Source of the DNA: Ornithinimicrobium cerasi
GTDB lineage: Bacteria > Actinomycetota > Actinomycetes > Actinomycetales > Dermatophilaceae
Direction of reading: 5' to 3'
Length of the DNA: 64,000 bases
Assembly (NCBI RefSeq): GCF_003702705.1
Contig: NZ_QZMN01000007.1
Coordinates: forward strand, 168,068 to 232,067
Of the stretch, positions 1-64,000 are shown one piece after another. The notes beneath the pieces were generated by a model. It was not told the origin of the DNA. It saw only the letters and a list, made by a program, of their open reading frames with translations, and searched no databases. The first letter of the stretch is position 1. Each line of letters opens with the position of its first letter. Position numbers and translations under genes: made by a program.

Positions 1-1
1 G

Positions 2-403
2 GCACCCGGTGTGCTGGAGGCGATCCGGGGTGCCGACGTCGTCGTGCTCCCGCCGAGCAACCCCGTCGTCTCGATCGGGATCGTCCTGGGGGTCCCCGGC
101 GTGCGGGACGCCCTGCGCGGCACCCGCGCCCCGGTCGTGGGGGTCAGCCCGCTCATCGGCGGCCGACCGGTCCGGGGGCACGCCGACGCCTGCCTGGCAC
201 CGCTCGGGGTGGAGGTCTCCGCCGCCGGGGTCGCCGGTCTGTACGCCGACTTCCTGGACGGGTGGCTGGTGGACGACGCGGACGCGGCGGCAACGTACCC
301 GCCGGGGGTGCGGGTCGGCGCGACGGACCTGCTCATGCGCGACGAGCAGGGTGCGCGGCGGATCGCCGCTGAGCTCCTCGCGCTGGCCGGACGGCTGCGA
401 TGA
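2..403 (+). CDS. fbiA: 2-phospho-L-lactate transferase, C-terminal part (window-edge partial)
   Basis: This is the last ~134 codons of a CofD/FbiA protein, cut by the left window edge. The family transfers the lactyl-phosphate (or phosphoenolpyruvyl) moiety onto the deazaflavin Fo in coenzyme F420 biosynthesis in the cytoplasm. The visible part has the family motif PPSNPVVSIG near residues 17-26 and a C-terminal stretch ending in an acidic and alanine-rich helix. Its TGA overlaps the ATG of the next gene in ATGA, so the two F420 genes are translationally coupled. The pairing with fbiB supports the identity. Confidence 0.88.
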   Translation, partial: APGVLEAIRGADVVVLPPSNPVVSIGIVLGVPGVRDALRGTRAPVVGVSPLIGGRPVRGHADACLAPLGVEVSAAGVAGLYADFLDGWLVDDADAAATYPPGVRVGATDLLMRDEQGARRIAAELLALAGRLR

Positions 404-1512
404 CAGACGGGGCCCGGGACCAGGCCCGGGACGAGGTTGTGGCCCTGGACAGGAGTCATCCCGGGGGCCGCTCCAGCCCGACGCCACCGGGGACCGTCGT
501 CGTGCTCCCCCTCCACGGCCTCCCCGAGGTGCGCGAGGGCGCGGACCTCGCCGGTCTGCTCGTCGACGCGGCCGGGCAGGTCGGCGGGTTGCGGGACGGG
601 GACGTGCTCGTGGTCTCCAGCAAGGTGGTCTCCAAGGCGTGGGGTCTGCGCGAGCCGGCCGGGGAGGGACGCGAGGCGCTCGTCCTGCGGCACGCCCGCA
701 GGGTGGTCGCCGAGCGGCGCACGACCACCGGCACCACCCGCATCGTCGAGGCCGAGGCAGGACCGGTGATGGCCGCCGCCGGTCTGGACGCCTCGAACAC
801 CGGCCCGGACGGTGGCGTGCTCGTGCTGCCCGCCGACCCCGACCGGGCCGCCGCGGACCTCCGCGCCGAGGTCGTCGCCCTCGCCGGAATCCGGCGACTC
901 GGCCTCGTCCTCAGCGACACCGCGGGGCGCCCCTGGCGGGCCGGGCAGACCGACCTCGCTCTGGGCGCGGCCGGGGTCTGCGTCCTCGACGACCTGCGCT
1001 CGGCCGTCGACGCCGACGGTCGACCCCTGGCCGTCACCGCGCGCGCGGTCGCGGACGAGATCGCCGCCGCGGCCGACCTCGTCAAGGGCAAGGTGGCGCA
1101 GGTGCCGGCCGCCCTGCTCCGGGGCTTGGACGACGTCGTCCCGTCCGCCGACGCCGGCGCGCCACCCGGGGCGCGCTCGCTCGTCCGCACCGGTCCGGGC
1201 GACTGGTTCGCGCTCGGCCACCGTGAGGCGGTCCGCGCCGCCCTCGGTGCTCCCCCCGCCACGGCGGCCGCGGCCGCGGTCGGCGTCCCGGCCGCCGGGC
1301 CGGAGGGGGAGCCGGAGCGCGGCGACCGCGCCGTCCGCCTCGCGCTGCTGGGCCACGAGGGGGCGAGGGTCCACGGGTCACCCGCCTCCGGGTATGCCGT
1401 GCACGCCCACGACCCCGTCCTGGCCGGTCGGGTGGCCGCGCGCCTCGAGGTCGCGCTGGTCGGCGAGGACGTCAGCGCCACGGTGGAGGTCATCCCCACG
1501 CCCGGGGGGTGA
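400..1512 (+). CDS. fbiB: Coenzyme F420:L-glutamate ligase (FbiB/CofE), short C-terminus
   Basis: The protein (370 aa) adds glutamate residues to F420-0. The CofE domain covers about residues 30-270 and shows the DVLVVSSKVVSKAWG segment and the SDTAGRPWRAGQTDLALG segment typical of the ligase. Mycobacterial FbiB is about 450 aa, with a second FMN-binding nitroreductase-like domain that reduces dehydro-F420. Here only ~95 residues follow the CofE domain and they are Ala/Pro-rich, so a complete nitroreductase fold cannot be present. The ATG overlaps the fbiA stop. That dehydro-F420 reduction is done elsewhere is inference. Confidence 0.88.
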   Translation: MTDGARDQARDEVVALDRSHPGGRSSPTPPGTVVVLPLHGLPEVREGADLAGLLVDAAGQVGGLRDGDVLVVSSKVVSKAWGLREPAGEGREALVLRHARRVVAERRTTTGTTRIVEAEAGPVMAAAGLDASNTGPDGGVLVLPADPDRAAADLRAEVVALAGIRRLGLVLSDTAGRPWRAGQTDLALGAAGVCVLDDLRSAVDADGRPLAVTARAVADEIAAAADLVKGKVAQVPAALLRGLDDVVPSADAGAPPGARSLVRTGPGDWFALGHREAVRAALGAPPATAAAAAVGVPAAGPEGEPERGDRAVRLALLGHEGARVHGSPASGYAVHAHDPVLAGRVAARLEVALVGEDVSATVEVIPTPGG

Positions 1513-1534
1513 GCAGACCCGTGTCTGGGGGCGG

Positions 1535-2485
1535 TCAGCCCACGGGCAGGTGCCCGCGGGGCGCCATCCGCGGCCCACGGCGCGGACGCATCGCGCCCGC
1601 CAGCTCCAGGTAGCGCTGGACCCGGTAGCGCTGCCCCGCCCAGGGGCGGAGGAGCTCGACCAGGGCCTCGTCACCGACCGGGTGACCGGTCAGGGCCCAG
1701 CCGATGTTGGCGGCCACGTGGTAGTCCCCGAAGCTGACCGCGTCAGGATCACCCAGCGCCCGGTGCGCCGTCTCCGCCGCCGTCCACACCCCCACGCCGG
1801 GGATGCTGACGAGCCGTCGCCGGGCGGCCGCGTGGTCGAGCGCGGGGAGCTCCTCGAGGCGGTCGGCCAGCGCGGCGACGCGCACGACGGTGTCGGAGCG
1901 CTGGGGGCTGACCCCCGCCCGCAGCCACTCCCACGACGGGATCTGCCGCAGCGTCTCCGCCGACGGCGGCACCCGCACACCCAGGGCACCACCGGGGCCG
2001 GGTGCCGGCTCGCCGAAGCGCCTGACGATGCGACGCCACCCCGAGAAGGCCTCCTGCCCCGTCACCTTCTGCTCCACGACGGCCGGCACGAGCGACTCGA
2101 GCACCAGGCCCGTCCGCGGGACCCGCCAGCCGGGGTGGCGGCGACGGCTCTCGGCGACGAGCGGGTGCCCGGGCTCGAAGGTGGCCGCCCCCTCGTCCGC
2201 CTCCCCGAGCATCTCCGGCAGCCGGTCCAGCGTCCACCCGGCACCGGGCCCCCAGGCCTCCCCCAGCACGACGCCCTCCCCCGGCCGGGTGATCGTGCGC
2301 AGCGTCACCGGGCCCAGGGGGGTGGCCATCCCCCGCCACAACGCTCCCCCCGCCACCCGCCACGCGGGGTCGCCCGCACCCCTGCGCAGCACGCCCCAGG
2401 TCGCCGTCACGTCGACGGGGAACTCGGGTCGCCACACACGGCGCACGTGCGCGCACCGGAGGGTCTCGGCTGTCACGGCGGACAC
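1535..2485 (-). CDS. DNA-3-methyladenine glycosylase 2 family protein (HhH-GPD)
   Basis: This base-excision repair glycosylase of about 316 aa belongs to the AlkA-like HhH-GPD superfamily and removes alkylated purines. The helix-hairpin-helix and GPD loop are seen in VSIPGVGVWTAAETAHRALG followed by a GDYHV segment whose Asp is the likely catalytic residue. The reading frame is open far upstream, but the homologous part starts at VSAVTAETLRC, so GTG at 2485 was chosen. GTG at 2476 fits equally well, because CAGTGT lies 5 nt before it like the leaderless promoters elsewhere in the window. It converges on fbiB with a 22-nt gap. Confidence 0.8.
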   Translation of the reverse strand: MSAVTAETLRCAHVRRVWRPEFPVDVTATWGVLRRGAGDPAWRVAGGALWRGMATPLGPVTLRTITRPGEGVVLGEAWGPGAGWTLDRLPEMLGEADEGAATFEPGHPLVAESRRRHPGWRVPRTGLVLESLVPAVVEQKVTGQEAFSGWRRIVRRFGEPAPGPGGALGVRVPPSAETLRQIPSWEWLRAGVSPQRSDTVVRVAALADRLEELPALDHAAARRRLVSIPGVGVWTAAETAHRALGDPDAVSFGDYHVAANIGWALTGHPVGDEALVELLRPWAGQRYRVQRYLELAGAMRPRRGPRMAPRGHLPVG

Positions 2486-2584
2486 TGTGCCCCGGGAAGG
2501 GCGTCCCGCGCAAGGAGAGCGTCCCGGCACGTCCGAGGACGACCGACGCGATCCGGCGCGGCGCACGCGGCTCCCCGCACCGGT

Positions 2585-2590
2585 TAGCGT
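2585..2590 (+). promoter_or_regulatory. -10 element TAGCGT of a leaderless promoter
   Basis: TAGCGT ends 6 nt before the GTG at 2597, so transcription should begin at or beside the start codon. No Shine-Dalgarno sequence precedes the GTG. Confidence 0.5.
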
Positions 2591-2596
2591 GGTCCC

Positions 2597-3334
2597 GTGC
2601 GCTTCCCCAGCCAGGTGCTCGCCGACGCCGTCACGACCGACGCGACCCGGCCGGCGCTGACCTTCTACGACGACACCCCCGACGCCCGCGGCGAGCGCAT
2701 CGAGATCTCCCGGCGCGTCCTGCGCACCTGGGTCTCCAAGGCCGCGAACGCCCTGCAGGAGGGTCTGGACGTGCAACCGGGCTCGGTGGTGCTCGTCGAC
2801 CTGCCGAGCCCGCACTGGCGCCTGGCCTACTGGGCCCTCGCCGTGTGGTCCGTCGGCGCCACCCTCACCCTCGACGTGCACGAGGGGGCGGACGTCCTGG
2901 TGACCACCGAGCCGGACAGCGAGCTGGCCGAGGACTGCGACGAGGTGGTCGCCGTCGCGCTGCCCGCCCTGTCCCGCGACTTCGGCACCGAGCTGCGCAG
3001 CGGGGTGATGGACGAGGCGGCCGAGCTGTCCAGCTACGCCGACGACTTCACGCCGTGGGACGAGGTCGACCCGGACGACGTCGCCCTCGTGCACGGGGGC
3101 GAGCGGCTCAGCTACGGCGAGCTGCTGGACGGCCTGCCCCCGGTGCCGGCCGCAGGCCGCGCGCTGCTGACCACCACCGACCGCGGCCTGCTCGTCCGCC
3201 AGGTCCTCCAGGTGCTCGCGGCCGACGGTTCAGCGGTGCTCGTCCGGGGGGCCGTGCCGCCCGCCGACGACTCGCGGATGGCCGCGGAGGGCGTCACCCA
3301 CCGCTGCTCCCGGCTCCTGGGCGACACCGCCTGA
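2597..3334 (+). CDS. TIGR03089 family protein
   Basis: This 245-aa protein resembles the N-terminal part of AMP-binding (acyl-CoA synthetase-like) enzymes, but it lacks the adenylate-forming core and is far shorter than a ligase (~500 aa). The N-terminus MRFPSQVLADAV, a WVSKAANAL helix and PSPHWRLAYWALAVWSVGA are typical of the actinobacterial TIGR03089 family, whose function is unknown. The GTG start follows a -10-like hexamer by 6 nt, suggesting a leaderless mRNA. It precedes the scoAB CoA-transferase pair, although a shared role is not shown by the sequence. Confidence 0.8.
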   Translation: MRFPSQVLADAVTTDATRPALTFYDDTPDARGERIEISRRVLRTWVSKAANALQEGLDVQPGSVVLVDLPSPHWRLAYWALAVWSVGATLTLDVHEGADVLVTTEPDSELAEDCDEVVAVALPALSRDFGTELRSGVMDEAAELSSYADDFTPWDEVDPDDVALVHGGERLSYGELLDGLPPVPAAGRALLTTTDRGLLVRQVLQVLAADGSAVLVRGAVPPADDSRMAAEGVTHRCSRLLGDTA

Positions 3335-3385
3335 CCGCCCGCGGAGGCTGGCGGAGCCGGAGGTCGGCGGGCGAGGAGCCCCCGG

Positions 3386-3391
3386 TACCCT
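3386..3391 (+). promoter_or_regulatory. -10 element TACCCT of a leaderless promoter for scoA
   Basis: TACCCT is followed by CCGGGC and then the ATG at 3398, the same 6-nt geometry seen at many genes in this window. Confidence 0.5.
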
Positions 3392-3397
3392 CCGGGC

Positions 3398-4222
3398 ATG
3401 GACAAAGTTGTGACCTCGGCGGCGGAGGCCGTCGACGGCATCCTGGACGGCATGACCCTCACCGTCGGGGGCTTCGGCCTCTCCGGCATCCCGACCGTGC
3501 TGATCCAGGAGGTGCTCCGGCGAGGGACGACCGACCTGCAGGTGGTGTCGAACAACTGCGGCGTGGACGGTGCCGGCCTGGGGCTGCTGCTCGCGGAGGG
3601 CCGCATCCGCCGTGTCATCGCCTCCTACGTCGGGGAGAACCGCGAGTTCGCGAGGCAGTACCTCTCCGGTGAGCTCGAGGTCGAGCTCACGCCGCAGGGC
3701 ACGCTGGCGGAGAAGATGCGCGCGGGAGGCGCCGGCATCCCTGCCTTCTTCACGCCGACCGGGGTCGGGTCCCAGGTGTCCGAGGGGGGTATGCCGTGGC
3801 TCTACGACGCGCAGGGGAACGTCGTCAAGGAGTCGCCGGCCAAGGAGAAGCGCGAGTTCACCGTCCGCGGCGTGACAAGGGACTACGTGCTCGAGGACTC
3901 GATCTTCGCGGACTTCGGCCTGGTCCGGGCCGCCAAGGGTGACCGGCACGGCAACCTGGTCTTCAACAAGTCCTCCCGCAACTTCAACCCGCTGTGCGCG
4001 ATGGCCGCCGAGATCGCGGTGGCCGAGGTGGAGGAGCTGGTCGAGCCCGGCGAGATCGACCCCGACGAGGTCCACCTCCCGGGCATCTACGTGCGCCGAG
4101 TGCTCGCCCTCACGCCCGAGCAGGCGAGGGCCAAGGACATCGAGAAGCGGACCACCCGGGGGGCCCGGCCCCCCGTGGCCCAGGACGACCTACCCCGCCC
4201 GACCACCACCGAGGAGGCCTGA
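3398..4222 (+). CDS. scoA: 3-oxoacid CoA-transferase subunit A
   Basis: The alpha subunit (274 aa) of a succinyl-CoA:3-ketoacid (or 3-oxoadipate) CoA-transferase, which moves CoA from succinyl-CoA to acetoacetate or a related acid. The glycine-rich CoA-binding segment GMTLTVGGFGLSGIP lies near residues 25-39 and a family segment VRAAKGDRHGNLVFNKSSRNFNP near 180. The product is longer than a typical 230-aa subunit A because of a charged tail after residue ~235. It is followed after 3 nt by subunit B, so the two are surely one operon. The exact acid substrate cannot be read from the sequence. Confidence 0.9.
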   Translation: MDKVVTSAAEAVDGILDGMTLTVGGFGLSGIPTVLIQEVLRRGTTDLQVVSNNCGVDGAGLGLLLAEGRIRRVIASYVGENREFARQYLSGELEVELTPQGTLAEKMRAGGAGIPAFFTPTGVGSQVSEGGMPWLYDAQGNVVKESPAKEKREFTVRGVTRDYVLEDSIFADFGLVRAAKGDRHGNLVFNKSSRNFNPLCAMAAEIAVAEVEELVEPGEIDPDEVHLPGIYVRRVLALTPEQARAKDIEKRTTRGARPPVAQDDLPRPTTTEEA

Positions 4223-4225
4223 GCC

Positions 4226-4900
4226 ATGGCTCTGACCCGTGAGGAGATGGCGGCCCGCGCCGCCGCCGAGCTCAAGGACGGCGACTACGTCAACCTCGGC
4301 ATCGGCATGCCGACCCTCGTCCCCAACTACGTGCCCGACGACGTCGAGCTCGTCCTGCAGAGCGAGAACGGCATCCTGGGCGTCGGCCCCTACCCCTACG
4401 AGGGCGAGGAGGAGGCCGACCTCATCAACGCCGGCAAGGAGACCGTCACGGTCCGTCCGGGCGCCAGCTTCTTCGACTCGGCCCTGAGCTTCGGGATGAT
4501 CCGTGGCGGCAAGGTCGACGCCGCCATCCTCGGGGCCATGCAGGTCTCCGCCCAGGGCGACATCGCCAACTGGATGATCCCCGGCAAGATGGTCAAGGGC
4601 ATGGGCGGGGCGATGGACCTGGTCATGGGGGCCAAGAAGGTCGTCGTGCTCATGGACCACGTCGCCAAGGACGGCAGCTTCAAGATCGTCGAGACCTGCG
4701 ACCTGCCCATCACCGGCCTCAAGGTCGTCCAGCGCATCATCACCGACCTGGCCGTCATCGACGTCACCCCGGACGGGCTCGTGCTGCGTGAGGTCGCCCC
4801 GGGCGTCGGGGTCGAGGAGGTCGTCGCCAAGACCGGGGCGCCGCTGACCGTCGCGGTCGACGAGCCGACCCCCGAGCCCACCTCGCCCGCCGTCGGCTGA
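4226..4900 (+). CDS. scoB: 3-oxoacid CoA-transferase subunit B
   Basis: The beta subunit (224 aa) carries the catalytic glutamate of family I CoA-transferases in the motif [10 protein letters not shown] (about residues 48-57), where the Glu forms the glutamyl-CoA thioester. The N-terminal [14 protein letters not shown] segment and the conserved segment [24 protein letters not shown] are also present. A GGAGG Shine-Dalgarno sequence sits inside the end of scoA. The stop region and the stop of the opposing glycosyltransferase form a 7-bp inverted repeat. Confidence 0.92.
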
Positions 4901-4913
4901 CCCGCCTCAGCCG
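4894..4913. terminator. Compact bidirectional hairpin between scoB and the glycosyltransferase
   Basis: CGGCTGA and TCAGCCG are separated by CCCGCC. The arms contain the stop codons of the two convergent genes (TGA of scoB, TCA read as TGA of the minus-strand gene). The stem is short (7 bp) with no T tract, so terminator function is inference. Confidence 0.35.
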
Positions 4914-5929
4914 GCTGGGGCCGTCTCCCCGACCGGTCCGGGCGTCCCGCCGCCGCCGGGCCCGCGGAGGAACCCGGCGCCCCACGTCAGGTGCATCGTG
5001 GCCAGGACTCCCGGCATCCGGGCCGCGACTCCCGGACGCTCGTGCCGGGCGATGAACCACCCGCCCAGGGTGACGGCAGCGGCATACCCCGCCGGGAGCA
5101 CCCACAGCGGCCTCCAGGCGAGCCCGCCCACCGCGCCCGCGGCGACGAGGGTCGCCGCCACCGGCGGGGCGAGGTAGCGCCGGTTCAGGGTGCCGGGGTG
5201 GTGCCGCACGACCTGCCGACGCCACTGCCCGGTCGTCCAGAACTGGCGCGCGAGCGCGCCCCACGTGGCGCGCGGCCGGTAGGTCACGGTGAGCGAGGGG
5301 TCGAACCAGACGACCCCGCCCGCCTCCCGGATGCGGTGGTTCAGCTCCCAGTCCTGGGCGCGGGTGAACCGCGTGTCGTAGCCACCGACGCGCTCCAGCC
5401 ACTCGCGCCGGAAGACGCCCAGGTAGACGGTGTCCGCCGGACCGGCCTCGCCCCCCACGTGGAACCGCGCCCCGCCGATCCCCAGGGGGGAGCGCATGGC
5501 CACGGCCACGGCCTGCTGCAGGTCCCCGACCCCCTGCGCCAGCATCACCCCTCCCACGTTGGCCGCACCGGTCTCCGCGAGCACCTCGACGGCCCGACGG
5601 ACGTAGCCCTCGGAGAGGGCCCCGTGGCCGTCCATGCGCACCAGCACGTCGTGGTGCGCGGCGGCGATCGCGGCGTTGAGCCCGTCCGGGGTGCGCCCGC
5701 TGGGGTTGTCGACGACGAGCACGCGCGGGTCCCTCGCCGCCAGCTCGTCAGCCACCTCGCGGGTGCGGTCGCGGCTGGGGCCCACCGCGACGACGACCTC
5801 CATCGGCCCGGGGTAGTCCTGGGCCAGGACGGACCCGACCGCCTCGGGCAGGTGGTGCTCCTCGTCGAGGATGGGCATGACGACCGAGACGGGCGGGTAT
5901 GCCGTGGGCCGGCTGGGCGTGGTGCTCAC
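4907..5929 (-). CDS. Family 2 glycosyltransferase with C-terminal membrane segments
   Basis: A 340-aa GT-A fold transferase resembling ExoA-type succinoglycan glycosyltransferases. The N-terminal nucleotide-sugar binding part has VSVVMPILDEEHHLPEAV (residues ~14-31), the metal-binding region is RMDGHG (~97-102), and ARDWELNHRIR-like motif TRAQDWELNHRIREAGG lies near 190-205. About two hydrophobic helices follow between residues ~255 and 300, so it is anchored in the cytoplasmic membrane and probably builds a cell-surface polysaccharide. The GTG start is preceded by TAACCT with a 7-nt gap (leaderless). An LCP-type ligase gene is divergent next door, consistent with envelope glycopolymer assembly. 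Confidence 0.85.
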   Translation of the reverse strand: MSTTPSRPTAYPPVSVVMPILDEEHHLPEAVGSVLAQDYPGPMEVVVAVGPSRDRTREVADELAARDPRVLVVDNPSGRTPDGLNAAIAAAHHDVLVRMDGHGALSEGYVRRAVEVLAETGAANVGGVMLAQGVGDLQQAVAVAMRSPLGIGGARFHVGGEAGPADTVYLGVFRREWLERVGGYDTRFTRAQDWELNHRIREAGGVVWFDPSLTVTYRPRATWGALARQFWTTGQWRRQVVRHHPGTLNRRYLAPPVAATLVAAGAVGGLAWRPLWVLPAGYAAAVTLGGWFIARHERPGVAARMPGVLATMHLTWGAGFLRGPGGGGTPGPVGETAPAG

Positions 5930-5936
5930 CCGGGTG

Positions 5937-5942
5937 AGGTTA
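5937..5942 (-). promoter_or_regulatory. -10 element TAACCT of the glycosyltransferase gene
   Basis: Read on the minus strand, TAACCT is followed by 7 nt and the GTG at 5929. It faces away from the LCP gene promoter at 5999-6004, so the two genes have separate divergent promoters about 60 bp apart. Confidence 0.5.
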
Positions 5943-5998
5943 CCGGCGCCGGGCGGCGCGTCGGGCGTGCCTCTCAGGGCGGGGACAGGTGGCTGCCC

Positions 5999-6004
5999 TA
6001 GGGT
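5999..6004 (+). promoter_or_regulatory. -10 element TAGGGT that argues for a GTG start at 6013
   Basis: TAGGGT is followed by 8 nt and the GTG at 6013. An upstream in-frame GTG at 5989 would lie before the -10 box, so it cannot be on this transcript. Confidence 0.5.
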
Positions 6005-6012
6005 TGTCGACC

Positions 6013-7251
6013 GTGCCGCACCACCCCGAGGACGACTGGACCCGCCCGATGCCGCGCACGCAGCGCTCCGGACGGGACGCCGCGGGTGCGCGCCGACGGG
6101 ACGACTGGCGCGAGCGTGACGAGCTGGAGGAGACCCGGCCGATCCCCCGGCAGGAGCGCCCCGGTCGGGACGAGCGGTACGTCGGGCAGTACGACACCCC
6201 CGACGCCCCGGGCTACGACGAGCCGGGTCACCGTGAGCCGGGTCTGCGCGAGCCGCGGCCCCGCACCGCTCCCCCGCGCCGTCCCTCCCGCCGCCGGCGC
6301 TACGGGTTCCGCCGCCTCCTGGCGCTGGTGCTCCTGCTGCTCGTGGGCTACGTCGTCTCGCTCGCCGTGGTGGCCGCCCTCATCTGGGGCAGCGTCACGA
6401 CCATCGACGCGACCCCCGACGTGGCCGACCGTCCGGGCGGCGGGGCCGGTGAGAACTACCTCCTCGTCGGGACCGACAGCCGGGAGCAGCTCAGCGACGA
6501 GGAGCGCTCGGAGTTCGGCACCGGCGCGACCGAGGGATCCCGCGCGGACACCGTCATGCTGCTCCACGTGCCCACCCTCGGCGAGCCGACCCTGGTCAGC
6601 CTGCCGAGGGACTCCTACGTCGAGATCCGGGACCACGGCCTCGACAAGCTCAACGCGGCGTACTCGATCGGCGGTGCGGAGCTGCTCGTCGACACCGTGG
6701 AGCAGTCCACCGGGCTGCGGCTCAGCGGCTACCTCGAGATCGGTTTCGGCGGCTTCGTCGGCGTGGTCGACGAGGTGGGCGGCGTCACCATGTGCCTCGA
6801 CGCCCCGGTGGTCGACGAGAAGGCGCACATCGACCTGCCGGCCGGGTGCCAGGAGCTCGCCGGTCCCGAGGCGCTGGGCTACGTGCGGATGCGCTACAGC
6901 GACATGCGCGGTGACATCGGCCGGGTCGAGCGACAGCGCGAGTTCCTGGCGGCCCTGGTGCAGGAGATGGCCAGCCCCGCCACCGTCCTCAACCCGTTCC
7001 GGCTGCACCAGGTGGGCACCGCCACCGGGCGGGCTCTCGCCGTCGGCGAGGACACGTCCCCCGTCGAGGCCGCCCGGATGGGCCTGGCCATGCGCTCGAT
7101 CGCCAACGGCGCAGGGATCTCGATCACCGTCCCGGTCGCCGATCCCGACCACCCCACCGCCGTCGGCAGCACCGTCCTGTGGAACGAGCAGCGGGCGGCC
7201 GAGCTGTTCGAGGCACTGCGCACGGGCGGCACCGTGAGCGTCCAGCCCTGA
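6013..7251 (+). CDS. LytR-CpsA-Psr (LCP) family glycopolymer ligase
   Basis: The protein (412 aa from this start) has a charged Arg/Pro-rich cytoplasmic N-terminus of ~95 residues, one transmembrane helix (LLALVLLLLVGYVVSLAVVA) and an extracellular LCP domain. That domain shows YLLVGTDSR, GSRADTVMLLHV, LVSLPRDSYVEI and LNAAYSIGG, with the Arg/Asp residues that bind the pyrophosphate of lipid-linked glycopolymer. LCP proteins attach secondary wall polymers to peptidoglycan. The start is set by the TAGGGT promoter. The adjacent divergent glycosyltransferase and the downstream membrane kinase fit a cell-envelope neighbourhood. Confidence 0.87.
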   Translation: MPHHPEDDWTRPMPRTQRSGRDAAGARRRDDWRERDELEETRPIPRQERPGRDERYVGQYDTPDAPGYDEPGHREPGLREPRPRTAPPRRPSRRRRYGFRRLLALVLLLLVGYVVSLAVVAALIWGSVTTIDATPDVADRPGGGAGENYLLVGTDSREQLSDEERSEFGTGATEGSRADTVMLLHVPTLGEPTLVSLPRDSYVEIRDHGLDKLNAAYSIGGAELLVDTVEQSTGLRLSGYLEIGFGGFVGVVDEVGGVTMCLDAPVVDEKAHIDLPAGCQELAGPEALGYVRMRYSDMRGDIGRVERQREFLAALVQEMASPATVLNPFRLHQVGTATGRALAVGEDTSPVEAARMGLAMRSIANGAGISITVPVADPDHPTAVGSTVLWNEQRAAELFEALRTGGTVSVQP

Positions 7252-7284
7252 GCCCGAGCCCGGCCGCGCCGGCGCGCGGAGGGT

Positions 7285-7320
7285 TAGGGTCGACATACCC
7301 ACCACAGACCGACGGGAGGT
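7285..7320 (+). promoter_or_regulatory. Promoter and ribosome binding site of the kinase gene
   Basis: TAGGGT (7285-7290) is the likely -10 box. GGGAGGT (7314-7320) lies 8 nt before the GTG at 7329. This gene is therefore leadered, in contrast to its leaderless neighbours. Confidence 0.5.
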
Positions 7321-7328
7321 GAACGGAC

Positions 7329-8966
7329 GTGGCCACCGAGCCCGACCCCGACCTGGAGACCACCACGACCGCCCCGCTCGCCGACGACCCCACCCTGGTC
7401 GCCGGGCGCTACCGGATCGAGCGCACGCTCGGCCGCGGGGGTGGCGGGATCGTGTGGCTGGCGCGGGACGAGAACCTCGGCCGCGAGGTCGCCCTGAAGA
7501 AGGTGTCCGGGGAGACCGACACCGAGATCCTGCTGACGCGCGGCATGCGCGAGGCCAGGACCAGCGCGGCCCTCGCCCACGACCACGTGGTGCGGGTCTA
7601 CGACGCCTTCGAGCACGAGGGGTCGCCGTGGATCGTCATGGAGTACGTCCCCGGGCCCTCGCTCGCCGACCTCATCGACGGGGGGACCGTGCTCCCGCCG
7701 GAGCGCGTGGCGACGATCGGGGCCCAGGTGGCCACCGCCCTCGCGGCGGCCCACGGGGCGGGGGTGCTGCACCGGGACGTCAAGCCCGGCAACGTGCTCC
7801 TCACCGACGAGACCGGCACCCACGCCAAGCTCACCGACTTCGGCATCGCGCGCGCCGAGGGCGACCACCAGCTGACGCGGACCGGCCTGGTGAGCGGCAC
7901 CGCGGCCTACTTCTCCCCCGAGATGGCTCAGGGCGAGGACCCCACCCAGGCCTCGGACGTCTGGGCGCTGGGCGCCACGCTCTACGCCGCCGTCGAGGGG
8001 CGACGCCCCTTCCCGGACGCGCCCAACGCGGTGGCCCAGCTGCACACGATCGTGCGCGAGGCCCCTGCCGAGCCGCGGCTCGCCGGGCCTCTGACGCCGG
8101 TCCTGGCGGGCATGCTGCACGGTGACCCGCAGCAGCGCTGGAGCGCGGAGCGTGCCGCCGCCGCCCTCCGGACGATCGCCGGGGGCGGGGAGACCGCGGA
8201 GGGTCGGCGCGGGGCGGGTCCGGCCGGCACCCCGCCCACCTGGGCGGACGCCGCCGGGACGGGGGCGGCCGGGGCAGCCGCCGCCGGGGTCGCGGCGGGT
8301 GCCGCGGGCTGGGCGGACGCCGGCACGGACACCCAGCAGCACCACCCTGTCGGCACCACCCGGCAGGTGCCGGTCGTCGAGGGGAGCCACGCCCGCGCGG
8401 CCCGTCCCGGTCGGGCGCGACCCACCGTCGCCCCACCCCGGGGGCCCGCCCGCTCGCGGCCGCGCTGGGGCACCATCGCCGTCTGGCTGCTCGCGCTGCC
8501 CCTGGCGGCGCTGCTCGGCTGGCTGGTGTGGACCATCGCCACGACCGGTGACGGGCCGGGTGACGGGTCGGGGACCACGTCCACCGCCCCGGCCGGCGAC
8601 GCGCGGGCCGTGACGCCCGAGGAGGCGGGCGACCTCGCCCGCACCTTCTACCAGACCCTGCTGCCCCCCGGTGGCCTCGACGCCGCGCGCCAGTACCTCG
8701 GGCCGGACGCCGACGTCGACCCGGGGATCTCCGACGGCCTCACCCGGGTGGAGTGGGACCAGGTGACGACGGAGCCGGCGGAGGACGGGTCCGTGGCCGT
8801 CGGCATCACGGTGCGCTACTTCTACGGCGAGTCCGTCCTGGAGCAGCGCGAGGACCTCGTGGTCGCGCGCACCGAGCCTGGCGGGTCCCCGCTCATCGTC
8901 GGCCGGGTCACCGGCGAGCCGGCCGTGACCGAGCCCGACAGCGACAGCGACGGCGACTCCGGCTGA
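7329..8966 (+). CDS. Transmembrane serine/threonine protein kinase
   Basis: A PknB-type Hanks kinase of 545 aa. The glycine loop LGRGGGG is at residues 34-40, the ATP-binding Lys in ALKKV at ~57-58, the catalytic HRD at 148-150 with LKxxN as VKPGN, and DFG at 170-172, so the kinase should be active. An Ala/Gly/Arg-rich linker (~280-375) precedes one transmembrane helix (~380-405) and an extracellular domain of ~130 residues that is not PASTA-like. It ends in an acidic Asp/Ser repeat. It likely senses an envelope signal; the ligand is unknown. Confidence 0.88.
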   Translation: MATEPDPDLETTTTAPLADDPTLVAGRYRIERTLGRGGGGIVWLARDENLGREVALKKVSGETDTEILLTRGMREARTSAALAHDHVVRVYDAFEHEGSPWIVMEYVPGPSLADLIDGGTVLPPERVATIGAQVATALAAAHGAGVLHRDVKPGNVLLTDETGTHAKLTDFGIARAEGDHQLTRTGLVSGTAAYFSPEMAQGEDPTQASDVWALGATLYAAVEGRRPFPDAPNAVAQLHTIVREAPAEPRLAGPLTPVLAGMLHGDPQQRWSAERAAAALRTIAGGGETAEGRRGAGPAGTPPTWADAAGTGAAGAAAAGVAAGAAGWADAGTDTQQHHPVGTTRQVPVVEGSHARAARPGRARPTVAPPRGPARSRPRWGTIAVWLLALPLAALLGWLVWTIATTGDGPGDGSGTTSTAPAGDARAVTPEEAGDLARTFYQTLLPPGGLDAARQYLGPDADVDPGISDGLTRVEWDQVTTEPAEDGSVAVGITVRYFYGESVLEQREDLVVARTEPGGSPLIVGRVTGEPAVTEPDSDSDGDSG

Positions 8967-10028
8967 TCAGTCCTCCAGGGCGGTGCCGATGAGGAGGTTC
9001 GCGAGGTCCGGCAGGCCCGGCACGGTGTCCCAGTCGACGTTGGCCAGCAGGACCGCCGTGGTATCGGTCCCCGGCCGGTAGCGGGAGACCGCGGCCACCC
9101 CCGGATCGCCCCCGTCCTTGCCGAGGACCCCGTCGTCGCGCACGTCCACCCCGTAGCCCGAGGACCACCGGCCCCCGGCCCGCACCCGCGGGGTGAGCAC
9201 CAGCTCGGGGGTGACCTCACGCCATACCCCGCCGCGGTGCAGGGCGCGCAGGAACACCTCGACGTCCTGCGCGGTGACGACGGCGCCGCCGTCCCCGCCA
9301 CCGACCGGGTGGACCGAGTAGATGTTGGTGCGCCAGGGTCCGCCGTCGGTCAGCGGCGGCAGGTAGCCCTGCGCGACGTCGGCGTGGACCTCGTCGAAGG
9401 CGGGGTAGCCGCTGGCGGTCATCCCGGCCGGCGCGAGCACGCGGGTCTCCACCGCCTCGGTGAACGGCAGACCCGACACCGTCGCCAGGAGGAGCCCGAG
9501 CAGCACGAAACCGGCGTTGCTGTAGTGGTAGGCGCTCCCCGGAGGGCACACGGGCGGCAGGTCGGCGAAGAGCGGCAGCAGGGCGACGTAGTCCCGCACG
9601 GTGTAGTTCGGCAGCGTCGCCCAGATGTCGTCCATGTCCTCGCGGTGGCCCGGGAGGTTCTCGTCCTCCTCGAAGTAGTCGGCGATCCCCGAGGTGTGCG
9701 AGAGCAGGTGGTGCACGGTGACGTCCTCGCGCAGGGTCGTCGGCCGCCTGTCCGGCGGCAGGACGTCGACGACGGCGTCGTGCAGGCCGACCTCGCCCCG
9801 CCCGACGGCGTCGAGGACGCCGACGGCGGTGAACATCTTGCTCAGCGACGCCGTGGCGAACCGGGTGGTCGGGCGCACGGGTATGCCGTCACCCCGGTTG
9901 GCGAACCCGTGGCAGGACTCGTGCAGCACCTCGTCCCCGCGCGTCACCCGGAGGATGCCGGAGAAGGCCTCCTCCGCCTCCAGCCGCTCCGCCGTCTCCG
10001 TGACCGTCCGCCAGCTCGCCTCGCCCAT
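8967..10028 (-). CDS. Serine hydrolase, beta-lactamase / class C PBP family
   Basis: A 353-aa protein of the penicillin-recognising serine hydrolase superfamily (Beta-lactamase, PF00144). The nucleophile motif SxxK appears as SLSK in ATASLSKMFTAVG (~residues 60-75) and the YxN motif as YSN in YHYSNAGFVLLGLLL (~185-198). There is no evident signal peptide, so it may be a cytoplasmic esterase or peptidase rather than a lactamase. CATGCT lies 6 nt before the ATG, another leaderless arrangement. The stop codon abuts the kinase stop in the palindrome CTGATCAG. Confidence 0.82.
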   Translation of the reverse strand: MGEASWRTVTETAERLEAEEAFSGILRVTRGDEVLHESCHGFANRGDGIPVRPTTRFATASLSKMFTAVGVLDAVGRGEVGLHDAVVDVLPPDRRPTTLREDVTVHHLLSHTSGIADYFEEDENLPGHREDMDDIWATLPNYTVRDYVALLPLFADLPPVCPPGSAYHYSNAGFVLLGLLLATVSGLPFTEAVETRVLAPAGMTASGYPAFDEVHADVAQGYLPPLTDGGPWRTNIYSVHPVGGGDGGAVVTAQDVEVFLRALHRGGVWREVTPELVLTPRVRAGGRWSSGYGVDVRDDGVLGKDGGDPGVAAVSRYRPGTDTTAVLLANVDWDTVPGLPDLANLLIGTALED

Positions 10029-10068
10029 GGGACGAGCATGACGGTGCGCGGGCGGGCGCGCGAGGGGT

Positions 10069-11229
10069 TTAGCCCTTGAGCAGCTGGCGGGCCATGACGA
10101 TGCGCTGGACCTGGTTGGTGCCCTCGTAGATCTGGGTGATCTTGGCGTCGCGCATCATCCGCTCCACCGGGAAGTCCTTGGTGTAGCCGTAGCCGCCGAA
10201 GAGCTGGACCGCGTCGGTGGTGACCTCCATGGCCACGTCGGAGGCGAAGCACTTGGCGGCCGCGCCGAAGAACGGCAGGTCCGCGTCACCGCGCTCGGAC
10301 CTGGCGGCCGCGACGTAGACCAGCTGACGGGCGGCCTCCAGCTTCATGCCCATGTCGGCGAGCATGAACTGGATCCCCTGGAACTCGGCGATCCGCTTCC
10401 CGAACTGCTGGCGCTCCTTGACGTAGGCGAGCGCCGCGTCCAGGGCTCCCTGGGCGATGCCGACGGCCTGCGCCCCGATGGTGACGCGGGTGTGGTCCAG
10501 CGTGCGCAGCGCGATCTTCAGGCCCTCCCCCGGCTCGCCGACCATCCGGTCCCCGGGGATCCGGCAGTCGGCGAAGTGCAGCTCGCGGGTGGGGCTGCCC
10601 TTGATGCCGAGCTTCTTCTCCGGCGCCCCGAAGGTGAAGCCCTCGTCGGACTTCTCCACGACGAACGCGGTGACGTTGCGGCCCCGCTGACCGTCGGGGT
10701 CGGTGACGGCCAGCACGGTGTAGTACTCCGACTCGCCGGCGTTGGTGATCCACGACTTCTGCCCGTTGAGCAGGAACGACCCGTCGGGCTGCTCGATCGC
10801 CCTGCAGGTCATCCCCGCGGTGTCGGAGCCGGCGCCGGCCTCGGAGAGCCCGTAGGAGAACATCGCCTCCCCGCGCGCGACCGGCGGCAGGTACTTCTGC
10901 TTGACCTCCTCGCTGGCGGCCAGGATGAGCGGCATCGTGCCGAGCTTGTTCACCGCCGGGATGAGCGAGGAGCTCGCGCAGACGCGGGCGACCTCCTCGA
11001 TGACGATGCAGGTGGCCAGCGCGTCCGCGCCGACGCCGTCGTACTCCTCGGCGATGTGCGGGGCGTGGAAGTCGGTGGCGGTGAGCGCCTTCAGCGCCTC
11101 GTGCGGGAACCGGCTGTCCTCGTCCACCTGCGCCGCCCACGGGGCGATCTGCTCGTCCGCCACCTCGCGCACGGCCTCGCGCAGGGCCTCGTGGTCCTCG
11201 TTGATCCGGAACAGGTCGAAGTCGCTCAT
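10069..11229 (-). CDS. Acyl-CoA dehydrogenase
   Basis: A 386-aa FAD-dependent short/branched-chain type acyl-CoA dehydrogenase. Signatures are the FAD-binding MFSYGLSEAGAGSDTAGM (~128-145), WITNAGESEYYTVLA and the C-terminal FGGYGYTKDFPVERMMRD. The catalytic glutamate is in IYEGTNQVQR near residue 370, the position used by short-chain and isovaleryl-like enzymes. TAGTCT precedes the ATG by 7 nt. Length matches the family (about 380-390 aa). The acyl substrate is not deducible; with the enoyl-CoA hydratase and carboxylase genes of this window it fits acid or amino-acid catabolism. Confidence 0.92.
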   Translation of the reverse strand: MSDFDLFRINEDHEALREAVREVADEQIAPWAAQVDEDSRFPHEALKALTATDFHAPHIAEEYDGVGADALATCIVIEEVARVCASSSLIPAVNKLGTMPLILAASEEVKQKYLPPVARGEAMFSYGLSEAGAGSDTAGMTCRAIEQPDGSFLLNGQKSWITNAGESEYYTVLAVTDPDGQRGRNVTAFVVEKSDEGFTFGAPEKKLGIKGSPTRELHFADCRIPGDRMVGEPGEGLKIALRTLDHTRVTIGAQAVGIAQGALDAALAYVKERQQFGKRIAEFQGIQFMLADMGMKLEAARQLVYVAAARSERGDADLPFFGAAAKCFASDVAMEVTTDAVQLFGGYGYTKDFPVERMMRDAKITQIYEGTNQVQRIVMARQLLKG

Positions 11230-11236
11230 GGAGCGC

Positions 11237-11242
11237 AGACTA
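11237..11242 (-). promoter_or_regulatory. -10 element TAGTCT of the acyl-CoA dehydrogenase gene
   Basis: Read on the minus strand, TAGTCT is followed by 7 nt and the ATG at 11229, so the mRNA is probably leaderless. Confidence 0.45.
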
Positions 11243-11283
11243 CTCGCCGGTCGCGGGGCCTCCCGGCCTGGGTGACGTGCACG

Positions 11284-12006
11284 TCAGCCAGGGTTCTCCG
11301 GGCGCCGCGACCGGTCGTGCAGCGGCACCCCGGTCTCGTGCACGAAGATCACCGCCTGCACCCGGTCGCGCAGCCCGAGCTTCATCAGCACCCGGCTGAC
11401 GTGGGTCTTGACGGTCGTCTCGGACACGTAGATCTCGCGCGCGATCTCGGCGTTGCTCAGTCCCCGCGCGACCAGGTCCAGCACCTCCCGCTCCCGTGCG
11501 GTGAGCGAGGCGAGCGCCCGGACTCGCTCCGGGTCCGGCGCCTCGCCGCCGGGGGTGCGCCCGAGGTAGGACTCGATGAGGCGGCTGGTCACGGTCGGCC
11601 CGAGCAGGGCCTCGCCGTGGTGGACGGAACGCAGGCCGGAGACCAGGAGCTCGGGCCGGACGTCCTTGAGGACGAAGCCGCTCGCGCCCGCCTCGAGGGC
11701 GCGGTAGACGTAGTCGTCCAGGTCGAAGGTGGTCAGCATGACGACCCGCGTCCCGGTCCCGCACCTCGCGGTCACCTGGCGGGTCGCCTCGATCCCGTCC
11801 AGGACGGGCATCCGGACGTCCATGAGGACGATGTCCGGGCGCAGCTCGACGGCCAGCCGCACCGCCCGCTCCCCGTCCTCGGCCTCCCCCACGACCCTCA
11901 GGTCCGGCTCGATCTCGAGGATCATCCGGAAACCGCGTCGCACCAGCGCCTGGTCGTCGACGATGAGCACGTCGATCGGCTCCTCGCGCCCCACCACCGA
12001 GCTCAC
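11284..12006 (-). CDS. NarL/FixJ-family response regulator
   Basis: A 240-aa regulator with an N-terminal receiver (IDVLIVDDQALVRRGFRMIL, phospho-acceptor Asp in LMDVRMPVLDG, switch Lys in LKDVRPE) and a C-terminal LuxR-type helix-turn-helix (LTAREREVLDLVARGLSNAEIA...VSETTVKTHVSRVLMKL). The GTG start overlaps the stop of the histidine kinase in GTGA, so the kinase and regulator are made together. The likely target is itself or the divergent membrane protein gene at 13317, but no repeated binding site was identified. Confidence 0.92.
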   Translation of the reverse strand: MSSVVGREEPIDVLIVDDQALVRRGFRMILEIEPDLRVVGEAEDGERAVRLAVELRPDIVLMDVRMPVLDGIEATRQVTARCGTGTRVVMLTTFDLDDYVYRALEAGASGFVLKDVRPELLVSGLRSVHHGEALLGPTVTSRLIESYLGRTPGGEAPDPERVRALASLTAREREVLDLVARGLSNAEIAREIYVSETTVKTHVSRVLMKLGLRDRVQAVIFVHETGVPLHDRSRRPENPG

Positions 12007-13139
12007 GAGCGCTCCAGCGGCAGCGTCGCGACGAGCTCGAACCCACCGCCTGGGCAGGGACCGGCTCGCAGCGACCCGCCGTACGCGGTCAGTCGCTCGC
12101 GGAGCCCCCGCAGCCCGGTGCCGTGCGTCCTCTCGCCGTCCACCTGGCCCGGGCGACCGTCGTCGCGGACGGCGAGGTCGACCCGGTCCGGCCGGACGTC
12201 GACCGTCACCTCGGCGCGCCGGGGCTCCCGCGCGTGCCGCAGCGTGTTGGTCAGGCCCTCCTGCACCACCCGGTATGCCGTGAGGTCGGGGCCGGGGGGC
12301 AGCTCGCCCACGGGTCCGGTCACCACGAGCGACACCGGGAGCCCGGCCGCGCGGAACTGGTCGGCCAGCCGGTCCGCCTCGGCCAGCCTCGGCTGGGGCC
12401 GCAGGTCCGCCTCCTCGTCCCCGCGCAGGACGCTGACCAGGCGGCGCATCTCGGCCAGGGCCTCGCGGCCCGTCGACTCGACGCTCTCGAGCGCCTCACG
12501 CTCGGTGTCCTGGCCCGGCAGCAGGCGGCGACGGACCGCCGAGGCCTGCACCGTCATCACCGAGACGCTGTGCCCGAGCACGTCGTGGAGCTCCCGGGCG
12601 ATCCGGTTGCGTTCCTCGGCCACCGCCTGGGTCTCCCGCTGCACCAGGTTCACCCGGCGCTGCTCGCGGTTGAGGCCGGTGGTCCGCACGAGCGCCCCCG
12701 CCAGCCAGACGACCAGCACCGGCGAGAACCAGACCCACGACGCAGCCCACTCGACCAGCGTGGAGTTCACCGGGTCCAGGGACGCCCATGACGCGTGCAG
12801 CACGGTCGCGAGCGCCAGCGCGATCCAGGACCGTCGCCACGGGAGCAGGCGGGCGGCCGTCCAGATGGCGATCGCCGGAGCCAGGACGACGGCGTTGCCC
12901 TCCGGCGCCCCCACCAGGGCGAACTCCACCACGCTGACGACCACCATGGCCGACAGCATCCCCAGCGGACGCCATCGACGACCGAGGAGGAGCAGCGCGG
13001 TCACGGCATACAGCAGCGCCTGCGCCCACTCCGGACCCTGACGGTGCGAGGCACCCAGCCCCGTCCACGCCTCGAGCTGCCCGAGCACCAGGACGGCCGT
13101 CGCCAGCGCGACGTCGAGGGCCCAGCTCCGGCGGCTCAC
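12003..13139 (-). CDS. Sensor histidine kinase, HisKA_3 (NarX/DesK-type)
   Basis: A 378-aa membrane kinase with about five N-terminal transmembrane helices (residues ~10-165), a coiled linker (LNREQRRVNLVQRETQAV), the phospho-accepting His in RELHDVLGHSVSVM (~residue 190) and a C-terminal ATPase domain with the G-box HGTGLRGLRERL. No extracytoplasmic sensor domain is visible, so the membrane part itself probably senses the signal. TAGCGT lies 7 nt before the GTG at 13139, which sets the start. It is co-transcribed with the NarL regulator. Confidence 0.9.
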   Translation of the reverse strand: MSRRSWALDVALATAVLVLGQLEAWTGLGASHRQGPEWAQALLYAVTALLLLGRRWRPLGMLSAMVVVSVVEFALVGAPEGNAVVLAPAIAIWTAARLLPWRRSWIALALATVLHASWASLDPVNSTLVEWAASWVWFSPVLVVWLAGALVRTTGLNREQRRVNLVQRETQAVAEERNRIARELHDVLGHSVSVMTVQASAVRRRLLPGQDTEREALESVESTGREALAEMRRLVSVLRGDEEADLRPQPRLAEADRLADQFRAAGLPVSLVVTGPVGELPPGPDLTAYRVVQEGLTNTLRHAREPRRAEVTVDVRPDRVDLAVRDDGRPGQVDGERTHGTGLRGLRERLTAYGGSLRAGPCPGGGFELVATLPLERS

Positions 13140-13146
13140 GGAAGTG

Positions 13147-13267
13147 ACGCTACGCCGCAGCGACCGTCGCGGTCGTCCTACGTCGGGAGGACTCGGCCGT
13201 CCGCCTCTGGTCCACCGTGTCCTCGTGCTCGGGCCGGACGACGTCGTGCGGCCGCTGTCCCTAGCGT
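13147..13267. promoter_or_regulatory. Divergent promoter region of the two-component operon and a membrane protein gene
   Basis: The minus-strand -10 box TAGCGT is at 13147-13152 (7 nt before the kinase GTG) and a plus-strand TAGCGT is at 13262-13267 (about 50 nt before the membrane protein start). The ~110 bp between them is non-coding and would hold any shared regulator site. It contains short GACGACGTCGT-like symmetry. Confidence 0.4.
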
Positions 13268-13316
13268 CGAGAGGGTCGCCACCGCACCGGTGGCGGTTCG
13301 ACGAAGGAGAACGATG

Positions 13317-14009
13317 ATGAACGTCACCACGCCCAGCACAGCCCGGTGGATCAGCCGCGCAGCCTGGACGACCGCCGCCGTCGGCACGGTCGGTGGGCAG
13401 CTCCACGCGGTCGCGCGCGGGCTCTCCCATCCCGAGGACTGGCAGGAGGCGCCACTGACCCGGCTCTGGGCCGAGCCCACCTCCCAGGCCCTCGGCCCGC
13501 TGTTCGACTGGAGCGACCCGTGGACCGTCTACATCACGTACGGCAAGCTGTGGACGCCCGTCTGCGTGGCGCTCACCCTGGCCGCGTTCCTGGTGTACCA
13601 GCGGCGCGGCCCCACCGGCCTGGAGCGGCGGCTGTGGCACGTGGTCCTGGCCGGCCACGTGCTGATGACCGTGTCCGTGGTGGGGGACTACTTCACCCCA
13701 CGCTGGATGGACGTGATGTTCCTCGTCGGAGTGGGCGCGATGCTCATCATCGGCCTGGGCGGAATTCTCCTAGGATCCCTGCTGCTCCGTCGCGGGTTCC
13801 GCCCCCGGGTCAGCGCCGTGCTCCTGGTGGCCTTCCTTCCCGGGGTCTTCCTCATCACCACCGTCACCTCGCTCGGCAGCGCGCTGCTCCCCCTCGCGTG
13901 GGGCTGGGCGATCGCCGCCCACCGCGCCGCTCAGCCGGCGAGCTCGGGGATGACCTCGTCCTCGAAGAGCTCGATGCCGGACGTGTCGTACGCCGCCTCG
14001 GCGAAGTAG
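13317..14009 (+). CDS. Integral membrane protein of unknown function
   Basis: About 230 aa with four to five hydrophobic helices. I do not recognise a family. Two ATG codons stand in tandem (13314 and 13317); GAAGGAG at 13303-13309 has the better spacing (7 nt) to the second. It is divergent from the two-component operon and therefore a candidate target or accessory sensor of it. The last 79 bp overlap, on the opposite strand, the end of the F420-dependent oxidoreductase gene, so the terminal ~26 residues (Ser/Lys-rich) are encoded antisense to that gene. Confidence 0.65.
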   Translation: MNVTTPSTARWISRAAWTTAAVGTVGGQLHAVARGLSHPEDWQEAPLTRLWAEPTSQALGPLFDWSDPWTVYITYGKLWTPVCVALTLAAFLVYQRRGPTGLERRLWHVVLAGHVLMTVSVVGDYFTPRWMDVMFLVGVGAMLIIGLGGILLGSLLLRRGFRPRVSAVLLVAFLPGVFLITTVTSLGSALLPLAWGWAIAAHRAAQPASSGMTSSSKSSMPDVSYAASAK

Positions 14010-14950
14010 GTGATCGCGTACGTCATACCCAGACCCTCGAGGCGGCGCAGGGTCTCCACGACCTGCTCGGGGGTGCCGACCGCGGGCTGGGTGCGCAGGC
14101 TGCGCACCTGGCCCTCGGCCCGGTCCTCGCCCAGACCCGCCTGGAGGAACCGGTCCTTGATCCCGGCCAGCCGCTCCTCCACCTCGGACTCGTCCCGGCC
14201 GATGACGACGTTGTAGTTGGCGGAGCGGACGATCGAGCCGTAGTCGCGGCCGACGTCCTCGCAGTGGCCGCGCAGGACCTCCGACTTGTGCTCGAACCCC
14301 TCGGGGGCGCCGTCGAAGTTGGTGTAGTCGGCGTACTCCGCGGCGATCCGCAGCGTCTTCCGCTCACCACCCCCGGCGATCCACATCGGTATGCCGTTGC
14401 GCTCGCTGCCCGCGAACGCGGTCCCCTGCAGGGGCCGGGGCCAGCACATCGCCCCGTCCACCTGGTAGTGCTCCCCGTCGAGGGTGGCCGAACCGGTGGT
14501 CCACATCTGCCGGAAGACCTCGACGCCCTCCCGCAGCCGCGCCAGCCGCTCACCCGCGCGCGGGAAGCCGTAGCCGTAGGCGCGCCACTCGTGCTCGTAC
14601 CAGCCCGCGCCGATCCCCATCTCGACCCGGCCGCCGGAGATGACGTCGGTGGTCGCGGCCACCTTGGCCAGGTAGGTCGGCTGGCGGTAGCTCATGCAGG
14701 TGCACATCTGGCCCAGGCGCACCCGGCCGGTCGTGGCGGCGAAGGCGGCCATCAGCGTCCAGGCCTCGTGGGTGGCCTCCCCGGTCGGTTCGGGGGTGGT
14801 GTGGACGTGGTCGTAGACCCACAGCGACTCCCACGCCTCCTCGGCGTCCAGCCGCTGGGCGAGGTCGAGCATCACCCCCCACTGCTGCTCGGGGGCGATG
14901 CCGACGAGGTCCATCCGCCAGCCCTGGGGCACGAACATTCCGAAGCGCAT
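13931..14950 (-). CDS. LLM-class F420-dependent oxidoreductase
   Basis: A 339-aa luciferase-like TIM-barrel protein. The N-terminus MRFGMFVPQGW, the W-VYDHVHTTP segment, GRVRLGQMCTCMSYRQP and GGRVEMGIGAGWYEHEW (~residues 125-141) are typical of the TIGR03560/F420-binding LLM subgroup. Members transfer hydride from F420H2 to organic substrates, which are unknown here. F420 synthesis genes are at the left end of the window. TACGTT lies 6 nt before the ATG (leaderless). The length fits the family. Confidence 0.87.
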   Translation of the reverse strand: MRFGMFVPQGWRMDLVGIAPEQQWGVMLDLAQRLDAEEAWESLWVYDHVHTTPEPTGEATHEAWTLMAAFAATTGRVRLGQMCTCMSYRQPTYLAKVAATTDVISGGRVEMGIGAGWYEHEWRAYGYGFPRAGERLARLREGVEVFRQMWTTGSATLDGEHYQVDGAMCWPRPLQGTAFAGSERNGIPMWIAGGGERKTLRIAAEYADYTNFDGAPEGFEHKSEVLRGHCEDVGRDYGSIVRSANYNVVIGRDESEVEERLAGIKDRFLQAGLGEDRAEGQVRSLRTQPAVGTPEQVVETLRRLEGLGMTYAITYFAEAAYDTSGIELFEDEVIPELAG

Positions 14951-15004
14951 GGCCCCAACGTAGTGCGAACGACCCCGCGGGGCGCGGTCGCTCCGGCGTC
15001 CCGC

Positions 15005-15084
15005 GGCCACCCACCCGAGTGGCTCGTGCACGGCATACCGGCGTCCGGCGTGCCGGGGCCACCCACCCGAGTGGCTCGTGCACG
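15005..15084. repeat. Two direct 28-bp repeats with internal hairpins
   Basis: A 28-bp unit beginning GGCCACCCACCCGAGTGG and ending CTCGTGCACG occurs at 15005-15032 and 15057-15084, 52 bp apart. Each copy can fold through CCAC/GTGG. The pair fills the gap between the purE stop and the F420 oxidoreductase promoter; a role in transcription termination or protein binding is inference. Confidence 0.6.
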
Positions 15085-15095
15085 CGGGCCCGGCC

Positions 15096-15653
15096 TCAGC
15101 CGTCCCGCCGCTCCCGCAGGCGCGCGCCCTTGGCGTGGGCCTGGTCGCGCAGGTTGTCGGCGAAGGTGCCCAGCCGCTCGCGCCACGCCGCCGACCGCTC
15201 CCCCTCGCCGGAGGCGAGGATCCGCACGGCCAGCAGGCCTGCGTTGCGCGCACCGGCGACCGACACCGTCGCGACCGGGATCCCGGCCGGCATCTGGACG
15301 ATCGACAGCAGCGAGTCCATGCCGTCGAGGTGCTTCAGCGGCACCGGGACACCGATGACCGGCAGCACCGTGACCGAGGCCAGCATCCCCGGCAGGTGCG
15401 CCGCCCCGCCAGCCCCGGCGACGATCACCCGCAGCCCGCGGTCGGCCGCCGACCGCCCGTAGTCGATCATCTCGACGGGCATCCGGTGCGCGGACACGAC
15501 GTCGGCCTCGTAGGGCACGCCGAACTCCTCCAGCACCTGCGCCGCCGCCTCCATGACCGGCCAGTCGCTGTCGCTGCCCATGACCAGGCCGACGAGCGGT
15601 CGCGCCGTGCCGTCCGTGGCGTGGTAGCCGTCCGTGCCGGTGCCCGTGCTCAT
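15096..15653 (-). CDS. purE: N5-carboxyaminoimidazole ribonucleotide mutase
   Basis: Class I PurE (185 aa) converts N5-CAIR to CAIR in purine synthesis. The N-terminal substrate loop [13 protein letters not shown] follows a non-conserved 20-residue extension. [11 protein letters not shown] carries the active-site His, and [12 protein letters not shown] and [30 protein letters not shown] complete the family signature. The ATG overlaps the purK stop in ATGA, so PurK and PurE, consecutive enzymes, are translationally coupled. Confidence 0.95.
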
Positions 15654-16867
15654 TCCCTCACCACTCCCTGCAGGTAGTCGGCCGCGTGCCGGGCCCGCTC
15701 GCGCAGGTCCTCCAACGACGCCTCGTCCTCCCCGGCACCGAACACGGTGACGTGACCCAGCTTGCGCCCGGGCCGCACCCCCTTGCCGTAGAGGTGGATC
15801 TTCAGGCCGGGGTCGCGGGCCATGAGGTGCCGGTAGGTGGGGTACAGGTCCTCGTCGTCGCCACCGAGCACGTTGGCCATCACGGTCCACCGGTCCCGCG
15901 CCGAGGGGTCGCCCAGCGGCAGGTCGAGCACGGCCCGCAGATGCTGCTCGAACTGGCTGGTCACCGAGCCCTCGATGGTCCAGTGCCCGCTGTTGTGGGG
16001 GCGCATCGCCAGCTCGTTGACGAGGTATGCCGGGGCGCCGGTCTCCCCGTCGCGCACCTCGAACAGCTCCACCGCCAGGACGCCGGTGACCCCGAGCGCA
16101 CCCGCGATCCGCAGGGCGCCCTCGGCGGCCGCGACCGCGACCTGCTCGTCGAGCCCGGGCGCGGGCGCGAGCACCTCGGTGTTGATCCCGCCGGACTGCA
16201 CCGTGTGGACGATCGGCCAGGCGGCGGCCTGGCCCGACGGGGAGCGCGCGACGAGGGCCGCGAGCTCGCGGGTGAAGTCGACGGCCTCCTCCAGCAGGAC
16301 CCCGTCCTCGAGCGAGCCGGGCTCCCCGACGGCGGCGAGCCAGTCGTCGAGCTCGGCGACCGAGCGGCATACCCTCACCCCCTTGCCGTCGTACCCGCCG
16401 CGCGGGGTCTTGGCCACCACCGGCCAGCCGACCTCGGCGGCGAAGGCCTCGACGTCCCCGGCGTCCCGCGCCCGCGCCCAGCGGGGGCAGGGGATGCCCA
16501 GCTCGGTCAGGCGCCGGCGCATCGCCAGCTTGTCCTGGGCGAAGACGAGCGCCTCGGGGCCGGGATGGAGGTTGACGCCGTCGGCGGCCAGCGCGGTGAG
16601 CACCTCCTGGGGCACGTGCTCGTGGTCGAAGGTGACCACGTCGCAGTGCCTGGCCCACTCCCGCAGGGCCTCGAGGTCGGTGTGCTCGCCGACCGGGCTG
16701 TGCGGCACGACGAGGGCAGCGCTGGCCGTCTCGGACTCGGCGAGGACCGACAGGGTCACGGAGAGCGCGACGGCCGGCGGCTGGCACATCCGCGCCAGCT
16801 GGCCGCCGCCCACGATGCCGACGACCGGGAAGCCGCCCTCCGCGCGCAGGGGGGTGGGTGTGGTCAC
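15650..16867 (-). CDS. purK: 5-(carboxyamino)imidazole ribonucleotide synthase
   Basis: An ATP-grasp enzyme of 405 aa that carboxylates AIR with bicarbonate and ATP. The N-terminal [19 protein letters not shown] is the nucleotide-substrate motif; [18 protein letters not shown] (ATP-binding Lys) and [30 protein letters not shown] (metal-binding) follow. It is followed by purE with a 4-nt overlap. TAGGGT precedes the GTG start by 6 nt. The divergent gtrA promoter starts ~16 bp upstream. Confidence 0.95.
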
Positions 16868-16906
16868 GGGGGAACCCTACCCAGCGCAGGCACGTACACT
16901 CCCCCG
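16868..16906. promoter_or_regulatory. Divergent leaderless promoters of purK and gtrA
   Basis: Only 39 bp separate the two GTG codons. The purK -10 box TAGGGT occupies 16874-16879 (minus strand) and the gtrA -10 box TACACT occupies 16895-16900 (plus strand), each 6 nt from its start codon. The -35 region of each promoter must therefore lie within the other gene. Confidence 0.55.
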
Positions 16907-17488
16907 GTGACCGCCCAGACCCCCTCGCTGCTCGCCCGTCTGCGGGCGACCTACGAGGTGCTGGTCCGCGAGCTGGCGAAGTTCGGCACCGTCGGGGCGG
17001 TGGCCTTCGTCGTCGACCTGGTCCTCTACAACGTCCTCGTCTTCGGGGTGCCCGGTCTGGGCGACGGTGTGCTGCACGACCACCCGCTCACCGGCAAGGT
17101 GGTCGCGACCAGCACCGCCACCGTGGTCTCCTGGCTCGGCAACCGGCTGTGGACCTTCCGGCACCGCCTCAGCGAGCCGATGGCGCACGAGTTCGGGCTG
17201 TTCGTCCTCTTCAACGCCGTGGGCCTGGCCATCGCGCTGGCCTGCCTCGCCTTCTCCCGCTACGTCCTGGGGCTGGACAGCCAGCTCGCGGACAACATCT
17301 CCGGCAACGGCATCGGCCTCGTGCTCGGGACCCTCTTCCGGTTCTGGGCCTACCGCACCTTCGTCTTCCGCGGGGAGCTGGACGCCGAGGAGCGGCTGCG
17401 GCGCGCCGCCGCCCGGGAGGAGCGCGACACTGCCCGCCTGGCCCGCCGCGCGGCCCGTCGTCAGGGCGTGTCGGCCAGCGGCAGGTAG
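16907..17488 (+). CDS. GtrA family membrane protein
   Basis: A 193-aa protein with four transmembrane helices of the GtrA/DPMS family, which assist transfer of lipid-linked sugars across the membrane for cell-wall glycosylation. Diagnostic are [17 protein letters not shown] in helix 1, the conserved [12 protein letters not shown] motif after helix 2, and the closing [11 protein letters not shown] after helix 4. The frame is open upstream, but GTG at 16907 begins the homologous region and sits 6 nt after the TACACT box. The C-terminal ~35 residues are Arg/Ala/Glu-rich. It overlaps the convergent kinase gene by 28 bp. Confidence 0.87.
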
Positions 17489-18525
17489 ACCGCGAACACC
17501 GGGGGGCTGGTGCGGGTCAGCTCCAGGCGTCCTCCGACCGACTCCGCGGTCTCGCGCGCGACGGCGAGGCCCAGCCCGGTCCCCCGGCCGGTCGTGACGG
17601 CCCGCTCGAAGATGACCCGCGCCAGCTGGGCGGGGATGCCGGGACCCTCGTCGCGGACGGTGAAGACCGCCGACGGCCCGGACCGCGCCACGTGCAGGGA
17701 GACCTCCCCGGCACCGTGGACGAGGGCGTTCTCGACGAGGGTGTTGAGGACCTGGGACAGGGCCGAGGCGCTGGCCTCGACGATCACGCCCCGCTCGCAG
17801 GTGAGCCGGATCCGTCGGCCGGCCTCGGCGAAGGCCGGTCCCCACTCCTCGTCGAGCCCGGCGAGCACGGCGTCGACCGCGCTGAGGGCGCCCCCGCTCG
17901 CGTGCCCCGGACGGGTGCGACGCAGCAGCTCGTCCACCACCCCGCTGAGCCGCTCCACCTGGCTGATCGCGATCTCCGCCTCGGCCCGCGCGAGCGACGC
18001 GTCGTCGGCCTGGGCGATCTCCTCCAGCCGCAGCAGCAGGGCCGACAGAGGGGTACGCAGCTGGTGCGAGGCGTCGGCGGCGAAGGAGCGCTCGGACACC
18101 AGCGCCCGCGCGAAGGTGCTGTGGTGGCGGTCCACCTCGCGGGCCACGGCGTCGATCTCGCGGATCCCTCCGCGCCAGGGCTCCAGCTCCACGAGCCGTC
18201 CGGGTCGCGCCTGCGGGTCGAGCGCGAAGCCTCCCGAGGCCATCTCGTCGGTGCGGTGGGCGAGGCGGCGCAGCGGGTCGGCGACGGTCTCCGCCGACCG
18301 GTCGGCCAGCGACCGGGCGACCGCGAGGCCGGAGAGGGCGACGACGGAGGTGCCGAGCACGACCCCGACCCCGACGGCCCACGTCGGCAGCGTGCCCACC
18401 GTGCCCAGCCACTCGGCCCGGTGAGCCTCGACGAGGACCCAGGCGATGACCCCGCCGACGACCAGCGCCAGCACGAGCACCACGACGGTGACGGTGACGG
18501 CGAGCTCGCGGAAGACGGCCCGCAC
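17461..18525 (-). CDS. Sensor histidine kinase, HisKA/HATPase_c
   Basis: A 354-aa kinase with two transmembrane helices (residues ~8-32 and ~48-70), a HAMP-like linker, the phospho-accepting His in FAADASHQLRTPLSALLLRLE (~residue 155) and an ATPase domain with N-box LVENALVHG and G-boxes DEGPGIPA and GRGTGLGLAVARE. The short periplasmic loop is only ~15 residues. It lies 5 nt after the OmpR-type regulator and is co-transcribed. The signal and regulon are unknown. Confidence 0.9.
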   Translation of the reverse strand: MRAVFRELAVTVTVVVLVLALVVGGVIAWVLVEAHRAEWLGTVGTLPTWAVGVGVVLGTSVVALSGLAVARSLADRSAETVADPLRRLAHRTDEMASGGFALDPQARPGRLVELEPWRGGIREIDAVAREVDRHHSTFARALVSERSFAADASHQLRTPLSALLLRLEEIAQADDASLARAEAEIAISQVERLSGVVDELLRRTRPGHASGGALSAVDAVLAGLDEEWGPAFAEAGRRIRLTCERGVIVEASASALSQVLNTLVENALVHGAGEVSLHVARSGPSAVFTVRDEGPGIPAQLARVIFERAVTTGRGTGLGLAVARETAESVGGRLELTRTSPPVFAVYLPLADTP

Positions 18526-18530
18526 CGGGC

Positions 18531-19217
<687 letters not shown>

Positions 19218-19275
19218 GTCCTCACTCCTCTCATGGGTCGGTCCCGGTCGTCTGGTCCGTCAGTATGCGGGCTGC

Positions 19276-20070
19276 TCACCGTCCCGGCCAGTTCGGCGTG
19301 CGCTTCTCGGCGAAGGCCGCCACGCCCTCCCTGCGGTCACCGCTGAACGCGGTGGCCCGCCAGCAGGCGTCCTCGATCTCCAGCCCCGAGGCCAGGTCGG
19401 TGCCCATCCCGAGCCGCATCGCCTTCTTGGCGTTGCGGACCGCCACCGGTGAGTTCGCGGCGATCCGGGCCGCGATCTCGAGCGCGCGCTCCCGCGCGGT
19501 GCCGGCCGGGACCACCTCGTCGAGGACGCCCAGGGCCGCCCCCTCCGCGGCGGTGAGGCGGGCTCCGGTGAAGATCATCGACGCCGCCCGGGACCAGCCC
19601 ACCCGACGGGTCAGCAGCTGGGTGCCGCCTCCGCCCGGGATGACACCGACCCCGACCTCCGGCAGACCGACGGTCGCGCCCTCCCCCGCGACGACCAGGT
19701 CGCAGCTGAGCGCGATCTCCATCCCGCCCCCCAGGGCGAAGCCCTCCACCGCCGCGACCGCCGGGACGGGCAGGTCGAGCACCCCGCGGTAGGCCAGCCG
19801 GGTGGTCAGCCGGTGGTCCATCATCTGCGCGTCGGTGAAGCCGTTGCGCTCCTTGAGGTCGGCCCCGACGCAGAACGCCCGGTCGCCCGTGCTCGTCACC
19901 ACCACGGCGCGCACGGTCGGGTCGGCTGCGAGCCGCGCGGTGGCGGCGGTGATCTCCTCGGCGAACGCGGTGCTGATCGCGTTCAGCGAGCCCGGCCGGT
20001 CCAGGGCCAGCTCGACGACGGAGCCCTGCTCGCCGTGGCGGACCAGCTGCAGCATCGTCGGCGCGTCCAT
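19276..20070 (-). CDS. Enoyl-CoA hydratase/isomerase family protein
   Basis: A 264-aa crotonase-fold protein. The oxyanion-hole segments are SLNAISTAFAEE, DRAFCVGADLKERNG (~residues 60-75) and GFALGGGMEIALSCDLVVA (~108-126), followed by LPEVGVGVIPGGGGTQLLTR with the catalytic-glutamate region. It probably hydrates 2-enoyl-CoA in beta-oxidation or amino-acid degradation. TAGCCT, inside the end of birA, is 8 nt before the ATG. Confidence 0.9.
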   Translation of the reverse strand: MDAPTMLQLVRHGEQGSVVELALDRPGSLNAISTAFAEEITAATARLAADPTVRAVVVTSTGDRAFCVGADLKERNGFTDAQMMDHRLTTRLAYRGVLDLPVPAVAAVEGFALGGGMEIALSCDLVVAGEGATVGLPEVGVGVIPGGGGTQLLTRRVGWSRAASMIFTGARLTAAEGAALGVLDEVVPAGTARERALEIAARIAANSPVAVRNAKKAMRLGMGTDLASGLEIEDACWRATAFSGDRREGVAAFAEKRTPNWPGR

Positions 20071-20081
20071 AGCCGGTCAGG

Positions 20082-20879
20082 CTACTGGGGGCGGACGTGC
20101 TCGACGTCACCGGCCGGGTACGCGGCGCGCCCCCGGGGCCCGTCGACGAGCAGCGCTCCCCGCGCGTCCACGTCGGTGGCGACGCCGGTGACCGTGGTGC
20201 CGTCGGGCAGGTGGAGCCGCACCGGCCGCCCGAGGGTCAGGCACCGCTCCCGGTATGCCGCTCGCACCACCCCGGCGTCGCCGCCCGCCAGGTGCTCGTG
20301 CCAGGTGGCCAGGTGGTCCAGGTAGGCGGCCAGCAGCTCCGTGCGGGCCTGCTCGGGCAGGGGGGCGGGCAGGCCGGGGGCCCGCGCGAGGCGCCACGAC
20401 GTCGCGGTCGGGACGGGCAGCTGACCGGGGGTGTGGTCCACGTTGAGCCCGGTGCCCACGACCACGGCCCCCGACGCAGCCACCTGGCAGAGGACTCCCG
20501 CGACCTTGCCCCACCGCCGCCCGTCCTGGTCGACCACCGCCGCCTCCCCCGTCCCGTCCCGCACGGGGACGAGGACGTCGTTGGGCCACTTCAGGGCCGT
20601 GGTCACGGGCCAGCGGCTCCCGGCCAGCGCCTCGGCGAGCGCCAGGCCGGTCGCCAGCGGCACCCACCCGAGCACCGCGGTCGGGACGGCGGGGACCACC
20701 GCGCTGATCGCCATACCGGATCCGGGGGGTGAGTGCCAGGAGCGCCCGAGGCGTCCCCGACCCGCGGACTGGTGGTCGGCGACCACCACCCTGCCGGGGC
20801 GCGGGTCGCCCATCGCCTCGGTGTTGGTCGAGCCGATGGTCTCGTGGTGCTCCGGCTCGGCCCAGCGCAGCGCGGTCAT
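20082..20879 (-). CDS. birA: Biotin--[acetyl-CoA-carboxylase] ligase
   Basis: A 265-aa monofunctional BirA without an N-terminal DNA-binding domain. It activates biotin with ATP and attaches it to the biotin carboxyl carrier domain. [12 protein letters not shown] and [20 protein letters not shown] (biotin-AMP loop), LKWPNDVLV with the catalytic Lys and [10 protein letters not shown] are visible. The frame is open far upstream, but ATG at 20879 is fixed by TAGCCT 7 nt before it and by the family N-terminus. It is divergent from the carboxylase beta subunit, whose holoenzyme it biotinylates. Confidence 0.92.
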
Positions 20880-20903
20880 GCGGGCAAGGCTAAGTTGTCC
20901 CCC
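20880..20903. promoter_or_regulatory. Bidirectional promoter birA / acyl-CoA carboxylase with overlapping -10 boxes
   Basis: The 24-bp gap carries TAGCCT for birA (20887-20892, minus strand) and TAAGTT for the carboxylase (20891-20896, plus strand). The hexamers share the TA at 20891-20892. Each is 7 nt from its ATG. RNA polymerase cannot occupy both at once, so the two directions should exclude each other. Confidence 0.6.
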
Positions 20904-22529
20904 ATGACCGACACCGTCAACGCCGATGAGGTGACCGCGGCCCCGGGAGGGCACGACCTGCGCACCACCGCCGGACGGCTGGCCGACTACCGGGCCCGGG
21001 TCGAGGAGGCGGAGCACGCCGGCTCCGGGAAGGCCGTGGAGAAGCAGCACGCCAAGGGCAAGAAGACAGCCCGGGAGCGGATCGACCAGCTGCTCGACGA
21101 GGGCTCGTTCACCGAGCTGGACGCGCTGGCGCGGCACCGCTCGACGGCGTTCGGGCAGGAGCGGAACCGGCCCTACGGCGACGGCGTGATCACCGGCTAC
21201 GGGACCGTCGACGGGCGGCCGATCGCCGTCTTCGCGCAGGACTTCACCGTCTTCGGCGGCTCGCTGGGCGAGGTGTTCGGCGAGAAGATCGTCAAGGTGA
21301 TGGACCTGGCGATGAAGATCGGGTGCCCGGTGGTCGGCATCAACGACTCCGGCGGGGCCCGGATCCAGGAGGGGGTCGTCGCGCTGGGGCTCTACGCCGA
21401 GATCTTCCGCCGCAACGTCCACGCGTCCGGGGTGATCCCGCAGATCTCCCTCGTCCTGGGCCCGTGCGCCGGGGGGGCTGTCTACTCCCCGGCGATCACC
21501 GACTTCGTGGTGATGGTCGACCAGACCTCGCACATGTTCATCACCGGTCCGGACGTCATCAAGACGGTGACCGGTGAGGACGTGACCTTCGAGGAGCTGG
21601 GAGGGGCGCGGACGCACAACACGACCTCGGGCGTCGCGCACTACATGGGTGCCGACGAGGAGGACGCGATCGACTACGTCAGGGAGCTGCTCGGCTTCCT
21701 GCCCCAGAACAACCTGGAGGACCCGCCGGCCCTGGACGTCGAGGCCGACGAGGAGGTCACCGAGGACGACGAGGCGCTGAACACCCTCATCCCCGACTCG
21801 GCCAACGTCCCCTACGACATCCGGACCGCCGTCGAGGCCGTGCTGGACGACGGGGAGTTCCTGGAGGTCCAGCCGCTCTTCGCCCCGAACATCACCGTGG
21901 GCTTCGGCCGGGTCGAGGGGCGCTCGGTCGGGGTCGTCGCCAACCAGCCGATGCAGCTCGCCGGCACCCTCGACATCGACGCCTCCGAGAAGGCGGCCCG
22001 GTTCGTGCGCACCTGCGACGCCTTCAACATCCCGATCCTCACCTTCGTCGACGTGCCCGGGTTCCTCCCCGGGACCGACCAGGAGTTCGGCGGGATCATC
22101 CGCCGCGGGGCCAAGCTGCTCTACGCCTACGCCGAGGCGACCGTGCCGCTCGTCACCGTGATCACCCGCAAGGCCTACGGCGGCGCCTACGACGTCATGG
22201 GTTCCAAGCACCTCGGCGCCGACATCAACCTCGCCTGGCCGACCGCGCAGATCGCGGTCATGGGCGCCCAGGGTGCCGCCAACATCCTCTACCGGCGCGA
22301 GCTGGCGCAGGTCGCGGCCGAGGGTGGCGACGTCGAGGCGGAGCGGCAGCGACGGATCCGCGAGTACGAGGACACCCTCGCCAACCCCTACATCGCCGCC
22401 GAGCGCGGCTACGTGGACGCCGTCATCGAGCCCTCGCAGACAAGGGTGGAGGTCGGCAGGGCGTTGCGGCACCTGCGCTCCAAGCGCTCCAACCGGGCCC
22501 CGCGCAAGCACGGGAACATCCCGCTGTGA
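20904..22529 (+). CDS. Acyl-CoA carboxylase beta (carboxyltransferase) subunit
   Basis: A 541-aa AccD5/PccB-like carboxyltransferase that transfers CO2 from carboxybiotin to acetyl-, propionyl- or longer acyl-CoA. Acyl-CoA binding is marked by [14 protein letters not shown] and [20 protein letters not shown] in the N-terminal crotonase half, and by [27 protein letters not shown] with [15 protein letters not shown] in the C-terminal half. The ATG at 20904 follows the TAAGTT box by 7 nt. The gene is coupled to a small epsilon subunit. A biotin-carrying alpha subunit is not in the window. Confidence 0.93.
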
Positions 22530-22753
22530 GCGACGGTGCGGCGGACGACCGCCCGGTGATCCGGGTCGAGCGCGGCAACCCGACCCCGGAGCAGCTCGCG
22601 GCGCTCGTCGTGGTGCTGTCGGCGTCCGGGGGGTCCGGCGGGGAGCAGGGCAGCGGCCGTCCTCGCACGCTGTGGACCGCGCGGTCCCGGTTCGCCCGAC
22701 CGCGCCCCGCGGTCGGCCCCGGCGGCTGGCGCGCCTCCGCCCTCCCCCGCTGA
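22526..22753 (+). CDS. Acyl-CoA carboxylase epsilon subunit (AccE-like)
   Basis: A 75-aa protein starting at a GTG that overlaps the beta-subunit stop (GTGA). The segment [23 protein letters not shown] matches the actinobacterial epsilon subunit family that stabilises the alpha-beta carboxylase complex. The C-terminal half is Arg/Pro-rich and variable. The stop lies at the first base of the 32-bp repeat array. Confidence 0.82.
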
Positions 22754-22976
22754 CCGAGCCCACGGGGTGTCGCCGATTCCCCCCACCGGGGCCACGGTGT
22801 GCTCGCCCCTCCCCTCACCGGGCCCACGGTGTGCTCGCCCCTCCCCCCACCGGGCCCACGGTGTGCTCGCCCCTCCCCCCACCGGGCCCACGGTGTGCTC
22901 GCCCCTCCCGCCACCGAGCCCATCGTGTGTCGCCGTTTCGCCCAACCGGGCTCACGCTGTGTCACCGCCCGCCCAG
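22753..22976. repeat. Array of seven 32-bp tandem repeats in a convergent gene gap
   Basis: Seven consecutive 32-bp units start at 22753, 22785, 22817, 22849, 22881, 22913 and 22945. The consensus begins ACCGGGCCCACGGTGTG and ends CTCGCCCCTCCCCCC. Units 3 and 4 are identical; units 1, 6 and 7 have decayed. The array fills the whole gap between the accE stop and the MOSC gene stop. Units contain ACCG...CGGT symmetry. No spacers separate the units, so it is not a CRISPR array. Confidence 0.85.
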
Positions 22977-22981
22977 ACGGG

Positions 22982-23647
22982 TCAGGCGCGCGCCCTGGTC
23001 CCCAGCCGACGCACCAGCCGTTCGTGGTACGTCGCCGGCAGGCAGCGTGCCTCCACCACCTGACGAGCCGCCTCGTCGTCACCCATCGCGGCCGCGAAGG
23101 CGGTAACCATGTCGACGTCGTGCACGGGTGGGTCGAGCAGCTCGATGCCGGCGCCCGCCTCGACGGTGCCGGGCACGACCACCCGCAGGTACACCCCGCA
23201 CCGACCGTGCTCGGTGAACCGGCGCGCCCACGCCCGCTCGCCCAGGTGGCCCGCGAACGTCGCGCACGGCGTCCGCGGGACCGACACCTCGAGGACCACC
23301 TCGTCACCGACCCGCAGCCGCTGGTTGATCCTCAGCCGCTCGAGCTCGAGGTCCTGGGTGGTGAGGTTCTCGCCGAACGTCCCGTCGGACAACCCCCTCT
23401 GCAGCTCTCCCTCCCACCGGTCCAGCTCCTCCCGGGCGAAGGCATAGACCGCCTTGTTCGCACCACCGTGGTGCTGCGCGTCACCGACGTGATCGCCTGC
23501 CACGCCGGACCCGTCGCCGTACGACGGCCCTGGTTGCACGACGTCGATGCGCTCGACCGGACGTTTGTCGATTCCGGTTCGATATCCCTTCCCCCCGGGC
23601 TCCGGCTTGGGCCGGGCGAGGTTCACCGACAGGACGCGCGCGCTCAT
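22982..23647 (-). CDS. MOSC domain-containing protein
   Basis: A 221-aa protein of the YiiM-like MOSC group. The family uses a sulfur-carrying cysteine related to molybdenum-cofactor sulfurases; YiiM-type members reduce N-hydroxylated compounds. Seen are GDHVGDAQHHGGANKAVYAFAREELDRWEGELQRG (~55-90), the signature FGENLTTQDLE, and the candidate active-site Cys in VPRTPCATFAGHLG. The ATG at 23647 overlaps the stop of the SnoaL-like gene, and TACCGT precedes it by 6 nt. Further upstream residues in the open frame are not conserved. Confidence 0.87.
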   Translation of the reverse strand: MSARVLSVNLARPKPEPGGKGYRTGIDKRPVERIDVVQPGPSYGDGSGVAGDHVGDAQHHGGANKAVYAFAREELDRWEGELQRGLSDGTFGENLTTQDLELERLRINQRLRVGDEVVLEVSVPRTPCATFAGHLGERAWARRFTEHGRCGVYLRVVVPGTVEAGAGIELLDPPVHDVDMVTAFAAAMGDDEAARQVVEARCLPATYHERLVRRLGTRARA

Positions 23648-24074
23648 GGACCCACGGTATGTCGTACCGCACCGGCCTCGAGCTGCCGGAGCACACCGAG
23701 GTCGTCGCGGGTGGCCCAGTGCTCGACGATCAGTCCGTCCGCCACCCTCCACAGGTGCATGAAGGTCCAGGACACGCGCACGCCCGCCGGCTCGACCCCT
23801 CGCAGCAGGGCATGGTCGACGCCACGTGCGTGCCGTGCAGCGTCATGTGGTGAGCCACGAGGCCACCGTCGCCGAGGAGGTGGTGGCGGTCCACGTGGAC
23901 GCCGGCCAGGTCGTTCTCGATCATCGTCAGGATGGCTCGCCACCCATCCCTGTCCTGCAACGGGGAGGCGTGGTTCAGGTCCTCCGAGATGAGGTCGTCA
24001 ATCGCCGACCTGTCGCCGGCCTCGACGCGGTCGAGGAACTGGGTCACGACGGAGAGGGCATCGGAGGGGGGCAC
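23644..24074 (-). pseudogene. SnoaL-like (NTF2-fold) protein gene with a frameshift
   Basis: The N-terminal ~85 residues (from GTG at 24074; LSVVTQFLDRVEAGDRSAID, LHGTHVASTMP) are in one frame. The C-terminal ~55 residues (VSWTFMHLWRVADGLIVEHW, ATRDDLGVLRQL) are in another, so one base is missing or extra near 23815-23825. Joined, they make a ~142-aa SnoaL-like polyketide-cyclase/ester-hydrolase-type protein of normal length. The second frame ends in TGA overlapping the MOSC ATG, which supports it as the original end. It is either a recent pseudogene or a sequencing error. CACACT lies 6 nt before the GTG. Confidence 0.7.
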
Positions 24075-24176
24075 GTCCGTAGTGTGGTCCTTGGGCAGTC
24101 GGCCGCGTCGGCGCCGCTCGCTGGCGCAGACGGTAGGCAGGCACGCCGTCCAGCCCGGACCGTCCGGCCGGGGGCA

Positions 24177-24255
24177 CATCGTGGGCCCGGTCCGCACGAA
24201 CACGCGCACACCGTGGGCCCGGTCGGCAGGAACACGCGCACACCGTGGGCCCGGT
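24177..24255. repeat. Second 32-bp repeat array, inverted relative to the first
   Basis: Units begin at 24177, 24209 and 24241 with a 32-bp period. They share the core CACCGTGGGCCCGGT, the reverse complement of the first array's core, but the other 17 bp (CGGCAGGAACACGCGCA) are unrelated to the first array. It lies upstream of the DUF885 gene promoter and of the SnoaL-like gene. Confidence 0.75.
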
Positions 24256-24265
24256 GGAGGGAGGG

Positions 24266-24271
24266 TAGGTT
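24266..24271 (+). promoter_or_regulatory. -10 element TAGGTT of the DUF885 gene
   Basis: TAGGTT is 6 nt before the GTG at 24278. The inverted 32-bp array ends ~10 bp upstream, so its last units overlap the -35 region. Confidence 0.5.
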
Positions 24272-24277
24272 GCCCTG

Positions 24278-25960
24278 GTGACCGAGCAGACCCGTGAGCA
24301 GACCGACATCGACCGTCTCGCCGAGGCGCACCTCGACGCCGTGGTGGCGCTGAGCCCGCTGGAGGCGACCTACCTCGGCGTGGCCGGCCAGGACCACCGG
24401 TTGGACGACCTGTCGATCGAGGGGCTGCGCGCGCTGCGCGCAGAGGCGGTGAGCACCCTCGAGCAGCTCGCCCGCCTCGAGCCCGTCGACGACGTCGACC
24501 GCGTCACCGCGGCCGCGCTGCAGGAGCGGCTCGGGCTGGAGGTCGAGTCGACCGACCTGGTCCTCGAGGGGCGCGCGCCCGTCGACCTCAACGTCATCGC
24601 CTCGCCGACCCAGGCGGTCCGCGACATCTTCGACATCATGGGCAAGGACACCGAGGAGCAGTGGCGCACCGTCGCCGCCCGCCTCGACGCCGTCCCCACC
24701 GCCCTGAGGCAGTACGCCTCCGCCCTCACCTGGTCCGCCGAGCGAGGCCAGGTCGCGCCCCGACGGCAGGTGGAGAGGGTCGCCGAGCAGTGCCGTGACC
24801 AGGCCGGGGACGAGGCGAGCACGTTCGACGTCCTCCTCACCGAGGCCGAGGGGCAGCCCCAGGAGGTGCGCGGCCTGCTCGCGGCTGCGGTCGGGTCCGC
24901 CAGGGCCGCCTTCGGGAGCCTCGCGACCTTCCTCGACGGCCTGGCCGAGCAGGCGCCGGAGTCCGACGCCTGCGGGCGGGAGCTCTACCAGCTGCGCTCC
25001 CGGTCCTTCCTCGGCGCGACCATCGACCTCGAGGAGACCTACCGCTGGGGCCAGGAGGAGCTCGCGCGCATCACCGCGATGATGGAGGAGACCGCCGACC
25101 GGGTCCGCCCCGGCGCGACCGTCAAGGAGGCGGTGGCGATCCTCGACGAGGACCCCGCCTACCAGCTCGACGGCACGGCCGCCCTCAAGGAGTGGATGCA
25201 GGTGCGGGCGGACGAGGCCGTCGCCGACCTCGGCGACACCCACTTCGACATCCCGGAGCCGATCCGACGCATCGAGTGCCTGATCGCCCCCAGCCAGACC
25301 GGCGGCATCTACTACACCGGCCCCTCCGAGGACTTCTCCCGTCCCGGTCGCATGTGGTGGTCGGTGCCCAAGGGCGTGACCCGCTTCTCCACCTGGCGCG
25401 AGCTGACGACCGTCTACCACGAGGGCGTCCCCGGCCACCACCTGCAGATCGGTCAGACCGTCTACCGCTCCGAGCTGCTCAACCGGTGGCGCCGGCTGGC
25501 GTCCTGGACCTCCGGCCACGGCGAGGGCTGGGCGCTGTACAGCGAGTGGCTGATGGCCGACCTCGGCTACATGGACGACCCCGGCAACCGGATGGGCCTG
25601 CTCGACGCCCAGTCGCTGCGCGCCGCCCGGGTCGTGCTCGACATCGGTGTGCACTGCGGCTTCGAGGCGCCGGCGGAGGTCGGCGGGGGTGACTGGACCT
25701 ACGACAAGGCCTGGGAGTTCCTCAACAACCACGTCAACATGGACGAGGGTTTCGTGCGCTTCGAGCTGGACCGCTACCTCGGCTGGCCCGGCCAGGCGCC
25801 CGCGTACAAGGTCGGCGAGCGGCTCTGGCTGGAGCTCCGCGACGAGCTGCGACGGCGCGAGGGCGAGTCCTTCGACCTCAAGGCCTTCCACCGGCGCGCC
25901 CTCGACGTCGGCGGCGTCGGGCTCGACACCCTGCGCGCCGCGGTCCTCGGCGAGCTGTGA
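24278..25960 (+). CDS. DUF885 domain protein, putative zinc metallopeptidase
   Basis: A 560-aa protein covering the whole DUF885 family. The key feature is YHEGVPGHHLQIGQ near residue 380, an HExxxHH-type metal-binding motif. It is followed ~40 residues later by GHGEGWALYSEWLM, whose Glu is a likely third metal ligand. These features suggest peptidase or carboxypeptidase activity, although family substrates are not well defined. No signal peptide is evident. The stop overlaps the start of maf (GTGA). The start is fixed by the TAGGTT promoter. Confidence 0.85.
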   Translation: MTEQTREQTDIDRLAEAHLDAVVALSPLEATYLGVAGQDHRLDDLSIEGLRALRAEAVSTLEQLARLEPVDDVDRVTAAALQERLGLEVESTDLVLEGRAPVDLNVIASPTQAVRDIFDIMGKDTEEQWRTVAARLDAVPTALRQYASALTWSAERGQVAPRRQVERVAEQCRDQAGDEASTFDVLLTEAEGQPQEVRGLLAAAVGSARAAFGSLATFLDGLAEQAPESDACGRELYQLRSRSFLGATIDLEETYRWGQEELARITAMMEETADRVRPGATVKEAVAILDEDPAYQLDGTAALKEWMQVRADEAVADLGDTHFDIPEPIRRIECLIAPSQTGGIYYTGPSEDFSRPGRMWWSVPKGVTRFSTWRELTTVYHEGVPGHHLQIGQTVYRSELLNRWRRLASWTSGHGEGWALYSEWLMADLGYMDDPGNRMGLLDAQSLRAARVVLDIGVHCGFEAPAEVGGGDWTYDKAWEFLNNHVNMDEGFVRFELDRYLGWPGQAPAYKVGERLWLELRDELRRREGESFDLKAFHRRALDVGGVGLDTLRAAVLGEL

Positions 25961-26589
25961 CCGAGGCGCTCCCCCTCGTCCTCGCCTCCGCCTCCCCCGC
26001 ACGGCTGAGCACGCTGCGCGGTGCGGGCGTCGAGCCCGAGGTCGTGGTCTCGGGCGTGGACGAGGACGCGGCGCTGGCGCAGGCGCGCCTCAGGTATGGC
26101 GACCTGACGCCCGCCGAGGTCGCGCTCACCCTGGCACGGGTCAAGTGCGAGGCGGTCGTCGCCGGGGAGGAGCCGGACGCCCTGGTGCTGGGCTGCGACT
26201 CGGTGCTCGAGCTGGACGGCGAGGTCCACGGCAAGCCCGGCGACGCCGCCGTGGCGACCGAGCGCTGGCGGCGGATGCGGGGCCGGTCCGGCACGCTGCA
26301 TACCGGGCACTGGCTCGTGGACAACCGCGAGGACGGCACCGGGGGGACGCTCGGGGCGACGGCCTCGACCGTGGTGCACTTCGCCTGTCTCAGCGACGCG
26401 GAGATCGACGACTACGTCGCGACGGGCGAGCCGCTGCAGGTCGCGGGCGCCTTCACCGTCGACAGCCTCGGCGGGGCCTACGTCAGCGCCATCGAGGGTG
26501 ACTACCACGCGGTGGTCGGGGTGAGCCTGCCGCTGCTGCGCGAGCTCCTCCTCGAGGTCGGGGTGACCTGGCACGAGCTGCGCGGCTGA
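25957..26589 (+). CDS. Maf family nucleoside triphosphate pyrophosphatase
   Basis: A 210-aa house-cleaning pyrophosphatase that hydrolyses non-canonical or pyrimidine NTPs. LVLASASPARLSTLRGAG is the phosphate-binding N-terminus; LGCDSVLELDGEVHGKPGD holds the catalytic Asp; the C-terminus has VAGAFTVDSLGGAYVSAIEGDYHAVVG. The GTG start overlaps the DUF885 stop. Known members are often linked to division control, but that role is not shown here. Confidence 0.9.
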   Translation: MTEALPLVLASASPARLSTLRGAGVEPEVVVSGVDEDAALAQARLRYGDLTPAEVALTLARVKCEAVVAGEEPDALVLGCDSVLELDGEVHGKPGDAAVATERWRRMRGRSGTLHTGHWLVDNREDGTGGTLGATASTVVHFACLSDAEIDDYVATGEPLQVAGAFTVDSLGGAYVSAIEGDYHAVVGVSLPLLRELLLEVGVTWHELRG

Positions 26590-26633
26590 GCCCGCCCCAC
26601 CCCGGCTCCCCCGCCGGGATCCCGGGTGGGACG

Positions 26634-27968
26634 ATGGCCGCGGGACGGTCGGACGAGGAGGTCGTGGTGGGAGGCACCCGCAGGGTCGCGGTGGTCGGCG
26701 CGGGGATGGTGGGGCTGGCGACGGCCTGGTTCCTGCAGGAGCGGGGGGCCGAGGTCACCGTGCTCGACCGCGAGGGCGTCGGCGCCGGTGCCTCGTGGGG
26801 CAACGCCGGATGGTTGACCCCGGCGATCGCGACGCCCCTGCCCGAGCCGGCGGTGCTGCGCTACGGCGCCCGGGCGGTCCTGTCGTCGAGCTCGCCCGTC
26901 TACGTCCCGCCCACGGCCGACCCGCGGCTCGCCCGCTTCGTGGCCGGGTTCCTGCGGCACAGCACCGACGGCCGGTGGCGGACCGCCATGCACGCCCTCC
27001 TGCCCGTCAACGAGCACGCGCTGGACGCCTTCGAGCACCTCGGCGCGCACGGTGTCGAGGCGGGGGTCCGGGACGCGGAGCCGTTCATCGCCGCCTACTC
27101 CCGCGCCGGCGACGTGCAGGGGCTGCTCGACGAGTTCGCGCACATCGAGCACGCCGGGGGCCACGTCGAGCACGAGCTCATCGGCGGCGACGCGGCCCGC
27201 GCGCTGGAGCCCTCGCTCTCCGGGGCGGTCCAGGCGGCCGTCCTCATCCACGGGCAGCGCTTCCTCAACCCCGTGGAGTATGTCGCGTCCCTCGCCTCCG
27301 CGGTCCGCGCCCGCGGCGCCCAGATCGTCACGGGCGCCGAGGTCCTGGAGCTGGAGGACCTCGGCGGCGCCGGCGTGCGGGTGGAGACGACCGGCCCCGG
27401 GGCGGGCACCGTCGACGCCGTCGTGGTGGCGACCGGTGCGTGGCTGGGCGACCTCGTGTCACCGTTCGGGGTCCAGCACGTGGTGCAGGCCGGCCGCGGC
27501 TACTCCTTCAGCGTGGCGGCCGATCACGTGCCCGCCGGCCCGGTCTACCTGCCCGCCGCGCGCGTGGCGCTGACACCCCTCGGCGACCGGGTGCGGGTCG
27601 CCGGGATGATGGAGTTCCGTCGCCCGGACGCGCCGCTCGACCCACGCCGCATCCGCGCCATCGTGGAGTCGGCGCGTCCGCTGCTGCGCGGGGTGGACCT
27701 CGACGACCGGCAGGACGAGTGGGTCGGCTCACGCCCCTGCACCGCCGACGGCCTGCCGCTCGTCGGCCGGACCGAGTCGGAGCGGGTGTTCGTGGCGGGG
27801 GGCCACGGCATGTGGGGCATCACGCTGGGACCGGTGACGGGGCAGCTGCTCGCCGAGCAGGTGCTCACCGGCAGGACGCCGCCGGCGCTCACCCCGTTCG
27901 ACCCGCTGCGCCGGCTCCGCTGGGCACCCCGCCGGGCGCGTCGGGTCAGCGCCGCTCAGGCGTCGTAG
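26634..27968 (+). CDS. FAD-dependent oxidoreductase, D-amino-acid dehydrogenase (DadA) type
   Basis: A DAO-fold flavoprotein of 444 aa (or ~433 aa). The Rossmann motif VAVVGAGMVGLATAWFLQERGAEVTVLDRE is near residues 18-47. ASWGNAGWLTPAIATPLP follows, and the C-terminal FAD motif is RPCTADGLPLVGRT...FVAGGHGMWGITLGPVTGQLLAE. It probably oxidises a D-amino acid to the keto acid. The start is uncertain: ATG at 26634 lies within a possible -10 box (GACGAT), whereas GTG at 26667 has GAGGAGG 6 nt upstream. The 3' end overlaps paaE by 13 bp. Confidence 0.82.
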   Translation: MAAGRSDEEVVVGGTRRVAVVGAGMVGLATAWFLQERGAEVTVLDREGVGAGASWGNAGWLTPAIATPLPEPAVLRYGARAVLSSSSPVYVPPTADPRLARFVAGFLRHSTDGRWRTAMHALLPVNEHALDAFEHLGAHGVEAGVRDAEPFIAAYSRAGDVQGLLDEFAHIEHAGGHVEHELIGGDAARALEPSLSGAVQAAVLIHGQRFLNPVEYVASLASAVRARGAQIVTGAEVLELEDLGGAGVRVETTGPGAGTVDAVVVATGAWLGDLVSPFGVQHVVQAGRGYSFSVAADHVPAGPVYLPAARVALTPLGDRVRVAGMMEFRRPDAPLDPRRIRAIVESARPLLRGVDLDDRQDEWVGSRPCTADGLPLVGRTESERVFVAGGHGMWGITLGPVTGQLLAEQVLTGRTPPALTPFDPLRRLRWAPRRARRVSAAQAS

Positions 27969-29077
27969 TCGATCTCGACCGTGTCGCTCACCGGGTGCGA
28001 CTGGCACATGAGCCGGTAGCCCCGGGCCACCTCGTCCTCCTCGAGGGCGTAGTTGCGGTCCATCCGCACCTCGCCGCCGACCACCTTGGCGCGGCACGTG
28101 CCGCAGATGCCGCCGGTGCACGAGAACGGCGCGTCCGGACGCTCCCGGAGCGTCGCGTTCAGGATCGTCTCGGCCTTCGTCGGCATCGGGACCGTCGTCG
28201 TCCGCCCGTCGAGGGTGACCGTGGCCACCGCCTCCGGCGGGCGGCTCGGGTCGACCTCCACCGGGGGCGCGGTCGTGACCGGCGCGCCCGCGTCGTCGAC
28301 GTGGAAGATCTCGTGGTGCACGTGGTGCGGGTCCACACCACGGTCGGCCAGCGCCGTCTGCACGCTCTCGACCATCCCGAACGGCCCGCACAGGTACCAC
28401 TCGTCGACCTCGTCCTCCGGCACGAAGGTCGCCAGCAGCTCCTCGACCTTGTCCCGGTCGATCCGCCCGGTGAGCAGCTCCACGTCCTGGACCTCGCGCG
28501 AGAGCACGTTGAGCAGGACGAGACGGCCCGGGTAGCGGTTCTTGAGGTCCATCAGCTCCTCGAGGAACATGATGGAGTCGGTGCGCCGGTTGCCGTAGAC
28601 CAGGGTCACGCGGGACCCCGGCTCCTCCTCCAGCACCGTGCTGAGGATCGAGAGCACGGGCGTGATCCCCGACCCGGCCGCGAACCCGACGTGATGCTTG
28701 CGGGCGGTCGGGTCCGTGGGGCAGGTGAACGAGCCGAGGGGCTCCATCACCTGGAGGACGTCGCCGGGGCGGACGTCCCGGTTCAGCCACGTCGACATCA
28801 GCCCTCCCGGCACCCGGGCGGAGGCCACCCGCACCTCCTGGCGACGGCGCGACTCCGCGCGCGAGATGCAGCAGGAGTAGGAGCGGCGGACGTCCTGCCC
28901 GTCGACCGTCGCGCGCAGGGTCAGGTGCTGCCCCGGCTCGAAGTCGAAGAGCTCCCGGAGCTCGTCCGGGACCGCGAAGGACACGGCGACCGCGTCGTCG
29001 GTCAGCCGGTCGACGGCGCTGACCGTCAGGTCGTGGAAGCGGGCTCGGTGGCGGGTCGGCTGGGTGATCAGGCTCAC
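27956..29077 (-). CDS. paaE: Phenylacetyl-CoA epoxidase reductase subunit PaaE
   Basis: A 373-aa NAD(P)H:ferredoxin-type reductase feeding electrons to the di-iron epoxidase PaaABC. The N-terminal FAD domain shows RRSYSCCISRAE; the NAD(P) part shows HVGFAAGSGITPVLSI and TLVYGNRRTDSIMF; and the C-terminal plant-type [2Fe-2S] ferredoxin has CTGGICGTCRAKV with the fourth Cys in LMCQSHP. AGGAG precedes the GTG start, which is 7 nt after paaD. It is the last gene of paaABCDE. Confidence 0.93.
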   Translation of the reverse strand: MSLITQPTRHRARFHDLTVSAVDRLTDDAVAVSFAVPDELRELFDFEPGQHLTLRATVDGQDVRRSYSCCISRAESRRRQEVRVASARVPGGLMSTWLNRDVRPGDVLQVMEPLGSFTCPTDPTARKHHVGFAAGSGITPVLSILSTVLEEEPGSRVTLVYGNRRTDSIMFLEELMDLKNRYPGRLVLLNVLSREVQDVELLTGRIDRDKVEELLATFVPEDEVDEWYLCGPFGMVESVQTALADRGVDPHHVHHEIFHVDDAGAPVTTAPPVEVDPSRPPEAVATVTLDGRTTTVPMPTKAETILNATLRERPDAPFSCTGGICGTCRAKVVGGEVRMDRNYALEEDEVARGYRLMCQSHPVSDTVEIDYDA

Positions 29078-29084
29078 GGGTCTC

Positions 29085-29612
29085 CTAGAGAGTCTTGAAC
29101 TCGTCGAAGGGCTCGCGGCACGCGAGGCAGCGGCGCAGCGCCTTGCACGCGGTCGAGCCGAAGCGGGCGATCTCCTCCGTGTCCGGCGAGCCGCACAGCG
29201 GGCAGGTGACCTGTCGCGCCTGCAGGGTCAGACCGACCGGCCCACCCGCGGCCGCGTGCGCCCGCTCGCCGGTGGGTGGGGCGATGCCGAAGCGCCGCAG
29301 CGACTCCCGCCCCTGCTCGCTCATCCAGTCGGTCGTCCATGCGGGCGAGAGGCGGGTCACCACCTCGACCGGCACCCCCGCGCGACGCCCGACGTCGAGG
29401 ACCGCCTCCTCCATGGCCCGCATGGCCGGGCAGCCGGAGTAGGTCGGGGTGATCGTCACCCGCAGCCCGTCGCCCACGCGCTCGACCTCGCGGATCACGC
29501 CCAGGTCCTCGATCGTGATGACCGGGATCTCCGGGTCGGGGACGGCGCGCACCGCCTGCGCGACCCGGCCCAGGAGGTCGGTCGGCCCGACGTCGGAGGT
29601 GCGCGAGGGCAT
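29085..29612 (-). CDS. paaD: Phenylacetyl-CoA epoxidase maturation protein PaaD
   Basis: A 175-aa protein with an N-terminal MIP18/DUF59 domain (VPDPEIPVITIEDLGVIREV, TITPTYSGCPAM) and a C-terminal zinc-ribbon-like CPLCGS...CKALRRCLACREPF. It is thought to help assemble the metal centre of the epoxidase complex. The ATG at 29612 lies inside a copy of the GGTATGCC motif; GTGAGGGGGC is about 10 nt upstream. The open frame extends further upstream over paaC, but without homology. Confidence 0.9.
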   Translation of the reverse strand: MPSRTSDVGPTDLLGRVAQAVRAVPDPEIPVITIEDLGVIREVERVGDGLRVTITPTYSGCPAMRAMEEAVLDVGRRAGVPVEVVTRLSPAWTTDWMSEQGRESLRRFGIAPPTGERAHAAAGGPVGLTLQARQVTCPLCGSPDTEEIARFGSTACKALRRCLACREPFDEFKTL

Positions 29613-29626
29613 ACCGGCGAGCCCCC

Positions 29627-30451
29627 TCACCAGGTGGCGCCGGGGTGGCTGCGCGCGATGTGCTGCAGCTCCGCGAGCAGGAGACCCATCGCCCCGGAGT
29701 GCACTCCCTCGCGGCCCCCGCGCGCGTGCCACCGGGGCTCGTCCGGCATCACCAGCGTGGCCCCCTCGAGCACCTCGCCGACGTAGGCGTTGACCGAGGC
29801 GGCGAGGCTCGAGGGGAGCACGCCCACGCCCTGCTCGCTCGCCCACCGCGCTGCGTCGAAGTCCTCGCCCAGCTCCTGGACGTAGGGGTGCACGGCCTCC
29901 AGCCCGGCCTGCACGCGCGCGTGGCTCTCCGGCGTCCCGTCGCCGAGGCGCAGCACCCACTGGGTCGCGTGGTCACGGTGGTAGGCGACCTCCTTGACCG
30001 CCTTCTGCGCGACGCCGGCGAGGGTGGCGTCGGCCGAGCCGAGGAGCGCCGTGTAGAGCTCGTACTGGTAGCTGGCGAACCAGAGCATCCGGGCCATCTC
30101 CTGGCCGAAGTCGCCCCGGGGTCGCTCGACGAGGTGCACGTTGCGGAACTCACGCTCGTCCCGCAGCATCGCCAGGGCGTCCTCGTCGCGGCGAGGGTGC
30201 GCGTCCTCGACCTCGCCGGCGCGCGTCAGCAGCGAGCGTGCCTGCCCCAGCAGGTCGAGCCCGACGTTGCCGAGCGCCATGTCCTCCTCGATCTGGGGGG
30301 CGTGGGTGAGCCACTCCCCCAGCCGCTGCGCGTAGATCAGGGCGTCGTCGCCCAAGGACAGCAGGTAGCGGGTGTGGAGGGTCCTCGCGTCCGGCAGGCC
30401 GGGCTTGCGCGCGCCGGCCACCGCGGCCGGTGCGGCGTCGGGGGCGCTCAC
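29627..30451 (-). CDS. paaC: Phenylacetyl-CoA epoxidase subunit PaaC
   Basis: A 274-aa ferritin-like structural subunit that pairs with PaaA. The helices LHTRYLLSLGDDALIYAQRLGEW, EEDMALGNVGLDLLGQARSLL and EVAYHRDHATQWVLRLGDGT are typical of the family. Metal ligands are degenerate compared with PaaA, as is usual for PaaC. The GTG start overlaps the paaB stop in GTGA. PaaD follows after 14 nt. Confidence 0.92.
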   Translation of the reverse strand: MSAPDAAPAAVAGARKPGLPDARTLHTRYLLSLGDDALIYAQRLGEWLTHAPQIEEDMALGNVGLDLLGQARSLLTRAGEVEDAHPRRDEDALAMLRDEREFRNVHLVERPRGDFGQEMARMLWFASYQYELYTALLGSADATLAGVAQKAVKEVAYHRDHATQWVLRLGDGTPESHARVQAGLEAVHPYVQELGEDFDAARWASEQGVGVLPSSLAASVNAYVGEVLEGATLVMPDEPRWHARGGREGVHSGAMGLLLAELQHIARSHPGATW

Positions 30452-30735
30452 AGGTACTCCACGTCCTCGGGGACCTCGTAGAAGGTCGGGTGCCGGTAGA
30501 CCTTGTCCGCGGCCGGGTCGAAGAAGCTGTCCCGCTCGTCGGGGCTGGAGGCGGTGATGTCCTCGGAGGCCACCACCCAGATCGAGACGCCCTCCTGGCG
30601 ACGGGTGTAGAGGTCGCGACCGTTGCGCAGAGCCATCTGGGCGTCGGGTGCGTGCAGCGATCCCGCGTGGACGTGGCTGAGCCCTCGCTTGGGCCGCACG
30701 AAGACCTCGAAGAGCGGCCAGCTGGTCTCGCTCAC
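30448..30735 (-). CDS. paaB: Phenylacetyl-CoA epoxidase subunit PaaB
   Basis: A 95-aa subunit that bridges PaaAC heterodimers. It shows the family N-terminus [31 protein letters not shown], the [15 protein letters not shown] segment and C-terminal [19 protein letters not shown]. The GTG start overlaps the paaA stop, and its own stop overlaps the paaC start, so the three subunits are coupled for stoichiometric synthesis. Confidence 0.95.
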
Positions 30736-31757
30736 GCGACGGCCCCCTCACCGCGCGCGGCGAGCTTGCCGGCATACGCCACGGCCGCCTCGCGCACCCA
30801 CGCGCCCTCCTCGTGGGCGGCCACGCGGGTGGAGATGCGCTGGGCGTTGCACGGCCCGTCGCCCTTGAGCACCCGCCAGAACTCGTCCCAGTCGATCGGT
30901 CCGAAGTCCCAGTGGCCGCGTTCCTCGTCCCAGCGGAGGTCGGGGTCCGGAAGGGTGATGCCGAGCTTGATGGCCTGCGGGACGGTCATGTCCACGAACT
31001 TCTGGCGCAGGTCGTCGTTGGAGAAGCGCTTGATGCCCCACGCCATGGACTGCGCCGTGTGGCCCCCCGTGGCCGCCTCACCGGTGTCGGGCGGGCCGAA
31101 CATCATCAGCGCCGGCCACCACCAGCGGTCGGCAGCGTCCTGGAGCATGGCCCGCTGCTCCTCGGTCCCCTTCGACAGCGTCCAGAGGATCTCGAACCCC
31201 TGGCGCTGGTGGAAGGACTCCTCCTTGCACACGCGGATCATCGCCCTGGCGTACGGGCCGTAGGAGCAACGGCACAGCGGCACCTGGTTCATGATCGCGG
31301 CGCCGTCGACGAGCCACCCGATCGCCCCGACGTCGGCCCAGGTGAGCGTCGGGTAGTTGAAGATCGAGGAGTACTTCTGCTTGCCGGCGTGCAGCTTGTC
31401 GAGCAGCTCGGACCGGTCGACGCCGAGCGTCTCGGCGGCGGAGTAGAGGTAGAGGCCGTGCCCCGCCTCGTCCTGCACCTTGGCCATCAGGATCGCCTTG
31501 CGGCGCAGGCTCGGGGCGCGGCCGATCCAGCTGCCCTCCGGCTGCATGCCGATGATCTCGGAGTGCGCGTGCTGCGCGATCTGCCGGATGAGCGTCTGCC
31601 GGTAGGCGTCGGGCATGGCGTCCCGCGGCTCGATCCGGGAGTCGGCGTCGATGAGACCGTCGAAGTACTCGGCCAGAGCCGTGCTGTACTCCTCCGTCTC
31701 GGCCGCGTTCAGAGGGGTGGTCGCGTCGTCGCGGGGCCCGAAGTCGTTGCCGTACAT
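30732..31757 (-). CDS. paaA: Phenylacetyl-CoA epoxidase catalytic subunit PaaA
   Basis: A 341-aa di-iron monooxygenase subunit that epoxidises phenylacetyl-CoA, the first step of aerobic hybrid phenylacetate degradation. The carboxylate-bridged di-iron ligands lie in ferritin-like helices with [39 protein letters not shown] (ExxH) and [15 protein letters not shown] (ExxH). The ATG at 31757 is set by CAGAAT 6 nt upstream. It heads paaABCDE. The ring-opening and beta-oxidation paa genes are not in the window. Confidence 0.95.
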
Positions 31758-31850
31758 GAGCCCATTCTGCCAGACGAACGCCCCGACATGACACTCCGAA
31801 CGTCGGGCGACGTCGAAAGTGTCACACCACCCGGGTGCGAGACTGGCCCG
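31758..31850. promoter_or_regulatory. Divergent paaA / GNAT promoter with a 36-bp imperfect palindrome
   Basis: The paaA -10 box CAGAAT is at 31764-31769 (minus strand) and the GNAT gene -10 box GAGACT is at 31839-31844 (plus strand), both 6 nt from their starts. An inverted repeat TGACACT...AGTGTCA (outer arms 31789-31795 and 31818-31824), extended inward by ACGTC/GACGT, lies between them. Its arms fall on the expected -35 region of each promoter. It is therefore a good candidate operator for a PaaR- or TetR-type repressor. Confidence 0.55.
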
Positions 31851-32453
31851 GTGAGCACCGACCACCCGCACGAGCACGACCACGCCGCCCCGACGCCGGG
31901 GCCGCTCGCGGACGCAGCCGTACGCACCGGCCGACCCAGCGACGCCCCCGCTGTCGGCCTGGTGCAGGCGTTCGTGTGGCAGGACGCCTACGCGGACCTG
32001 CTCACCCGCGAGGTCCTCGACCAGCTCACCGGCCCGGCGTTCGGCAGGGCCTGGCGCCGCAGCCTGGAGTCGCCACCCACGCCCCGGCACCGGCTGCTCG
32101 TCGCCACCGCCGGCCCCCAGGTCGTCGGCTACGTGTCGGTCGGGCCGGCCGCGGAGGAACCGGGTCTCGAGGAGGGCGTCACGGGGATGATCTACGACGG
32201 TGGTGTCCATCCGCAGGGCCGCCGGGGAGGTCATGGCTCGCGCCTCCTCAACGCCGCCATCGACACCCTCCGCGCCGGCACCGGAGGTGGCGTCGAGCTC
32301 GCCTCCGTCGTGACCTGGGTGCTCGCCGACGCCGAGGGGACGCGGGCGTTCCTGCAGTCCGCGGGCTTCGAGCCGGACGGCGCCTGGCGGGACCGGGTGG
32401 TGGACCAGGACGGCCGCACCGCCAGAGAGGTCAGGCTGGTGGCCGGGCTGTGA
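31851..32453 (+). CDS. GNAT family N-acetyltransferase
   Basis: A 200-aa acetyltransferase. The acetyl-CoA pyrophosphate loop is [20 protein letters not shown] (~residues 118-137), preceded by [13 protein letters not shown] and followed by [20 protein letters not shown]. The N-terminal ~25 residues are His/Pro/Ala-rich, including HPHEHDH. The substrate is unknown. GTG at 31851 is set by GAGACT. The stop overlaps the azlC start. It shares a regulatory region with paaA, which may or may not mean shared control. Confidence 0.87.
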
Positions 32454-33157
32454 CCGAGGGCCCCTGGTGGCGCACGCCGGCCGGGCGTGAGGGGCTGGCC
32501 GTCGGGCTGGTCGGTCTCTACGGCGTGAGCGCCGGAGCGCTCGGCGTGGCCGCAGGACTGTCCGTCGCGCAGACCATGCTGACCTCGCTGCTGCTGTTCA
32601 GCGGAGGCTCGCAGTTCGCGTTCTACGGGGTGATCGGCACCGGCGGCAACCCGCTCGCGGCGGTCGCCACCGCCTCGCTGCTCGGGCTGCGCAACGGCTT
32701 CTACGGCCTGCAGCTCTCCCGGGTCCTGGCCCCGTCCGGTCGGCTGCGGCCGGTCACCGCGCACCTCACCATCGACGAGTCGACGGCCGTGGCCCTGGCC
32801 CAGGAGACGCGGCGCGGGTCCAGGATCGGCTTCTACGTCACCGGGGTGGCGCTCTTCGTGGTCTGGAACACGACCACCCTGCTCGGCGCGCTGGCGGGCA
32901 CCGCCATGGGTGACCCCCGGGCCTACGGTCTGGACGCTGCCGCGGCAGCCGCGTTCGTCGCCCTCGTGTGGCCCCGGCTGTTCGGCCGGGGCGAGGACGG
33001 GAGGACGGGTCCGGTCGCGACGGCGGCGCTCGCGATGCTGCTCACCCTGGTGGCGGCTCCCTTCACCCCGACCGGGGTCGAGGTGCTCGTGGGCGCCACC
33101 GCGGCGCTGGTCGTCGGCCTGCGGGTCCGCCGAGCGCCCGGCGAGGGGGCCCGGTGA
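32450..33157 (+). CDS. azlC: AzlC family ABC-type permease-like branched-chain amino-acid exporter subunit
   Basis: A 235-aa membrane protein with about seven hydrophobic helices. [40 protein letters not shown] is the classical AzlC N-terminal region and [16 protein letters not shown] the second conserved block. AzlCD pairs export branched-chain amino acids or analogues. The GTG start overlaps the GNAT stop, and the stop overlaps azlD, forming a tight four-gene string. Confidence 0.9.
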
Positions 33158-33462
33158 CCCTCTGGCTGGCCGTCGTCGCCGTCTGCGTGCTGGCCTTCCT
33201 CACCAAGCTCGCGGGCTACCTCGTGCCCGAGCGGTTCCTCGAGCTGCCCTGGGTCGCCCGCGTGGTCCCCCTGCTGACCGTGGCGCTGCTCTCCTCGCTC
33301 GTCATCACCCAGGGCTTCCTCGACACCGACGGTCTGCCGACCCTGGACGCGCGGGCGGTCGCCCTCGGTGCCGCGGTGCTGCTCCTGCTGCTCCGGGCAC
33401 CCTTCCTCGTCGTCGTCGCGCTCTCCGCCGCCACGGCCGCCCTCGTCCGGCTGTGGTCATGA
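33154..33462 (+). CDS. azlD: AzlD family protein
   Basis: A 102-aa partner of AzlC with about three to four hydrophobic helices. Typical are LTKLAGYLVPERFLELPWVARVVPLLTVALLSSLVITQGF and the RAPFLVVVALSAATAALVRL end. Start and stop overlap azlC and the next gene by 4 nt each. Confidence 0.9.
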   Translation: MTLWLAVVAVCVLAFLTKLAGYLVPERFLELPWVARVVPLLTVALLSSLVITQGFLDTDGLPTLDARAVALGAAVLLLLLRAPFLVVVALSAATAALVRLWS

Positions 33463-34610
33463 CGACCACCCCCACCACCCGCACCACGGCCCGCGTCGTG
33501 GGGGTGGACCTGGCACGCACGGTGGCCCTGCTCGGCATGTTCGCCGCCCACCTCGTCAGCCCGGTGGAGCCGGGGGCCCCCGGCGGGGTCGACCCGCTGT
33601 TCCAGGTCGTCGCGGGGCGCTCCTCAGCCCTCTTCGCCGTCCTGGCCGGTGTCGGCATCGCGCTGGCCACCCGTTCGGTCGGGAGCGACCCCGCCGGGAC
33701 CCGGTGGCGCCTGCTGGTGCGCGCCGCCATGGTCGCGGCGCTGGGGATCTGGCTCGGGGCCCTCCCGTCGGGGATCGCGGTGATCCTCACGTTCTACGGC
33801 CTGCTCTTCTGCTGCGCGCTGCCGGTCCTGCGGTGGCGGGCCCGGTCGCTGGCCCTGCTCGCGGTCGGCTGGGGGGTGCTCTCCCCGGTCCTCAGCATGG
33901 TGGTCCGTCGTGAGCTGGACCCGGTCGCCAAGATCGTCCCGACCTTCGTCCACCTGGCCGAGCCCGTCCTGCTGCTGCAGGAGCTGCTCCTCACCGGCTA
34001 CTACCCAGTCCTGACCTGGACCACCTACCTCTGGGCGGGTATGGCGATCGGTCGCCTCGACCTGCACCGCGCGCAGGTGGGGCGCCGGCTGGCGCTCGGC
34101 GGTACCGGGCTCGCGGCTCTCGCCCTGGCCGTCTCCGTCCTCCTCACCGCACGCCCGGGGGTGCGGGCGGCCCTCGTCGCCGACCCCCGCAGGCCGGCGG
34201 CGGACTGGGCAGAGCTGGACAACCAGCTCCGTCTCGGCCTCTTCGGGACCCATCCCACCGGGACCCCGTGGTGGCTGGGGGTGTGGTCGCCGCACAGCGG
34301 CACCATCGTCGACCTGGCCCACACCACCGGGACGGCGATGCTGGTGCTGGGCCTGGCGATCTGGCTGGTGCGCACGCTCCCGGCCCTGCCGTGGCACCTG
34401 CTGGCGGGAGCGGGCGCGATGACGCTGACGCTCTACGCCACCCACGTCGTCGTCCTGTCCTCCCCGCTCGGCGTGCGGGGCGGCGGGGCGCTCGTGGTCC
34501 ACGACGTCGTCGCGGTCGGCGTGGGTGCAGCCTTCGCCCTGTCCTCCGCCCGCGGCCCCCTGGAGCAGCTGGTCGGCGGGGCCACCCGGCTGGTGCCCCT
34601 GCGGCGCTGA
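33459..34610 (+). CDS. Heparan-alpha-glucosaminide N-acetyltransferase-like / DUF1624-type membrane protein
   Basis: A 383-aa protein with about ten transmembrane helices. VVGVDLARTVALLGMFAAHLV (~13-33) is the usual first helix of the DUF1624/DUF418/acyltransferase superfamily, with a conserved Asp in the membrane and a loop His. It may acylate an extracytoplasmic glycan or lipid, but no substrate is evident. The ATG overlaps the azlD stop (ATGA). It ends the GNAT-azlC-azlD operon. Confidence 0.72.
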   Translation: MTTTPTTRTTARVVGVDLARTVALLGMFAAHLVSPVEPGAPGGVDPLFQVVAGRSSALFAVLAGVGIALATRSVGSDPAGTRWRLLVRAAMVAALGIWLGALPSGIAVILTFYGLLFCCALPVLRWRARSLALLAVGWGVLSPVLSMVVRRELDPVAKIVPTFVHLAEPVLLLQELLLTGYYPVLTWTTYLWAGMAIGRLDLHRAQVGRRLALGGTGLAALALAVSVLLTARPGVRAALVADPRRPAADWAELDNQLRLGLFGTHPTGTPWWLGVWSPHSGTIVDLAHTTGTAMLVLGLAIWLVRTLPALPWHLLAGAGAMTLTLYATHVVVLSSPLGVRGGGALVVHDVVAVGVGAAFALSSARGPLEQLVGGATRLVPLRR

Positions 34611-34694
34611 CCCCACCGTCGTCCGCCGCCGACACCGACCGCCCGCGGTCACCCCACCTCCGCCCGGGTCCGTCGAGCCCGGCGACCGGCGCGG

Positions 34695-34777
34695 TGTTCA
34701 TCTGTTGTTCACCTTCGGGCCCACTTCTGGCGTACGATAGGTGAACAGCAGGTAAACAGCACACGAACGTAAGGAGG
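34695..34777 (+). promoter_or_regulatory. Promoter region with two pairs of 11-bp phased half-sites and a strong ribosome binding site
   Basis: TGTTCA occurs at 34695 and 34706; TGAACA and TAAACA occur at 34742 and 34753. Each pair is spaced exactly 11 bp, and the two pairs face each other across the likely -10 box TACGAT (34733-34738). AAGGAGG (34771-34777) is a near-perfect Shine-Dalgarno sequence 6 nt before the GTG at 34784. The arrangement suggests a regulator bound on both sides of the promoter; its identity is unknown. Confidence 0.5.
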
Positions 34778-34783
34778 TGGCTC

Positions 34784-34936
34784 GTGAGGACGTCAACCAC
34801 GTCGCCCACGCAGACGACCAGGACCCGCGCCGTCGAGGTGACCTGGGTGCCGGTCGCCGACAGCACCGGCCACGTCACCATGGAGATGCGCTGGCACCTC
34901 GAGGACCGACCAGCGGTCGTCGGCTCGGCGGCCTGA
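34784..34936 (+). CDS. Small protein of 50 residues, function unknown
   Basis: The frame starts at GTG and encodes a Thr/Ser-rich N-terminus (VRTSTTSPTQTTRTRAVE) followed by VTWVPVADSTGHVTMEMRWH and an acidic tail. It is supported by the excellent Shine-Dalgarno sequence, its own promoter-like region and a long perfect terminator hairpin just after the stop. There is no signal peptide or membrane helix. I do not recognise a family. It is convergent with pnp. Confidence 0.65.
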   Translation: MRTSTTSPTQTTRTRAVEVTWVPVADSTGHVTMEMRWHLEDRPAVVGSAA

Positions 34937-34955
34937 GCGACAGCGACGCGGACGC

Positions 34956-34993
34956 ACGAGGGCCCGGACGGTAACGACCGTCCGGGCCCTCGT
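34956..34993. terminator. Perfect 17-bp stem terminator between the small gene and pnp
   Basis: ACGAGGGCCCGGACGGT at 34956-34972 pairs completely with 34977-34993 around an AACG loop. It lies 20 nt after the small gene stop and 14 nt after the end of pnp on the other strand, so it can terminate both. No long T tract follows, as is common in actinobacteria. Confidence 0.8.
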
Positions 34994-35006
34994 CATACCT
35001 GAGGAC

Positions 35007-37595
35007 TCACTCCTCGGGCGAGCTCTCCTCGGAGTCGCCCTCGGCGCCCTGCCCGGTGCTGCCGCCACGGCCGCGGCCGCCACGGCGACGACGCTGACGA
35101 CGCGGGCGGTCGCCGCCCTCACCGTTCTCCTCGCCGTCGACCGGCTCGTCGGCGGCCGGAGCCGCCTCGTCGGCCACCGGCGCCGAGGTGTCGACCCCCG
35201 GCAGCTGCGGGGCCTCGGCGGCCGCAGCGGCCACCGGGCTCCCGACGTCGGCGACCTCGGGAGCCGCGACGGGCTCCGTCACCGGGGCGGCGGTCTCCGG
35301 AGCCGTGGGCACGTCGGCCTCGGCCTGCGCACCCCCGTCACCCTCGGCCACCGCACCGAGCGACAGCTTGCCGCGGGGGTCGATCTCCTTGAGCTCGACC
35401 TGGACCTTCTGGCCCACGGAGAGCACGTCCTCGACCGCGTCGATCCGGCGACCGCCGACGAGCTTGCGGATCTCGGAGATGTGCAGCAGGCCGTCCTTGC
35501 CCGGCAGCAGCGAGATGAACGCCCCGAAGGTCGTCGTCTTCACCACGGTGCCCATGAAGCGCTCGCCGATCTCCGGCATCGTCGGGTTGGCGATCGCGTT
35601 GACCGCGGCCCGGGCGGCCTCGGCCGAGGGGCCGTCGGTCGCGCCGATGTAGACGGTGCCGTCGTCCTCGATCGAGATGTCGGCGCCGGTGTCCTCCTGG
35701 ATCTGGTTGATCATCTTGCCCTTCGGGCCGATGACCTCACCGATCTTGTCGATCGGCACCTTGACCGTGATGACGCGCGGGGCGAAGGGGCTCATCTCGT
35801 CCGGGGCGTCGATGGCCTCGGTCATGACGTCGAGGATGTGCATGCGCGCCTCGCGGGCCTGGGTCAGCGCACCGCCCAGCACGTCGGCGGGAAGGCCGTC
35901 GAGCTTGGTGTCGAGCTGGATGGCGGTGATGAACTCCCGCGTGCCGGCCACCTTGAAGTCCATGTCGCCGAAGGCGTCCTCGGCGCCGAGGATGTCGGTC
36001 AGTGCGGCGTACTTCGTCTCGGTCTGCCCGGCGTCGTTCTCGATCTCCGCCGAGACCAGGCCCATCGCGATGCCCGCGACCGGGGCGCGCAGCGGCACCC
36101 CGGCGTTGAGCAGCGACATCGTGGACGCGCAGACGGAGCCCATCGAGGTCGACCCGTTGGAGCCCAGGGCCTCCGACACCTGCCGGATCGCGTAGGGGAA
36201 CTCCTCGCGGGTGGGCAGCACCGGCATCAGGGCGCGCTCGGCGAGCGCACCGTGACCGATCTCGCGGCGCTTCGGGGAGCCGACGCGGCCGGTCTCACCG
36301 GTGCTGTAGGGCGGGAAGTTGTAGTTGTGCATGTAGCGCTTGCGGCTCACCGGCGAGAGGGTGTCCACCTGCTGCTCCATGCGGAGCATGTTCAGGGTGG
36401 TCACGCCCATGATCTGGGTCTCGCCACGCTCGAAGATCGCCGAGCCGTGCGCCCGCGGGATGACCTCGACCTCGGCGGACAGCGCACGGATGTCGCGCAG
36501 CCCACGGCCGTCGATGCGGACCTGGTCGCGCAGGATGCGCTCGCGGATGAGCTTCTTCTGCACGGCGCGGTAGGCCGCGTCGATCTCCTTGTCACGACCG
36601 GCGAACGGCGCGTCCTCGGTGACGTCGGAGTCACCCGCGGAGTCCCAGTGCAGGCCGAGGAGCTTGCCCTTGAGCGCGACCTTGATCTCGTCGATGCGGG
36701 ACTCGCGCTCCTGCTTGCCGGCGATCTGCAGCGCCTGCTCCAGGTCGGCGGAGGTCGCCTCCTGGACGGCGGCGTAGGCGTCGTCCTCGTAGTCGAGGAA
36801 GCGGCGGAACTCCTGGACCTCCTTGGCGGCACCGGAGGCCAGCTGGGCCTGCGCCTCGCAGAGGGCCTTGATGAACTTCTTCGACTCCTCCAGACCCTGG
36901 GCCACGACGTCCTCGGTCGGAGCCTGCTTGCCCTCGTCCTTGACGAGGGTCCAGGTGGCGTCGGTGGACTCGGCCTCGACCATCATGATCGCCACGTCGG
37001 ACTGACCGTCGTCCCCGTCCACGACCCGGCCGGCGACGACCATGTCGAAGGTCGAGCGGGCGGCGTCGGAGAAGTTGGGGAAGGCGACCCACTGGCCGTC
37101 GATGAGGGAGACGCGGGTCGCCCCGATCGGGCCGCTGAACGGCAGGCCCGAGATCTGGGTCGAGGCGGACGCGGCGTTGATCGCCAGCACGTCGTACTGG
37201 TGGTCGGGGTTGAGCGAGAGCACGGTGATGACGACCTGGACCTCGTTGCGCAGACCCTTGGCGAAGGTCGGGCGCAGCGGGCGGTCGATCAGCCGGCAGG
37301 TGAGGATCGCGTCGGTCGAGGGGCGACCCTCGCGACGGAAGAAGCTGCCGGGGATCTTGCCCGCGGCATACATGCGCTCCTCGACGTCCACCGTGAGGGG
37401 GAAGAAGTCGAGGAAGTCCTTGGGGTGCTTGCTCGCGGTCGTGGTCGACAGGAGCATGGTGTCGTCGTCGAGGTAGGCGGTGACGGAGCCGCCGGCCTGC
37501 CTGGCCAGTCGCCCGGTCTCGAACCGGACGGTGCGGGTGCCGAAGCTGCCGTTGTCGATGGTGGCTTCGGCGAAGGTGATCTCTGGACCCTCCAT
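35007..37595 (-). CDS. pnp: Polyribonucleotide nucleotidyltransferase (PNPase)
   Basis: An 862-aa phosphorolytic 3'-5' exoribonuclease and guanosine pentaphosphate synthetase. Two RNase PH domains span residues ~20-560 ([42 protein letters not shown] and [18 protein letters not shown]). They are followed by a KH domain ([23 protein letters not shown]) and an S1 domain ([28 protein letters not shown]). A low-complexity tail of ~110 residues ends in an Arg/Gly patch and acidic residues. AAGGAGGG precedes the ATG at 37595. It follows rpsO, the classical rpsO-pnp order. Confidence 0.97.
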
Positions 37596-37722
37596 GGGCC
37601 CTCCTTTTCTCTTCTGTTCAGCGCGGGGCATCGTCGTTGTGCCCGGCTGGGTCCTACGTGGTCGGGGTATGCCGTCCCGGCAGTCCCCGGTGACGTGCCC
37701 GGTCGAGCCGGCGCACGTCATA

Positions 37723-37766
37723 CGCAGAGGAGCGGCCCCCGATGGTTCGGGAACCGCTCCCCTGCG
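37723..37766 (-). terminator. rpsO-pnp intercistronic hairpin
   Basis: CGCAGAGGAGCGG (37723-37735) pairs with CCGCTCCCCTGCG (37754-37766) with one mismatch, and CCCGA/TCGGG can extend the stem inside the loop. It starts 4 nt after the rpsO stop. It is either an attenuating terminator or the RNase processing site known between these genes in other bacteria. Confidence 0.6.
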
Positions 37767-37770
37767 AAGC

Positions 37771-38040
37771 TCAGCGGCGCAGGCCGAGTCGCTTGATCAG
37801 CGACCGGTAGCGCTCGATGTCGGTCTGCTCGAGATAGCGGAGCAGGCGCTTGCGCTTGCCGACGAGCAGCAGCAGGCCACGACGGCTGTGGTGGTCGTGC
37901 TTGTGCTCACGGGCGTGCTCGGTCAGGTCCTTGATGCGCTGCGTCAGCATCGCGACCTGGACCTCCGGGGAGCCGGTGTCGCCCTCGCTCGCGCCGTACT
38001 CCTTGACGATCTCCTGCTTCACACTGGATTCCAGCGGCAT
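37771..38040 (-). CDS. rpsO: 30S ribosomal protein S15
   Basis: An 89-aa ribosomal protein with the full S15 signature: [48 protein letters not shown]. The start [11 protein letters not shown] at 38040 has AAGGAG upstream; a longer open frame to 38088 is non-homologous leader. S15 binds 16S rRNA and usually autoregulates rpsO. Confidence 0.98.
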
Positions 38041-38136
38041 AGGCGACTCCTTCTCTCTCGTTGCGCGGCGCATCCTGGGCAGGTCCACCAGGGCACTCTC
38101 GAGTCCGCGGCCGTTCAGACGGCGTCTCTCAGGTTA
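38041..38136 (-). promoter_or_regulatory. rpsO promoter and ~84-nt leader
   Basis: TAACCT at 38131-38136 (minus strand) is a good -10 box placed ~90 nt before the ATG. The long leader contrasts with the leaderless genes around it and could hold the S15 autoregulatory structure. No conserved pseudoknot could be verified by eye. Confidence 0.45.
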
Positions 38137-38213
38137 TCAGCGCTCCCGCGCCCGCCCTAATCACCGCGCCCTGGTCCGCCCCGCGGAGGACGCCGCCCTG
38201 CCACGATGGTCCC

Positions 38214-38948
38214 ATGACCACCCTCGAGACCTTCCCGGACGACTGGCAGACCGCGCTCTGCATCGCGGCCCACCCCGACGACATCGAGTACGGCACCGCC
38301 GCCGCCGTCGCGGCCTGGACGGCGGCCGGCAAGGACGTGACCTACCTGCTGGTGACCCGGGGGGAGGCCGGCATCGACACCCTGCACCCCCGCGAGGCGG
38401 GACCGGTGCGCGAGCAGGAGGAGCGCGACGGCGCGCGGGAGGTGGGGGTCGAGGTCGTGGAGTTTCTCGACGGGTTCCACGACGGGGTCCTGCAGCACAG
38501 CCTCGCACTGCGCCGGGCCCTCGCCGCCGAGATCCGCCGGCGGCGACCCGACGTCGTGGTCACCGGGACCTACGCCGTGCGCTTTTCGCGAGGCATGCTC
38601 AACCAGGCCGACCACCGGGTCGTCGGGCTCGAGGTGCTCGACGCGGTGGCGGCCGCCGGCAACCGCTGGATCTTCCCCGAGCTGGTGGAGGAGGGGCTCG
38701 AGCCGTGGGCGGGCGTGCGCTACCGCTGCTGGGCCGGTTCCGAGGCGACCCACGAGGTGGAGGTCACCGACCACTTCGAGGCGGCCGTCCGCTCGCTCGA
38801 GGCGCACCAGGCCTACAACGCGGCGCTGCCGGACACCTTCCCCACCCCCCGCGAGCTGCTGACGATGATCCTCGGCGACCCGGCCAGCGCCGGTGAGGAC
38901 GGGCGTCCCACGCGCTACCGCTGGGCCGTGGACGTCGTCGGCGGCTGA
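38214..38948 (+). CDS. PIG-L family deacetylase
   Basis: A 244-aa zinc-dependent N-deacetylase of the LmbE/MshB superfamily. ALCIAAHPDDIEYGTAAAVAAW (~residues 14-35) carries the AHPDD metal and catalytic motif, and LNQADHRVVGLEVLDAV (~130-147) gives the second His. TYLLVTRGEAG is the usual strand between. Actinobacterial members deacetylate mycothiol intermediates or other GlcNAc compounds; this one is shorter than MshB (~300 aa), so the substrate is left open. CACGAT is 6 nt before the ATG. Confidence 0.88.
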   Translation: MTTLETFPDDWQTALCIAAHPDDIEYGTAAAVAAWTAAGKDVTYLLVTRGEAGIDTLHPREAGPVREQEERDGAREVGVEVVEFLDGFHDGVLQHSLALRRALAAEIRRRRPDVVVTGTYAVRFSRGMLNQADHRVVGLEVLDAVAAAGNRWIFPELVEEGLEPWAGVRYRCWAGSEATHEVEVTDHFEAAVRSLEAHQAYNAALPDTFPTPRELLTMILGDPASAGEDGRPTRYRWAVDVVGG

Positions 38949-38958
38949 CGAGCGGCGC

Positions 38959-39798
38959 TCAGGTCCGGCGCTGGCAGCCGCCGCACCAGAACAGGTTGCG
39001 GCCGGCCACGACCTTGGTGCGGACGGTGGACCCGCAGCGCAGGCACGGCATACCCGTGCGCCGGTAGACCCCGAACTCGCGCGGCACCTCGGGGCGCTCC
39101 CCGCGCTCCCAGGCGCTGGCGGTGTCCTCGAGCACGTCGTCGAGGGTGATGATCGTGCCGGTGCGCACGCCCCAGGGCATCAGCCGGACGAGGTCGTCCC
39201 AGACCAGCTGCCAGGACGTCCGCCTCAGCGAGCGCCCGGGCCGGAGCGGATGCAGGCGGTGGCGCCACAGCACCTCGCAGCGGTAGATGTTGCCGACGCC
39301 GGCCACCACCGTCTGGTCCATGAGCAGCTCCGCCAGCGTCTTGCCCGACCGGGAGATCCGCGCGTAGGCGGTGTCCGCCGCGGTCCCGTCGTCGGGCTGG
39401 AGCGGGTCCGGGCCCTGCCGGGCCACGAGGCGGGCGACCTCCTCCTGGTCGACGACCTGGCAGGCCATCGGGCCGCGCAGGTCGGCGACGTGCCGCTCGT
39501 CCACGACGCGCAGCCGGACCTCCCCCACCACCGGCGGACCGAGCTCGGCATGCTCGGGTGCGACGGGGAGCACGAACCACTTGCCGATGAGGCCCAGGTG
39601 GACGTAGAGGGTGCGTGCCTGCGCGAAGTCGACGAAGAGCAGCTTGCCGTGCGCCCAGGCCCGCTCGAGCCCGGTGCCGTCGAGCAGTGCGGCGCCGTCG
39701 ACGAACCGTCCCTGGGGGCTGCTCACCTCTGGGGTGGTCCCGGCGAACGCGGTGTCGATGGCGCCGGCCAGCCGGTGCAGCGTGTGTCCCTCGGGCAT
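38959..39798 (-). CDS. Fpg/Nei family DNA glycosylase
   Basis: A 279-aa bifunctional DNA glycosylase/AP lyase for oxidised bases. The N-terminal MPEGHTLHRLA provides the catalytic Pro2 and Glu3; AHGKLLFVDF has the conserved Lys; the H2TH region is LLMDQTVVAGVGNIYRCEVLWRHRLHP. The C-terminal zinc finger has CLRCG and FWCGGCQ, with Arg in VVAGRNLFWC. MPEGHT suggests the Nei branch rather than MutM (MPELPE). The -10 box GACGAT is 7 nt before the ATG. Confidence 0.93.
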   Translation of the reverse strand: MPEGHTLHRLAGAIDTAFAGTTPEVSSPQGRFVDGAALLDGTGLERAWAHGKLLFVDFAQARTLYVHLGLIGKWFVLPVAPEHAELGPPVVGEVRLRVVDERHVADLRGPMACQVVDQEEVARLVARQGPDPLQPDDGTAADTAYARISRSGKTLAELLMDQTVVAGVGNIYRCEVLWRHRLHPLRPGRSLRRTSWQLVWDDLVRLMPWGVRTGTIITLDDVLEDTASAWERGERPEVPREFGVYRRTGMPCLRCGSTVRTKVVAGRNLFWCGGCQRRT

Positions 39799-39828
39799 GC
39801 GGACGATCGTCTCAGGTCACGAGGACGC

Positions 39829-39849
39829 CCCGGCACCGTGGGTGCCGGG
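39829..39849. terminator. Hairpin terminator after the lipoprotein gene
   Basis: CCCGGCACC and GGTGCCGGG form a perfect 9-bp stem around GTG. It lies 24 nt downstream of the lipoprotein gene stop and ~30 nt upstream of the Nei-type gene start. Confidence 0.55.
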
Positions 39850-39872
39850 TCGGTGGGCGCGGAGCCGTCGCG

Positions 39873-40514
39873 TCAGTCGACCTCGACGACGTCGCCGGTG
39901 GTGACGTCGACCCGCACCTCGACGTCGTCGTCGCCGGCCCCGTTGCTGGTCCGGTCGACGCTCACCTCCCAGAAGAAGGAGCCGTCCTCCTCCTCCAGCT
40001 CGGCGTCGTCGAGGACGCCGTCCACCTCGGTGACCGCGGTGGTGATCGCGTCCACGAGGGTGATGGTGGCGGCGTCGAGCGCAGCACGGTCGTCCTCGTC
40101 GAGGTCGTCGTCCTCGGTCTCCGCCACGGTCGACCCGTCGGCGGACACCGTGACCTCCACGGAGCGGTCGTCGACGGCCACGTCGACCTCCCAGGTGCCG
40201 TCGTCGTCCTGGTCGTCGATCTCGTACGCCGTGCCGCCCGCCTCGGCCTCCGCCGTGGCGATCGCCGCGAGCGCGGTGGCCGTGAGGTCCTCGCCCCCGG
40301 CGCCGGTGGTGGTGGTGCCGCTGGTGTCGTCCGCGTCGTCGCTGGACGTCTCCGCGTCGTCGCTGGTGGTCTCCGCGCTGGTGGTCTCCGCGCTGGTGGT
40401 CTGCTCGGTCGTCACCCCGGCACCCTCCTGGTCGGCCGACCCGCAGGCGGCCAGGGAGAGCGAGAGGGTCAGCGCGAGCGCGGCGGTCAGGGTCCGGTTG
40501 GTCGTCGTCCTCAT
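39873..40514 (-). CDS. PepSY-like domain lipoprotein
   Basis: A 213-aa secreted protein. The signal peptide MRTTTNRTLTAALALTLSLS ends in the lipobox LAAC, so it is lipid-anchored at the outer face of the membrane. A Thr/Ser/Asp-rich linker with repeated TTSAETTS follows. Two PepSY-like modules then appear: ATALAAIATAEAEAGGTAYEID with WEVDVAV, and ITLVDAITTAVTEVDG with FFWEVSVDRTSNG and VRVDVTTGDVVEVD. Such proteins may inhibit proteases or bind envelope partners. The protein is very acidic. ATG at 40514 has GGAGG just upstream. Confidence 0.82.
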   Translation of the reverse strand: MRTTTNRTLTAALALTLSLSLAACGSADQEGAGVTTEQTTSAETTSAETTSDDAETSSDDADDTSGTTTTGAGGEDLTATALAAIATAEAEAGGTAYEIDDQDDDGTWEVDVAVDDRSVEVTVSADGSTVAETEDDDLDEDDRAALDAATITLVDAITTAVTEVDGVLDDAELEEEDGSFFWEVSVDRTSNGAGDDDVEVRVDVTTGDVVEVD

Positions 40515-40537
40515 GCCCTCCACAGTGCCACCTCACG

Positions 40538-40568
40538 ATGAGACCAGGTCTCATGAGGGGCCTCTCAT
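40538..40568. promoter_or_regulatory. Two overlapping palindromes upstream of the lipoprotein gene
   Basis: ATGAGACCAGGTCTCAT (40538-40554) is a perfect 8+1+8 inverted repeat. ATGAGGGGCCTCTCAT (40553-40568) is a second with one mismatch, sharing two bases. Their centres are ~14 bp apart. They sit 24-54 bp before the lipoprotein start, where a repressor or response regulator would bind. Confidence 0.6.
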
Positions 40569-40789
40569 CACCGGCGGCCCCGCACGACCCGCTCCCAGCC
40601 CCGGCCGCGTGTTACGCCGGACGGGCACGATGGCGGCGGACAGGCACGAACGCGCGCAGATCCGCCGATGTGCCCGTTCGTCGCAACAGCAGCGGGTCTC
40701 GCGGCGCCGCCCGAGGGGGCCTCGAGGGGTGGCCGAGCAGAATGGTCCCCGGAGCCGGCCGGTGGGCCTGGCGCACACCGGGCGGCGGT
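40569..40789. other. Non-coding gap after ppc, with a hairpin
   Basis: No convincing gene. CGGGCAC...GTGCCCG with an inner GGCGG/CCGCC pair (arms 40621-40636 and 40662-40677) can form a long interrupted stem ~110 nt after the ppc stop and may terminate ppc transcription. The rest shows no recognisable feature. Confidence 0.4.
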
Positions 40790-43576
40790 TCAGCCGGTGT
40801 TGCGCAACCCCGCCGCCACCCCGTTGACCGTGACCAGCAGCGCGCGCTGGAGCTCGTCGACCGTGTCGGCACCGGCCTCCTCGGTCGGCACCTCGCGCAG
40901 CCGGCGCAGCAGCTCGACCTGCAGGTAGGAGATCGGGTCCAGGTAGTTGTCCCGCACGGCGAGGGTGCGCTTGAGCACCGGCTGGTCGTCGAGCAGGTCG
41001 TCCTCCCCGGTCAGCGACTTCAGCTCGCTCACCGTCAGCTCGAACTCCGCCCGGATCATCTCGAAGACGTGCCGCAGCTCCTCCGGCACGAGCGTCTCGA
41101 CGTAGTGGGCGGCGATGTCCAGGTCGGTCTTGGCGACGGTCATCTCGACGTTCGAGACCACCGCCTGGAAGAAGTGCCAGCGACCCAGCATCTCGCGCAG
41201 CGTCTCCCCGCACCCTGCCTCGCGCGCCGCCCGCAGCCCGGACCCGACCCCGAACCACCCGGGCACGATCTGCCGGGTCTGCGTCCACCCGAACACCCAC
41301 GGGATGGCCCGCAGCCCCTCCAGACCCTGCCCGGTGTCGGGCCGCTTGCTCGGCCGGGAGCCGATGTTGAGGGCACCGAGCTGGTCGACCGGGGTCGCCG
41401 CGACGAAGTACGCGGGCAGGTCGGGGTCGTCGATCAGACCGCGGTATGCCGTGAACGCCGCCTCGGACACGACGTCCATCACCTCGCCGAAGCGCTCGCG
41501 CTCCTCGGCCGTCGTCCGGGGGTCGCGGTGCAGCGCCGCCGCCCGCATCACCGCGGCCACGGCCAGCTCGAGGTTCGCCTTCGCCAGGGCCGGGAGGGAG
41601 TACTTGTCCGAGATCACCTCCCCCTGCTCGGTGAACTTGATCTCCCCCTCGAGCACGCCGTGCGGCTGCGCGAGGATCGCGTCGTACGTCGGGCCGCCGC
41701 CGCGACCGACGGAGCCGCCACGGCCGTGGAAGAGCCGCAGCCGCACGCCGTGCCGGGCGGCCACGTCTCTCAGCGCCCGCTGCGCCTGGTGGATCCCCCA
41801 CTGGCTGGTCAGCACGCCGGCCTGCTTGTTGGAGTCGGAGTAGCCCAGCATCACCTCCTGCACGTCCCCCCGCAGCCGCACGAGCTCGCGGTAGGGCGGG
41901 CTCGAGAGCAGCGTGTCGACGAGCTCGGCCGCGCCACGCAGCTCGTCGATCGTCTCCAGCAGCGGGGCGAAGCCGACACGGGCGAAGGCTCCCTCTCCCC
42001 CGTCGGTCCCGTGCAGGTCGACGAGGCCGGCCTCGCGGGCCAGCACGGCCGCGGCGAGCACGTCGTCGGCGCCCTGGGTCATCGAGATGATGTAGGTCTC
42101 GACGACGTCCGGACCGTAGGTGTCCAGCGCCCCCCGGATCTCGTCGAGGACCTCCAGCGTGCGCCCCCGGCGGGCGGCCCGCGTCAGCAGCGGCCGCCTC
42201 GACCCCAGCTCGCTCTCGAGGAGGCGCACGCGCGCCGGGCGGTCGAGCGCGGCATACCCCGCGTCCCCGGCGGCGTCGAGCGCGTCGAGCAGGGGGGCGA
42301 GCGCCTCGTGGTGCTTCTCCGCGTGCTCGCGTATGTCGAGGGTCGCCAGGTGCAGGCCGGTCCCGGCGATCGTCTGCGCGGCGCGGGCGACGCGCCCGTC
42401 GGCGACCAGCGCACCGCCGTGGCGACGCAGGGAGTCGGCGACGAGCCGCAGGTCCTCGAGGATCTCGCGGACGTCGGTGTAGTCCCGGCCGGGCTCGTGG
42501 GCGGTGCCCGCGTCGATCCGGGCCCGGGTGTTGAGCAGCTTGGCGCGCACGCAGGTCAGTTTCAGGCGGTAGGGCTCCTGGGCGTTGAGCTCGAGCACCC
42601 GACGGTCCAGCCGGGGCAGCCGGGCGAGGTCCTGCTCCAGCGAGGCCTCCAGCTCGGGCTCGATCCCGACGACCACCGTCGAGGAGGAGACCTGGGAGAT
42701 GAGCACGTCGACGAGCGAGAGCGCGACCCCGATCGCGTGCCGGCCCTGCAGCTGCAGGACCTCGCGGGTCACCTCCGGCGTGACGAACGGGTTGCCGTCG
42801 CGGTCGCCCCCGATCCAGGAGCCGAACCTGACCGGCGGCCGCGTGACGTCGACGCCCAGGCCGTGCACGGCGAGCAGGTCCGAGAGGTCGCCGAGCAGCT
42901 CGGGCACGGTGCGGGTGAGCACCTCGTCGAGGTAGTACATGGCGTTGCGCGCCTCGTCCATGGGCGTGGGCCGGTTGCGACGCAGCTCGTCCGTCTGCCA
43001 GATGAGGTCGACCAGCTCGGCGAGCTCCCGGTCCTGTCGGCGCCGGGCCTGCGTGTCCGGCTCGGTCGTCACGGCCAGCACGTCGGAGAGGTGGCGGATC
43101 TTGGTGAGGACGCTGCGGCGTGACGCCTCGGTGGGGTGGGCGGTGAAGACCGGCCGGACGTCCAGCTCGGCCACCGTGTCGGCCAGCAGCTGCGGCCCGC
43201 CCGCCTCGACGATGTCCCGGACCGCACTGGTCAGCCAGCCCTCGTCCTCGTCCCGGGCGGTGATGGTGCGGACCCGGTGCACCTGCTCGGCGGCGTTGGC
43301 GAGCTGGAAGTAGGCGGAGAACGCCCGCACGAGGTGGGTGGCCTGGTCCAGCGGCAGCCCGGCCAGCACGCCGCGCACCTCCTCGGCCGCCCCCTCGTCC
43401 CCCGCCTTGCTCGCCTTCGTCGTGAGGCGGACGCGCTCGACGGCGTCGAGCAGCTCCTGCCCGTGGTGGCGCACGAGGGACTGGCCCAGGAGGGTGGAGA
43501 CCCGGCGCACGTCGGCGCGCAGCTCGGGGCTGATCGGGTCGTCCGCGCGGACGTCGGTCTGGCTGGTCTCGCTCAC
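40790..43576 (-). CDS. ppc: Phosphoenolpyruvate carboxylase
   Basis: A 928-aa anaplerotic enzyme forming oxaloacetate from PEP and bicarbonate. [18 protein letters not shown] (~residue 150) has the catalytic His, [19 protein letters not shown] and [23 protein letters not shown] (~570-640) the PEP- and metal-binding motifs, and the protein ends in the conserved LRNTG. Length is normal. TAGGGT lies 8 nt before the GTG start. A perfect palindrome is placed over the -35 region. Confidence 0.96.
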
Positions 43577-43584
43577 GCCGCCTC

Positions 43585-43614
43585 ACCCTACGTCAGTCCT
43601 GACGCGGCGTCAGG
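43585..43614 (-). promoter_or_regulatory. ppc promoter with palindrome over the -35 region
   Basis: The -10 box TAGGGT occupies 43585-43590 (minus strand). CCTGACGCGGCGTCAGG (43598-43614) is a perfect 7+3+7 inverted repeat covering the expected -35 position. It could be an operator or, alternatively, the terminator of the upstream exporter gene. Confidence 0.4.
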
Positions 43615-43679
43615 CGACGGCAGGGGCGCCGCCGCCGCGCGGACCCGAGGGGGGACGGCCCGCGCGGCGACGACGCGGT

Positions 43680-44552
43680 CTACGGGGCCGCGGCCACCTC
43701 GCGGGGGCGCAGGGGGCAGGCGGGCACGGCGTACCAGCACACGACCACGGCGAGCGCGAGCGTCGCCGCGGCGCCACCCACCACCAGCCCGAACGGGGAG
43801 GGCAGCTCCTGGACGAGGATGAGGACCGCCATCGCCAGCACGAACCAGCCGAAGCCCCGGCGCAGCGCCCGTTCCGGCACCACCCTGACGAGGCGGGCCC
43901 CGACCAGCGAGCCGACGACGGCGGCAGCCGTCACGCCCAGGACGAGCGGCCAGTCGAGCTGCACGCTCGTGAGGTAGCCGGCCAGCCCGGCGAAGGACTT
44001 CATCGCGATGACCAGGAGCGAGGTCCCGACCGCCACCGACATGGGCAGACCACCGAGGAGGACGAGCGCCGGCACGACGAGGAAACCCCCGCCCGCGCCC
44101 ACCAGCCCGGTCACCAGGCCGACGACCAGCCCCTCGAGGACGACCTTGCCGAGCCGCAGCTCACGGGGCCCGACCGCCTCGGGAGGCTGCCCGCGTCCCC
44201 GGATCATGGCCCCGGCGGTCGCGAGCATCATCAGCGCGAAGGCCAGCAGCAGGAGCCGCCCCGGCAGGTAGCCGCCGAGCACCCCGCCCCCGAACGCCCC
44301 GGCCATGCCGGCCGCGCCGAAGACCAGCCCTGTCCGCCACCGCACCCGGCCGGCGCGGGCGTGCGAGAGGACGGTGACCGCGGAGGTGACGCCGACGACG
44401 AACAGTGACGCGGCGATGGCCTCCTTGGCCTCCAGCCCGGCGACGTAGGTGAGGATCGGCACGGTGAGGATCGACCCTCCCCCACCGAGCAGCCCGAGGG
44501 AGAGCCCGACGAGGACGGACAGGAGCAGGGTCAGGACGAGCAGGACGGTCAC
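43680..44552 (-). CDS. TauE/SafE (TSUP) family sulfite/sulfur exporter
   Basis: A 290-aa membrane protein with about eight helices. Two repeats show GLSLGLLGGGGSILTVPILTYVAGL and VGLVTGLVGAGGGFLVVPALVLLGGL, the paired TSUP signatures. Family members move sulfite, thiosulfate, sulfoacetate or related anions. GTG at 44552 overlaps the stop of a 23-codon leader frame. The CsoR/CstR-type operator in its promoter suggests induction by persulfide/sulfide (CstR) or copper (CsoR); the transporter family favours the sulfur signal. Confidence 0.88.
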   Translation of the reverse strand: MTVLLVLTLLLSVLVGLSLGLLGGGGSILTVPILTYVAGLEAKEAIAASLFVVGVTSAVTVLSHARAGRVRWRTGLVFGAAGMAGAFGGGVLGGYLPGRLLLLAFALMMLATAGAMIRGRGQPPEAVGPRELRLGKVVLEGLVVGLVTGLVGAGGGFLVVPALVLLGGLPMSVAVGTSLLVIAMKSFAGLAGYLTSVQLDWPLVLGVTAAAVVGSLVGARLVRVVPERALRRGFGWFVLAMAVLILVQELPSPFGLVVGGAAATLALAVVVCWYAVPACPLRPREVAAAP

Positions 44553-44620
44553 GGCCGGACCTGCCGCGCACGGTCCGTCGCTTCCGGGGAGGCGGGGAAG
44601 GCGCCGACCGCGAGCAGCAT
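44549..44620 (-). CDS. 23-codon leader peptide upstream of the TSUP exporter
   Basis: A short frame starts at ATG 44620 (MLLAVGAFPASPEATDRARQ...) with CAGGAG ~6 nt upstream. Its TGA overlaps the exporter GTG. The exporter start itself has no clear Shine-Dalgarno sequence, so translation is probably coupled through this peptide. No cysteine or known motif is present. It may alternatively be a remnant of a lost upstream gene. Confidence 0.5.
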   Translation of the reverse strand: MLLAVGAFPASPEATDRARQVRP

Positions 44621-44658
44621 GGGGCACTCCTGGGGGGAGGGGTTGGGTGACTGCTCAC

Positions 44659-44687
44659 ACCATACCCCCCGGGGTATGTCTTCGCAA
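44659..44687 (-). promoter_or_regulatory. TSUP promoter with CsoR/CstR-type operator in the spacer
   Basis: On the minus strand, TTGCGA (44682-44687) and TATGGT (44659-44664) are separated by exactly 17 bp. The palindrome CATACCCCCCGGGGTATG (44661-44678, 8+2+8) fills the spacer. Operators of the form ATACCCC-N2-GGGGTAT are known for CsoR-family repressors, including persulfide-sensing CstR. No regulator gene of this family is in the window. Confidence 0.75.
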
Positions 44688-44702
44688 CCTGCGACGCCGA
44701 TG

Positions 44703-46757
44703 TCAGGGGCGGTCGGCGCGCAGCACCTCCCAGATCGCCCGGGCCGCCGGCGCCGCCACCTCGCCGCCGAGCCCGCCCTGCTCCACGACGACCACGACGA
44801 CGTACTCCGGGTCGGTCGTGGGCCCGTAGGACGCGTACCAGGAGGTCGCCGTGCGGCCGAACGACTCGGCCGAGCCCGTCTTCCCGGCCAGGGGGTATGC
44901 CGCGTGCGGCCACCCCGCGAACGCCGCCGCCGCGGTCCCCGCGGTGTTGACCCCGTCGAGGCCGTCGCGCACCTGCGCCAGCGCCTCCGCGTCGAGGGAG
45001 ACGGTCCCGATCCGGACCGGGTCGAAGGTCTCGACCACGGTCCCGTCCTGCCCCTGCAGGCCGGCAGCCACCTGCGGCTGCCAGACCCGGCCCTCCTCGG
45101 CGACCGCGGCATACACCGTCGCCAGCTGCAGGGGGGTGACCTGCACGTCACCCTGGCCGATGGAGAAGTTCACGGCGTCGCCGGGCCGCCACTGCCAGCC
45201 GTCGGTGCAGTTCTCCCGGGCGAGCTGCTCGAGGAACGCGCGGCGTTCCGGGTCGCTCTCCTCGGGGTAGCCTTCCTCGGCCCGGGCGCACGTCTGCTCA
45301 CGGGTGGCCTCCCAGGTGGCCCGCTTCCACTCGCGCGAGGGCACCAGCCCGGCAGCCTCGGACGGCAGGTCGACCCCGGTCGCCTGCCCGAGCCCGAAGC
45401 CGCGGGCCACCGCCACGTAGCGGTCGCCGGCGTCCGAGTCCTGGTCCAGGCCGCCCAGGTCGCGCCAGTGGTCGTAGGCCCACCGGTAGAACACCGTGTC
45501 GCAGGAGACCTCCATGATCCTGGGCAGGTCGAGCTCGCCGTACGCCTCCGACTCGTTGTTGGTGAAGCGCTGCCCGGCGATCGTCACGGCGCCCGGGCAC
45601 GGGTACTCCTCGCCCGGGTCGACCCCGGTCTGCAGGGCCGCGGGCAGCGAGACCACCTTGAACGTCGAGGCGGGCGGGTAGGTGGCTGCCACCACCCGGT
45701 TGAGCAGCGGCTGGCCGCGGGCGGGGTCGAGGAGTCGTTCGTACTCCCCCTGGGACACGCCCCGGGTCCAGACGCCGGGGTCGTAGGTCGGCCAGCTCGC
45801 CGCCGCCACCACCGCGCCGGTGTCGGGTCGCAGGACCACCGCTGCCGCCGACGCCGCGGGCGCGTCGTCCGCACGCGCCTGCAGGACCGCCCGGTGCAGG
45901 GCGGCCTCGGCGGCCTGCTGCACCTCGGTGTCGAGGTGGGTGCGCAGGTCCGGACCCGGCACCGGGTCGGTCCGCCCGAGCTGCCCGGTGACGACGCCAC
46001 GGGGGTCGACGGTCACCGTCGTGACGCCGGGGGTGCCCCGCAGCCGCTCGTCGTAGACCTGCTCGAGACCGGCGCGACCCAGCCGGTCCTGGGCGTCGAC
46101 CGCACCGTCCGGGTCCTCGACCTCCTCCTGAGTCGCGCGACCGAGGAAGCCGAGCACGTGGGCGGCGTTCACGCCCTCCGGGGCGGGGTAGTCACGCACG
46201 GGGATCGTGGTGACCCCGACCCCCGGGTAGTCCTCGGGTCGCTCGAGCAGCGCCAGGGCGGCGACCGGGTCGACGTCGAAGGCCAGCGGGACCGGTTGGT
46301 AGGGGGAGCCGGAGAAGCAGGCGGGGGCGGGAGGGGCGCCCTCCGTGCCGCACAGCCGGGTCCGTCCCCACAGCTGCTCGACGGGAAGCCCCAGCGCCTC
46401 CGCCGCGGCGGTGACGAGGGACCGGCCCTCGTCCGGCGCACCCAGGAGAGCCGCGGGGTCCACCGTCACGACCGTGGACGGTGCGTTGGCGGCGAGCGGG
46501 CTGCCGTCCGCGGCGAGGATCCGGCCCCGCAGCGCCGGCGTGACGACCTCCCTGGTGCTGACCTCCGCGGCGGCGGCCGCGAGATCGTCGTGGCGGACCA
46601 CCTGCAGGTGGGTGAGCCGGCCCACCAGCAGCGACCCCAGGACGAGCACCGCCAGCACCAGGCCCCACAGCGGGCCGGTCGCGAGCCGTCGGCGCACCGG
46701 CGGCGGGGTGACCCGCGGCCGGACCACCCCCGCGGGCGGGCGTCGGCGGGGGCTCAC
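44703..46757 (-). CDS. mrdA: Penicillin-binding protein 2 (elongasome transpeptidase)
   Basis: A 684-aa class B PBP. A short cytoplasmic Arg/Pro-rich tail precedes one membrane helix (WGLVLAVLVLGSLLVG), followed by the dimerisation domain and the transpeptidase domain. That domain has SxxK as STFK in PPASTFKVV, the SxD motif SCD in IMEVSCDTVFYRW and KTG in PLAGKTGSAESFG. It cross-links peptidoglycan during lateral wall growth. The GTG start overlaps the mreD stop. No rodA follows, although mrdA-rodA is a common order. Confidence 0.93.
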   Translation of the reverse strand: MSPRRRPPAGVVRPRVTPPPVRRRLATGPLWGLVLAVLVLGSLLVGRLTHLQVVRHDDLAAAAAEVSTREVVTPALRGRILAADGSPLAANAPSTVVTVDPAALLGAPDEGRSLVTAAAEALGLPVEQLWGRTRLCGTEGAPPAPACFSGSPYQPVPLAFDVDPVAALALLERPEDYPGVGVTTIPVRDYPAPEGVNAAHVLGFLGRATQEEVEDPDGAVDAQDRLGRAGLEQVYDERLRGTPGVTTVTVDPRGVVTGQLGRTDPVPGPDLRTHLDTEVQQAAEAALHRAVLQARADDAPAASAAAVVLRPDTGAVVAAASWPTYDPGVWTRGVSQGEYERLLDPARGQPLLNRVVAATYPPASTFKVVSLPAALQTGVDPGEEYPCPGAVTIAGQRFTNNESEAYGELDLPRIMEVSCDTVFYRWAYDHWRDLGGLDQDSDAGDRYVAVARGFGLGQATGVDLPSEAAGLVPSREWKRATWEATREQTCARAEEGYPEESDPERRAFLEQLARENCTDGWQWRPGDAVNFSIGQGDVQVTPLQLATVYAAVAEEGRVWQPQVAAGLQGQDGTVVETFDPVRIGTVSLDAEALAQVRDGLDGVNTAGTAAAAFAGWPHAAYPLAGKTGSAESFGRTATSWYASYGPTTDPEYVVVVVVEQGGLGGEVAAPAARAIWEVLRADRP

Positions 46758-47239
46758 GCCCACCGCCTCGCCGTCAGCCGGCGCTCGACCTCGATGAGCA
46801 CCGGGAGGACGACGACGGCCACCAGCATGGTCAGGACCCAGGTCCGCAGCAGCTCGCCGGGCGCGGCGCGCCCCACCCCCGCGGCAGCGACGACCCCCCG
46901 GACGCCGAGGACCGCCGCCGAGGCCACCGCCGTCGCCACCCACGGCAGCAGGGGTGAGGCTGCGGCCCAGCGGCGGGCCAGCCCCAGGAGCGCGCCGGCG
47001 GCGGCGTAGCTGAGCGCGGTGGCCCCGAGCGGCTCCGCCCCCGGCGGGACGAGGTCGACCAGCCAGCCCGCCGCGAGGCCGACCAGGACGCCCGTCGACG
47101 GGCCGTGCAGGAGCGCGGCGGCGGCCACGACGAGGAGGACGAGGTCGGCCGGCGGCAGGCCGGGGGGCCAGGCGCTGGGCAGGAGGACGGCGGAGACGAG
47201 CAGGAGGGCACGCGCGGCGAGCCCGGGGACCCGGTTCAC
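46754..47239 (-). CDS. mreD: Rod shape-determining protein MreD
   Basis: A 161-aa membrane protein with about five helices, GPSTGVLVGLAAGWLVDLVPPGAEPLGATALSYAAAGALLG being the family core. It is a partner of MreC in the elongasome. The GTG start overlaps the mreC stop and the stop overlaps mrdA, so the set is translated as a unit. Confidence 0.9.
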   Translation of the reverse strand: MNRVPGLAARALLLVSAVLLPSAWPPGLPPADLVLLVVAAAALLHGPSTGVLVGLAAGWLVDLVPPGAEPLGATALSYAAAGALLGLARRWAAASPLLPWVATAVASAAVLGVRGVVAAAGVGRAAPGELLRTWVLTMLVAVVVLPVLIEVERRLTARRWA

Positions 47240-48045
47240 CCTCCCTCCCCCTCCACGAACACCACGGCCACCAGGTCGAGGGTGTCCGGGTCCACGTGCG
47301 GACGGACGACGGCGGTCGCCCCGAGCTGGCCGCGGTCGGGGTCGACCGACGTCACCGTGCCGAGGGGGACGCGTGCGACGTAGGGACGGTCGTCGGGGCT
47401 GCCGAGCGTGGTCACGTCGTCACCGACCCGGATCGTGGTGTCCCCGACCGCGGTGAGCGTCAGGTCGCCGGCGCCCCGCGGCGGCAGGCCGGGGGGCGGC
47501 ACGGCGGCCACGCTGCCCAGCCCGCCCTCCGCGCCGAACCGCACGCCCACCACCGCCTCGGCGTCCCCGAGCAGGAGCACGTCGCTGCTCGCGCCGCCCA
47601 CCCGCACGACCCGCCCCACGAGCCCGTCCACGGACACCACGGTCTGGTCCTGCGTGACCCCCTCCGAGGCCCCGACGTCCAGGGTCACCGTCCGGCCGCC
47701 CACCGGCGAGGTGCCCGGGGCCACGGCCACCACCCGCGCCGGGAGGAGGCGGTGGTCGCCCCACGTCGTCGCCCGGTCGAGCGCCGCGAGCTGACCCTGT
47801 CTGCGCAGCTGCTCCTCCAGGCGGGTGACCTCCGCGGCGAGGGCGTTGCGCTCCCTCGTCAGCTCGGTGAGACGGGCGTCGTCCCACCCGGCCAGGACCG
47901 ACTGCACCGGTGCGGCGACCCGGGCCACCGACCCCCGCAGGGGCTCGACCAGCCCCGGCCGGGCCAGGTCGACGACGAGGGCCGCCGCGGTGAGTGCGGT
48001 GAGCACCGCGGCGGTGACGGGGAGGGCTCGGCGGCGGCGCGGCAT
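47236..48045 (-). CDS. mreC: Rod shape-determining protein MreC
   Basis: A 269-aa bitopic protein with an N-terminal membrane helix (~9-28), a coiled coil (LTELTRERNALAAEVTRLEEQLRRQ) and a beta-barrel domain with VVAVAPGTSPVGGRTVTLDVGASEGVTQDQTVVSVDGLVGRVV. It scaffolds PBP2 with MreB. The ATG at 48045 lies inside a GGTATGCC motif copy. It begins 7 nt after mreB. Confidence 0.93.
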   Translation of the reverse strand: MPRRRRALPVTAAVLTALTAAALVVDLARPGLVEPLRGSVARVAAPVQSVLAGWDDARLTELTRERNALAAEVTRLEEQLRRQGQLAALDRATTWGDHRLLPARVVAVAPGTSPVGGRTVTLDVGASEGVTQDQTVVSVDGLVGRVVRVGGASSDVLLLGDAEAVVGVRFGAEGGLGSVAAVPPPGLPPRGAGDLTLTAVGDTTIRVGDDVTTLGSPDDRPYVARVPLGTVTSVDPDRGQLGATAVVRPHVDPDTLDLVAVVFVEGEGG

Positions 48046-48052
48046 ACCCGGC

Positions 48053-49102
48053 TCAGCGCCGTCCCGGGCCCGCGAGGACCCGTTCCAGGGAGCCGAAGTC
48101 GTCCACGCACGCGCCCGCCCCGCGGATCACCGCGTGCTGCGGGTCGTCGGCGAGCCGCACCGGGATGCCGAGCTCGTGCCGCAGCCGCTCCGTCCACCCG
48201 CGCAGCTGCGCCGCCCCGCCGGTCAGCACGATCCCGGCGTCGAGGAGGTCGCCGGCCAGCTCGGGCGGGCAGATGTCGAGGACCAGCCGGACCGCCTCGA
48301 CGACCTGCGCGGTGACCGGCTCGACGAGACGGCGCACCTCGTCGCTGCCCAGCTCCACCGTCCGCGGGAGACCGGTGGAGAAGTCACGTCCGCGCACCCG
48401 GGTGGTCAGCGGCCGGGCGAGCGGCCACACCGCCCCGACGCGCAGCTTGATGTCCTCCGCGGAGCGCTCGCCCAGCAGCAGGTCGTGCTCGGCCCGGACG
48501 CCCGCGACGATCGCCTCGTCCACCTCGTCGCCCCCGACCCGGACGCTGCGCGCGTTGACGATGCCGCCGAGGGAGATGACCGCCACGTCGGTGGTGCCGC
48601 CCCCCATGTCGACCACCATCGACCCGGTGGCCGAGTGCACCGGCAGGTCGGCGCCGATCGCGGCCGCCATCGCCTCCTCGAGGACGTAGACCCCGCGGGC
48701 TCCGCAGCGCATCGCGGCGTCCTCCAGCGCCCGGCGCTCGACGCCGGTCACCGCGCTGGGCACGCAGACCACCGCGCGCGGGCGCAGCAGACGGGACGGG
48801 CGCGCCCGCTCGACGAAGTGCCGCAGCATCTGCTCGGTCACGTCGGAGTCGGTGATGACCCCGTCCGAGAGCGGCCGCAGGACGAGCACCCGCTCGGGGG
48901 TGCGGCCGAGCATGTCGCGGGCTGCCTCGCCGGCCGCGACCATGCGGCCCGAGGTGGTGTCCACGGCGACGAGGCTCGGCTCGTCGACGACGACGCCCCG
49001 CCCCCGGACGTGCACCTGGGTGGTGGCGGTCCCGAGGTCGATGGCCAGGTCGCGCCCCAACGGGGCCCACCGCACCCTGCCCCGTCCCGGTCCCGTCGTC
49101 AC
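48053..49102 (-). CDS. mreB: Rod shape-determining protein MreB
   Basis: A 349-aa actin-like ATPase that organises lateral wall synthesis. Phosphate-1 motif LAIDLGTATTQVHVRGRGVV, VVCVPSAVTGVERRALEDAA, phosphate-2 VVDMGGGTTDVAVISLGG and adenosine motif GIVLTGGAAQLRG are all seen. It is the head of mreBCD-mrdA. TACGAT lies 6 nt before the GTG (leaderless). A MreB-based elongasome indicates rod-type or ovoid growth rather than purely polar growth. Confidence 0.95.
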   Translation of the reverse strand: MTTGPGRGRVRWAPLGRDLAIDLGTATTQVHVRGRGVVVDEPSLVAVDTTSGRMVAAGEAARDMLGRTPERVLVLRPLSDGVITDSDVTEQMLRHFVERARPSRLLRPRAVVCVPSAVTGVERRALEDAAMRCGARGVYVLEEAMAAAIGADLPVHSATGSMVVDMGGGTTDVAVISLGGIVNARSVRVGGDEVDEAIVAGVRAEHDLLLGERSAEDIKLRVGAVWPLARPLTTRVRGRDFSTGLPRTVELGSDEVRRLVEPVTAQVVEAVRLVLDICPPELAGDLLDAGIVLTGGAAQLRGWTERLRHELGIPVRLADDPQHAVIRGAGACVDDFGSLERVLAGPGRR

Positions 49103-49108
49103 CCCGCG

Positions 49109-49114
49109 ATCGTA
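49109..49114 (-). promoter_or_regulatory. -10 element TACGAT of the mreB operon
   Basis: On the minus strand TACGAT is followed by 6 nt and the GTG at 49102, so mreB is probably translated from a leaderless mRNA. Confidence 0.5.
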
Positions 49115-49159
49115 GACACCCGCCGGCTGCCGCCCGCGACGACCGCGCCGGGGCCGTGC

Positions 49160-50122
49160 TCAGTCCAGGACCCGGACCTGCCCGGGGACAGGCACCTGCG
49201 ACCTGCTCGCCCCGGCGGTGCGGCAGGTGAGCCGCGCCTCGGGGCGTCGGTGCTCGGTCACGTCGACCGCCACCCGCCGGCCGTCCTCGAGCCCGAGGGT
49301 GACCGTGGTCGCGGCGACCTCCCCGGCCCCGGCGACGGCAGGGGCCGTGCCGGCAGGGCGCACCGACCCCCACGGCAGCGGACCCAGCTGGTCGTGCACG
49401 GCCACGACCGCGGCCTGGACCGGGCGCGGCCAGCCCACGGCACCACGCAGGTATGCCGTCCCGGGCTCTCCCCGCCGGTGCGCCTCGACCGCGGCCAGGG
49501 CGGTCTCGACGTCCAGGCCGCCGTAGGTCGCCCCGTCGGGCAGCAGCAGCACGTTGGCGGCGAAGCGGTCGCCGCCGGTGTGCGAGCACTCCCACGTCTC
49601 CTCCGGCCACCGGCGTGCGAGCGCCTGGGCGACGGGCCGGCCCCGGACGGCGCAGCACGGGTCCTTCTTGCCGTGGGTGCAGACGAGCACCAGCGGCTCG
49701 TCACGAGCCTGCGACGAGGCGGGCGATCCGTTGCCACCGCCGGAGGCGAGCTCCTCCAGCCGGTCGAGGGCACCGAGCAGCTCGGCCGGGTAGGCCCAGG
49801 TGCCCCACGTCACCCGCCCACCCGCCGGGGCGGTGGTGTCGACGACGCACCAGGCCCGCAGGGAGCACACGGTGGACGAGTGCCGGCCCGGCCGGCGGAC
49901 GAGCATCACCCGGGCTCCCACCGCGTCGGCGCGGGCGACGACCTCGTCCTTGACGTCCTCCGGGAGCGGCAGCTCGGGGAACCCGCCGAAGCCCCACCCC
50001 CCGTCCGCCTCGACGAGCAGGAACCGCCGCTGCGGCGGCGCGGTCCCGAGCATCGGGTCCTGCCGCTCTCGCGCGGCGGTGCTGCAGGGCACGGCGGGCA
50101 ACGGGTCGGCGGGCAGGGGCAT
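49160..50122 (-). CDS. Sucrase/ferredoxin-like family protein
   Basis: A 320-aa protein of the Suc_Fer-like family (thioredoxin-fold [2Fe-2S] ferredoxin related). The cluster region is VCTHGKKDPCCAVRGRPVAQAL (~residues 150-171), with a second conserved block ECSHTGGDRFAANVLLLPDGATYGGLD (~182-208). The Cys/His residues likely bind an iron-sulfur cluster. GAGACT is 7 nt before the ATG, so it has its own promoter 30 bp after the JmjC gene. It may support redox chemistry of the neighbouring module, but it could equally be unrelated. Confidence 0.82.
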   Translation of the reverse strand: MPLPADPLPAVPCSTAARERQDPMLGTAPPQRRFLLVEADGGWGFGGFPELPLPEDVKDEVVARADAVGARVMLVRRPGRHSSTVCSLRAWCVVDTTAPAGGRVTWGTWAYPAELLGALDRLEELASGGGNGSPASSQARDEPLVLVCTHGKKDPCCAVRGRPVAQALARRWPEETWECSHTGGDRFAANVLLLPDGATYGGLDVETALAAVEAHRRGEPGTAYLRGAVGWPRPVQAAVVAVHDQLGPLPWGSVRPAGTAPAVAGAGEVAATTVTLGLEDGRRVAVDVTEHRRPEARLTCRTAGASRSQVPVPGQVRVLD

Positions 50123-50151
50123 GGCCGCCAGTCTCTCAGGCGGGGAGGTGC

Positions 50152-51423
50152 TCAGCCGTCCCAGCCCACGAGCGCGACCCCGCGCCTCACCAGGAGGCGG
50201 GCCAGCGCGAGGGCCTCACCGGGGTCGTCCGCCAGGTCCCCCACCTGCACCACCTCGGTGTCGAGGAGGCGACGCAGGCCGGGGAGGGAGGCGGACGGCA
50301 TACCGAACCGGCCCGCGCGGGAGGAGACGACCACGTCCTCACCGGTGCCGGGCAGGACCTCGAGCATCAGGTGCGCCCGCAGGTGCAACGTGTCGTCCGG
50401 GTCGAGGACGTCCGCGGCGGCCAGCTGGGCGAGGGGGCGGACCGGCGCTGCGCGCTGGGCGGACCGCGCCCGCCCCCGCATCACCCGCACCACCTGGTCG
50501 GCCGGCAGGTCGCGGACCGCACGCAGCAGCGCCTCCCGCGCCACCTCGACGTCGCCCTCCAGGGCGTCGACGCGGGCGAGGTCGAGCCCGAGCGGGAGGC
50601 TGCGGCGGACCTCCGGGTCCTCGGCGAGCGCCGCCCTGGCGCGCTCCAGCAGGGCCTCGCCCAGGTGCGAGCGGGTCCACTGGTGGACGCCGATCGTCAG
50701 GTGCACGCTGACGCCCCCCAGCGCGCGGGCGGCGTGGATCCAGCCGCGCGGCAGGTAGAGGCAGTCCCCGGGGCGCAGCGTGGTCTCCAGGGCCGGGTCC
50801 TGCCGGGCACGCTCCTCGACGGCTGCCCGGCGCTCCGTCCACGGTTCGTCCCGCAGGGGGTCGACGTGCACCGGGTCCCGCAGCGTCCAGCGCTTCTCGC
50901 CGTGGACCTGCAGCACGAAGACGTCGTGGACGTCGTAGTGGTCGGCGAAACCCTGGTTCTGCGGCGGCGTGACGTAGGCGTTGACCTGGACCGGGTGACC
51001 CAGGTCGGCGGCCAGGGCGGCGCTGAGCTCCCGGACGGGCGCCCAGGTGCGGTGCAGGCCCTGCAGGACGATCGTGGCCCCGTCGGCGAACAGCTGCAGC
51101 AGCCGGTCGTCGCTGACCTGGTCGGCGACCGCGGCACCGATGCCACCGCCGCTGGTGAAGGCCCGGTCCGGCAGGGTCGAGCCGTCCCGCGCGACCCGCA
51201 GGAACGGGGTGCGCAGCCCGCGGTCGGCGACGAGCTCGTCGACCGCGTCGAGGCCGAAGAGGTCCGAGAAGTCGTCCCCGCCCCTGGCCCCCGCGCTCGC
51301 CAGGTGCAGCCGGCTTCCCCAGTACTCCGTCGCGAACGTCTGGGGGTCGAGGTCACCCAGGAGCCGGGCGAGGGCCGCGCGGTCGTGCGCGGCCCTCGTC
51401 GGCAGGTGGTGCGTCTGGGTCAC
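50152..51423 (-). CDS. JmjC/cupin-4 domain Fe(II)/2-oxoglutarate oxygenase
   Basis: A 423-aa protein of the ribosomal-oxygenase-like (ROXA) cupin_4 family. The iron triad HxD...H is seen as His162 and Asp164 in DHYDVHDVFVLQVHGEKRW and His230 in LYLPRGWIHAA. A helical and winged-helix-like C-terminus completes the usual ~400-aa architecture. Known relatives hydroxylate arginine or histidine in ribosomal proteins. The GTG start overlaps the stop of the DGGA-repeat peptide gene (GTGA), so this enzyme is made with that peptide, its most plausible substrate. The hydroxylation target is inference. Confidence 0.85.
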   Translation of the reverse strand: MTQTHHLPTRAAHDRAALARLLGDLDPQTFATEYWGSRLHLASAGARGGDDFSDLFGLDAVDELVADRGLRTPFLRVARDGSTLPDRAFTSGGGIGAAVADQVSDDRLLQLFADGATIVLQGLHRTWAPVRELSAALAADLGHPVQVNAYVTPPQNQGFADHYDVHDVFVLQVHGEKRWTLRDPVHVDPLRDEPWTERRAAVEERARQDPALETTLRPGDCLYLPRGWIHAARALGGVSVHLTIGVHQWTRSHLGEALLERARAALAEDPEVRRSLPLGLDLARVDALEGDVEVAREALLRAVRDLPADQVVRVMRGRARSAQRAAPVRPLAQLAAADVLDPDDTLHLRAHLMLEVLPGTGEDVVVSSRAGRFGMPSASLPGLRRLLDTEVVQVGDLADDPGEALALARLLVRRGVALVGWDG

Positions 51424-51803
51424 AGGGACGGACCGTCGGCAGCCCCGTCCGCGCCACCGTCCGCGCCACCGTCAGCGCCACCGTCCGCGCCACCGTCCAT
51501 CGGACCGTGCCCACCGGAGCCGTCCGCGCCACCGTCCGCGCCGCCGTCAGCACCACCGTCCGCGCCGCCGTCAGCACCACCGTCCGCGCCGCCGTCGGCC
51601 CCACCGTCCGCGCCGCCGTCAGCACCGCCATCGGCCCCACCGTCTGCGCCACCGTCGTGGCCGGCGCCGCCGTCGAGCGCCGCACCGCCCTCGGGGGCCG
51701 TGCTCATGCTGTCGAACGCCTCGGACACGTTCTCGCTGCCCAGCGAGGAGTCCTCGTAGCCGGTGCTCTCGCCGCCGGTGCTGTCGTCGCCGTGCGTGCT
51801 CAT
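51420..51803 (-). CDS. DGGA-repeat peptide, putative substrate of the JmjC oxygenase
   Basis: A 127-aa acidic peptide. The N-terminal ~40 residues are complex (TGGESTGYEDSSLGSENVSE) and look like a leader or recognition region. The rest is DGGA tetrapeptide repeats (residues ~44-95 and ~103-124) interrupted once by GSGGHGPM. There is no signal peptide, Cys or membrane helix. GAGGAGG stands 8 nt before the ATG at 51803. The stop overlaps the oxygenase start. Residue composition (Asp, Gly, Ala) leaves Asp as the main modifiable residue. Related RiPP-type precursors often sit next to their enzymes, but no other RiPP enzyme is present. Confidence 0.7.
   Translation of the reverse strand: MSTHGDDSTGGESTGYEDSSLGSENVSEAFDSMSTAPEGGAALDGGAGHDGGADGGADGGADGGADGGADGGADGGADGGADGGADGGADGGADGSGGHGPMDGGADGGADGGADGGADGAADGPSL
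51440..51675. repeat. Short tandem DNA repeats coding for DGGA
   Basis: Reading the plus strand, 12-bp-phased units such as CCACCGTCCGCG and CACCGTCAGCGC recur with synonymous and near-synonymous variation. Interruption at ~51500-51525 corresponds to the GSGGHGPM segment. Such repeats can expand or contract by slippage. Confidence 0.7.
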
Positions 51804-51867
51804 CCACGTCCTCCTCGTTCGTGACCCCGCCGGGATGCGCGGTCTGCGTGACACTCTCGCGACAAGC

Positions 51868-54516
51868 TCACGGGTGCGCAACCGGAGGGCGCCGACCGTC
51901 CTCAGGCCCGTCGGGACGGACGGACCACGGCGACCCCCACGCCACGAAGGCGCCGGCCAGGGGCAGGTCGCACGACGACGCGGCGAGGGCCAGCGCCTCG
52001 TCGACCTCGTGCCCGTCGGCGAGCAGCCGGTGGTAGCGGGGCATCAGGGCCGCGGCCGTGCTGTCCGGCACCCGGCAGGGTGAGGCGACGACGCTGGGCA
52101 CGCCGAGCGCGAGCAGCCCGCTGGCCAGCCCCAGGCTCGCGTCGCCGCCACGCGCGTGGGCGCGTCCGGCCTCGCAGGCCGAGACGACGACGTGCGAGGC
52201 GGTGCGCTCGACCCGCTCGAGGTCGGCGAGGAACGCCGGGCCGTCCTCGAGCCACAGCGAGGAGAAGAGAGGGCTGTCCGAGCGGTGGCTCCCGTGGGCC
52301 GCCACGTGGGTGAGGTCCCCCCGGGACAGGCTGCGGGCGAGGTCCTCGGCGCGGGCGAGAGCGGTCGGCGGGAGTGTCCCCCAGACGGCACCCACCGCGG
52401 CGCACTCCTCGCGTGCGCCGGGCAGACCGGGCCCGGCGATGACCTGGGCCCGCGGCGCGCTGACGGACCGGGTGCCGCGGACCCAGGTGCCCAGGCTGGG
52501 CGCCACGGTGGTGGGCAGACCGGCCCGCGACGGCAGCACCCCCCACGCCAGGCCGGCCAGGGCGGGGACCGGCGCCACGACCAGCCGTCCGTCAACGCCG
52601 AGCGGCCGCAGGAGGAGGTCGTCCACGGCACGGGCCGACGCCCGCAGGGCGGCGTCGACAGCGCTCACCATGGGCCCGGTCCCGACCCTCGCGCGCGCCT
52701 CGAGGTCGGCCGCCAGCCGCTGGACCGCCTCGCGGACGGGCGCGGCCGGGCCGAGGTCCACCCACCGCGTCCGGCGGCGCAGGACCACCACCGCCGCGAG
52801 GTGGGACCGGTGCTCGACGAGGCCGACCCCGGTGGCGGCCCTGGCGGCGAGCGCCTCCCGCACCCGCGCCAGCGGCACCGGCGCCCGCTCGGTCCCGCTC
52901 CCCCCAGCCGCCGCCCACGAGGCGGCCGCGACCTGCCGCTCGAGCGAGCGGAGCCGCTCCCGCAACCGTCCGGCCTGCTGGGGGTCCTCGCGGGCCTGCT
53001 GGCGCAGGTGCCGGAGGTTGGTGACCCGACGGGCGAGCTCGGGGTCGGCCGGCGGACGGACCTCGGGCACCCGCCACGCCACCTCCCGCCAGCGCTCGAC
53101 GGCCCGCAGGCGGGCGGCCGGGTTCTCTCCTGCGAGCTCCAGGTCGAGCCTGGAGAGCCCGGTCGCGTGCGTGAGCGTGACCGAGCGCAGCTCGAGGCTC
53201 GCGCTGGCGCTCAGCGCGGCGGAGAGGTCGCGCAGGGCCGCGCGCACGTGCCTCCGGGCCGCGGCGACGTCCCCCCGGGACCGGTCGGCTGCGGCGAGCA
53301 CCGCCCGGGTGCGCATCCGCGTGCTCAGGGAACCGACCCGGGTGAGCTCGGCGGACGCGTCGAGCAGGCCGACCGCCTCGGTATGCCGTCCCTGCGCCGT
53401 CAGCGCCTCCGCCGCGAGCAGCCGCGCCAGGTCGGCGGCGACGTTGTCACCGTCCCGGTCGAACTCCTCGGCCAGCCGGACGCACCGGGAGGCGACCCGG
53501 CCCGGTGCCGACCCGGTGCGCAGGCGCGCGGTCAGCTCGACGAGGCTGGCCCGGCGGCGCAGGCCGGGGGCACCTCCGCCGGCCAGGGTCTGGGCGGCCC
53601 GGCCCGCCGTGGCGACCGCGGCCTCGGGCTCCCCGAGCACGAGCTCCCCCAGGGCCTGGTCGTTGAGGCAGTGACCCGCCTCCAGCCGCTGCCCGTCCTC
53701 GAGCGCCTCCGCCGTGGCCCGCTCGAGCAGCTCGACGGCCTCGGTGACCAGGCCGGCCTCGAGGAGCACCAGAGCCCGGCCGTGCCAGGCGACGGCGCGC
53801 GAGACGTCGGTCGGCAGCCGGTCCGCCTCGAGCATCAGCGACAGCGCCTTCGGCAGGTCGCCCTCCAGCGCGGCCGCGCTGCCCAGGTTGTGCAGGGCCA
53901 TGAACTCCTGGGCCGGCAGTCCGTGCTCGGCGGCCAGCTGCGCCGCGGCGGCGAACTCCGCGGCGGCGCCGCCGGCGTCGGGGACCTCCATCCGCAGCGC
54001 GCCGCTGGAGAGGAGGAGCCCGAACTTCTCCCGGGGCCCCAGCCGGTCACGGCCGGCGGCGGCCAGGTCGAGCTCGGCGAGCGCGGTGCGGAGCCGCCCG
54101 GCCCGGCCGTGGAGGGTCGCGAGCTGGGCGTGGCACAGGGCGACGAGCGCCGGACGGACCCGCTCGGCCGTCCGTCCGGCGCGGGCGAGCGCCTGGTGCG
54201 CCAGCCGGACCGCCGGGGCCGGTCCCCCCCCGTCGACGACCGCCGTGCTCAGGGACAGGAGCACCCGGACCCGGGCCTCGAGGGCGTCGGCGGGTCCGCC
54301 GCCGACCGAGGGGAAGTGCTCGTCGACGCGGAGCCCGACCACCTCGGGACGATCCCTCACCCCGGCGTGGTCGAGCTCGGAGAGTGCCTGACGGAGCAAG
54401 CGCTCCCCCAGCGCCGGCCGTCCCGCAGAGTTGGCCTGGCGGCCCCGTTCGAACAGCTCCGTGACACCCGGGGGCACGGGCGCCCCGACCTGCGACGTCC
54501 TGGTCCCCGAGGTCAC
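51868..54516 (-). CDS. TPR-CHAT protein (caspase-like protease)
   Basis: About 882 aa from the GTG at 54516. Residues ~1-560 form TPR-like helical repeats rich in Ala/Leu/Arg (for example EFMALHNLGSAAALEGDLPKALSLMLEADRL). The C-terminal ~290 residues are a CHAT domain with the catalytic dyad His ~741 in THVAAHGSH and Cys ~781 in VVSACEAGRAHARGGD. GLASGLLALGVPSVVAS completes the fold. CHAT domains are caspase-like cysteine proteases, and TPRs usually sense a partner. The start is uncertain: no clear Shine-Dalgarno sequence, and the frame is open to 54588. It is 8 nt after the 160-residue gene, so it belongs to the sigma operon. Confidence 0.85.
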   Translation of the reverse strand: MTSGTRTSQVGAPVPPGVTELFERGRQANSAGRPALGERLLRQALSELDHAGVRDRPEVVGLRVDEHFPSVGGGPADALEARVRVLLSLSTAVVDGGGPAPAVRLAHQALARAGRTAERVRPALVALCHAQLATLHGRAGRLRTALAELDLAAAGRDRLGPREKFGLLLSSGALRMEVPDAGGAAAEFAAAAQLAAEHGLPAQEFMALHNLGSAAALEGDLPKALSLMLEADRLPTDVSRAVAWHGRALVLLEAGLVTEAVELLERATAEALEDGQRLEAGHCLNDQALGELVLGEPEAAVATAGRAAQTLAGGGAPGLRRRASLVELTARLRTGSAPGRVASRCVRLAEEFDRDGDNVAADLARLLAAEALTAQGRHTEAVGLLDASAELTRVGSLSTRMRTRAVLAAADRSRGDVAAARRHVRAALRDLSAALSASASLELRSVTLTHATGLSRLDLELAGENPAARLRAVERWREVAWRVPEVRPPADPELARRVTNLRHLRQQAREDPQQAGRLRERLRSLERQVAAASWAAAGGSGTERAPVPLARVREALAARAATGVGLVEHRSHLAAVVVLRRRTRWVDLGPAAPVREAVQRLAADLEARARVGTGPMVSAVDAALRASARAVDDLLLRPLGVDGRLVVAPVPALAGLAWGVLPSRAGLPTTVAPSLGTWVRGTRSVSAPRAQVIAGPGLPGAREECAAVGAVWGTLPPTALARAEDLARSLSRGDLTHVAAHGSHRSDSPLFSSLWLEDGPAFLADLERVERTASHVVVSACEAGRAHARGGDASLGLASGLLALGVPSVVASPCRVPDSTAAALMPRYHRLLADGHEVDEALALAASSCDLPLAGAFVAWGSPWSVRPDGPEDGRRPPVAHP

Positions 54517-54523
54517 GTCGCGG

Positions 54524-55006
54524 TCAGAGGGTGAACTGCGGGGTGATGACCGGCCGGCCTCCCGGAGGGTGGACGGTGAGTCGGGCACCGCCCCTCGGGA
54601 GGTCGCTGAGCACGAACCGCCCGTCCTCGTCCGCCTCGACGGTGCGGGTCCCCCCGCCGTCCAGGTCGAGACCGACGCTGGCGGCCCCGCAGGTCAGCCA
54701 ACCGTCGAGGCGGGCGCGGTCACGGCCCTCCGGGGTCACCGTGACCATGATGCTCACGCTCTCGGTGCTGAACGTGACCGTGGTCGCCTCGGCAGGGTCG
54801 TCGGCGAAGCCCCGCGACACCAGCTCGGGCTGCGAGGTCAGCTCGGCGACCTCGGCCTGCAGCGCCTGGACCGTGAGCGCGAAGGAGATGCGCTCGGTCA
54901 GGTCGGCGGGGCACGGGTCGAGCCGGGCGACGACCTCGCGCAGCTCGCGCAGGATCGTCGCGTCCGTGCCGTCGAACGGCTCCAGCCAGGTCTCGGTACC
55001 GGTCAT
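54524..55006 (-). CDS. 160-residue protein with carboxypeptidase-regulatory-like C-terminus, candidate sigma partner
   Basis: The N-terminal half is helical (ILRELREVVARLDPCPADLTERISFALTVQALQAEVAELTS) and the C-terminal half looks like a beta-sandwich of the carboxypeptidase-regulatory type (GTRTVEADEDGRFVLSDLPRGGARLTVHPPGGRPVITPQ). There is no membrane helix. The ATG at 55006 overlaps the sigma-factor stop (ATGA). Genes directly coupled to a sigma factor are often anti-sigma factors, and this one is immediately followed by a TPR-CHAT protease. A cleavable cytoplasmic anti-sigma role is inference. It is unlike standard zinc anti-sigma proteins (no HxxxCxxC). Confidence 0.65.
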   Translation of the reverse strand: MTGTETWLEPFDGTDATILRELREVVARLDPCPADLTERISFALTVQALQAEVAELTSQPELVSRGFADDPAEATTVTFSTESVSIMVTVTPEGRDRARLDGWLTCGAASVGLDLDGGGTRTVEADEDGRFVLSDLPRGGARLTVHPPGGRPVITPQFTL

Positions 55007-55614
55007 GCGTCCACCCACCTCGGGTCGGCGACGAGTGCTCGTCGCAGCTTGTCAAGACAGCGCCCGCGGGTCGGGCCGATGCTGCCGCGGGGCATGCCCA
55101 GCGCGGCGGACACCTGGTCGTAGTCCGGCCGGTCGACGAACGCCACGACCCGCAGGAGCGCCCGGCAGCGCTCCGGCAGCTCCCCGACCGCCGCCCAGAG
55201 CGCGCCCTGGCGCTCGGTGAGGATGGCCAGGGTCTCCGGCCCGTCCTCCACGTCGCCCGGGTCGACGGTGCCCGTCTCGTCGTAGGTGTTGCGGCGGGCC
55301 AGCTTGCAGTTGCGCCACGACTCGCGCTTCACGGCGACGACGAGCCAGCCGAGGACGGCCCGGGGGTCCCTGATGTCCTCGAGGTGGTCGACGAGCCGCA
55401 GCCAGGTCTCCTGCACCACGTCCTCCGCGGCGTGCTGCGCGCAGCCGTGGGCGCGGGCGACCTGCCACAGCAGCGGGGTGAGCAGCTCGACGAGCTCGCC
55501 GATCGCCTCGTGCCGGCCGTCGACGTAGGCCGCGAACACCTCTCCCGCCTGGGAGGCCAGGGAGGGCGGGCTGGTGCCGGACCCACCCCCGGCCCTCGGC
55601 GGCTCGGTCACCAT
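55003..55614 (-). CDS. RNA polymerase sigma-70 family (ECF-like) sigma factor
   Basis: A 203-aa sigma factor with region 2 (LLWQVARAHGCAQHAAEDVVQETWLRLVDHLEDIRDPRAVLGWLV) and region 4 (LPERCRALLRVVAFVDRPDYDQVSAALGMPRGSIGPTRGRCLDKLR). The ATG at 55614 overlaps the protease stop in TGATG, with AGGAGGTG about 8 nt upstream inside the protease gene. The frame is open to 55647, but the overlapping ATG has the ribosome site. It probably directs transcription of this cassette or a stress regulon. Confidence 0.88.
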   Translation of the reverse strand: MVTEPPRAGGGSGTSPPSLASQAGEVFAAYVDGRHEAIGELVELLTPLLWQVARAHGCAQHAAEDVVQETWLRLVDHLEDIRDPRAVLGWLVVAVKRESWRNCKLARRNTYDETGTVDPGDVEDGPETLAILTERQGALWAAVGELPERCRALLRVVAFVDRPDYDQVSAALGMPRGSIGPTRGRCLDKLRRALVADPRWVDA

Positions 55615-57191
55615 CACCGCCACACCTCCTGGTCCAGGGCCGCCCACGCGCGCTCGAGCATGACCTTCGGGTCGACCGAGGCGCCGCCCTCCACCGTCGC
55701 CTCCGCGAGCCGGTCGGCCACCCGTCCGGCGACGTCCGGCGCGGCGAAGCTGGTCCCGCTCCAGACCGCGAAGCCGCGGCGCATGTCGTCGCGGTCCGTG
55801 CGGGCCCGCAGCGCACCGCCGTCGCCCGGGGTCGAGCGCGAGGGGTTGGCCGAGGCCTGGAAGCTCGTCGGCAGCGTGCTCACCACGTTGACACCCGGAG
55901 CGTGGGTGGTCACCCAGGGACCGGCGTTGCTGAACAGCGCCACCGTCTCACCGTCGGGGTTGGTGGCGCCGACGGCCACGAGCGGCACCACCGAGCGATC
56001 CTCGGGAGGCGTCGCGCCGGCCGCCCACCCGGCGGGGTAGAGCGGCACGCGTGTCGCGTCGTTGCCGGCCGCGGTCACGACGAGCACGCCCCGCTCGCCG
56101 AGGAGGCGCAGCAGGTCACGCAACGGGTGCGCCTCGACGACCCCGTCCTGGTGGTAGTAGCCCATCGAGATGTTCAGCACGTCCAGGACGAAGCCGCGGG
56201 ACAGGTCCTTCGGCTCGAACCCGGTGAACCCGGCGTCCTGCGCCCGGGCGTGCAGCACCCACAGAGCGGTGAGCGTGCGGTGCACGTCGCCCTCGGCGAC
56301 GGCTCCGGAGGAGTCCAGGACCGGCAGCCCCACCAGCCGGGCGTCCGAGGCGGCCTGGCGCACGATCCCGGCGATGAAGGTGCCGTGTCCGGACAGCCGG
56401 TCCAGCACCCCGGTCAGGTCGTTGCGGACGCCCTTGTCCTCGGGGTCGGGGTCGAGCCCTCCGGGCGGTCCCACGGGGATGCCGTCCAGGTCACGGAGCA
56501 CCGCCGTCAGGTCCCCGGTCAGCCACGGGTGCGCGCCGATCCCGGTGTCGGGCACGACGACGACGGGCGAGCGTTCGGGTGCCCGGGTCTCACCCCCGAG
56601 GTCCGCGAGGCCCAGCGTCACCGGCGTCCGGGCGCCGACCTCGCCGTCGTCCTGGCCCTGGCCACCCCAGTAGTAGCCGCCGCCCTGACCTCCCCAGTAG
56701 TAGCCGCCGCCCTGGCCGCCCCAGTAGTAACCGCCGCCGGCGGCCAGCATGAGGTGCTCCAGGTCGGCGTCGACCGGGCCCTCGGCCCGCGCGGCGGCGA
56801 GCAGCTCCCACGCGTCGAGCGGTGCGGCGGCGCTGGTGGGCACGATGCGGACACGGGTCTGGTAGACCCGGTCGACCTCCTCGGCGCGCTCGTCGCCGAG
56901 CCACTCCTCGAAGGCGAGGTCGGTCTCCTCGACGGTGAGCTCCACGGCATACCCGGCGTTCTCCGCCGTGCCGCGCAGGCGCTCCAGCGTGCGCCCGGCG
57001 CTCCGGCCCGGCAGCCCCCGGAGAAGCAGGGTGGAGGTCAGGTATGTCGTCGTGCCCGGCGACCGCGGGCCCCCCTCCTCCTCGGCGGCGGGGTCGCGCG
57101 GCGCGGTGACCGGGTCGAGGACGCGCGCACCGTGGCGCCGGAGCACCTCCGGCGGGAGATCCAGCACCAGCATGTCGTCGTCGTCAGCCAT
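55614..57191 (-). CDS. Cytoplasmic subtilisin-like (S8) serine protease with GYYWGGQ repeats
   Basis: A 525-aa protein. The catalytic triad is complete: Asp215 in VVVVPDTGIG, His269 in LSGHGTFIAGIV and Ser480 in WSGTSFAAPDVAG, with the oxyanion Asn in AAGND (~376). There is no signal peptide; residues 1-150 form a distinct domain. Residues 152-178 are three 9-residue repeats containing GYYWGGQ, joining that domain to the protease. The acidic N-terminus is MADDDD. It is the first gene of the six-gene block, and its end encodes the ribosome site of the sigma gene. Confidence 0.87.
   Translation of the reverse strand: MADDDDMLVLDLPPEVLRRHGARVLDPVTAPRDPAAEEEGGPRSPGTTTYLTSTLLLRGLPGRSAGRTLERLRGTAENAGYAVELTVEETDLAFEEWLGDERAEEVDRVYQTRVRIVPTSAAAPLDAWELLAAARAEGPVDADLEHLMLAAGGGYYWGGQGGGYYWGGQGGGYYWGGQGQDDGEVGARTPVTLGLADLGGETRAPERSPVVVVPDTGIGAHPWLTGDLTAVLRDLDGIPVGPPGGLDPDPEDKGVRNDLTGVLDRLSGHGTFIAGIVRQAASDARLVGLPVLDSSGAVAEGDVHRTLTALWVLHARAQDAGFTGFEPKDLSRGFVLDVLNISMGYYHQDGVVEAHPLRDLLRLLGERGVLVVTAAGNDATRVPLYPAGWAAGATPPEDRSVVPLVAVGATNPDGETVALFSNAGPWVTTHAPGVNVVSTLPTSFQASANPSRSTPGDGGALRARTDRDDMRRGFAVWSGTSFAAPDVAGRVADRLAEATVEGGASVDPKVMLERAWAALDQEVWR
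56655..56740. repeat. Three 27-bp tandem repeats coding GYYWGGQGG
   Basis: Units of 27 bp with AGTAGTAGCCGCCGCC as the common part recur in phase with the reading frame. Two units are nearly identical; the third has TAA for TAG on the plus strand (synonymous on the coding strand). Confidence 0.75.
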
Positions 57192-57465
57192 CTCGGCCCT
57201 TTCGTCGCACCGCCGCCCTGCAGGGAAGCGTAGTGGGGTTCACCTGTACAGAGGGGGGTGCGGAACCTCAGATACGGACGGACGGACGGACGTCGTCGAA
57301 AGTTTTTTCCCGGAGGCGGTATCTGGCGGGGCGGCCGGCGCTCTGACCGGGTGCAGGGGCCGCACCGGTCAGGCGCTGTGCTGCAGGGAGTACAGCGAGG
57401 ACCGGGTGCAGGCACCGGGCGCGCGCCGTGCAGGGGGTGCACGGCGCGCGTCCGGTCCCGTGGGC
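57192..57465. promoter_or_regulatory. 274-bp gap: S8 operon upstream region and ndk terminator
   Basis: Close to the S8 start, minus-strand TACGCT (~57229-57234) is a possible -10 box. An inverted repeat CAGATAC (57269-57275) and GTATCTG (57319-57325) brackets a tandem GGAC tract and a run of six T. These are the most AT-rich bases of the neighbourhood and may bind the operon's regulator. Near ndk, GCGCGCCGTGCA and TGCACGGCGCGC form a 13-bp stem around GGGGG (57420-57450), a probable ndk terminator. Confidence 0.5.
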
Positions 57466-57903
57466 TCAGCCGAGCGTCGGGAACCAGATCGCGGTCTCGC
57501 GGGCCGCCGACTCGGGGGAGTCCGAGCCGTGCACGATGTTCTGCTGCACCGCCAGCCCCCAGTCCCGCCCGAGGTCGCCCCGGATCGTGCCGGGCGCCGC
57601 CGCTGTCGGGTCGGTGGCCCCGGCGAGCGACCGGAAGCCGGCGATGCACCCGTGGCCCTCGATGAGGGCGGCGGTCACGGGACCGGACGACATGAACTCC
57701 AGGAGGGGCTCGTAGAACGGCTTGCCCTCGTGCTCGGCGTAGTGCGTGCCGAGCTGCTCGCGGCTGGGCGTGAGGACGGCGAGCGCCACCAGGGTGTAGC
57801 CCTTGGCCTCGATGCGCCGCAGCACCTCCCCGGTGAGCCCGCGGCGGTAGCCGTCCGGCTTGACGAGGACGAGCGAGCGTTCGGTCTGCGTGGTGTCGGT
57901 CAC
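57466..57903 (-). CDS. ndk: Nucleoside diphosphate kinase
   Basis: A 145-aa enzyme that exchanges gamma-phosphates between NTPs and NDPs. SLVLVKPDGYRRGLTGEVLRRIEAKGY is the N-terminal signature and the phospho-histidine lies in NIVHGSDSPESA (~residue 124). Typical length is 136-150 aa. TAGGCT is 7 nt before the GTG start. In many actinobacteria ndk follows folC and DUF4233 and lies near mreB; here other genes intervene on both sides. Confidence 0.97.
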   Translation of the reverse strand: MTDTTQTERSLVLVKPDGYRRGLTGEVLRRIEAKGYTLVALAVLTPSREQLGTHYAEHEGKPFYEPLLEFMSSGPVTAALIEGHGCIAGFRSLAGATDPTAAAPGTIRGDLGRDWGLAVQQNIVHGSDSPESAARETAIWFPTLG

Positions 57904-57913
57904 GCGCGGCAGC

Positions 57914-58408
57914 CTACCGGCGGGCCGCTGCCTCCCGGGTGCGTTCGGGGCGCCCGCCCGGGCTCCGCCTGGCCCGGATCCCCTCCAGGGCGACCACGGC
58001 CAGGGTCAGCACCATGCTCGCCATGTGGGCCGGGATGGTCAGCGACGCACCGGCGCCGTGCAGCCCCGCGCCGCTGAGGAACAGGTCCGGCGTCAGCCGG
58101 CTCGCCCAGCCGTCGCCGGCGAGGCGGCGCACGGCGGCGAGCAGCTCGATCGCGTTGCCGAGGACGGTGACGGCCAGGGCGAGGGCAAGGAGCCCGAGGA
58201 CACCACGGGCCCACCGCTCACCAGGCCGGTCACGACGCAGGCGCAGGGCGAGGACCGCTGCGGTCACGAGCAGGGCCGGCGAGACCAGATGGAAGGCCAC
58301 GTGGGGGTAGCTGTCGCCGACGGCGCCCGTCACGGACGGGTGGGCGAAGACGAAGATGGACAGGAACGGGACCCAGACCAGGGCGAGCAGGAGGATCGCG
58401 CGACGCAT
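57914..58408 (-). CDS. Small membrane protein of unknown function
   Basis: A 164-aa protein with four predicted transmembrane helices (LLLALVWVPFLSIFVFA, LVSPALLVTAAVLALRL, VLGLLALALAVTVLGN and HMASMVLTLAVVALEG) and a basic C-terminus. I do not recognise a family. GAAAGGTC precedes the ATG. Its promoter (TAGCGT with an adjacent palindrome) and its position just after a membrane-bound LuxR regulator suggest that it is controlled by that regulator. Confidence 0.68.
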   Translation of the reverse strand: MRRAILLLALVWVPFLSIFVFAHPSVTGAVGDSYPHVAFHLVSPALLVTAAVLALRLRRDRPGERWARGVLGLLALALAVTVLGNAIELLAAVRRLAGDGWASRLTPDLFLSGAGLHGAGASLTIPAHMASMVLTLAVVALEGIRARRSPGGRPERTREAAARR

Positions 58409-58447
58409 GAGGGACCTGACCTTTCGGGGAGGGGCGTGGTGCCTCCC

Positions 58448-58466
58448 ACGCTAGGAACGCGGTTCC
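58448..58466 (-). promoter_or_regulatory. -10 box with adjoining 13-bp palindrome
   Basis: On the minus strand TAGCGT (58448-58453) is directly preceded by GGAACCGCGTTCC (58454-58466), a perfect 5+3+5 inverted repeat lying in the spacer. It is a plausible operator for the LuxR-type regulator encoded upstream. Confidence 0.5.
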
Positions 58467-58510
58467 GCCCGGCACATCGGCCTTTTCGCCTAACCCGACG
58501 TCTGTGCCGG

Positions 58511-59620
58511 TCAGGGCACCGCGCTGTCCGAGCGTCGACGATCCCGCACCAGGCCGCCGTGCCAGGTCACCGCGGCGTGGACCCGGCGGTTGTGCTCGGG
58601 ACCGTCGGGCAGGTCGAGCTTGACGAAGGCGGACCGCAGGTGCGCGTCCACCGTCCGCGGCGACAGCACCAGGCGGGCGGCGATCCCGGCGTTGGAGAGA
58701 CCCTCGGCCAGCAGGCCGACGATCTCGTTCTCCCGGGCGGTGAGCGCGGGGTGGTGCCCGGCGTCCGCGGTCCGTCCCGGGGAGGGATCCGCGACGGTGG
58801 CTGGGCACGGGGCGGGCGCCGCCTCCCCCGACGGGGTGCTCAGCGCCGCGGAGCACCCGAGCGCGACGGTGGCCAGGGCGGCATACATGGAGACGAGCAC
58901 CACCACCGCTCCCCCGCCACCCGTGGTCGCCAGCGCCCCGCAGGCCATCACGAGGACCGAGCCCCCGAGCGCCGCCGCGGCGACGGAGGCAAGGCGGCGG
59001 GCTGCGTGACCGGGTGCGCGCCGCGCGGCCAGCAGGGCGGTCAGGGGACCCGCGAGCACCACCACGACGAGGAAGAGGAGGTTGGCGGTGGCGCCGACCA
59101 CCGCACCCGGCGCCCACGGCACGAGGGCCGGCAGCCCGACCGGCTCGCCGTCCTCGAGGAACAGCACCAGGCTGAGAGCGCTTCCCGCCCCGAGGCCGAG
59201 CACCACCCACGCCACCCTGGAGCGGGTGCCCTGCCCGAGGTAGGACACGGCCAGGAGGGGCAGCAGCGTGAAGGAGGCCAGGACCGGCAGGTGGGCGACC
59301 GTCGCCACCGAGACGGCCACCCGCTCCGACCAGCCGCCGGTCCTCGTGCTCCCCGCGATCACCGCCGCGGCCCAGGAGCCGGGGTAGGCCAGCGCGAGCA
59401 GTGCCAGGGCGAGCAGGGTCCGCCGCCACAGGACCCACCCGGGTCCCGTGGTCACCACCCGCAGCAGTGCACCGGCGCACCCCGCCGCGGCGAGGAGGAC
59501 CGGTACGCGGGTTGCCGCGACGGGCTCGGACACCCCCCGGGACACGACGACGAGCAGGCCCGCGAGGCAGGCCACGACCGCGACGAGGGCGAGGGCGCGG
59601 CGCTGCCGCAGGACGGCCAT
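58511..59620 (-). CDS. Membrane-integrated LuxR-type transcriptional regulator
   Basis: About 369 aa. Residues ~1-270 contain eight or nine transmembrane helices. A short cytoplasmic linker is followed by a C-terminal GerE/LuxR helix-turn-helix (LTARENEIVGLLAEGLSNAGIAARLVLSPRTVDAHLRSAFVKLDL, ~300-345). No receiver domain is present, so the membrane part probably acts as the sensor in a one-component system. ATG at 59620 was chosen because the conserved membrane region starts there and CACACT is 5 nt upstream. The target is likely the downstream small membrane protein. Confidence 0.8.
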   Translation of the reverse strand: MAVLRQRRALALVAVVACLAGLLVVVSRGVSEPVAATRVPVLLAAAGCAGALLRVVTTGPGWVLWRRTLLALALLALAYPGSWAAAVIAGSTRTGGWSERVAVSVATVAHLPVLASFTLLPLLAVSYLGQGTRSRVAWVVLGLGAGSALSLVLFLEDGEPVGLPALVPWAPGAVVGATANLLFLVVVVLAGPLTALLAARRAPGHAARRLASVAAAALGGSVLVMACGALATTGGGGAVVVLVSMYAALATVALGCSAALSTPSGEAAPAPCPATVADPSPGRTADAGHHPALTARENEIVGLLAEGLSNAGIAARLVLSPRTVDAHLRSAFVKLDLPDGPEHNRRVHAAVTWHGGLVRDRRRSDSAVP

Positions 59621-59664
59621 GGGCCAGTGTGACGCACCCGGACGTCGTGGCGCGAGGGCGCGGC

Positions 59665-60495
59665 TCAGGCCTCGAGGACCCCGGCGCCGAGCAGCCCGAA
59701 GAGCACGAGCGCGAGGGCGATCCGGTAGATCATGAACGGCGTGAAGGTGTGCGTGGTGATGTACCGCATGAACCAGGCGATCACGGCATACCCCACCGCG
59801 AACGCGATCGCCGTCGCGACCCAGATGGCGGACCAGCCGGTGCCGGAGCCGACCGCCTCGCCGGTCATCACCTTGGCGACCTGCAGCCCGCCCGAGGCCA
59901 GCACTGCGGGGATGGCGAGGAGGAAGGAGTAGCGGGCGGCGGCCTCCCGGGTGTAGCCCATGAACAGCCCGCCGGCGATGGTGCCACCGCTGCGGGAGAC
60001 GCCGGGGACCAGGGCCAGCGCCTGCCAGAGTCCGAAGAAGAGGCCGTGCCGCCAGGTGAGCTGGTCGAGGGTCCGCTCCTGCCGGCCGACGCGCTCCGCG
60101 GCCAGGATGACGACGGCGAAGACGAGCAGCATGGTGGCGGTGACCCACAGGCTGCGGAACTGCGTCTCGATCCGGTCCTGCAGCAGCAGCCCCAGCACCC
60201 CGATCGGGATCGTGCCGAGGATGACCCACCAGCCGAGCAGCGCATCGGGGTGGTGGCGCGGGAGCCGGCCGACCAGCGAGGCCGACCAGGCCCGGACGAT
60301 CCGGACGATGTCCCGCCAGAAGTAGAGGAGCACGGCCGCCTCGGTGCCCAGCTGGGTGATGGCCGTGAACGCGGCACCGGGGTCGTCCTGGCCCAGCAGC
60401 CGCCCGGCGATCGAGATGTGCGCGCTGGAGGAGATCGGCAGGAACTCGGTGAGGCCCTGGACCAGGCCGAGGAGCGCGGCCGTGAGCAGGTCCAC
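59665..60495 (-). CDS. uppP: Undecaprenyl-diphosphatase
   Basis: A 276-aa membrane enzyme that recycles the undecaprenyl-PP lipid carrier of wall synthesis and gives bacitracin tolerance. [22 protein letters not shown] contains the (E/Q)xxxE active-site motif and [38 protein letters not shown] the PGxSRSxxT-type motif. About eight helices. It follows the DUF4233 gene by 3 nt, so the two form an operon. Confidence 0.95.
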
Positions 60496-60498
60496 GGG

Positions 60499-60894
60499 TC
60501 AGCCGCCCTGCACGTCGCGGGCGGCGTCGGTGCGGGCGCCCGCGCTCAGCGACCACCACCACAGCAGGCCGAAGAGCACCGCGACCACGACCATCGCCGG
60601 CAGGAGCAGCGCGGTCGCGAGGGTCAGCACCTGGCACGCCCAGCCCAGCCCCACCCCCGCCCGGGTGCGCAGGGCACCGGCGGTCGCCAGGCACAGGAGG
60701 GCGACCGCGCCCAGGACCGCGAGGTTGCGCAGGCCGCCGTCCCGGCCCATGGCGTTGTCCAGCTGCCAGGCGACGAGGGCTCCGAGGAAGACGGACAGCG
60801 ACTGGGCGACGAGGGTGGCACCGCCCAGGCGTCGGGTCATCGACCCGGGCCTGGTGGCACCGGGTGCGGGTCGGGAGGCAGGGCGATCGTCCAC
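60499..60894 (-). CDS. DUF4233 domain-containing membrane protein
   Basis: About 131 aa with four transmembrane helices: LGGATLVAQSLSVFLGALVA, LAVLGAVALLCLATAGAL, GVGLGWACQVLTLATALLL and MVVVAVLFGLLWWWSLSAG. This is the typical DUF4233 pattern. Such genes usually sit between folC and ndk in actinobacteria, as broadly here. GTG at 60894 follows CATGAT by 7 nt; ATG at 60906 is the alternative. Function unknown. Confidence 0.8.
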   Translation of the reverse strand: MDDRPASRPAPGATRPGSMTRRLGGATLVAQSLSVFLGALVAWQLDNAMGRDGGLRNLAVLGAVALLCLATAGALRTRAGVGLGWACQVLTLATALLLPAMVVVAVLFGLLWWWSLSAGARTDAARDVQGG

Positions 60895-60986
60895 GGCGCC
60901 GATCATGGCAGACCCGGGCGCAGCGGCCTCCCAGCGGCACCGCATACCCTTGCCCCGAACCGCAGACCCCCTCACCAGGAGCAGAC

Positions 60987-61616
60987 GTGCCCCGACCCGA
61001 CCGCACCGCCACCACCGACCGCACCGCCCGGGTCGCGAAGATCCAGAAGGCGAACCAGGCCGCCGAACGTCGGCGGGGCGTCATGATCTGGGGCTCCGCC
61101 ACCGTGGTCGTCGCTCTCGTCGTGGGCGCCGTCGTCTTCGCGGTCCTGCGGGACAGCCCCGCCACGGCGGACCTGTCCGGCGTGCAGAGCTACACCTACG
61201 AGGCCGCCGTCCACGAACCCACCCCGATCGAGTACACGGAGAACCCGCCCGTCGGGGGACCCCACAACGCCGCCTGGTGGAACTGCGGCGTGTACGACCA
61301 GGAGCTGCCCAGGGAGCACGTCGTGCACTCGCTGGAGCACGGCGCCGTGTGGCTGACCTACCAGCCGTCGCTGCCCGCCGACCAGGTCGAGCTGCTCACC
61401 GAGCTCGGGGACGACGACTACATGATCGTCTCGCCGATGGCCGACCAGGACTCCCCCGTGGTCGCGACGTCCTGGGGCAACCAGCTCGCCCTGGACACCG
61501 CGGACGAGAAGACACTGCGGGCCTTCATCCGGGAGTACAAGCAGGGGCCGGACACCCCCGAGCTCGGTGCCGCGTGCACCGGCGGGACGGCCAGCGACCT
61601 CGTGCAGCGCTCGTGA
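60987..61616 (+). CDS. DUF3105 domain-containing membrane-anchored protein
   Basis: A 209-aa protein with a basic cytoplasmic N-terminus, one transmembrane helix (IWGSATVVVALVVGAVVFAVL) and an extracellular DUF3105 domain: YTENPPVGGPHNAAWWNCGVYD, HVVHSLEHGAVWLTYQP and WGNQLALD. The conserved His/Cys residues may bind metal. TACCCT (~60944) and CAGGAG lie upstream of the GTG. The stop overlaps the DUF305 gene start, a pairing seen elsewhere in actinobacteria. Confidence 0.85.
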   Translation: MPRPDRTATTDRTARVAKIQKANQAAERRRGVMIWGSATVVVALVVGAVVFAVLRDSPATADLSGVQSYTYEAAVHEPTPIEYTENPPVGGPHNAAWWNCGVYDQELPREHVVHSLEHGAVWLTYQPSLPADQVELLTELGDDDYMIVSPMADQDSPVVATSWGNQLALDTADEKTLRAFIREYKQGPDTPELGAACTGGTASDLVQRS

Positions 61617-62401
61617 GCGGCGCGACCCCGACGCCCGAGCCGACCGGGTCGACCCCGGAGGGGGTGTCGCAGGACCCGGCCCTGTCGACGCGGGAGCGGT
61701 GGCGCACCTTCGGGGCGCCGGCGCTGGCCGCGGTCACCGTGGTGGCGCTGTGCCTGGGGGTGCTGCTGGGCTGGCTGGCCTTCGCCCCCCGCCACCCCGG
61801 CGACTCCAGCGCCGAGGCCGGCTTCGCCCGCGACATGAGCGAGCACCATGCGCAGGCCGTGCAGATGTCGGTCCTCGTCATGCAGCGGACGGAGGACGAG
61901 GACGTGCGCAGGCTGGCGACGGACGTGGTGAACAACCAGGAGTTCGAGCGCGGCGTGATGGCGTCCTGGCTGGCTCAGTGGGAGCTCCCTCGGGCCCGCG
62001 AGGGCGAGCGGATGGCCTGGATGGAGGGCCACGACCACGCGGCGCAGGACCTGCCTCCCGGCGTGCCCATGCCGGGGATGGCCTCCCCCTCGGAGATCCA
62101 GGAGCTCACCGACGCCTCGGACCAGGAGGCGGAGGTGCTCTACCTGCAGCTCATGACCAGCCACCACCTGGGCGGCGTGGACATGGCACAGGCCGCCCTC
62201 GCCCAGGCCAGCGACCCGGACGTGCTCGCCCTGGCCGGACGGATGGCCGGCGCGCAGACCGGCGAGGTGGCGCTCATGCGCGACATGCTCGCCGAGCGGG
62301 ACGCCGAGCCCCGCGAGGACGTCGACGCCTGGCTCGCCGAGCAGGAGGCGGAGGCTGGTGACGGCGCCGGCACCACCGAGGGGCACGACGGCGGGCACTG
62401 A
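61613..62401 (+). CDS. DUF305 domain-containing protein, putative metal-binding
   Basis: A 262-aa protein with one N-terminal membrane helix (ALAAVTVVALCLGVLLGWLAF) and an extracellular ferritin-like DUF305 domain. GFARDMSEHHAQAVQMSVLVM and LYLQLMTSHHLGGVDMAQAAL are the two HH-containing helices, and a Met-rich stretch GVPMPGMASPSE lies between them. The tail is His-rich (EGHDGGH). The GTG start overlaps the DUF3105 stop. Met and His richness suggests copper binding, which is inference. Confidence 0.87.
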   Translation: MSGATPTPEPTGSTPEGVSQDPALSTRERWRTFGAPALAAVTVVALCLGVLLGWLAFAPRHPGDSSAEAGFARDMSEHHAQAVQMSVLVMQRTEDEDVRRLATDVVNNQEFERGVMASWLAQWELPRAREGERMAWMEGHDHAAQDLPPGVPMPGMASPSEIQELTDASDQEAEVLYLQLMTSHHLGGVDMAQAALAQASDPDVLALAGRMAGAQTGEVALMRDMLAERDAEPREDVDAWLAEQEAEAGDGAGTTEGHDGGH

Positions 62402-62441
62402 ACGCTCGGGAGGCCAGCGCCCGCGCCCGAGCCGGGTGCGG

Positions 62442-63893
62442 TCAGGTCGTGGTGACCCCGAGCAGCTGACGGATCTCCGCGGCCGTGGTCACGGAGCCGG
62501 TCGCGAGCACGGCCCCGGCGACGCCGCCCTCGTCGGCGAGGCCGGCGGCGAGGTCGAGGGCCTCGGGCAGGTCGGGGACGACCGTGACGCGGTCCTCGCC
62601 GAAGTAGGCCGCGACGAGCTCCCCGAGGCGCTGGGGCCGGATGGCGCGCGGCGAGGTGGTCCGGCTGACGACCACGTGGTCGAGGATCGGCTCGAGCGAG
62701 CGGATCATCGGCTCGACGTCCTTGTCCTCCAGGACCGCGAGCAGGCCCACGAGCCGGGTGAAGGTGAACGACTCCCTGACCGCCTCGACGAGGGCGTCCA
62801 CCCCGGCGGGGTTGTGCGCCGCGTCCACGATCACGGTCGGTGAGCGACGCACGATCTCGAGGCGGCCCGGCGAGGTGACGCCCGCCAGCCCGCTGCGCAG
62901 GACCTCGTCGGTGAGCCGCTGCTCCCCGCCCCCGACGAACGCCTCGACGGCCGCGACGGCGAGGGCGGCGTTGTGGGCCTGGTGCTCGCCGAAGAGCGGC
63001 AGGAACAGGTCGTGGTAGTCCCCGGCCAGCCCGCGCAGCGAGATCTGCTGCCCGCCGACCGCCACCTCACGGGCCAGGACCCCCACGCTCAGGCCCTCCG
63101 TCTCCAGCCGGGCCCCGACCTCGTCGGCCCGGGCCACGAGCACCCCCATCGCCTCGGACTCCTGGACGCCGACGACGGCGATCGACCCGGGCTTGATGAT
63201 CCCGGCCTTCTCGGTGGCGATCTCCTCCAGGGTGGAGCCGAGCAGCCGGGTGTGGTCCAGCGAGATCGGGGTGACGACCGCGACCACCCCGTCGGCGACC
63301 GAGGTGGCGTCCCAGACCCCGCCCAGCCCCACCTCGACGACCGCCACGTCGACGGGCGAGTCGGCGAACGCGGCGAAGGCCAGGGCGGCGACGACCTCGA
63401 AGTAGGTCATCCGCACCCGTCGCCCGGGGTCCTCGCTCGCCGCACTCTCGGCGTCGACCATCTCGACGAACGGCAGGACGTCGTCGTAGGCCTGCAGGAA
63501 CGCCGCCACCGGGATCGGCTCGCCGTCGAGGCTGATCCGCTCGCGCATGTCGTGCAGGTGGGGGCTGGTGAAGCGTCCCGTCCGCAGACCCATCTCGCGC
63601 AGGACCCGCTCCACGATCCGCGTCGTCGAGGTCTTCCCGTTGGTCCCGGTGAGATGGATCATCGGGTAGGCCCGCTGCGGGTCGCCCATGAGCTCCATCA
63701 CCCGCTGGACCCGGTGCAGCGTCGGCTCCGGCATGTGCTCGGGCGTGCGGCCCAGGATCTCGCGGACGACCACGTCGTAGCGGGCCGCGAGCTCTGGTGG
63801 GACCGGGTCCTCCCCACGACGCCGGCGCGTCTCGGGGGCCGCGGCCCCCGGGTCGAGGGGCAGCTCGTTGCCGTCGAAGAACTGGTCGCTCAC
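62442..63893 (-). CDS. folC: Folylpolyglutamate synthase / dihydrofolate synthase
   Basis: A 483-aa Mur-ligase-type enzyme that adds glutamate to folates. The P-loop MIHLTGTNGKTSTTRIVERVLREMGLRTG is near residues 75-105; FTSPHLHDMRERISLDGEP, VVEVGLGGVWDATSV and ISLDHTRLLGSTLEEIATEKAGIIKPGS follow. AGGAAGG precedes the GTG start. folC is the usual upstream neighbour of DUF4233 and ndk; here a DUF3105-DUF305 pair on the other strand stands between. Confidence 0.96.
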   Translation of the reverse strand: MSDQFFDGNELPLDPGAAAPETRRRRGEDPVPPELAARYDVVVREILGRTPEHMPEPTLHRVQRVMELMGDPQRAYPMIHLTGTNGKTSTTRIVERVLREMGLRTGRFTSPHLHDMRERISLDGEPIPVAAFLQAYDDVLPFVEMVDAESAASEDPGRRVRMTYFEVVAALAFAAFADSPVDVAVVEVGLGGVWDATSVADGVVAVVTPISLDHTRLLGSTLEEIATEKAGIIKPGSIAVVGVQESEAMGVLVARADEVGARLETEGLSVGVLAREVAVGGQQISLRGLAGDYHDLFLPLFGEHQAHNAALAVAAVEAFVGGGEQRLTDEVLRSGLAGVTSPGRLEIVRRSPTVIVDAAHNPAGVDALVEAVRESFTFTRLVGLLAVLEDKDVEPMIRSLEPILDHVVVSRTTSPRAIRPQRLGELVAAYFGEDRVTVVPDLPEALDLAAGLADEGGVAGAVLATGSVTTAAEIRQLLGVTTT

Positions 63894-64000
63894 TGGTCTA
63901 CCTTCCTGGTGTCAGCGTTCTCCGATAGAGCGTTGATGCACCCGAGGTGCCACCAGGCCATCGCCCTGCTCGCTCGACACGGTTGAGGTCCACGATGAGA
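63894..64000. other. Right edge of the window, no supported gene
   Basis: The last ~107 bases contain the folC ribosome binding site (AGGAAGG, ~10 nt before the GTG). I see no coding frame that can be supported; valS, often upstream of folC, is not recognisable here. Confidence 0.3.

Follow-up and report, generated by a model that had tools for sequence, protein, structure and literature searches.

Organization of the locus

The window examined here, a stretch of 64,000 nucleotides from Ornithinimicrobium cerasi, holds six genuine open reading frames, all on the minus strand, in the order S8 protease, sigma factor, 160-aa protein, TPR-CHAT protease, repeat peptide and JmjC oxygenase. The first gene (55614-57191) encodes an intracellular-type S8 (subtilase) protease (Pfam Peptidase_S8, E = 2.7e-15) with an N-terminal region of approximately 150 aa and a repeat linker. 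It overlaps at a TGATG junction with the gene of an ECF-type sigma-70 factor (55003-55614), which scored 60.8 bits with the NCBIfam sigma70-ECF model (cut-off 42.9) and matched Sigma70_r2 (2.1e-9); the Pfam score of its region 4 was weak (E = 0.2). An ATGA overlap joins the sigma gene to that of the 160-aa partner, hereafter carb (54524-55006), whose only Pfam match, CarboxypepD_reg (2.5e-5), was below the cut-off. The TPR-CHAT cysteine protease follows (51868-54516; Pfam CHAT, 2.6e-22); its longest frame runs from 54588, and its likely start is a GTG at 54516, 7 nt past the carb gene. The gene of a DGGA-repeat peptide without a Pfam match (51420-51803) begins 64 nt past the CHAT gene, and a GTGA overlap links it to the gene of the JmjC oxygenase (50152-51423; Pfam JmjC_2, 8.6e-28). 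These coordinates bear out the first-pass annotation, which had described six same-strand frames with TGATG, ATGA and GTGA junctions or small gaps. The six genes are flanked by ndk and a Suc_Fer-like gene.

The first-pass annotation had also read the subtilisin triad and the CHAT His/Cys dyad as complete. Both were confirmed by alignment: Asp215, His269 and Ser481 of S8 were invariant in 29 sequences, and His742 and Cys782 of the CHAT protein in 30 (alignment numbering). Single Pfam matches of the TPR region were weak (2.3e-4); the family profile matched TPR structures at 1e-26. Further, the CHAT family profile matched 8rot (3.3e-10) better than craspase entries, among which we take 7x8a (1.1e-4) to be one. 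The AlphaFold2 model of S8 had a mean pLDDT of only 32.8. In some genera, an S1 serine protease is the alternative to S8.

Conservation of a four-gene module

The sigma factor, carb, S8 and the TPR-CHAT protease form a conserved actinobacterial module. Among 248 genomes of the order, this CHAT was present in all 46 that matched carb and in 10 of the 202 without a carb match, and S8 was present in 40 of the 46 and in 8 of the 202; these are raw counts that ignore relatedness, and the loci are not independent by descent. Carb was carried by 23 of 86 genera. At least eight of the ten CHAT genomes without a carb match hold a diverged carb beside CHAT, and in one other the contig ends at CHAT. The idea of a coupled system depended on co-occurrence of the four families across genomes, and it survived this comparison.

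The four genes stood together in 59 of 84 loci (all loci retrieved on a match to carb, CHAT or S8, with genes called by a home-made caller). CHAT was kept when the genes were split: in seven of eight genomes whose carb locus lacks both CHAT and S8, it was encoded elsewhere. Among six genomes in which the carb locus lacks CHAT, one yielded no CHAT match. The direct coupling of the 160-aa gene to the sigma gene, noted earlier in the window, proved general; the sigma gene was immediately upstream of carb in 72 of 79 cases, with an overlap in 64, most commonly of 4 bases. Two loci, L106 and L108, hold a single sigma gene, yet extra carb genes stand beside S8-CHAT sets; carb may therefore act for the proteases no less than for the sigma factor.

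The treatment of all six genes as one block did not hold. When the best 30 of 48 JmjC matches were examined, a DGGA-type peptide gene (at least three DGG[AS]/D[SH]GA in one frame upstream of JmjC) lay just upstream in 28 loci. JmjC homologues occurred in 46 of the 248 genomes, 26 of which were without this CHAT, and JmjC adjoined CHAT in one of the 20 genomes with both, namely that of the window. A six-gene system, in which JmjC would modify the repeat peptide or S8 within the switch, is consistent with the adjacency of the pair to the module on the same strand, both in the window and at L001 of O. tianjinense. The frequent peptide-JmjC pairing and the rare adjacency to CHAT, together with the many JmjC genomes without this CHAT, led us to reject it as extremely improbable. 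Judged by gene co-occurrence and adjacency, the six frames are two units, a putative four-gene switch and a neighbouring peptide-JmjC pair that is not part of it. No published match for this pair or for the candidate RNA described below was found among the literature entries covered.

Predicted structure and conserved linker of carb

The AlphaFold2 model of carb (mean pLDDT 75.9) consisted of two predicted helices at residues 12-56, a disordered linker (pLDDT <50) and a beta-sandwich resembling CarboxypepD_reg. A motif, [AG]-V-R-[GSA], was kept in the predicted disordered linker, and its Arg was present in 76 of 79 homologues. The three exceptions were the window and L001, with V-S-R-[GS] two places off, and a truncated copy. 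The window's form is V-S-R-G-F (54806..54820, minus strand). The Arg was the most conserved position within the linker only, not in the whole protein; its conservation was level with that of Thr155 and Pro33 and below that of Gly102, Gly129, Phe131 and Phe79. The conserved Arg marks a candidate cleavage site, after Arg65 in the window, which fits a cleaved partner. Its conservation could instead reflect binding.

When a profile of 36 carb sequences was searched against all PDB chains, no entry named Csx30 appeared among the six matches at E ≤1, and the best match (E = 0.024) was too weak to relate carb to any solved structure. The closest entry in a fold search, 5t7a at 4.1e-3, fell short of E ≤0.001. 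Nothing therefore marks carb as an anti-sigma factor.

Promoter-like motif and candidate small RNA

A promoter-like motif, TGTATCAGG...CTCCT, precedes the module operons and the alternative S1 protease. Among 84 regions upstream of S8-first or sigma-first operons, the pattern GTATC-17-CTCC marked 26 loci, compared with at most 7 in each of five shuffles. A weight matrix trained on the same upstream set that it scored matched 28 of 40 S8-first, 31 of 44 sigma-first, all six S1, one of two carb-first and none of 22 CHAT-first regions, thus finding no motif in 48 of 114; 4 of 1140 shuffles were above the same threshold. The strict motif had 41 matches across 43 module genomes, 24 of them at the module; the 17 outside it hardly exceeded the 10 found in all with the reversed control. 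Further, in genome G288, where the carb loci are apart from CHAT, the motif precedes an S8 gene standing beside CHAT.

In the window, a pattern search of its own genome placed the promoter-like GTATC-N17-CTCT upstream of the S8-sigma-carb-CHAT operon (57250..57275, minus strand); the score of this copy, 17.6 bits, was reached by 1 of 1140 shuffled upstream regions. A second, divergent promoter-like GTATC-N17-CTCT was found by the same pattern at 57319..57344 on the plus strand. This second match could be due to chance, because the genome has seven matches to the pattern compared with three to the reversed pattern. With these counts, and with two of the seven at the module, we rejected the idea that the sigma controls a large regulon in this genome. 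Read by eye, the genes that follow the non-module matches included one resembling a transcriptional regulator and one resembling a decarboxylase.

Second copies of the promoter-like motif precede a structured, G-run candidate RNA, and one such case is in the window. The segment at 57349..57465 (plus strand), which converges on the 3' end of ndk, is strongly structured and carries AGGG-type runs (MFE -85.4, z -6.9, 0 of 200 shuffles as good). It is probably a small RNA, which may be transcribed from the divergent motif. Counterparts follow orphan promoter motifs in other genomes; the 20 RNA segments were chosen by reading orphan motif matches, not blind (13 from 25 orphans and 7 from 20 stretches), and the other 12 orphan motifs were dropped, most as preceding a gene. 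Rfam gave no family at window positions 56900-57700, where the sole matches were two microRNA models that scored far under their gathering thresholds; at 15 other loci, searched at the gathering threshold, it gave three tRNAs only. Six candidate RNAs, when co-folded with 6C RNA and with the 16S tail by a method to which loop-loop contacts are invisible, showed no excess compared with shuffles.

Relation to known systems and a proposed switch

The gene neighbourhood published for ECF54 sigma factors, as far as passages of PMC8999054 describe it with reference to Casas-Pastor 2021 and Huang 2015, agrees with the four-gene association. According to these passages, ECF54 genes in actinobacteria neighbour genes for carboxypeptidase-type, subtilase and CHAT domains, and proteolytic control has been proposed. 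The likeness is one of neighbourhood and of an ECF-type sigma, with the carboxypeptidase-type match sub-threshold in the window. The linker Arg, the promoter, the repeats described below, the S1 alternative, the unlinked CHAT and the RNA are absent from the same passages, and Casas-Pastor 2021 or Huang 2015 may contain some of them. Within the parts of the printed sources covered, we did not find the linker motif, the promoter motif, the protease repeats or the second promoter copies before RNA.

In type III-E CRISPR systems, Csx29 cleaves Csx30 and frees CASP-sigma, as set out in the excerpts of PMC10028731. The module has in common with that system a TPR-CHAT protease, a small protein and an ECF-type sigma encoded together, with release by cleavage as the proposed outcome. 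Carb has no detectable relation to Csx30, and the module, unlike the CASP system, has a second, serine protease. A PADLOC scan of the six proteins found no Cas7-11 or other Cas protein; the earlier suggestion that the logic of CHAT, sigma and coupled partner is present without a CRISPR part therefore stands for this block. The EACC2/caspase conflict systems outlined in part of PMC8195603, which combine ECF sigma and TPR genes with EACC2 and DUF1822 components, resemble the module by description in having a protease, an ECF sigma and a TPR protein in one neighbourhood. S8 matched the PADLOC subtilase model PDLC03014 (7.9e-7); no IetA-type AAA gene is among the six, unlike in IetAS, and the match reflects the general subtilase fold.

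We tentatively favour, as somewhat short of probable, the reading that the four genes are an intracellular, protease-controlled sigma switch in which CHAT cleaves carb and the freed sigma amplifies the module. Carb would be made in step with the sigma factor and would hold it or tether it to the protease. A trigger sensed by the TPR part would activate CHAT, and CHAT rather than S8 would then cut the disordered linker of carb after the conserved Arg, splitting the helical part from the beta-sandwich. The freed sigma would transcribe its own operon from the motif described above, and it would also drive the structured G-run RNA and the serine protease, which is S8 or, in some genera, S1. The outcome would be a proteolytic response that amplifies itself, with infection or damage as the probable cause; the serine protease would be its executioner, and a partner would recognise the repeated motif of that protease.

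It is possible, though unlikely, that the proteases keep the sigma off by degrading it, with carb as an adaptor to S8 or CHAT, and that the sigma is turned on when proteolysis stops. Degradation of the sigma is a form of control proposed in print for ECF54, in the passages of PMC8999054 cited above, and the carb genes beside S8-CHAT sets without a sigma in L106 and L108 would fit an adaptor. However, the conserved Arg of the flexible linker lies in carb, and autoregulation of the proteases with the sigma would then mean negative feedback, which is possible. If cleavage of carb is the correct reading, the module would be related in its logic to the Csx29-Csx30-sigma switch while having no CRISPR part, and this switch of the actinobacteria would match the sigma group ECF54.

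Repeat arrays in the module serine proteases

Three perfect copies of GGGYYWGGQ (56658..56738, minus strand), differing by synonymous codons, lie between the N-terminal region and the catalytic domain of S8 in the window. Perfect short repeats were present in 31 of 44 S8 and three of six S1 proteases, compared with 8 of 868 other proteins; in the other module members, they were found in none of 74 sigma, none of 79 carb and one of 79 CHAT proteins. The repeat unit varies by lineage. Across 24 arrays, synonymous differences occurred at 230 of 591 adjacent codons, a ratio inflated by the selection of arrays that were perfect at the protein level. A tag shared with other proteins was rejected for GGGYYWGGQ, of which the window's genome has only the three S8 copies (at most two DNA mismatches). 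As a side observation, when a GGR[QTS]PV motif was sought downstream of the S8 repeats, the pattern hit a second site in some sequences and overlooked 10 of 44, the window's included.

The repeats were missing from 13 of the 44 S8, including those of Myceligenerans L002-L004, and, among 24 less closely related S8 with matches above E = 1e-60, from 22; the repeat is therefore not essential. The three S1 proteases with repeats were in loci without S8, and the three without repeats were in loci holding a repeat-bearing S8. If true, repeats kept identical by selection yet variable among lineages would be unusual for a cytoplasmic protease and would imply a co-evolving partner.

A caspase-like cascade is one quite unlikely extension of the favoured switch. 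TPR-CHAT would recognise its own serine protease by the hypervariable tandem motif, a lineage-specific ligand, and would cut the sigma partner at the conserved V-R-[GS]; the released sigma would make more of the module and a G-run sponge RNA. In such a cascade, a swap of the protease could carry the motif over from S8 to S1, so that the recognised element would be the peptide and not the enzyme. More doubtful still is that the array is a multicopy peptide, from which the proteases release identical peptides that bind and activate the TPR superhelix, or which docks uncut. The synonymous differences between perfect copies, the lineage-specific unit, the enrichment over other proteins and the confinement of S1 repeats to loci without S8 would fit such a peptide; the choice of perfect arrays and the S8 without repeats count against it. 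Least probable among the readings of the array, in our view, is that it only separates an inhibitory N-terminal domain from the catalytic domain of S8, as a spacer or as a series of sites for autoprocessing. Its position in S8 is consistent with such a role, whereas the copies are kept identical despite synonymous change and the S1 array is near the C-terminus.

Gene content and nearest relative

ORF reading and Pfam searches recovered the six minus-strand genes at 50152..57191 as described in the first-pass annotation. The C-terminal half of the 160-residue protein weakly resembled CarboxypepD_reg (2.5e-5, below the Pfam cut-off), and we therefore refer to this protein as carb. The nearest named relative found was Ornithinimicrobium tianjinense (locus L001), in which the aligned parts were 92% (ndk), 79% (sigma factor), 71% (carb), 66% (subtilase, S8), 64% (TPR-CHAT protease, CHAT) and 71% (JmjC oxygenase) identical to those of the window. 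The window's own genome also encodes a second large, unrelated-looking CHAT protein of ~1240 aa (L183, G000:C37:9643-10380).

A conserved four-gene module

A search of 248 genomes from the order found carb homologues (E <= 1e-3) in 46, representing 23 of 86 genera. Profile searches of the same genomes with a threshold of 1e-20 each detected S8 in 48 and CHAT in 56. CHAT was present in all 46 carb genomes versus 10 of the 202 without carb (Fisher p = 1.2e-40), and S8 in 40 of 46 versus 8 of 202 (p = 1.1e-31), both tests ignoring shared descent. Nine of the 10 CHAT-positive, carb-negative genomes were fetched; a diverged carb lay near CHAT in eight, and CHAT was at a contig end in the ninth. Across the phylum, carb matched 54 of 396 genomes, many of the lowest-scoring matches being doubtful.

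All four genes were present in 59 of 84 fetched loci, in the order S8-sigma-carb-CHAT, as in the window, or sigma-carb-S8-CHAT. In 72 of 79 cases carb came directly after the sigma gene; the two overlapped in 64, most commonly by 4 bases. Eight carb loci lacked both S8 and CHAT, and CHAT was located elsewhere in seven of these genomes (including G018 and G035). Two loci (L106 and L108) possessed two S8-CHAT sets, extra carb genes and one sigma gene. The first-pass annotation had envisaged CHAT, the sigma factor and its coupled small protein as a cleavage-controlled switch, and the co-occurrence across genomes, one of the checks it proposed for this idea, was indeed observed. The four-gene module is real and conserved.

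The module fits the ECF54 neighbourhood as outlined in PMC8999054, where carboxypeptidase, subtilase and CHAT neighbours are listed and proteolytic control is proposed; the gene association is therefore not new. PMC10028731 (Csx29-Csx30-sigma) provides a mechanistic precedent, and further conflict systems, protease-sigma or rich in proteases, are the subject of PMC8195603 and PMC7159879. Neither the repeats and linker Arg nor the promoter, trypsin-type (S1) alternative and RNA described below were found in the literature searched, which did not extend to the primary ECF54 papers.

The JmjC oxygenase and repeat peptide form a separate pair

The six genes had been taken as one block, a grouping that did not hold for the JmjC oxygenase and the repeat peptide (50152-51803). 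JmjC homologues occurred in 46 of 248 genomes (E <= 1e-30), and a DGGA-type repeat peptide lay just upstream in 28 of the 30 best-matching loci, the exceptions being L163 and L167. JmjC and CHAT were both present in 20 genomes and adjoined only in the window's genome; they were also adjacent in the O. tianjinense locus. In this widespread two-gene arrangement (window; L148-L177), the peptide has a short leader and DGGA-type repeats, and GPADGGAxGxPGxHDGGADGG blocks are frequent. Peptide and oxygenase look like a substrate-enzyme pair.

A conserved arginine in the carb linker

The predicted structure of carb, built from five sequences (mean pLDDT 75.9), comprised two helices, then a segment of pLDDT below 50, then a more confidently modelled beta-sandwich. 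Within the low-pLDDT segment, 76 of 79 distinct carb proteins shared an aligned Arg; the residue before it was Val in 59, and the one after it Gly, Ser or Ala in 73. Of the three proteins without it, those of the window and L001 carried V-S-R-[GS] two alignment places off, and the remaining one was a truncated copy. An alignment-free count, from which 9 of the 79 were left out because the anchor pattern was missing, showed that 69 of 70 linkers contain xR[GSATV]. Clan CD relatives of CHAT often cleave after Arg or Lys. We infer that the linker Arg is a candidate cleavage site, at which carb would be cut by CHAT; we give this model slightly less than an even chance.

Repeat arrays in the serine proteases

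Most module S8 proteins carried a perfect tandem repeat between the N-terminal region and the catalytic domain, usually with a six-residue unit (GYGDGV, GWGQGV, PYTQPF, PYWDPV, HPFTQS, NPFIET, NPYGRT, PFWGGH and others); the window array is GGGYYWGGQ x3. With a unit of 4-12 residues and at least 2.9 perfect copies, repeats were found in 31 of 44 module S8 (the window's own lying outside the 44) and 3 of 6 S1 proteins. The same criterion picked out 2 of the 24 more distant S8, 1 of the 79 CHAT and 8 of 868 other proteins, but none of the 74 sigma or 79 carb proteins. Adjacent copies in 24 arrays, chosen to be free of amino-acid differences, differed synonymously at 230 of 591 codon positions.

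In one family, three loci that lack S8 (L040, L041 and L043) encode a divergent trypsin-type protease instead. Its repeats, TQPF or PFTE, resemble the PYTQPF and HPFTQS units of S8 in this family. Where S8 and S1 were both present (L050, L052 and L105), only S8 carried an array. The side-by-side S8-CHAT sets of L106 and L108 differ in repeat unit (PFTSGG versus HP[ML]YDG), and both sets are kept in both genomes.

A promoter-like motif upstream of the module

GTATC and CTCC at a spacing of 17 were found in 26 loci among 84 S8-first or sigma-first upstream regions; none of five shuffles gave more than 7. These sites were used to construct a weight matrix, which was hence trained on the scored regions themselves and matched 66 of 114 upstream regions above 12 bits (shuffles, 4 of 1140). 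By leading gene, matches numbered 28/40 (S8), 31/44 (sigma), 6/6 (S1), 1/2 (carb) and 0/22 (CHAT). The window copy scored 17.6 bits, which 1 of 1140 shuffles reached. In L127, a 48-aa ORF (6747-6893) with the motif upstream lies just before CHAT, with sigma-carb elsewhere in that genome.

The strict pattern gave 41 matches in 43 module genomes, 24 at the module by position count, and the reversed pattern gave 10. In 35 other genomes a looser pattern gave 58 matches versus 25 in the control, with 9 versus 1 in genome G288. The simplest reading is that the sigma factor serves mainly its own module. Further copies, each of which singly may be chance, preceded S8 genes (L140; L203, beside CHAT in G288), a CHAT protein gene (L186), a caspase-fold gene 16 nt downstream (L144), and patatin (L206) and DUF6345 (L204) genes. 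Another, possibly also chance, lay upstream of an AAA gene that opens a cluster of contractile-injection type (Pvc16_N, tail sheath, gp19 tail tube; L198/L222). The motif-to-AAA distance is ~48 nt (L222 in G033, L198), a single case.

A candidate small RNA

A subset of the motif copies had no gene downstream. The 150 nt after 13 such copies folded better than dinucleotide shuffles (z -0.3 to -5.2; at or below -2.9 in 9) and contained 11 G-rich hairpin loops (shuffle mean 3.9, maximum 9). With seven more, the 20 segments, chosen by reading, held 99 runs of at least four G versus 9 of C; control strand-segments (n = 186) averaged 1.45. The window candidate (57349-57465, plus strand; fold z -6.9) contains two G-runs only, and its promoter match is one of 7 in the genome versus 3 in the control. 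A search against Rfam gave no family match for the small RNA. Pairing with C-rich loops and binding to a protein are both conceivable for an RNA rich in G-runs; co-folding of candidate RNAs (six RNAs; 6C RNA, 16S tail) gave no support. In the genome group g87, this RNA is positioned far away from the module and consists of serial ACGGGGGA-like units (L217 and L218). Noncoding stretches with many ACGGGGGA-like units also follow the motif in L216, L219 and L220.
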